From positions 1-24,719 of the IMG/VR virus record IMGVR_UViG_3300030503_000204: DNA of 24,719 bases; one strand, given 5' to 3'. The stretch is from a virus. The notes below the pieces were generated by a model, which was not told where the DNA came from, made no database searches, and saw only the letters and a program-made list of their open reading frames with translations. The translations under genes and the position numbers were made by a program. How positions within the stretch are numbered: position 1 is the stretch's first letter; each line of letters starts with the position of its first letter. This document shows, in pieces, positions 1 to 24,719 of this stretch.

Positions 1-450
1 CCCAGTGGCCGGCGCCTGACGTACTGGACGCCCTCGATCGCTACCGAGGTCGATGTCAATCCGGTCGACGGGCATGTGAGCGAGCGCTCGTACGTTGTCT
101 ACTGGACCGCGCGCGGCAAGTTCTGGCGCTGCGAGAAGAGCTGGCCTGGGCTGTTCGTGGAGAACATCGTCCAGGCCATTGCCAATGATGTGATGCGCTG
201 GAGCGCGGTCGCGGTTCACAAAGACACGTTGAGAGTGCCTGCGGTGAGGGAATATCTGCTGACGCTTACCGAGTGGGAGCGTACAGCGCTGGCGATGGAT
301 GTGCACGATGAGCTGGCGCTTGACGTGCCGGTTGGTTCATACCCGCTTGAGCGGTTGGAGGCACAGTGCGTGAAGGGTTTTTGGTGGTCCAAGGGTCTGC
401 CGTTGGCGGTGGACGGCTGGAAAAATTTCCGCTACGGGAAGAGAGGATAA
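1..450 (+). CDS. Family A DNA polymerase, C-terminal fragment (5' end outside window)
   Basis: The reading frame is open from base 1, so this is the 3' end of a larger gene, not a 124-aa gene starting at the in-frame GTG at 76. The visible 149 codons match the palm/fingers end of phage PolI-type polymerases. PSGRRLTYW lies at the left edge, followed by ENIVQAIANDV (the helix before motif C) at about nt 160-192. The motif C sequence VHDEL sits at nt 301-315, with its Asp and Glu expected to bind catalytic metal. The tail WWSKGLPLAVDG...YGK resembles the usual family A phage C-terminus. Inferred role: replicative phage DNA polymerase. The VRR-NUC and helicase genes just downstream support a replication operon. 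The GTG at 76 lacks a convincing ribosome binding site. Identity is judged from remembered motifs, not a search. Confidence 0.88.
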   Translation, partial: PSGRRLTYWTPSIATEVDVNPVDGHVSERSYVVYWTARGKFWRCEKSWPGLFVENIVQAIANDVMRWSAVAVHKDTLRVPAVREYLLTLTEWERTALAMDVHDELALDVPVGSYPLERLEAQCVKGFWWSKGLPLAVDGWKNFRYGKRG

Positions 451-452
451 CC

Positions 453-656
453 ATGTCCACAGTTCACAAAGTCGTCACGACGCTCAGCACAGTGAGCGTG
501 ACGCGCATCGACGACGCGGAGTTCGTCCTCACCGGTGGCCTGGATGGTCAGGTCTACATCGGCACCTTTGTCGATGAACGTCTTGCGGAAGGGTTCGTGC
601 ACGCCGCGCAGGAGTACCCGGACGCGACAATTCGCGGCACGCGGATGTACCCGTAG
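453..656 (+). CDS. Hypothetical protein, 67 aa
   Basis: This small ORF begins at ATG 453, two bases after the polymerase stop, with GAGAGG at 441-446 as ribosome binding site. An upstream in-frame start at 366 would overlap the polymerase by 85 nt and is not preferred. The protein is small and soluble, with no membrane segment or cysteine motif. It is mostly beta-prone in the first two thirds (LTGGLDGQVYIGTF) with a short helix after that. I do not recognise a family. It abuts the nuclease gene (TAG at 654-656, ATG at 657), so it is probably co-translated with the replication proteins. Confidence 0.7.
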   Translation: MSTVHKVVTTLSTVSVTRIDDAEFVLTGGLDGQVYIGTFVDERLAEGFVHAAQEYPDATIRGTRMYP

Positions 657-953
657 ATGCTCGAATCCAAAGTCGAACGCGCACTCGTGAAGTGCGTAGA
701 GGCCGTCGGCGGGATGTGCGAGAAGCACGTCTCTCCGGGGCGCATTGGGGTACCAGATCGTCTCGTGACGTGGCCTGACGGCACGATGCAGCTGGTGGAG
801 ACGAAGCGCCCTGACGGGGACTTACGCGTCCCCCAGCGGCGTGATCATATCCGCCGCGCGAAGAAGATGGTCGTGGTCCGCATGGTGTACACGATCGAGC
901 AGGCGCGGAACTATGTGGAGGCTGAGGCCTCGCACTGGATTGAATTCAACTGA
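657..953 (+). CDS. VRR-NUC domain nuclease, 98 aa
   Basis: This is a stand-alone VRR-NUC nuclease of the PD-(D/E)XK superfamily, the size usual for phage members. The catalytic signature is visible: GVPDR with Asp34, ETK with Glu48 and Lys50 after the WPDG turn, and Gln60 in the segment that follows. In this family these residues bind divalent metal and cut DNA, often branched or junction-like structures. The gene starts immediately after the preceding stop and its TGA overlaps the helicase ATG by one base (953). Phages often pair a VRR-NUC with a SNF2-type helicase, so a role in recombination or processing of replication intermediates is inferred. Confidence 0.9.
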   Translation: MLESKVERALVKCVEAVGGMCEKHVSPGRIGVPDRLVTWPDGTMQLVETKRPDGDLRVPQRRDHIRRAKKMVVVRMVYTIEQARNYVEAEASHWIEFN

Positions 954-2326
954 TGCTCTACGTCCCGAAGCCTCACCAGGACCTGATCAGAGACTTCACC
1001 CTCGACGTACCGCGTGGCAAGGTCGCGGTGGACATGGGGCTCGGCAAGACCGCCGGGCTCCTCTCGGCCGCGGATCTGCAGAGGTTGGGTGGTGCGAACC
1101 TATTCCCGATCCTAGTGCCGGCACCTAAGCGTGTCGCGCGCAGCGTGTGGCCGGCGGAGGTTGAGAAGTGGGACCAGTTCAAGGGTTTCAAGGTCGAGAA
1201 GATCCTGGGCACCGCTGCACAGCGTGAGAAGGCATTGAGGCGGCCCGTCGCGGACATCTACACGATCAACTACGACAATATCCCGTGGTTGATGGAGACA
1301 CTCGGTGAACGAAAGTGGCCGTTCAAATGGGTCATCGCAGATGAGTCCACCCGACTTAAGGGTTTTAGGCTGCACGGCGGAGGAGTACGCGCAAAGGCAC
1401 TTGCTCAGATTGCTCACCTTACTAGCCACTGGCACAATCTCACAGGGACAATTGCTCCAAACGGTCTTGTCGACCTATGGGGACAGTATTGGTTCCTCGA
1501 CTTCGGACAGCGACTCGGACGCACTTTCACTCAGTTCCTCGATCGCTGGTTTTTCGTCAATGATTACACGCATGAGATCACTCCCAAGCCCGGAGCCGCC
1601 GAGGAGATCTACGCTGCAATCGCAGATATCACGCTACTGCTTCGGGCAGAGGACTGGCTCGACATTGAGGAAGATCTCGAAATCCCGGTCGAGATAGATC
1701 TGCCGGCGCCGGTACGCGCGCAGTACGATCGGATGGAGAAGGATTTCTACACTGAGGTGGGCGAGGGCGTTGAGATCGACGCGCTGTCCGCGGCCTCCAA
1801 GTCCTCGAAGCTCCTGCAGATGTGCTCGGGGTCGGTGTATGACGACAACGAGGTCGCGCACTGGGTGCACGATGAGAAGATCCCGGCGCTGGAGAACATT
1901 GCCGAGGAGACAGGCGAGCCACTCCTGGTGCCGATCTGGTGGCAGTTCGATACGCCCCGGATCCTGAAGCACTTCTCCGGGGCCCGGGTGCTCAAAACCC
2001 AGAGGGACGAGGACGATTGGAACGCCGGTAAGATCCAAATGGGCCTGATTCACCCGCAGTCAGGGGGCCATGGATTGAACTTGCAATATGGGGGGAGGAA
2101 CGTGGTATTCTTCTCCCAAACCTGGGACATGGAGCTTCGTACCCAGGTACTGCAGCGCGTCGGGGCGGCCCGGCAGATACAGGCGGGATTTAAGCGAGTG
2201 GTACGCGTCTTCGACATCATGGTACGAGACTCAATGGACGGCGTCGCTCGGGATCGAATCAGAACCAAATGTTCGGTGCAAGACGCCCTGCGCGCCGCCC
2301 GAGCCAGGAGGTCGACGAGTGGCTAA
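953..2326 (+). CDS. SNF2-like superfamily 2 helicase/ATPase, 457 aa
   Basis: A phage-type DEAD/SNF2-like ATPase containing both RecA lobes. In order: KPHQ near the N-terminus, Walker A GLGKT at residues 29-33, the Walker B-like box ADEST with Asp130-Glu131, and motif III-like LTGTIAPNGL at about residue 165. Motif V-like GGHGLNLQ follows near the C-terminus. Motif VI is LQRVGAARQIQ, where the canonical form is closer to QaxxRxxRxGQ, so two residues appear inserted before the arginine. It probably acts on DNA during replication or recombination with the upstream VRR-NUC and polymerase. It is shorter than cellular SNF2 remodelers, as phage versions usually are. Its 3' end overlaps the next gene's GTG start by 8 nt. 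Confidence 0.9.
   Translation: MLYVPKPHQDLIRDFTLDVPRGKVAVDMGLGKTAGLLSAADLQRLGGANLFPILVPAPKRVARSVWPAEVEKWDQFKGFKVEKILGTAAQREKALRRPVADIYTINYDNIPWLMETLGERKWPFKWVIADESTRLKGFRLHGGGVRAKALAQIAHLTSHWHNLTGTIAPNGLVDLWGQYWFLDFGQRLGRTFTQFLDRWFFVNDYTHEITPKPGAAEEIYAAIADITLLLRAEDWLDIEEDLEIPVEIDLPAPVRAQYDRMEKDFYTEVGEGVEIDALSAASKSSKLLQMCSGSVYDDNEVAHWVHDEKIPALENIAEETGEPLLVPIWWQFDTPRILKHFSGARVLKTQRDEDDWNAGKIQMGLIHPQSGGHGLNLQYGGRNVVFFSQTWDMELRTQVLQRVGAARQIQAGFKRVVRVFDIMVRDSMDGVARDRIRTKCSVQDALRAARARRSTSG
2306..2311 (+). promoter_or_regulatory. Strong ribosome binding site AGGAGG that fixes a GTG start at 2319
   Basis: AGGAGG lies inside the end of the helicase gene, seven bases before GTG 2319. It supports that GTG as the start of the next gene over the longer in-frame extension to 2088, which has no comparable site and would overlap the helicase by more than 230 nt. 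An ATG at 2340 in the same frame is a weaker alternative. Confidence 0.8.
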
Positions 2327-4064
2327 CAAACTAGTAACCATGAAAGAGGCGGTAAAACTCCTCACCAAAGGCGACTCTCGCCCGAAATGCCCCAAGTGCG
2401 GCAAGGGTATGACTATCGGGCAGAAGGCCCAGAGCGGCAGGCAGAGGTGGGAGTGCGTGACCGGCAAAGTCTACTGCTACTCCACCACCAATCCTCAAGA
2501 CGGCGTTGTGCGGGGCCAGGACGGCACCCAGATCCGCACCACCCCGAAGGTGTACAAGCGCTCACTGAGCGGCTCCAAAATCTTCGTCATCACCGCGGCA
2601 CAGAACGCGACCCCGATGCACGACGCCTTCGTCGAGAACCTCAAGAAGTATTGCGAGCACCGTGACGCGGAGCTGCTGATCGTCCCGATCCGCTATAAGA
2701 ACGCGACCTCAGTATGGACCGACAGCCAGCGCAATGCGGACTGGTGGCTGGACGCACCGGCGCCCCCGTACGATCTGCGCGAGGATAAGTACCGCAAGCT
2801 GTCGTTGGCCAAGTACGAGGCGAAGGTCTACCCAAACCGTAAGTATCTGTGGAATGTCAGGCGTCGTTTAAATGAGAACCTGATCCTGTGCGCGGATGTG
2901 AAGACGCAGCCGACCGCGGTCTCGCCTCTTGCCGGCTGGGAGCCGATCACGCACGGCGAATCGATGATCCTGGCGCACACGAAGGTGCAGCTGCGCACGG
3001 TGGCGACGCCCCAGGGCCGCCTACCGAAGATCATGACCACCACCGGCGCGTGCACGCTGCCGAACTACACCGACACGGCGACCGGTAAGCGCGGCGAGTT
3101 CCACCATACGCTCGGCGCGGTGGTGGTCGAGATTCGCGGCAAGACCTTTCACATGAGGCAGATCAATGCCGAGAAGTCGACCGGTGCCTTTTACGAGGCT
3201 CACAGTGGAGATGTCTGGTACTACGGCGCGGACTGGAGCGGGGGCGCCCCGGTTTGTGTTGATGGAGAAGACTCCGCAATGCGCCCTCTATATCTTGAGA
3301 TGGGAGACACCCACATCCGAGGTATCGATCCTGCGGTCGAGCGCGCGACTTTCCAGGAAATCATCCCGCAACTGAGGCCGCGGGTCCTGGGATGGAACGA
3401 CGTGCTGGACGGCCAGAGCGTCAATCATTGGACCGAGCAGAATCCTTTCGTTTCCACGGCGCTGTCGTACAGCCGTCTGGACAACGTCGAGGAGGAGGTG
3501 CAGGAGAGCTTCCGATTCATCACCGAGCGCCTGGACGGCGTCGACAGCGTCATCATCAAGCCCTCCAACCACCACGACTGGCTGATGAAGTGGCTGAAGT
3601 TCACGGATTGGAAGAAGATCGGCCCGAAGAACCGCGCTTTCTACCTGGACAGCGCGAGCGCCATGGTCAAGAAGGCCTCCACGATGCATCCGGATGATGC
3701 CGAGCGGCTCGACGCGTACATCGAGTTCGCCAAGCTCCACTTCGTCAACGACTCACGCGTGAAGGTGCTCGACTATGATGAATCGTATAAGGTCGCTGAT
3801 ATCGAGGTGGGCATGCATGGTCACCTCGGGCCCAATGGAAGTAGGGGCACCGTCGCCAATTACTCCAAGCTCGGCGTTAAGACCATCGCTGGCGACTGTC
3901 ACGCCCCAGGCATCATGGGTGGGGCGTGGCGCGCTGGTACATCGACACTTCTCAAGCGCGGCTACAACCGCGGCCCGTCGGGCTGGCTGAACACGCATGT
4001 GCTGGTGTACGCCAACGGGAAGCGCACCATGATCAACGTCATCAACGGGAGCTGGAGGCTCTAG
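2319..4064 (+). CDS. Zinc-ribbon protein with metallophosphatase-like motifs, 581 aa
   Basis: The start is GTG 2319, behind a perfect AGGAGG. The N-terminus carries a likely zinc site: Cys24 and Cys27 (CPKC), then Cys46 and Cys53. A beta-rich middle region follows. The last 230 residues show a series resembling calcineurin-like metallophosphoesterases: an Asp-rich WNDVLDG near residue 360, SNHHDW (like GNHD) near 415, GMHGH near 500, and GDCHAP (like GHTHxP) near 525. The end, RGPSGWLNTHVLVYANGKR, looks well conserved. Size and layout remind me of the T5 A1 protein family, which is needed for second-step DNA transfer and host DNA degradation, but that is memory-based. It may instead be a nuclease or phosphatase of other function. 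Position after the helicase suggests an early gene. Confidence 0.55.
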   Translation: MANKLVTMKEAVKLLTKGDSRPKCPKCGKGMTIGQKAQSGRQRWECVTGKVYCYSTTNPQDGVVRGQDGTQIRTTPKVYKRSLSGSKIFVITAAQNATPMHDAFVENLKKYCEHRDAELLIVPIRYKNATSVWTDSQRNADWWLDAPAPPYDLREDKYRKLSLAKYEAKVYPNRKYLWNVRRRLNENLILCADVKTQPTAVSPLAGWEPITHGESMILAHTKVQLRTVATPQGRLPKIMTTTGACTLPNYTDTATGKRGEFHHTLGAVVVEIRGKTFHMRQINAEKSTGAFYEAHSGDVWYYGADWSGGAPVCVDGEDSAMRPLYLEMGDTHIRGIDPAVERATFQEIIPQLRPRVLGWNDVLDGQSVNHWTEQNPFVSTALSYSRLDNVEEEVQESFRFITERLDGVDSVIIKPSNHHDWLMKWLKFTDWKKIGPKNRAFYLDSASAMVKKASTMHPDDAERLDAYIEFAKLHFVNDSRVKVLDYDESYKVADIEVGMHGHLGPNGSRGTVANYSKLGVKTIAGDCHAPGIMGGAWRAGTSTLLKRGYNRGPSGWLNTHVLVYANGKRTMINVINGSWRL

Positions 4065-4066
4065 TC

Positions 4067-4525
4067 ATGAAGTACCCGGACCTGATCATAGGGCCGAAGG
4101 AAAACCCACAGACCCACCGCTGGCATTTGTGGGTGCCGCAGTGGCTCTATCGGCGCGGGTGGCGATTGAACCTGCATCGTTGGTTCAAGAGCGATGACGA
4201 TCGAGCACTGCATGACCACCGAGGCGACAGCTGGACGGTCGTGCTGTGGGGTGGCTACTACGAAGTCACCTCGCACGCCTGGGAGCCGCCGAAGCGCCGC
4301 TGGTGCGGTCCGGGTTCCGTCGTGTTCCGTCGCGGCGAGATGCCGCACCGGATCGAGCTGAGGGAGGGCCACGGTGCAGTATGGTCACTATGGTTCCGTG
4401 CACCGTTTCGCCGCGAGTGGGGCTTCTGGTGTCCAAAGGGCTGGACGAAGTGGCAGGAATATTTGGCCGAGTCCGACTACAGCAAGCCGGGTTCCGTATC
4501 AATTCGAGGGAGAGGATGTGAATGA
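4067..4525 (+). CDS. Cupin-fold protein, 152 aa
   Basis: The start is ATG 4067, with GGAGG at 4054-4058; a longer extension to 3926 would overlap the previous gene by 139 nt. The protein is rich in Trp and Arg and has a single-cupin pattern. The metal-binding segment is HDHRGD (His49, His51), followed by SWTVVLWGGYYEV strands, a PGSVVFRRGEMPHRIEL second motif with His94, and a closing WSLWFRAP strand. Such phage cupins bind a metal and may be dioxygenases, isomerases or just binding proteins; the substrate cannot be told. It ends in an ATGA overlap (4522-4525) with the next gene. An N-terminal basic, aromatic patch (WLYRRGWRLNLHRW) is a possible nucleic-acid contact, which is a guess. Confidence 0.75.
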   Translation: MKYPDLIIGPKENPQTHRWHLWVPQWLYRRGWRLNLHRWFKSDDDRALHDHRGDSWTVVLWGGYYEVTSHAWEPPKRRWCGPGSVVFRRGEMPHRIELREGHGAVWSLWFRAPFRREWGFWCPKGWTKWQEYLAESDYSKPGSVSIRGRGCE

Positions 4526-5070
4526 CTACCGAAACTGAAAGTATTTTGCAGGAAGCCCAACGTCTCACGCACGGCGACCGCGCCAAAGACTACGGCCACC
4601 CGCTGGATGATTACACGCGCACCGCGGCGCTCGTCTCGGCGCTGCTGGCGCACAAGCTGAGCGAACCGATCAGCCCTCACGAAATGGCGATGGCTATGAT
4701 CTGCGTGAAGCTCTCGCGGCAGGTGAATCACCCGAAGCGCGACAACATGACCGATGCCGCAGGCTATGCCTGGGTATCGCAGGAGTGCGTCGACGAAGCC
4801 GCACGCCGCGCGCCACTGGAGTCCCGCGGTCCGATCCTCGGCCAGGATTTCCCCAAATTCCCGACCGTGTACTCGCAGACCCCGGGTCCGTTTCAAAGCT
4901 CCGATCAGTGGCCGCCCGCCACTGAGGTCGATGCCTGGGAGTATGTTTGCTTCCGTGAAGGTTGCCCGGGACATAAAGTAAGTGGTGGCCACTGTATGAA
5001 CAGCAATCCGGCGCTGGAGAGCGCAGTGGATGGACGCGACTATGGCTTCCGCAGGAAGGCCATCCCGTGA
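4522..5070 (+). CDS. DUF6378-like phage protein with Cys-rich tail, 182 aa
   Basis: ATG 4522 overlaps the cupin stop (ATGA), with GAGGGAGAGG just upstream. The first ~95 residues match the DUF6378 pattern common in phages: ILQEAQRLTHGDRAKDYGHP, a helical middle ending in MICVKLSRQ, and a closing HPKRDNMTDAAGYA. The all-helical layout with conserved E, K, R and D residues resembles MazG/dUTPase-type NTP pyrophosphohydrolases, so nucleotide-pool hydrolysis is a reasonable but unproven role. The C-terminal ~85 residues are unlike the usual short family members. They contain CFREGCPGHKVSGGHC, a possible small zinc site. The gene overlaps the next by GTGA at 5067-5070. Confidence 0.72.
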   Translation: MTTETESILQEAQRLTHGDRAKDYGHPLDDYTRTAALVSALLAHKLSEPISPHEMAMAMICVKLSRQVNHPKRDNMTDAAGYAWVSQECVDEAARRAPLESRGPILGQDFPKFPTVYSQTPGPFQSSDQWPPATEVDAWEYVCFREGCPGHKVSGGHCMNSNPALESAVDGRDYGFRRKAIP

Positions 5071-5507
5071 CCGTCATCGCGGTGCGCAGTGGAATCATCG
5101 CCGCGGACTCGCGAGAGACCTGGGGTGATGACACGCACAGCCAATGCGAGAAGCTCTTCCGCAAGAAGATCGGGCGCCGCGATCATATCATCGGCACCGC
5201 GGGTGGCTCGTATTCGGGGATGGTGTTTCTGGATTGGTACGGCTCGGGGAAGGAGCCGCCTGAGTCTCTGACTCAATTGGACCTCGAAGAGGATTTCGAG
5301 GTGCTGGTGTGGGACGGTCGCAAGCTCTTCACCGCGAACCATCTGTGCCGGCTCGTGCCGGCACTGGGCCGATTCTATGCGATCGGTTCAGGAAGGAAGG
5401 GCGCGATGACCGCCATGCATCTGGGGGCCAGCGCGCAGGAGGCGTGCGCAGTGACATGCAAAGTTGATGTCAGCTGCGGACTACCCATCACCTGGATGAA
5501 GCTCTAG
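5067..5507 (+). CDS. HslV/proteasome-like Ntn hydrolase, 146 aa
   Basis: The start is GTG 5067, overlapping the upstream TGA, with AGGAAGG at 5053-5059. The N-terminus MTVIAVRSGIIAADSR fits the proteasome/HslV fold. Thr2 would become the N-terminal nucleophile after Met removal, Asp14 matches the conserved Asp, and Lys29 in CEKLF matches the Lys33 position of HslV. GTAGG follows, as in HslV. The C-terminal AIGSG...GASAQEAC...CGLP also follows the family. At 146 aa it is shorter than HslV (about 175). Phage homologues exist, but their substrates are largely unknown; it could be a peptidase or amidohydrolase. It is the last gene of the operon, and its TAG shares CTAG with the opposing gene. Confidence 0.8.
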   Translation: MTVIAVRSGIIAADSRETWGDDTHSQCEKLFRKKIGRRDHIIGTAGGSYSGMVFLDWYGSGKEPPESLTQLDLEEDFEVLVWDGRKLFTANHLCRLVPALGRFYAIGSGRKGAMTAMHLGASAQEACAVTCKVDVSCGLPITWMKL

Positions 5508-5541
5508 TGCTCCAGGATCCCATTCACCGGGTAGGTGATGG
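5485..5541. other. Convergent operon junction with 9-bp inverted repeat
   Basis: The two opposing operons meet with no intergenic DNA: CTAG at 5504-5507 reads TAG on both strands. A perfect 9-bp inverted repeat flanks it, CCATCACCT at 5485-5493 and AGGTGATGG at 5533-5541, with a nested CCTGG/CCAGG pair at 5491-5495 and 5512-5516. There is no T-run and the outer loop is 39 nt. It may be a weak bidirectional terminator or chance within coding sequence. Confidence 0.3.
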
Positions 5542-6223
5542 TGAAGCCGACCGGGAATCCCTTGGAGCCCCCGATGGTCCAAGACGCCGCACCCGTGACG
5601 GGGTTCGCCTGGAAGGTCATGGTCTGGTTGAACCCCTGCTGGGCGACTGCAGTGATGTAGGCTGAGTTATTCTCGGCCGGGATCGAGTGGAACGTGTCAC
5701 CTCCGGCCACCATCGTCGGCCAACCACTGCCCGTCAGATTGTTCATGAACAGATTCGTCGTGGCAGAGGTGATCAGGCCCGACGACACCTGCAGCGTGCA
5801 CACGGTGCCGCCGTTTGAGAGCCAGTACGCATAGCTGACGGTGGTCGTGTTCGTGCCATCACTCAAGGTGGCCGTGCCACTGCCGGTGGCGCCCGTGAGG
5901 GCCGCGATCGAGGCACCCACTACGTACGGGTCGACATTCTCTAGCAGCTGCCCTGAGCTGTTGTAGAGCTGCACACGGTAGGTGATCGACGGGTTGAGGT
6001 AAATCGGATTGAACCGGCCGTTAGCATCTGCCGTACAGCTGGGCTGAGCCTGCCCTGGCGTCTGTGAAAGAGGGGTCGACAGCAGGCCATCCGCATACAC
6101 CTGCTGGGGTACCAGACCCCCGGTATTGTAGAACAGGTAGTAGGCGCCGGGCATGGGGTCACCGGTGGCGCTCAACGGCTTCGCCTGCGGATCATCAAAC
6201 AACATTCCAGAAGCTGCGGCCAT
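5504..6223 (-). CDS. Tail fibre-like protein with head-binding-type N-terminus, 239 aa
   Basis: The start at 6223 directly follows the previous gene's stop, with GGAG seven bases before the ATG. The N-terminal half has the pattern seen at the start of many podovirus fibres and spikes: MPGAYYLFYNTGG, VYADGLLSTPL, DANGRFNPIYL, then YRVQLYNSSGQLLENVDPY. These strands usually anchor fibres to the tail. The rest is Gly/Thr/Ser-rich and beta-prone, without a recognisable enzyme domain, ending in GFTITYPVNGILEH. It is shorter than a normal fibre, so it may be a base subunit to which another protein attaches, or a short receptor-binding protein. It is the last gene of the late operon, far from the main tailspike. 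Confidence 0.65.
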   Translation of the reverse strand: MAAASGMLFDDPQAKPLSATGDPMPGAYYLFYNTGGLVPQQVYADGLLSTPLSQTPGQAQPSCTADANGRFNPIYLNPSITYRVQLYNSSGQLLENVDPYVVGASIAALTGATGSGTATLSDGTNTTTVSYAYWLSNGGTVCTLQVSSGLITSATTNLFMNNLTGSGWPTMVAGGDTFHSIPAENNSAYITAVAQQGFNQTMTFQANPVTGAASWTIGGSKGFPVGFTITYPVNGILEH

Positions 6224-9200
6224 TTAAAACTCCGTGTCATCGTCACCGAGCAGCGGGGAGGCGCTCTTGCCTCGTGCCGCAGATCGTTCTTGCCTGACGC
6301 CCTCTAGGCGCTCGGCGGCTTTGTAGAGGTGTGTCCTGAGAGAGCGTGAAGCAGCGTCTGCCTTTTGGCTTGGAGAGCTGCTGCCGGGGTCTGATCCCGT
6401 CCCTTCATGTAGTCGCTCAAGACCCCCACTGAATCGAGAATCTCTGAGGACGTTACTGTGCCCGGCTTCTTGGAAGAGGGTATGGAAGGCGGGGGTGGAT
6501 TTGATAAGCTCATCGGTGATCTCTCCGTTCTTCACCAACTCAGGGATGGTGGCCATGCCACCGAATTCGTCGGCGTGTTCGTACGCGGTCTTCGCCCAGG
6601 ACCAAACGGTCTCCTGCACCTCCGCGGGTGTCCACTTCTCACCGGTTTTCCTGGTGAGCATGGCGGCCGCTTCGCGTACCTTGGCCGAGTAGCCCAGGTA
6701 CGTGGGCGACTTGCCGGGCCCGGTCTTCGTGAGACCGCCCGCGAAGCGGTTCTGATCGATGTGCGCGAAGCTTGCCATCCAGGCATCGAGTGTGACGGCG
6801 TTCACATGACCTTGCAGGTTCTTCATGAACGAGTCGACCTTCGGGCCCGACAGCGTGAGGTTCTCGGGGTCCGGATCCGTGAGCGCGCGCACTGAGTTGT
6901 TCACCCAGGCGCCCAGCACGTTGGACTTGCCTTCCGCCTTGGCAACAGGACTCTTCAGTGAGTTCTGCTCCATGATGGACTTGATCTCGCCGGGATCGGT
7001 GGGCCGCCCGGCCTTGTCCCAGCCGACGAAGGTGCGCAGCGCGTTGTGGAAGTTCATCTGCACGGAGGTCTGCGGGCTCATCGCGGCCAAGAGCGCAGTG
7101 AAGCGCGGCGCGTCGGGCCCGAAGACGTTCGTGATCGCCTTCGCACTATCATCGTACCAACCGCGCTTGGCCTGTCCTGCGAGCGCAGCGGCCGCCAGCT
7201 CGTGCGTGGGGGGCAATTCGTGGAACGCCTCGACCATACGCATGGCGGTGTCAGTGCGCAGCTGCGCCTTCTCCGGTTCCGTCAGGTACTTGGTGATTGC
7301 ACTGGGCGCCTCGAACTTCGGCCCACCGCGCTGGCGGGGCAGTGATAAACTCAACGGCCGGCGCGGCTGCGACGGGCCCAGTTGATCCACACGCACCGCC
7401 TGGGTCGGTTGGAAGAGTCGAGCCTGACCTTTGAAGATGCCATCGCCATTCGGGAGATGATAGCCGAGATAACCGGCAGTCTTGACGGCCTTCTCAACCT
7501 GGGTGTGGTCGTACACGCCATCGTTGCGCGCCATGACCTTGTCGATGATGCCCTTCGGATCCGCCGACAGGTCATATAGCTTTGAGCGGGGAACAGAAAC
7601 TCGATACTCAGTGCGTCCTCGTAGCTCATGTTCCACCTGATTGTCTGGGTGATCGATGCTGTAGAGACTGATCGACTTGGGCGCGCCGCCCGCCACGCGC
7701 GTGGCCTCACGGCCCTTCAACCCGGTGCCGTACTTGTTCGGATCCAGGGTGACTTTGTAGTCATCCAGGTTCGAGAAGTGGCGGAACAGCAGGTTGCCGG
7801 CAGCCTTAGGGCCGCCGCGTTCTTTTGGGGACGCACCGCTCAGTGGCCGCGGGCCATCACCGTGCATTCCAGTCGTGATCTCAGACTTCGGCGCCTTGCG
7901 TCCGTTGAGATCGATGATGCGGCCCTCGATCGTGCGGCCCAGCGCCTTGTCCGCCACGAAGTTCGCAGCGCCGTGGATCGCCCGGCCGGCGAGCCAGCCC
8001 GGGATGTGACCCATGGCCGCACCGGCGCCTTCAGCCGCAAGACCGCCGCCCTTCAAGATCCCGTTGGTGATGAAGTTCTGCTTCTGCGCCTCAGCACCCG
8101 GGTAGCTCTTGTCCTGATGCAGCCAGCGGCCCGCGTTGTCGAGGTCCTGGTACTTGCCCAGTTCCTCGGAGGTGAACACCTTGCGCATGTTCAACTCGTG
8201 ATCCTTCAGGTACTGGTTGACGGCCTTCTGGTTCCAGGCACCCGCGGTCTTGTTACCCGCGGCCAGGATCTCGTTGGCATACTGCGCGCGCACCTCGCGC
8301 AGCGCGGCCAGGGACTTACTCCACAACTCGGGGCTTGCGGTCGCGGCCTGCTTGAGCACATCGATGTAGTGGCCGAACTGATCCGGCTCCAGCTCCGCTA
8401 GATACCGCGGCACTTCCGTGAACGGCACGTTGCGGTTGATGCCGAGGCGGTTGGCCTCCTTCGGCTGCAGCAACTTCGAGACGGCCTCGGGCTCCTCCAG
8501 GATCTTCGAGCGCAGTGCGCGGATCTCGCGCGCCTGCTTGAAGATGTCGCGCCCGGCGCTCGCGGCCACGTCGTTGTCGAGGTTATTCTTCAGCATCGAG
8601 ATCAGCTGCGTCAACTTCGGCTGCCACTGCTGGCCGATGTATTGGCGCAGGCGCTCGGCCTGCTCGACGGTCGCGGGGTGAAAGGTCTCATTGTCGTCGC
8701 CCACGAGACCCAGCTCGTTCATCCGCGAGAGCACGCCCTCCATCAACTGCTTGCCCTCGACGGTTCCGAGGAACTCAGACTTCTTCTTGGTGAGGAAGTT
8801 CGCGAGCCCGTCGGTCTGGATCGGCTTGCCCGCAGCAACGGTCTTGGCGATATCGTAGATGCGCTGAGTGGCCTTCTCCAGATGCTGGTCGTACCCGTCG
8901 ATCGGCGCGGCCTGCGTGCGCCCGCGCGCCTCCATGTCGGGCTGGGCAAGACCTTTGGTGCCCCCGGAGTCCGACACGAGATTGTCCGCGTGCTGGATCA
9001 GCGCGTTCCTTTCCGACTCCTGGAGCGCGGTCATGCGCTGCCCAACCGGGTGATCGAGCTTGGATGTCTGGAAATCGCTCGCGGCTTCCTTCGCGTTGCC
9101 GGTCAGGGCGCTTTGACGGACCTCGTCGAGCCCGATGCGTTTAAACGTCGAAGCTCGGCGCGCCTGCTCAGGCTCACCGACTTCCGCGACGCCGCCGACT

Positions 9201-10951
9201 TTGGCGGGATCTGCGAAGATTGACTTCGAAGGGCCCGCTCGTACCCCTGTCGGCGCGGCGGCCTCGGGCGGCTTGACGGTGTAGAAGTTCCCATTTTCAT
9301 CTCGGGTCCAACCGGCATAGGTGCTCGCCTCGCTGGCGGGTACCTGCTTCATGGCTCCAAGCCATTCCTGGCGGCCGTCCCCGTAGTGCAGCGTCGCGTT
9401 CTGATTCGCGTCGACGTGCATCACACTGTCCTGCTTGAACTGCTGGGCCACCTTGTTGACGAAATCGGCGGCCTGCGGCGTGGGCGTGGAGACCGCGTAA
9501 GAGTGCTCGGGGACGCCGAGGTATTGGCCTTGGGTCGGCGCGGATCGCAGCCCAGCCGCCTGCAGGTACTGGCCCAGGATCTGGGTATTGCGGGCGTTCT
9601 CCTGCGGCGGGGCGTCCTGGCGCTCGGCGCTCACCATGGCATACGGCACCCCGTTGCGCATGGGGTGAGTATCGTTCGGGTGGATGTAGGGCTCGGGCGC
9701 CGACTGCGGCAGCGGTGCCTCATTCACCTCAACCCCGCCGTCGGGCGTCGTGGACGGCGCTTGACCCTTCTCGGAGGTCAGCTCGCCAGCCTCTACGGCG
9801 CGATCCAGGGCCCCCTGGGCGGCTTTATCGTCCAGGTCCGCGCCCTTGGACACGATCGTGACCTTCTTGGCGCCGTCGCCCTTCTGGACGATCACAGTGC
9901 CCGGCGCGGCGACGGTGTCAGCCGCGTCGGCACCGACCAACGGGGATGCCTTGCCGTCGGCCGTGATGACATAATGGTCCGGAGGCACCGCGGAGGCGGA
10001 GAAGTCCTGGGCCTTGGTCGCCTGCTGGACCTCCGCGTCAGTCTCGGTCGGGACTGCGGCGGAGCCCGGCGTGGGCTTTCCGACGGCCACCGGTGCGGTT
10101 TCTGGAGCCGCTGGGGCGGCCTTCTTGCTGGACCCTTCCGCCTCTGCCGGCGTGGGACCGGGCAGGCTGGGGGTCTTCAGGATGCGCTCGGCGGGGTCTA
10201 CCTGCACGTTCCAGTAGTCCCAGAAATCGTTGAGCATGTCCTCGGCGTTCGGGACGCCCGAGGTCGATACCGCCGTTCCCGGGGCCTTCGCAGGGGCTCC
10301 GGGCGAGGTAAGATGATGCACCGCGGCGCCGGTCAGGATGCCGGTCATGGCTGCCACCGAATCAGGGGCCCCGGAGTCGGCCACCTGCTGGCTGACCGCG
10401 CCGCCCAGCGCGCCCGCGGCGGCCGCCGGCAGGTTCCCACCGGACGCCAGGGTTGCCCCCGCACCCTCGCCGCCCGCATTCAGGTACTGATTGAGCTTGG
10501 TCTTCTGGACGGAGTTGACGAGGTTGCCGGCGCCCAGGTTCGAGACCTGTTGCTTCAGCCACTGGGACGAGCCCACATCATACTTGTACTTGTCCGGATC
10601 CTCCGGCTGCAACCAGTCTGGGATGGTGCCCGTGGTGAGCTTCGAGACCACGCCCGCGCCGGCCTTGGCCATCTCCTTGATGTTGCGCGCGGTATCGACG
10701 GGCGCACCCACGACATCGAGCACACCGGAGTTGAACCCCGTGGCTGCGGCGTTCGCGCCGCCGAGTGCGGTCTGCTTATCCTTCTTGACCGGCGCGGGCT
10801 CTTCGGCCGCCACACTCCACTCATCAGTCGGCGCCGCTGCGGTCTGTGCGGCCGCGGGGATCGAGGGCGCAGGGGTAGGTCCCGTGGTCGGATCGACCAC
10901 GGGAGCAGGCTGCGGAGCTGCGGCTTCTGAGGCTACATCCCAATCAGACAT
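6224..10951 (-). CDS. Very large internal/ejection virion protein with effector-like C-terminal modules, 1575 aa
   Basis: This is the largest gene, at the end of the ejection block. Residues 1-50 are Pro/Ala-rich and unstructured. Residues ~60-240 are Gly/Ala-rich (membrane- or assembly-type), ~240-560 low complexity, and ~600-960 long helices. A Gly/Ala-rich amphipathic stretch follows near 975-1020. Around 1050-1190 is a module with RHFSN, LDPNKYGTGLKG, YDLSADPKG and GYLGYHL. That module recurs in large phage polyvalent proteins and may be an ADP-ribosyltransferase-like or other toxin-like fold. Residues ~1215-1500 hold WYDDSAKAI, AMSPQTSVQMNFHNAL and LSGPKVDSFMKNLQG...VTLDAWM, reminiscent of helix-hairpin-helix DNA glycosylases. 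By position it replaces P22 gp16-type ejection proteins. The fold calls are inference. Confidence 0.7.
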   Translation of the reverse strand: MSDWDVASEAAAPQPAPVVDPTTGPTPAPSIPAAAQTAAAPTDEWSVAAEEPAPVKKDKQTALGGANAAATGFNSGVLDVVGAPVDTARNIKEMAKAGAGVVSKLTTGTIPDWLQPEDPDKYKYDVGSSQWLKQQVSNLGAGNLVNSVQKTKLNQYLNAGGEGAGATLASGGNLPAAAAGALGGAVSQQVADSGAPDSVAAMTGILTGAAVHHLTSPGAPAKAPGTAVSTSGVPNAEDMLNDFWDYWNVQVDPAERILKTPSLPGPTPAEAEGSSKKAAPAAPETAPVAVGKPTPGSAAVPTETDAEVQQATKAQDFSASAVPPDHYVITADGKASPLVGADAADTVAAPGTVIVQKGDGAKKVTIVSKGADLDDKAAQGALDRAVEAGELTSEKGQAPSTTPDGGVEVNEAPLPQSAPEPYIHPNDTHPMRNGVPYAMVSAERQDAPPQENARNTQILGQYLQAAGLRSAPTQGQYLGVPEHSYAVSTPTPQAADFVNKVAQQFKQDSVMHVDANQNATLHYGDGRQEWLGAMKQVPASEASTYAGWTRDENGNFYTVKPPEAAAPTGVRAGPSKSIFADPAKVGGVAEVGEPEQARRASTFKRIGLDEVRQSALTGNAKEAASDFQTSKLDHPVGQRMTALQESERNALIQHADNLVSDSGGTKGLAQPDMEARGRTQAAPIDGYDQHLEKATQRIYDIAKTVAAGKPIQTDGLANFLTKKKSEFLGTVEGKQLMEGVLSRMNELGLVGDDNETFHPATVEQAERLRQYIGQQWQPKLTQLISMLKNNLDNDVAASAGRDIFKQAREIRALRSKILEEPEAVSKLLQPKEANRLGINRNVPFTEVPRYLAELEPDQFGHYIDVLKQAATASPELWSKSLAALREVRAQYANEILAAGNKTAGAWNQKAVNQYLKDHELNMRKVFTSEELGKYQDLDNAGRWLHQDKSYPGAEAQKQNFITNGILKGGGLAAEGAGAAMGHIPGWLAGRAIHGAANFVADKALGRTIEGRIIDLNGRKAPKSEITTGMHGDGPRPLSGASPKERGGPKAAGNLLFRHFSNLDDYKVTLDPNKYGTGLKGREATRVAGGAPKSISLYSIDHPDNQVEHELRGRTEYRVSVPRSKLYDLSADPKGIIDKVMARNDGVYDHTQVEKAVKTAGYLGYHLPNGDGIFKGQARLFQPTQAVRVDQLGPSQPRRPLSLSLPRQRGGPKFEAPSAITKYLTEPEKAQLRTDTAMRMVEAFHELPPTHELAAAALAGQAKRGWYDDSAKAITNVFGPDAPRFTALLAAMSPQTSVQMNFHNALRTFVGWDKAGRPTDPGEIKSIMEQNSLKSPVAKAEGKSNVLGAWVNNSVRALTDPDPENLTLSGPKVDSFMKNLQGHVNAVTLDAWMASFAHIDQNRFAGGLTKTGPGKSPTYLGYSAKVREAAAMLTRKTGEKWTPAEVQETVWSWAKTAYEHADEFGGMATIPELVKNGEITDELIKSTPAFHTLFQEAGHSNVLRDSRFSGGLERLHEGTGSDPGSSSPSQKADAASRSLRTHLYKAAERLEGVRQERSAARGKSASPLLGDDDTEF

Positions 10952-12702
10952 TACTGTCCACTCACCAGTGTCGGCTTACCATTCTGCAACGTCCAGACCT
11001 GACCGTTCTTGAACGTGGTGTGCGTGCCTTCCTTCAACTGCGAGGCGGCCGCAGCGGGGAGTGTACCAGATGGCGGGACTACCACGCTCTCCTGGGGGAA
11101 GTACTGACGATTCCAGTCGTAGAACGAGCGCGGGTCATTGCCCGCCATGTTGTATTTGCGGAATCGGCCCGCGGTGTCAATCAGGTACTGCGAGTTCGCC
11201 ATGTTGGTGGTGATCATGTTCTTGACTGCAGTCGGGTTCTGCGCGGTGTTCGGATTCAACGTGGTCAGCGCGAGCTTCTTGGCCGTGTCGGTCATCTTCG
11301 GGAAGATCTGACTCGCGCTCTGCAAAGCTGCATTGCTGAGGTACTTCGCAACTTCCTGGTAGTTGCTCGTGTCGAGCGAGTCGTAGCCCGGGATCCAACG
11401 TTTCGCTTCCTGCAAGACGCTAGCGTACGCGCCCGGCGTGAACGCTGTTGAATTGCTCATGATCTGCTGCGCGGCCCGGTAGAACGTCAAAGACTGCTGG
11501 TTCGCGGAAATAAGCTTCTGCGTGTCCTGGAAGGTTTCCTTGCGCGCGGTACCGACCTCCGCCTGTGCGGCGGCCTGCTCGGTGTTGGGCGTCTGCCCGG
11601 CCTTGAACGTCGGCAGATCCGGCTGGCTCGTCAACCGGTAGCTGGGGTCCGCGAGCGCCTTGGCCGTTTGCGGATCGCTGTCCGTAGGCACTGGCGGATT
11701 GGAGGCTTTGGCGGCCTTGCTCGCAGCATTAGCCGCCGCGTTGGCCTGGGCCGCGGGCGCGCCGCCCATCGTCGGAGAGGTGCCCGCTCCGCCATACCGC
11801 TGCTGCGCCATCGCCTTGATCCAAGCGGCCGCATTACCGCCACCGGGCTGACCGGGCGACATATATTTCGGTACCTGGGTCTCGGAACCGTCCGAATTCT
11901 TAATGGGCACGAGGCTGTACGCGTCCTTCGCCACATCCATCCACTGAGCCGTGGTCAGACCCGCCTGCGCGAGCCCCGCGACAGGCAGCTGCGTGGTCTT
12001 ATCGCGATACACGCCGTCGGTGCCTGCTTCCACGGGTCGACCGGTGTACTGATGGACGTTCGCGGCCACGTGGGAGGCGAGCGCAGCGGCGGCGTTGTCG
12101 CGCTCAGTCGGGTCATCCGTTGATTGCGCGATCTGCGCGGCAGCGGCCGGGTTGACGGCCTGAAGCGCGGCGAAGGGCGAGACGCCGCTATCGCGCGCGG
12201 CGACTACCGAGGCCATGCTGTCATACACGTTGCTGGCGTCAGCTTGGTTCTGCGCGACCGAGGACTGCACACCGAGATCGCGCTGCTGCTTCGCATACTC
12301 CAGAAGACCCGGGTTACCGCTCAGCGCCGCGAGCTGCAGCTGCTTCTGCTGGGCGGGGGTGCCGGCCGGGTTCACGAAGAACCGCTGACGCAGGCCGGCA
12401 TCGACCGCGGCAGAGTCGAAGTAGTTCGTCGCTGCGGGACCGTCCTCGCCGCTCTGATCGGTCCTACCCGTCTGCTGACCCACCAGCAAACCGTTCAGTC
12501 CGGTCTTGAACAGCTGCATCTGCATGGCGGTGAGCTGATTCTGGAGACCCGCCGCAGTCGTCTGCTGACCCACGAGTCCAGTTTGCGCCTGCGTGAGGCC
12601 CGTGAGCGCCGCTGTATTCGCGTTGCCCGTCTGGATCGTCTGCTGAGAATTCAGCAGCGGACCATAGTCTTGGATCGGTCCTGGTGCAGTCACGTCAGCC
12701 AT
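10951..12702 (-). CDS. Probable internal virion/DNA ejection protein, 583 aa
   Basis: The start is ATG at 12702, with GAGGA about nine bases upstream; its TAA overlaps the next start (TAATG). The protein is Ala/Gln/Thr-rich. An N-terminal helical, Gln-rich segment (TGLTQAQTGLVGQQTTAAGL and onward) is followed by a linker and a mainly helical second half with an aromatic stretch near the C-terminus. No catalytic motif or signal peptide is seen. P22-like phages carry three ejection proteins (gp7, gp16, gp20) downstream of the tail genes. This sits in the middle of such a trio and resembles gp20-type proteins in composition. Assignment rests on context and composition rather than detailed similarity. 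Confidence 0.6.
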   Translation of the reverse strand: MADVTAPGPIQDYGPLLNSQQTIQTGNANTAALTGLTQAQTGLVGQQTTAAGLQNQLTAMQMQLFKTGLNGLLVGQQTGRTDQSGEDGPAATNYFDSAAVDAGLRQRFFVNPAGTPAQQKQLQLAALSGNPGLLEYAKQQRDLGVQSSVAQNQADASNVYDSMASVVAARDSGVSPFAALQAVNPAAAAQIAQSTDDPTERDNAAAALASHVAANVHQYTGRPVEAGTDGVYRDKTTQLPVAGLAQAGLTTAQWMDVAKDAYSLVPIKNSDGSETQVPKYMSPGQPGGGNAAAWIKAMAQQRYGGAGTSPTMGGAPAAQANAAANAASKAAKASNPPVPTDSDPQTAKALADPSYRLTSQPDLPTFKAGQTPNTEQAAAQAEVGTARKETFQDTQKLISANQQSLTFYRAAQQIMSNSTAFTPGAYASVLQEAKRWIPGYDSLDTSNYQEVAKYLSNAALQSASQIFPKMTDTAKKLALTTLNPNTAQNPTAVKNMITTNMANSQYLIDTAGRFRKYNMAGNDPRSFYDWNRQYFPQESVVVPPSGTLPAAAASQLKEGTHTTFKNGQVWTLQNGKPTLVSGQ

Positions 12703-14889
12703 TTATGCGTCCTCTAACCCGAGAAACTCGGGCAATGTTGAATCAGTCTGGCCACTGCTGTCCAGTGCCGTCTTAGAATTTAGGTTTCCGCTGATGTAGC
12801 TACCGATCAGCGTCTGCAGTGAAGTCTGGAGCGCTTGACCCTGGTTGGCGCCATTCAGATCCACCGAATCGCCCGAGATCGCGGCGCCCTTAGAGTTAAG
12901 CCATGGGGAGACGATCTGAGAGTAGATCTGCCCCGGCGCATCCGCGGCCGAGTACTCGACGGTGCCGCCACCGGTCTTGAACGCGACGCCGCCATTGGAC
13001 AGCATCGAGATCTGACCCGAGCTGACTGCGCTATTGATCTGCGAGGCCATCTGATTGGTAAGACTGGTCTCGCCCTCGCGGCCGAAGATCTGCTCGATCG
13101 GCTGACTATGGCCCGCAGTCGCGTTCTTTGCGTCCATCACACCCGTGACGTACTGGAACGCGCCCTCAGGGGAGTCGAGCCCAGTGGACGCCGCGGTGGC
13201 GCTACCCGAGGCCAGAGCCTGATCGATATTGTTGTCCGTCAACGTCTCCGGATCGTTCTTACCGCCGCCGAAGGCCGAGGCGATTGCGCCTCCGGCTGCG
13301 CCAATCACGCCACCGATCGCCGTGCCTAGAGGCCCGAAGAACGAGCCAATCGCCGCACCCGTCTGCAATCCACTCAGCGCGTCGCTGGCCGTGGCGCCGG
13401 ATTGGTACGACTTCACCTCGTTGTAAAGGTCGAGCGGAATCGCCGCGAGGTTCAGTGCGCCCAGGGCAGTGCCTGCGGTGGCGCTTGAGATCGCACCGGT
13501 TGTTGCGAGGCCTTTCGTCGCCAGCTGCGCGGCGTTCACAGCCGCAGAAGCATCTCCTCCGACGCCACCGGTCTTGATGCCGGTGTAAATACCGAGCGCG
13601 TTGATCGCGTCTCCGGCACCGGTGTTGATGGCACTCGCGTTCGTGCCAAGTCCCCCGCTCGTGATCGGGTTACTGGAGACCAGCTTCGTGGCGTTCAAAC
13701 CAGCGGACGCGTATCCGGTGGGCGTACCCGAGGCAATACCGCCAGCGACGCCAAGTGCGCCACCGAGCAGATTACTCCCGCTCGCCAACGTCGCCGTCGA
13801 CCCCGAGGTCGTCGGCAGATTCAGATTCAAACCAGTGGGTGCGTCGGTCAGGCCCCCCAGGTTCGTCGTGGCGGCTTGCCCGCCAGCGCTGCTAAAACTC
13901 GTATTTAGAAAATTGTCGAGATAGTCCTGAGTACTGGTATCGGTACTTGACGAAGTGCCCGAATTGTTCGAACTGTTTGAACTACCAGACGTGTCGTTGG
14001 TACCGAAGCCGTAGAGCGCGGCCAGCTGCGCGTTCGAGAGGCTGGTGTCTGTGTCGTACGCGGAATTATTCGTCTCCGACAGACCGCCATTGCCGAGCAG
14101 GTTCGACAGTTGCGTTGAGGTCATCGAACCGGCCGTGCCGGTGCCCCCGAAGAGCCCGTTGATCGCCGTGCCTAAGCCGCCAAGCGTACTCGATGAACCG
14201 GACGCATTGGCGTTGCCGCCCAGCAGGTTCGTAAGCAGCGCGCCGATCCCGCTTGAACCGCCGAGCGCTGACAGCGCGTTGCCGATCGAGCTGGACGTGT
14301 TCGCTGCGCCTGAAGCATTCGCGGAACCCTGCGCGGCTTGCAACTGCGCGATGCTGGATCCCGTGCTCAGATTCGAAGTCGTGCCGAGTTGATTCGCGCT
14401 CACGCCCAGCTGGCTCGTACCCAGCAGATTGCTGATGTAGTTGTTATAGTTGGTCGAAGCGGCACCCTGCACGTAGTTGCCGATCGAAGCGAGCGTGTTC
14501 GGCGTGTATGCGCTACCGTTGGCGGCAGCGGCGCTCTGGATTGCGTTCGTACCCTGGCTCACCGCGAACTGATAGCCGGGCGTGTTGTAGAACTGACTGA
14601 AGTCCGCGGGCTGACCGTTGAGCCCTAGATAGGTACTCAAATTCGTCATCGCCGCGTTGCCGGTCTGCGCCTGCGTGCCGAGCAGGTTGCTGATGTTGGT
14701 CTGGGTTGTGCCCAGCGTGTTGATGCCGGCCTGCTCCCCCGCAACCTGGGCGGCGGCGGTATTATTGCCGCCAATGACGCTGTTGGCCGTGGTCGCGCCA
14801 ACGCCGAGCAGATTACCCAGAATCGAAGTGAGGTCAGTACCCCCGGAGATCGAAGTGTTCGTGCCGCTCATCGCGGGTGCAGTGGACAT
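12703..14889 (-). CDS. Probable DNA transfer/ejection protein with NLLG repeats and glycine zipper, 728 aa
   Basis: The start is ATG at 14889 with AGGT upstream. The N-terminal region includes FYNTPGYQFAVSQGTNAIQ and a following helical stretch (NYVQGAASTNYNNYISNLLG), a pattern found in phage DNA-transfer proteins of the gp7/p32 kind. The motif NLLG appears six times between residues ~25 and ~385. Ser/Asn/Thr low-complexity sequence is present near residues 300-325. A Gly/Ala segment, IGSFFGPLGTAIGGVIGAAG, near residue 525 looks like a glycine zipper that could insert into membrane. This fits a protein that helps form a channel through the cell envelope during DNA entry. It is larger than P22 gp7 (about 230 aa). 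The gene abuts the next start directly. Confidence 0.65.
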   Translation of the reverse strand: MSTAPAMSGTNTSISGGTDLTSILGNLLGVGATTANSVIGGNNTAAAQVAGEQAGINTLGTTQTNISNLLGTQAQTGNAAMTNLSTYLGLNGQPADFSQFYNTPGYQFAVSQGTNAIQSAAAANGSAYTPNTLASIGNYVQGAASTNYNNYISNLLGTSQLGVSANQLGTTSNLSTGSSIAQLQAAQGSANASGAANTSSSIGNALSALGGSSGIGALLTNLLGGNANASGSSSTLGGLGTAINGLFGGTGTAGSMTSTQLSNLLGNGGLSETNNSAYDTDTSLSNAQLAALYGFGTNDTSGSSNSSNNSGTSSSTDTSTQDYLDNFLNTSFSSAGGQAATTNLGGLTDAPTGLNLNLPTTSGSTATLASGSNLLGGALGVAGGIASGTPTGYASAGLNATKLVSSNPITSGGLGTNASAINTGAGDAINALGIYTGIKTGGVGGDASAAVNAAQLATKGLATTGAISSATAGTALGALNLAAIPLDLYNEVKSYQSGATASDALSGLQTGAAIGSFFGPLGTAIGGVIGAAGGAIASAFGGGKNDPETLTDNNIDQALASGSATAASTGLDSPEGAFQYVTGVMDAKNATAGHSQPIEQIFGREGETSLTNQMASQINSAVSSGQISMLSNGGVAFKTGGGTVEYSAADAPGQIYSQIVSPWLNSKGAAISGDSVDLNGANQGQALQTSLQTLIGSYISGNLNSKTALDSSGQTDSTLPEFLGLEDA

Positions 14890-14890
14890 T

Positions 14891-15388
14891 CTATTTACCT
14901 GTCAGCGAATCGCGCTCTGCATAGCACTGGATCAGTGCTGCGTCGTCTGCCCTGAGGGCATCGGCGAGGTCTAGGGCGCGCTCTGCAGGAACGCTTCCCA
15001 GCGCGAGAGCGCGGGCGGTCCCAGCATTTGCGGTCGCGCTGGCGGAGCCGGTACTACCCACTGAGGTGTTGGTACCGTTACCACTTGCGGCACGCTGCTG
15101 CAGGCGCTGAAGATCAGCGCTGTGAGCAGCATCGGCACTCTGAATTGCTTTGGCATAATTCTCTCCTACGGTCACGATGGCTGCAGAGTAGTCCGCGGTC
15201 ACCTTGGCGATCTGCGCTTTCGCGGTGGCGTCAGCCTTCGCGCTCGCGGCAAGTACTGCGGCCTGTTCATGTGCGGCGCCCTTCGCCTCAATGTCCTGGT
15301 ACTCGTGAATGCCGAAGATCAGGAGCAGCGCGATGAGGCCGGCGTAAAACCAGTCCTTCAACGGAATCAGTGCGAGTAGTGCGCTCAT
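14891..15388 (-). CDS. Rz: Rz-like inner-membrane spanin, 165 aa
   Basis: The start at 15388 overlaps the upstream stop (ATGA), with AGAGGA about ten bases before. One N-terminal membrane segment (DWFYAGLIALLLIFGIHEY, residues ~12-30) is followed by a long Ala-rich periplasmic helix or coiled coil (about 33-105). A Gly/Ser/Thr linker and a C-terminal helix follow. That is the usual i-spanin layout. It should span the periplasm with the embedded Rz1 lipoprotein and fuse inner and outer membranes in the last step of lysis. Its position after the endolysin and a holin candidate supports this. It implies a Gram-negative host. Confidence 0.88.
   Translation of the reverse strand: MSALLALIPLKDWFYAGLIALLLIFGIHEYQDIEAKGAAHEQAAVLAASAKADATAKAQIAKVTADYSAAIVTVGENYAKAIQSADAAHSADLQRLQQRAASGNGTNTSVGSTGSASATANAGTARALALGSVPAERALDLADALRADDAALIQCYAERDSLTGK
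14971..15156 (-). CDS. Rz1: Rz1-like outer-membrane spanin lipoprotein embedded in Rz, 61 aa
   Basis: This gene lies entirely inside Rz in another frame. The signal sequence is short and typical: MPKQFR, then a hydrophobic VPMLLTALIFSA, then Cys19 in the lipobox FSAC. Lipid would be attached at Cys19. The mature part is short and Pro-rich (VVPAPPARPQ), as in known o-spanins. ATG 15156 has an excellent AGGAGAG four bases upstream, although it sits within Rz. Together with Rz this forms the spanin complex. Confidence 0.9.
   Translation of the reverse strand: MPKQFRVPMLLTALIFSACSSVPQVVTVPTPQWVVPAPPARPQMLGPPALSRWEAFLQSAP
15161..15167 (-). promoter_or_regulatory. Ribosome binding site AGGAGAG for embedded Rz1
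   Basis: CTCTCCT on the plus strand reads AGGAGAG on the transcribed strand, four bases before the ATG at 15156. It lies inside the Rz coding sequence and is a strong argument that the nested frame is translated. Confidence 0.75.
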
Positions 15389-15615
15389 GGGCCTGGGTCC
15401 TCTGTCTGTAACTTCAACAGCGCGCCACCCGCGCCACCGACGATCAATGCGGTGTAACCGGTGGCCCAGCTGACAAAATCAATCTGCTGCCCATGCTTGA
15501 TGGCGAGTCCGGTGAGAGCGAAGTACGCTGCCTGACCGACCGCGACGGCAGTGCGCACGAAGCACAAGGTGGTGCCATCGCGCTCCATGAACATCTTCTT
15601 CAACGCATGGATCAC
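15385..15615 (-). CDS. Small membrane protein, holin candidate, 76 aa
   Basis: The start is GTG 15615, overlapping the endolysin stop (GTGA). Longer in-frame extensions would run over the endolysin. Two hydrophobic segments are visible, CFVRTAVAVGQAAYFALTGL (residues ~19-38) and a Gly-rich VSWATGYTALIVGGAGGALL (~49-68). They are separated by a short polar turn with KHGQQ, and a charged tail LQTEDPGP follows. This is the size and layout of a class II holin or related lysis protein. It lies between the endolysin and the Rz pair, a classic holin-neighbour position. The other small membrane protein upstream of the endolysin competes for the holin role. Confidence 0.65.
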   Translation of the reverse strand: MIHALKKMFMERDGTTLCFVRTAVAVGQAAYFALTGLAIKHGQQIDFVSWATGYTALIVGGAGGALLKLQTEDPGP

Positions 15616-16166
15616 GGGTACTGGCCCTTGAGGAAATAACGCGCAAGGCGCGTCGCCCGACCATCTCGCCCCTTGCAGTAGTCTCGCGGACCGGAAGTCG
15701 CCTCGGGCTGATGGCAGACCTTGCACAGACCCATTACCCACTCGTGCGGCTGCACCTGCTTGGCCCACTCGCTGTCGAGGAGTCCGTCGTGCACCGCCCG
15801 CCAGTTGCCGACCACGGCCGCGGCGCGCGTCACGGTGAAAGAGTTCCACCGGGTGCGCATGTTGAAGCCGATCTCGCGCAGTGCGTTCTGGCGGCACGGT
15901 GTGTCCATCTTCGGCCACTCCGCGAGCTTCTCGACCCACGGATAAACCTTCAGGATGTCTTCCTGCAGATAGCGATCAGACACTGCCTGGGAGATCGTGA
16001 ACCCAGCCCACGTCTGGCCCACCATCGGCCGCGGCAATTCATGCCCACGGCCGATGGTCCAATTCGGGGGTACTGCCGTGTCGAGATAGGCGACGAGGGA
16101 GTCGCCCTCTGCTGCGTCGATATCTGTCAGCAGCTGTTGGGGGATGCGCGCATCGAGGGGCGTCAT
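15612..16166 (-). CDS. Endolysin, GH24 (T4-type) lysozyme, 184 aa
   Basis: The start is ATG 16166, overlapping the upstream stop (ATGA); further upstream sequence belongs to the preceding frame. The catalytic triad of T4-type lysozymes is visible near the N-terminus: Glu20 in AAEGD, Asp29 in AYLDT, and Thr37 in NWTIGRGH. The Glu-Asp spacing of nine matches T4 lysozyme, and Asp-Thr is two residues longer. The middle has a family-like NMRTRWNSFTV...AAAVVGNWRAV. Near the C-terminus is CKVCHQ with a third Cys later (DYCKG), possibly a metal-binding insert. No signal peptide or N-terminal membrane anchor is seen, so export should depend on a holin. It cleaves the peptidoglycan glycan strand. Confidence 0.85.
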   Translation of the reverse strand: MTPLDARIPQQLLTDIDAAEGDSLVAYLDTAVPPNWTIGRGHELPRPMVGQTWAGFTISQAVSDRYLQEDILKVYPWVEKLAEWPKMDTPCRQNALREIGFNMRTRWNSFTVTRAAAVVGNWRAVHDGLLDSEWAKQVQPHEWVMGLCKVCHQPEATSGPRDYCKGRDGRATRLARYFLKGQYP

Positions 16167-16381
16167 GTCTTCAGCAAAAGTTTTGCGACCAACACTTTTG
16201 CTCTCCTGTATACGACCGGAATGTAGAACAACGCGGCGCTGACGCCCGTGACCACCGAGACCGTCTCGGCGCCAAAGTGCATGAGCTTGTCCGCGACCAG
16301 GAACCAATGAGCGGTCAAGAAGGTTCCCCCTGAGACTCCGACCAACGTATCCGCGACTCTAGCTTGGTTGACGCTGATCAT
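16163..16381 (-). CDS. Small membrane protein, second holin candidate, 72 aa
   Basis: The start is ATG 16381, which overlaps the end of the previous gene by 23 nt. A longer in-frame version to 16516 would add a basic, shadow-like sequence. Two hydrophobic segments are predicted, around TLVGVSGGTFLTAHWFLVAD (residues ~12-31) and VSVVTGVSAALFYIPVV (~42-58), followed by a basic tail (YRRAKVLVAKLLLK). This suits a class II-type holin or pinholin partner. Its stop overlaps the endolysin start, so the two are likely co-translated. Whether it or the 76-aa protein is the true holin (the other perhaps an antiholin) is not decidable here. Confidence 0.6.
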   Translation of the reverse strand: MISVNQARVADTLVGVSGGTFLTAHWFLVADKLMHFGAETVSVVTGVSAALFYIPVVYRRAKVLVAKLLLKT

Positions 16382-16589
16382 CGGACTTCTGCTGGTAGTT
16401 CTGCATCGCTTGTACGAAGTCGTCCGAGGCCCGGATGGAGGCCCGAATAGCGTTCTTGCCAATCTGGGCCTGCATCTTCTCGAACACCCGATCAGCCACC
16501 CGCTCGATCTCATCATCCGTCATATGTTGGCTACCAGGATAACTTCGTGCTCGGCGTCGATCATCCATTACGCTCCTTAAATCACTCAT
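16359..16589 (-). CDS. Hypothetical small helical protein, 76 aa
   Basis: The start at 16589 overlaps the tailspike stop (ATGA). The protein is charged and probably helical, beginning with a basic stretch and then DDEIERVADRVFEKMQAQIGKN; it has no membrane segment. I do not recognise the function. The position between the tailspike and holin candidate is where phages often keep small lysis-adjacent proteins. The next start lies within its last 23 bases. Confidence 0.6.
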   Translation of the reverse strand: MSDLRSVMDDRRRARSYPGSQHMTDDEIERVADRVFEKMQAQIGKNAIRASIRASDDFVQAMQNYQQKSDDQRQPS

Positions 16590-18238
16590 ACTGTAAGGGC
16601 CGTCCAGGACCCTGAGGCCTTGATGTAGATTCTCTGACTTGAAGTACCCGGAGTGTCCTGGCGGAAATAATAATCTCCATTCGCCCCTAAGCCTGAACTT
16701 GGCGCCCCGGTACCACTATAGATGGCTGAGAATCCAGCCCCGGGCCGAAAACCCCCGGTAGCGGTTATTGATCCGATCTGCGTCCAGGTCGCACTCGCCC
16801 CTGAGTTGGGATTGGCGCTGGTGAAGAAGATGACATTACCGTTCCATTGCAGCCACGTGATCCCGGTGTTAGAGGTGGAGTTGATCAAGCTTCCACACGC
16901 ATCCTGCCCGAACAAAGGACCAGGAGTGGTTGCAGCCCCGGTGCGAATGGCACTATAGTCAGGCAGTACCGAAGTACCCGAAGTGTTATTTCCCAGCACC
17001 GTCATCGGCATGCGGGTCTCGCGATTGAAGGAGGTTTCCTCCGCCAATCCTTGCGTGACTGCCGGGGGAATTCCATTGCTGCCCCAGTAGGAGTTGGTCA
17101 CCAACCCCGCGCGCATGACAAAGCCTGAAACTGTCGCCCCTCCGGTGATGAGAATGGCATAGCCAGCACCCGGTGAGACCGCTCCGGTGTTCTCCCACCC
17201 GCCTGCCCCTTCAATCACGTTATTCTGTAACGCGCCTGAATCGATGACGAAGGGGCTTACGGCAGGAATTTGCCCTGAGGGAAGGTAAGATGATTGGTAG
17301 CCGTTATCCCAGGAGATCTTCGAGTACTTGTGATTAGCGAACTTGGACCCAGCACCTGAGGCACTACTGGTCATATACACTGCAGCGCCGCCAGCAGTGA
17401 GGGCTGAGACCCCGGAGATATTGAAGTTCTCCGTCAACTCCTCGTTGACGAAAGCCCCCCCTGAACCCGCCAATTGATAGCGTCTGGCGTGTCGGCCGGT
17501 GTTATAAACGTAAACGTTTCGCACCGTGCGGTTTTGGACGAAAGCGGTACCTGACACCGAACATACATCGGTATCTCGTGCGCAGTTCTCCAGGAACAAA
17601 TTCTCATAGAGGGCAAAACTACTGCCTGAATTAACAATGGCATCTCGCCCAGTACCTTGGAAATTAATGGACAGGTCCTGAATCGCAACCTGTGGCATGG
17701 TGATGCCGCCTAACTGTATGACATCGGTGGTGTTGGAAATGCCGGAGAAGTTAACCTCAGGACGCCCCAGATACCCTTGCACCCGAGCCCCTAACGCTCC
17801 AGTGGGAGGCCCTCCTGAGTTTTGACTTGTCCCGGTTAAGATCCAAGGGGAATTGAAACTCCACACCCCAGAATTTGCGGTGAGAAGAATCGGGCAATCA
17901 CACTGCCCCGCAACCAGTGAGGCTTGTACAAATGCTGCGCTATTGAGCGTAGCGCTTTCACCAATCCCTCCTCCATAGCGCTCCAGCAAACACCCCCCGA
18001 TCTGGGCATGGGAACTAATCGAGTAGTTGGTAGGCGTCACGCCGGCTGCGCTCTCGGCAGGGGAGATGTCATAGTGGATGTTACCTGCGTCAATGACAGC
18101 TGCCGCACCAGCGGTGATCTGCTGAGGGTTCAGGAAATCTGTTATCCAGCGACGGAACCACTGCGGATCCCACGTGCTTGGGATACTGTTCACCAGCGGT
18201 GCGCTCAATCCCGGCCGCACGTTTAACGTCGTCGTCAT
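16586..18238 (-). CDS. Tailspike/receptor-binding protein with beta-helix-like body, 550 aa
   Basis: The start is ATG 18238, four bases after the previous stop. The N-terminus (first ~60 residues, WDPQWFRRWITDFLNPQ) is probably the tail-anchoring part. The middle (~100-400) is a series of short Gly/Asn/Ser/Val strands and turns (VQGYLGRPEVNFSGI, VAIQDLSINFQGTGRDAI, NRTVRNVYVYNTGRHARRYQ), suggesting a right-handed beta-helix typical of spikes that bind or cut surface polysaccharide. The C-terminal tail (SSGLGANGDYYFRQDTPGTS, then YIKASGSWTAL) is a motif common at the ends of phage fibres and spikes. No specific catalytic residues can be named. Local base composition is visibly lower in GC than in flanking genes, as is usual for exchanged host-range modules. 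Confidence 0.75.
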   Translation of the reverse strand: MTTTLNVRPGLSAPLVNSIPSTWDPQWFRRWITDFLNPQQITAGAAAVIDAGNIHYDISPAESAAGVTPTNYSISSHAQIGGCLLERYGGGIGESATLNSAAFVQASLVAGQCDCPILLTANSGVWSFNSPWILTGTSQNSGGPPTGALGARVQGYLGRPEVNFSGISNTTDVIQLGGITMPQVAIQDLSINFQGTGRDAIVNSGSSFALYENLFLENCARDTDVCSVSGTAFVQNRTVRNVYVYNTGRHARRYQLAGSGGAFVNEELTENFNISGVSALTAGGAAVYMTSSASGAGSKFANHKYSKISWDNGYQSSYLPSGQIPAVSPFVIDSGALQNNVIEGAGGWENTGAVSPGAGYAILITGGATVSGFVMRAGLVTNSYWGSNGIPPAVTQGLAEETSFNRETRMPMTVLGNNTSGTSVLPDYSAIRTGAATTPGPLFGQDACGSLINSTSNTGITWLQWNGNVIFFTSANPNSGASATWTQIGSITATGGFRPGAGFSAIYSGTGAPSSGLGANGDYYFRQDTPGTSSQRIYIKASGSWTALTV

Positions 18239-18242
18239 AGCG

Positions 18243-19889
18243 TTACCACTTGCCGCCCTGTAGTTCGGCCTGGATGTCCACCGTGAAGAGCGGTGTCGGC
18301 TCCGTCACGCGGAAACGGTAGAAACGAATGCGCGCTTGCCCTAAGTTGAACCAGAAGGCCCGCTTGTCATAGTCGCCCTGCGCGCCAAGTAGCACCGGAT
18401 CCGTGAATGACTCGAACACGTACCCATTGTCCGAGCAGTACAGCTCCACCTGCGGCGCGTAGAAGCCGCTTGCGCCGGTGAGCGGATTTTGTCGAACGCT
18501 CGATCCGCCGGTCACCCCGGTCGCGCCGCCTGGGGTCATCACCACCTCGACGCGACGGTGCGTAATGCGGTTATTGCCGTCGTAGATGCCCTGGGTCGTA
18601 AACGAACAAATCTGCAGTGCCTGAGCGATATTTTCGTCCTCGGGCTCTCCAAAGGACGGATAGAATTCCGCGAACGTGGTGGGCGTCAAGAAACCAATGG
18701 CCGGAGATTGCGAATCCCCCACCAATTGCAACCCGCGCCAGTTGGTGGAGCACAGCGGGCGCCAATACCCCAACTGATTGAACCCGGACTCCAGGTCAAA
18801 CCACTTCTGCGTCAAACAGTCGTACACAACTGTGCGCGAGGAGGCCGGAACGGTGAGCACCCACAGAGGGTGACCGTCTACCGTCGGTGTAAGCGCGTAG
18901 CACCCGAAGAGATTCGCCGTCTGCAGGAACTCATCTATCGCGGGTGTTGAGATCTTGATCGGCGTCTGCCCATTGCGGCGACGGACCGTCAAATCATTGG
19001 CCACCCAGATGGGCGCCTCGTCCTGCATCGCGATTGCGTAGCCGCACAGGTAGTGACAACCCTTATGCATGAAGCTATCGGGGGCGGCCTGGAAGGGGGT
19101 ACCAACCGAGGCGCCGACGTTCACGTATCCTTCTGAGGTCTTCGATCCCATCAACAGGATCTCGCGGTGATCGATGATACCGCCCACAAAGAGGTCGGTA
19201 CCGAACTCGCGCGTGAACGAGGCGGCGCTCGTGAAAGTGATTTGACCCGCGCCCGATACCTGAAGGCCGTCGTCGTTGTAAAAGGTATACGAGGCGCCTT
19301 CGACCGTCGCAGTCGGCGTATCCACAGGAGCGCCCGGTGTGACGGAGGTAGCGGCCAATAAGACTATGTAGGTATCAACGAACCACATATCCGCCGCGCC
19401 GAGTATTAGGAAGAGGGACTGCGTCATCTTCTGAAAGCCGCCGCCGGAGGGGCTATAGGACCATGCCATATTGGTGCCGGGGATCAGGATCACCAGACAC
19501 TCGGTATTGTTCGTCATCCGCACGAAGTCGCTCGTGCCTGCGGCTGGGTTGTGGACAATCTGATTCTGACTGCCCGGGACGGCAGTGAGGACATTGCCTT
19601 CCTGGAGGAAATACAACGTCTGGCCGATCACCACGTACTGCAATCCGGCCATCTGATCGAAGCCGCGCACGTTCGTGTCTTCGGCACCTGGGACGAGCAG
19701 CGAGGCGAGTGGCGCAATGCCGTGCATGCGCTGTAGCGTCGCGATCTGCTTGCCGTCAGGGTTAGGGGACTGCCCCGCGGGCGCGTCGGTATCGAGCGGG
19801 ACCGGGAAGCACCCGACCAGCTGCTTGCCACTGGCCCGCGGATCGCGCAGCCCGTAGTCACCCAGCGGGATGGAGACGGTGGTGGCCAT
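18243..19889 (-). CDS. P22 gp10-like packaged DNA stabilisation/tail hub protein, 548 aa
   Basis: The start is ATG 19889, three bases from the gp4-like stop, so it is coupled. The order of motifs resembles gp10-family tail hub proteins: an N-terminal GDYGLRDPRASGKQLVGCFP, a beta-propeller-like body with DMWFVDTYIVLL, the DHREILLMGSKTSEGYV strand, RRRNGQTPIKISTPAIDEFL, and WVLTVPASSRTVVYD. In P22, gp10 attaches after gp4 to close the portal channel and carry the tailspikes. At 548 aa it is somewhat longer than P22 gp10 (472). Position directly after the gp4-like gene and before the tailspike supports this. Confidence 0.85.
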   Translation of the reverse strand: MATTVSIPLGDYGLRDPRASGKQLVGCFPVPLDTDAPAGQSPNPDGKQIATLQRMHGIAPLASLLVPGAEDTNVRGFDQMAGLQYVVIGQTLYFLQEGNVLTAVPGSQNQIVHNPAAGTSDFVRMTNNTECLVILIPGTNMAWSYSPSGGGFQKMTQSLFLILGAADMWFVDTYIVLLAATSVTPGAPVDTPTATVEGASYTFYNDDGLQVSGAGQITFTSAASFTREFGTDLFVGGIIDHREILLMGSKTSEGYVNVGASVGTPFQAAPDSFMHKGCHYLCGYAIAMQDEAPIWVANDLTVRRRNGQTPIKISTPAIDEFLQTANLFGCYALTPTVDGHPLWVLTVPASSRTVVYDCLTQKWFDLESGFNQLGYWRPLCSTNWRGLQLVGDSQSPAIGFLTPTTFAEFYPSFGEPEDENIAQALQICSFTTQGIYDGNNRITHRRVEVVMTPGGATGVTGGSSVRQNPLTGASGFYAPQVELYCSDNGYVFESFTDPVLLGAQGDYDKRAFWFNLGQARIRFYRFRVTEPTPLFTVDIQAELQGGKW

Positions 19890-19892
19890 CGT

Positions 19893-20315
19893 TTAAACGA
19901 AGTAACCGTTGCCCGTCACGCTCGACTGAGCGCGCTGTAGCTCGCCAAGGTCGGACTCGAACATCCGCAAGGATCGCTTCGCCAATCGGCTCTTAGCGTC
20001 CGAGATGAGCGTGTACAGCGTGAGGTCCTTCGTCGGATCGATCGTGATGCCGTTCTTCGCTGCAAGCCTCTCGGCGAGCATGTACTTGACATCCCCGATG
20101 TTCCCATCCGCCAACGGGGACATTTTGGTCCACTGCGTTGCGAAGTTCTGCGGGTACCACCCCAGGCGCGTACCGTCGATGGCCTCGGTCGCGAGCATAT
20201 CGTTGAGCACCGTGATTCCCACGGAGCCTTGAGTCGGCGTGCAGGATTTGCCATCAGCGACAACGCCGATCGTTTGATACGCTTCCGTTACGATCTGCTG
20301 ATTGGTCTGCGGCAC
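19893..20315 (-). CDS. P22 gp4-like head completion/tail accessory protein, 140 aa
   Basis: The start is GTG 20315, five bases after AGGAGT (20321-20326, minus strand). The protein is mostly helical. The opening NQQIVTEAYQTIGVVADGK, then VGITVLNDMLATEAIDG and LADGNIGDVKYMLAERLAAK, resembles the gp4-like tail accessory factors that bind the portal once DNA is packaged. P22 gp4 is 166 aa. The C-terminus ends in a short VTGNGYFV tail. Gene order (coat, gp4-like, gp10-like) matches P22-like phages. No enzymatic motif (P22 gp4 has been reported as muramidase-like) can be confirmed here. Confidence 0.85.
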   Translation of the reverse strand: MPQTNQQIVTEAYQTIGVVADGKSCTPTQGSVGITVLNDMLATEAIDGTRLGWYPQNFATQWTKMSPLADGNIGDVKYMLAERLAAKNGITIDPTKDLTLYTLISDAKSRLAKRSLRMFESDLGELQRAQSSVTGNGYFV

Positions 20316-20329
20316 GCGTCACTCCTAAA

Positions 20330-20359
20330 ATTCAGGGCCGGTCTCTCCCGACTTGTCAA
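20330..20359 (-). promoter_or_regulatory. Weak promoter candidate upstream of the gp4-like gene
   Basis: On the minus strand a consensus TTGACA (-35 type, plus coordinates 20354-20359) is followed about 18 bases later by CTGAAT, a poor -10 match (three of six). A promoter here would restart transcription of the tail genes downstream of the GC-rich hairpin. The evidence is one good half-site only. Confidence 0.2.
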
Positions 20360-20398
20360 GGTACCCTCGCGGGCTTAAGTACGGCCCCTTGCCGTTGT

Positions 20399-20422
20399 GC
20401 GCGCCGGGTGAGGGCGGCGCGC
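20399..20422. repeat. GC-rich 8-bp inverted repeat before the gp4-like gene
   Basis: GCGCGCCG at 20399-20406 and CGGCGCGC at 20415-20422 form a perfect 8-bp stem with an 8-nt loop. It lies in the 113-bp space between the decoration-like gene (stop at 20429) and the gp4-like gene (start 20315). There is no T-run behind it, so a Rho-independent terminator is not certain. It could pause or protect transcripts. Confidence 0.45.
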
Positions 20423-20428
20423 GAACCC

Positions 20429-20824
20429 TTAGTTGATGCGGATCCAGGTACGCGCATTGAGTGCGGTGGCGCCCGGGGCTTGCGAATTGCCCAGGACGTA
20501 GCCGTTCAACGTGTACCGGTATCGCACCGGAGCGGTCGTCGCGATCGAGGTTGCAGCGGTGCCCGAGAGCAGATCACCGGTGTTCGCAGCCACGGTGCAG
20601 GTGACAGTGCTGCCACCGACCGGGACCGCAAGCGTCGCCTCGCATCCGTCGGGCGGATTCAGAGGCAGCGTGATTGCGCCGACCGTTACGGGAGCCGCAG
20701 CGAGCAGAATCAGCGTCGCCGACTGCATCACGTACGGAGTGGACGCAGCGACTGCGACTGCTCCGGAGTAGAAGTCAAACGGAGCCCCGACCGGGTCGTT
20801 GTGACCATAGCCAAATTGAGACAT
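20429..20824 (-). CDS. Small decoration-like or head-associated protein, 131 aa
   Basis: The start is ATG 20824, with AAGGAAC about seven bases before it. The protein is beta-rich and Ala/Thr/Val/Gly-rich, with no cysteine pair or membrane segment. It carries FGYGHNDPVGAPFDFYSG at the start and ends in TALNARTWIRIN. It sits between the major coat gene and the gp4-like gene, where phages often encode a head decoration protein or other minor head protein. I do not recognise a named family, so the function is inferred from position and composition. Confidence 0.6.
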   Translation of the reverse strand: MSQFGYGHNDPVGAPFDFYSGAVAVAASTPYVMQSATLILLAAAPVTVGAITLPLNPPDGCEATLAVPVGGSTVTCTVAANTGDLLSGTAATSIATTAPVRYRYTLNGYVLGNSQAPGATALNARTWIRIN

Positions 20825-20855
20825 GTGAAAGTTCCTTGTGTGAGGTGGACAAGAA

Positions 20856-20883
20856 GCGCACCAGTTCCTTCAAACTGGCGCGC
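20856..20883 (-). terminator. Hairpin after the major coat gene (probable terminator or attenuator)
   Basis: On the transcribed strand the arms GCGCGCCAGTT and AACTGGTGCGC form an 11-bp stem with a 6-nt loop. One position is a G-U wobble; on the plus strand it would be an A-C mismatch, which argues that the structure matters in the minus-strand RNA. It is followed by TTCTTGT, a broken U-tract. It lies 18 nt past the coat stop and before the 131-aa gene's ribosome binding site. It could reduce downstream expression relative to the coat protein. Confidence 0.6.
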
Positions 20884-20900
20884 TTTCAGTCCGGTACGGC

Positions 20901-22169
20901 TTAGGCCGGGAGTTCGACCAGACGAACCGCCAGCTCGGGGTACGCCAGAACCGATCCGTAGATCGTATCCAGACGGGCCGGGAGCAGATCGTTCGACGGA
21001 TCCCACTGCTGGGCGAAGCGAATGTTGTACCCTTCGAAGGACTCCGCAGCGGTCATCTTGACCAGCGGCGACAGATCCAGCATCGGGGGATTCGCAAACA
21101 CGACAGCGTCGCGGTACCAGCCCAGGGACTGCTTCACAGTCTGGCCGGAGACAGCCGCCGGCAGACCGCCCATCACGGTGATCGCCGCGCCGGTGGCCGG
21201 CACGGAATCCACGTTCTGGTAGGCGCCACCGGTGATGATGCCCGGGGAGATGTTGAGCGCGATGGCGCCCGCGGTGTCGCTGATCGTGGTGTTGACCACG
21301 AACTGCTTCAGGCGGCCCAGCGAGATCTTGCTCTCCGGATCCACATCGTTCACACCGGCGATGTTGATCACGTCGCCCGCATTCACGGTCGTCGCGCCAC
21401 TGTTCCACCCGTTGGTGTTCAGCGTGAAGGAGCTGACGAACGCGTTACCCACGCCCGAGTTGCTCTGATTCGCGCCGTTCACAACCGGGGTTGAGCCGGT
21501 CACGGTGCCGATGACGTGGGTCGGCATCTTGGTGTTGCGGAAGCAGACGAAGCCGGCTGCCTTGTCCGAGATCACACCTTCGAGCCACTGATCGGAGATC
21601 GTGCTCTCCGGATTGAACAGACCCTTGTTGTCCTGCACGAAGTAGTAGGACGCCTGCGGGGTCGCATGGAACGTCCGACGATCGTCTTCCGGAGCCAGGG
21701 TCTCCGTCAGGAACCGCTCGGCCAGCAACAGCTGCTGGAAGGTCGCGGTGGTGTTGTACGCGCCGACGAACTTGGGCACGCTGTTCACGACGGCGGTCGT
21801 CGCCGTTTCCAGGATCGCTGCGACCTTCGCCATGGCGGGTTCGAGAACCTGCTCTTCGAAGTTGTTCAGCAGCATCGCGCGCTCGACCGACGTGAAGTTC
21901 ACATCGACGCCGGCCTGATTGTTGACGTTCAGGTTAGCGAAGCGCTGGACGGACGCCTGAGCGTTCATGACGGGGCCGGTGCGGCCAACGTACTGGAACG
22001 GCAGACGAATGGAGAGCTGCTGACCCAGGATCACGCCCTGGATGGGGCCGGGCAGCAAGCTCTGATAGTCACGGTTCGTGCGACCCGTGAAGTTGCTCTT
22101 GCCGTGCAGCAGGACGAGGGCCTTGCGGGCCACCCACTGAGCGGTTACGAGCGAATTACCAACGGCCAT
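20901..22169 (-). CDS. Major capsid (coat) protein, P22 gp5-like, 422 aa
   Basis: The start is ATG 22169, with AAGGTA in the short gap upstream. Length (422) is close to P22 coat protein (430). The sequence shows the P22-coat pattern: an N-terminal helix (MAVGNSLVTAQWVARKAL), a central insertion-like Gly/Asn-rich region, the segment AGDVINIAGVNDVDPESKIS, and an end with NIRFAQQWDPSNDLLPARLD followed by YGSVLAYPELAVRLVEL. Such coats have an HK97 fold with a telokin-like insertion. The gene follows the scaffold gene, as in P22. It should be the most abundant virion protein. Confidence 0.92.
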   Translation of the reverse strand: MAVGNSLVTAQWVARKALVLLHGKSNFTGRTNRDYQSLLPGPIQGVILGQQLSIRLPFQYVGRTGPVMNAQASVQRFANLNVNNQAGVDVNFTSVERAMLLNNFEEQVLEPAMAKVAAILETATTAVVNSVPKFVGAYNTTATFQQLLLAERFLTETLAPEDDRRTFHATPQASYYFVQDNKGLFNPESTISDQWLEGVISDKAAGFVCFRNTKMPTHVIGTVTGSTPVVNGANQSNSGVGNAFVSSFTLNTNGWNSGATTVNAGDVINIAGVNDVDPESKISLGRLKQFVVNTTISDTAGAIALNISPGIITGGAYQNVDSVPATGAAITVMGGLPAAVSGQTVKQSLGWYRDAVVFANPPMLDLSPLVKMTAAESFEGYNIRFAQQWDPSNDLLPARLDTIYGSVLAYPELAVRLVELPA

Positions 22170-22194
22170 GAGGTATTACCTTGTGGTTGATCGA

Positions 22195-23289
22195 TCAACG
22201 CATTCCGAGTCGAGCTTCGCGCTTCGACGCTCGGATTGCGGCTTTGTTTGCCCTATCGCGTTTCACGAACTCTTCCATGCTGAGGCTCTCGTCCGACAAC
22301 GGGGTTTCCGTGTTCGGGGCGGCTCCAGCCGGGACGCGCGTGGGCGGCGGCGGGGCGGAGGTGACGGTCTTCGGTTGCTTCACGGGCGGTTTGGCGGGTG
22401 TTGTCGGCACAGCCGGCGTGACGGAGGTAGCAGGTTGTGCGAGACGGGCCTTGATCGCACCGATCCGTAGGAGCTGTAGCGGCGGGGGTAAAGCGGCGAT
22501 TTCTTTCGCCACGTTCACATCCTTCGCGATCTCATACAGAAGTTGTGCGGATTGGTCGTCCTGGACAATAACTGCGCGCGCCATCGGATCCAGTTGCGGC
22601 AATTCCTTATTTCCGATCACGGCCTTAAAGTCCGGCGTAACTTTCGCGAACTCCGTGGCCGAGGCCTGAAACTTCTGGGCAATTGCTGCTTGTGCCGTCT
22701 CGGCTGCAGTCGTGGTCTTCGCCTTTGCCAGCTCAGCGCTGAGGCCTTTCGCAATCTGCTTGCGAATGTATTCCACGTTCTTCTGCTGCAGTTTCACGGG
22801 ATCGTACTGAACGTCCGGATCTTCCGGGCTCGGGGGAACGTCATCGTCTGCAGGCGCTGCAGCTGCGGGTTCCTCAGCGGGGGCTGCTGGCGTTACGGGC
22901 TTCCCGGCCCGAGCCGCTTCCAGCTCCGCGCGAAGGCGAGCGTTTTCCGCTGCCTGGAGTTTTCCGAAGTCTCGGTACGAGTTCTTCTCGTCTACCAATT
23001 CCATGATGCGTGCACGAGCTGAACCCTTGGGTGGGGCGTCAGTTGCGGCGCTCGGCTCGCCGGGTGAGGTGGGCGCACCCTCATCGGTCTCATCGCCCGA
23101 AGACTCGCCACCGGCAAGATCGGATGCCGGGTCCGTGGATTCAGCGGCTGGCGCGGCCGCTGGATCTACCTCTGTGTTCTCCGCCGGAGGGGGCGTATCC
23201 GATGCGACCTCTACAGGCGGCGTCGGAATCTCAACCATTGTCTGCGGCTGCTGTTCATAAGTAGCCAACGAATCTCTATCAAAAGCCAT
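22195..23289 (-). CDS. Capsid scaffolding protein, 364 aa
   Basis: The start is ATG 23289, with GGGAG seven bases upstream; an in-frame GTG 14 codons earlier (23331) has no good site. The N-terminal third is acidic, Pro/Ala/Glu-rich and disordered. A coiled-coil-like stretch (ELVDEKNSYRDFGKLQAAEN and onward) follows near residue 110. More helix is present around 170-280. The C-terminus is short, charged and basic (RDRANKAAIRASKREARLG), like the coat-binding tail of P22 gp8. It lies between portal and coat genes, the normal place for a scaffold. P22 gp8 is 303 aa; this one is longer mainly in the disordered part. Confidence 0.85.
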   Translation of the reverse strand: MAFDRDSLATYEQQPQTMVEIPTPPVEVASDTPPPAENTEVDPAAAPAAESTDPASDLAGGESSGDETDEGAPTSPGEPSAATDAPPKGSARARIMELVDEKNSYRDFGKLQAAENARLRAELEAARAGKPVTPAAPAEEPAAAAPADDDVPPSPEDPDVQYDPVKLQQKNVEYIRKQIAKGLSAELAKAKTTTAAETAQAAIAQKFQASATEFAKVTPDFKAVIGNKELPQLDPMARAVIVQDDQSAQLLYEIAKDVNVAKEIAALPPPLQLLRIGAIKARLAQPATSVTPAVPTTPAKPPVKQPKTVTSAPPPPTRVPAGAAPNTETPLSDESLSMEEFVKRDRANKAAIRASKREARLGMR

Positions 23290-23343
23290 GTTCAATCTCC
23301 CGCGGTTACGATCCGCAAACGAAGGGTTCACCTAGACGAAAAG

Positions 23344-23419
23344 TGGCTGGCGCGCGTGGGGTCGAACCACGGACAGACGGATTAACAATCCGTTGCTCTA
23401 CCAACTGAGCTACACGCCA
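23344..23419 (-). tRNA. tRNA-Asn (anticodon GTT) with encoded CCA
   Basis: Reading the minus strand from 23419, a complete cloverleaf can be drawn: acceptor TGGCGTG/CGCGCCA (with one G-U), D-arm GCTC/GAGC, anticodon stem ACGGA/TCCGT with loop TTGTTAA giving GTT, and T-arm CGTGG/CCACG with TTCGACC. Position 73 is G, followed by encoded CCA, for 76 nt total. It is only one base from the portal stop and about 55 bases before the scaffold start. It is a full gene, not an att-site fragment. Confidence 0.93.
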
Positions 23420-23420
23420 A

Positions 23421-24719
23421 TCAAGCGGCTTGCGAGTTCGGCTGACCACCGGGCGGCGGCGCACCCTGGCTTTGTCCGGACGCCGCGGTGGCGGCCTGTG
23501 AGGCCTCGCCTTCCGCGGCAGCCGCTTCGCTGGGTTCACCCAGTTCTTTAGCGGCCAGCAAGTTCTGGAGATGGCGGTTCGCCGTCTCAAATATCACGCG
23601 CAGTTTTTCCAGCTCCGACGCGCCGGCTTTGCTCGCGGCAATCGTAGCGTCGGACTTTGCCTTGTCCGCTTTGGCCAAGGCTGTCTGCAATTCTGCCTGC
23701 TGCAGCGGGTTGGGCTGCGGGGGCGGGTTGTTCTTCTGCTCTTCAGGCGTCGGCTTGACGATGCCCTGGTGAATGAGCGGAATACGAAGACGACGCGCCA
23801 TCTCTCGGCTATCGGGCGAGTCGATATTCTTCGCCAGTAGATCGCCGCACAACTGCGCGATCGACGGAATCGTATCGGCGGCGTCAATCAGCGTCTGCAG
23901 AGTCTCCTGGCGCGCGGTCTGGTAGTCCGGGCCCAGCGTCACTGTGCAGTCGTACGTCCCTTCCGAAAGGTCGTTGAGCAGCTCCGCGCCTTCCTGGCCG
24001 TGATTGATCGGCACAATCTGCTCGACCAGATCCGGGCCCAAGATGCGCTCAATGCGCTGCGTATCGTACGTGCCCGGGATCATGTCTATCATGACCTCCC
24101 AGGTCAACTGAAGTGCGGCGCCGAAGCCATCTTTAAACTCAAATGTGCCCAGGTCGGACCGGCGCGTGTGCTGCACCAGGGCCTTGCCCGAGACGCGGTT
24201 CATGTCCTCCGCGTTGCCGAGCGCCGGATCGAAGAAGCCCAGCGTGGCCTGGATGTCCTGAAGCGCCTGCTGTGCCAGAGCGATGGCGCCCTCTGGCACA
24301 TCGATCGGCTGCGCGCGAGTCGGTACTAGCGGGATGCCTGCTTTCGCGGCTTCCTTATCGACGTTGAACGGCAGGTACGGCCGCGAGGCGATGTTGGCTT
24401 CAGCCCACTGCGCCTCGAAGCCCTTGATCATGTTCGCCGTGACGAGATACGGCGCCTTCGGCACCAGCACGCTACGCTCGATCATATCCGAGCAGCGGCT
24501 GTTATAGGTGCGCTGAGCGTCCTTCGCATGACGGATCATGCTCTGAAGCTTCTTGCGCCCTTCGATGTTCACGAAGCGGCCCGGGCAGCGGATCACTGGG
24601 ATGCGCTTCCAGTCGTAAACGACCGGGCCTTCCAGGATCTGCGTGCCGTCCATCTTCATCCACAGCACTTTCCACTCGATCGTCTCGCGAGTGCGAACGA
24701 CGCGCTGCGCGCCGGTTTC
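23421..24719 (-). CDS. Portal protein, P22-like, C-terminal part (5' end outside window)
   Basis: The frame is open to the window edge, so the start is beyond 24719; the in-frame GTG at 24668 is internal. The visible part (432 codons plus stop) has the features of P22-type portal proteins: RCPGRFVNIEGRKK, a helical RHAKDAQRTYNSRCSDMIER, FDPALGNAEDMNRVSGKAL, IPGTYDTQRIERILGPD, and TVTLGPDYQTARQETL. It ends in a long helical barrel and a Gln/Pro/Ala/Gly-rich tail. The portal forms the dodecameric ring for DNA packaging and ejection. Terminase genes would be expected upstream, outside the window. The stop is one base from the tRNA. Confidence 0.9.
   Translation of the reverse strand, partial: ETGAQRVVRTRETIEWKVLWMKMDGTQILEGPVVYDWKRIPVIRCPGRFVNIEGRKKLQSMIRHAKDAQRTYNSRCSDMIERSVLVPKAPYLVTANMIKGFEAQWAEANIASRPYLPFNVDKEAAKAGIPLVPTRAQPIDVPEGAIALAQQALQDIQATLGFFDPALGNAEDMNRVSGKALVQHTRRSDLGTFEFKDGFGAALQLTWEVMIDMIPGTYDTQRIERILGPDLVEQIVPINHGQEGAELLNDLSEGTYDCTVTLGPDYQTARQETLQTLIDAADTIPSIAQLCGDLLAKNIDSPDSREMARRLRIPLIHQGIVKPTPEEQKNNPPPQPNPLQQAELQTALAKADKAKSDATIAASKAGASELEKLRVIFETANRHLQNLLAAKELGEPSEAAAAEGEASQAATAASGQSQGAPPPGGQPNSQAA

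Follow-up and report, generated by a model that had tools for sequence, protein, structure and literature searches.

A predicted PPH-family proteasome-like hydrolase in a phage early-side operon with a T5 A1-like gene

The PPH gene and its neighbours

The window analysed here is the entire 24,719-nucleotide stretch of IMG/VR record IMGVR_UViG_3300030503_000204. It corresponds to the right-hand part of a 36,908-base IMG/VR record of the same virus (3300030739_000026), with one mismatch in the compared stretch. Its plus strand codes for a VRR-NUC-type nuclease, a SNF2-type helicase, a T5 A1-like protein, a phrog_4786 protein, a DUF6378 protein and a PPH, in this order, in genes that are packed with overlaps or 2-nt gaps (Table 1). 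The portal, scaffold, coat, adaptor, closure, endolysin and ejection genes are found on the minus strand. The PPH gene is the last of the early-side operon, in agreement with the earlier note, which had it transcribed with replication-side genes: its plus-strand companions include the VRR-NUC, SNF2 and A1-like genes. The A1-like protein shares about 29% identity over 97% with the A1 proteins of T5-like phages; its structure model was poor (pLDDT 47) and was discarded. Note that, on the minus strand, a tRNA-Asn(GTT) gene (23344-23419) lies between the portal and scaffold genes and a 1575-aa ORF without annotation (6224-10951) is found among the virion genes.

The PPH ORF lies exactly where it had been placed and the residue numbers given for Thr2, Asp14 and Lys29 are correct. 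It starts with a GTG codon followed by a Thr codon, the start overlapping the stop of the preceding DUF6378 gene by 4 nt (GTGA), and its 3' end overlaps the stop end of the convergent gene by 4 nt. No alternative ATG, GTG or TTG occurs among the 30 open codons upstream of the GTG; Thr2 therefore directly follows the initiator residue and the protein has no propeptide. Scans for promoters and terminators gave matches at no more than chance level.

Table 1. Features of the PPH locus (window positions)
Feature	Position	Strand	Evidence or remark
VRR-NUC-type nuclease gene	657..953	+	phrog_93, E 2.1e-17
SNF2-type helicase gene	953..2326	+	phrog_62, E 8.5e-113
T5 A1-like gene (phrog_1745 'DNA transfer protein')	2319..4064	+	E 1.2e-128; start inferred, Shine-Dalgarno-like AGGAGGT
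phrog_4786 gene ('cysteine dioxygenase', cupin-like)	4067..4525	+	E 9.3e-34; start inferred
DUF6378 gene	4522..5070	+	PF19905, E 1.8e-19
Shine-Dalgarno-like AGGAAGG	5053..5059	+	sequence; 7 nt before the PPH GTG
PPH gene	5067..5507	+	146-aa proteasome-like Ntn hydrolase; stop included
Thr2 codon, predicted N-terminal nucleophile after Met removal	5070..5072	+	70/70 pattern-selected and 17/17 A1-anchored relatives
Asp14 codon (= Asp17)	5106..5108	+	invariant in 70 relatives
Lys29 codon (= Lys33)	5151..5153	+	invariant in 70 relatives
Gly46 codon (= oxyanion Gly47)	5202..5204	+	Gly in 59/70 relatives
Codons 72-78, acidic stretch DLEEDFE	5280..5300	+	replaces HslV H2 and the Arg86/Arg89/Lys90 pore cluster
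Convergent gene, virion-gene strand	5504..6223	-	weak phrog match only

Family membership, predicted fold and active site

The window protein matches phrog_1040, annotated 'peptidase HslV family' (E 8.4e-28), and tblastn found distant relatives in 254 phage records; a DNA search of phage records gave no near relative of the window. Its scores in Pfam and NCBIfam are below threshold, so that it would be missed by these collections alone, and 21 of 70 family members individually match Pfam Proteasome. A plain sequence search of the PDB yielded weak matches to BPH only, which a profile built from the 70 members turned into firm ones (BPH, E 4.8e-12; HslV, 3.8e-10; proteasome beta-5, 1.5e-9). A hand-written consensus-like probe was used once, solely for retrieving real relatives.

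PPH is an already named family (Fuchs et al. 2021, PMC8665760; phrog_1040) and the window protein is a further member, the phrog_1040 match serving as proxy for the PPH cluster of the published map. That publication describes PPH as proteins of about 140 residues from phages and their hosts, placed on the HslV/BPH side, that have neither helix H2 nor a propeptide; H2 is also missing from RPC, and propeptides occur only in proteasome beta and HslV. The window protein has the same features: 146 residues, absence of H2 and of a propeptide, a Thr/Asp/Lys/Gly site, and a tailed phage as source, as seen from the portal, scaffold, coat, closure and ejection genes. An RPC-type carboxyl-terminal extension is absent. 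Its identity as a PPH with an intact predicted active site is firm. What sets it apart from PPH as described in the portions of that publication consulted, where linkage to A1-like genes is not mentioned, is its gene surroundings only.

The AlphaFold2 model of the window protein (mean pLDDT 96) supports with high confidence a proteasome-beta fold. Foldseek matched the model to HslV (E 7e-10) and also to Anbu, while in VIA-align the best match was HslV (Z 18.3, 140 residues, 2.6 A), with BPH at Z 16.5 and proteasome beta at about 16. Both HslV and BPH are matched, and the predicted fold is that of an Ntn hydrolase. The predicted helices are H1 (48-57), a single turn (66-69), and then H3 and H4 (110-118 and 123-133). 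Helix H2 is absent from the model and the HslV alignment has an unmatched stretch at the same place. The earlier note had called the protein HslV/proteasome-like: the Ntn fold stands, whereas HslV itself is ruled out as identity since both H2 and the basic pore residues of HslV, Arg86/Arg89/Lys90 (PMC5777263), are missing.

The fold and catalytic residues are shared with HslV (ClpQ), from which the window protein differs in being about 30 residues shorter and in having no H2, no basic pore cluster and no HslU gene nearby. BPH (5ovs), the best profile match of the family, resembles PPH in the absence of a propeptide, in Met removal (predicted for PPH), in an acidic pore-side stretch and in having no known unfoldase, but it keeps H2, followed by a long acidic pore loop; the acidic stretch of the window protein is short. 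Anbu and connectase also have a proteasome-like fold, the PPH model differing from them by the absence of the Anbu carboxyl-terminal H5 coiled coil and of the connectase S3/S4 helical insertion, respectively.

Thr2, Asp14 and Lys29 align with the catalytic Thr1, Asp17 and Lys33, and model residue 2 is superposed on HslV residue 1. The catalytic set is intact, as had been proposed, Asp14 and Lys29 being present in all of 70 relatives. No variation occurs at Thr2 and Gly9 in this set of 70 either, which was selected partly by an N-terminal search pattern that biases the counts at these two positions; Thr2 is likewise present in all 17 PPHs of the A1-like-anchored scan described below, which were found without use of the N-terminus. 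Further positions of the proteasome site are represented by Gly46, Ser108 and Asp134, which we take to be Gly47, Ser129 and Asp166 in proteasome numbering. Position 137, presumably equivalent to Ser169, is Cys in the window protein, which is less frequent in the family than Thr or Ser (T 32, S 24, C 12, A 2; n=70). The dN/dS values lie for the most part at 0.04-0.22, one cluster being at about 0.37; these are family values, the window gene's only close relative being identical in sequence.

Loss of Thr2 was not seen in close homologs. Ten phrog_1040 proteins from isolated phages were compared: Thr2 is present in eight, and one, from Rhizobium phage RHEph10 (L106:3001-3453), has Ser as second residue; the tenth, from phage BarnCat, apparently lacks its N-terminus as annotated. 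Ser at the nucleophile position is also found in some BPH (PMC5777263).

Linkage of PPH to T5 A1-like genes

An A1-like gene accompanies PPH in 10 loci out of the 25 that rank nearest to the window protein, and in none of the more distant loci. When 80 loci were anchored on A1-like genes, without selection for PPH, 17 were found to carry a PPH gene, always on the same strand and adjacent to the A1-like gene in 16. PPH is just upstream of the A1-like gene in nine of them, directly downstream in seven and 4.2 kb off in one. Six of the seven downstream genes overlap the A1-like gene by 4 nt (ATGA/GTGA) and the seventh (L199) is in-frame with it. Four of the 17 contigs were known from PPH-first searches and a few are near-copies. 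Under the same treatment, PPH was found in 0 of 80 loci anchored on SNF2 helicase genes and in 5 of 80 anchored on portal genes, three of these five being the query's own sources. Fisher tests that ignore shared ancestry gave p 6e-6 against SNF2 and 4e-4 against portal with the sources removed. At least seven changes of the A1-linked label have to be assumed on a tree of 82 PPHs, which indicates that the link was gained or retained repeatedly. Mid-ranked neighbour clusters, which include antisense shadow ORFs, were left out of the analysis. No description of an A1-PPH linkage was found in the literature searched, and we regard it as new.

The L199 arrangement (L199:7833-9848) is a single 672-aa frame made of A1-like and PPH sequences. 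It was not taken for a true fusion, since its relative L188 has separate, overlapping genes; a small deletion with respect to L188, or an assembly variant, is the probable explanation.

T5 cannot degrade host DNA without A1, and during takeover Dmp breaks down nucleotides that derive from the host (PMC13250531). The pre-early A1/dmp genes of T5 have counterparts around PPH: the A1-like gene of the window operon and, in relatives, A1-like and dmp-like genes that flank PPH. The dmp-like genes were found near PPH in six loci (L023, L024, L032, L038, L041, L046). In T5-like phages themselves the phrog_1040 gene is far from A1, unlike in the window, and isolated phages that have both genes often carry them at a distance from each other, for instance T5-like Salmonella phages (S132 among others), Caulobacter phages and Erythrobacter phage XM05. 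The PPH gene of Jerseyvirus adjoins holin and endolysin genes and not an A1-like gene. The strongest hint at what the window PPH does comes from the A1-like gene found upstream of it in the operon and not mentioned in the earlier note.

Candidate roles and alternatives

The reading that we favour, at about even chances, is that the window PPH is a threonine hydrolase that acts independently of HslU, is made early and serves host takeover; it is favoured because of the linkage of PPH to A1-like genes and the need for A1 in host DNA degradation by T5. Met-Thr is a standard substrate of methionine aminopeptidase. BPH produced in E. coli loses its Met, as determined by mass spectrometry (PMC5777263), and from these two facts Met removal is predicted for PPH, so that the host aminopeptidase would expose Thr2. 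The protein would then self-assemble through H3/H4 into some oligomer and cleave peptide or amide bonds without HslU. Made early, alongside the A1-like protein and nucleotide-metabolism proteins, it may aid takeover; it could, for instance, eliminate a restricted group of host proteins or recycle peptides during host DNA degradation. The literature searched holds no activity for any PPH, and BPH, a close relative, was inactive as a protease in vitro (PMC5777263). Note that the presence of A1 and PPH in one early region could have no mechanistic reason, and that loci of the same lineage are not independent. The A1 linkage, seen with PPH on either side of the A1-like gene and often with the stop codon of one gene overlapping the start codon of the next, is a testable lead toward early infection and A1, and could help to explain the action of T5-like A1 proteins, themselves poorly understood. 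A narrower and more tentative proposal is that PPH is a dedicated partner of the A1-type takeover protein, that is, a threonine protease or ligase made in step with A1 and directed at a particular target of host or phage origin. If so, this would be a first function for a viral homolog of the proteasome.

That PPH is instead a small-molecule amidohydrolase, or a peptide ligase like monomeric connectase, is doubtful. Connectase, a proteasome-like family member devoid of H1/H2, is a ligase (PMC8665760), and PPH has no H2 and has nucleotide-metabolism genes as neighbours; however, the two-helix insertion that connectase carries between S3 and S4 is absent from the PPH model. Less probable still is a role in counter-defence, with PPH as a protease that eliminates an immune protein of the host. 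The patchy, mobile distribution of PPH over many phages and genome positions fits an accessory gene of this kind, but PADLOC gave no match for PPH, DUF6378, phrog_4786 or A1-like proteins, and the highly conserved catalytic core bears no arms-race signature.

A head-associated role, as prohead protease or head-morphogenesis helper, is slightly less probable again. The genes that directly precede PPH in three close relatives (L023, L029, L041) code for portal and head-morphogenesis proteins, and in other loci PPH is found near genes for head-tail adaptors or major head proteins. The earlier note's statement that PPH does not belong with head genes holds for the window phage and fails for the family, as these three loci show. 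Against a head role, many PPH loci are away from head genes, and the window gene ends an early-side operon on the strand opposite to the portal, scaffold and coat genes of a head that looks P22-like; the note, too, held a prohead protease unlikely. Heads of the P22 type mature without proteolysis, and in L029 a separate head maturation protease gene lies 3.3 kb from PPH, which together make a prohead-protease role unlikely here.

The least probable reading is that PPH takes the place of host HslV, or joins it, in ATP-dependent degradation powered by the HslU of the host. HslV is the closest structural match of PPH, and some PPH-bearing phages infect E. coli, a host that has HslUV. The tails of HslU fit into pockets at the interfaces of HslV subunits, to which residues 54, 57 and 114 and the main chain of residue 79 contribute (PMC6429459). 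In the alignment, residue 79 sits in the missing helix H2, Phe54 and Phe57 correspond to Met52 and Leu55 of PPH, and the basic pore cluster gives way to the acidic stretch. Use of host HslU, which the earlier note had offered as one option, is accordingly disfavoured by the alignment and the model, and appears unlikely. BPH, a descendant of HslV, likewise lost the HslU contacts (PMC5777263). The note's remark that no ATPase partner is encoded nearby extends to the whole 36.9-kb record of the same virus, in which no HslU-like or AAA_2 ATPase was found, and to other PPH-bearing records, with no match to HslU (TIGR00390) in 20 and none to AAA_2 in 10; these searches bear on phage genes and not on the HslU of the host.

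PPH variants were also observed in other phages. Aeromonas phage 4L372XY (L108:2432-3828) carries two adjacent phrog_1040 genes coding for dissimilar proteins of 183 and 275 aa that both begin Leu/Val-Thr, possibly a two-subunit phage proteasome. The second of these (L108:3001-3828) and two further PPH-like proteins (L073:4016-4822 and L109:2995-3687) are extended at their carboxyl termini, and the three extensions have in common an acidic, Leu-rich segment, following the catalytic domain, that is reminiscent of RPC.
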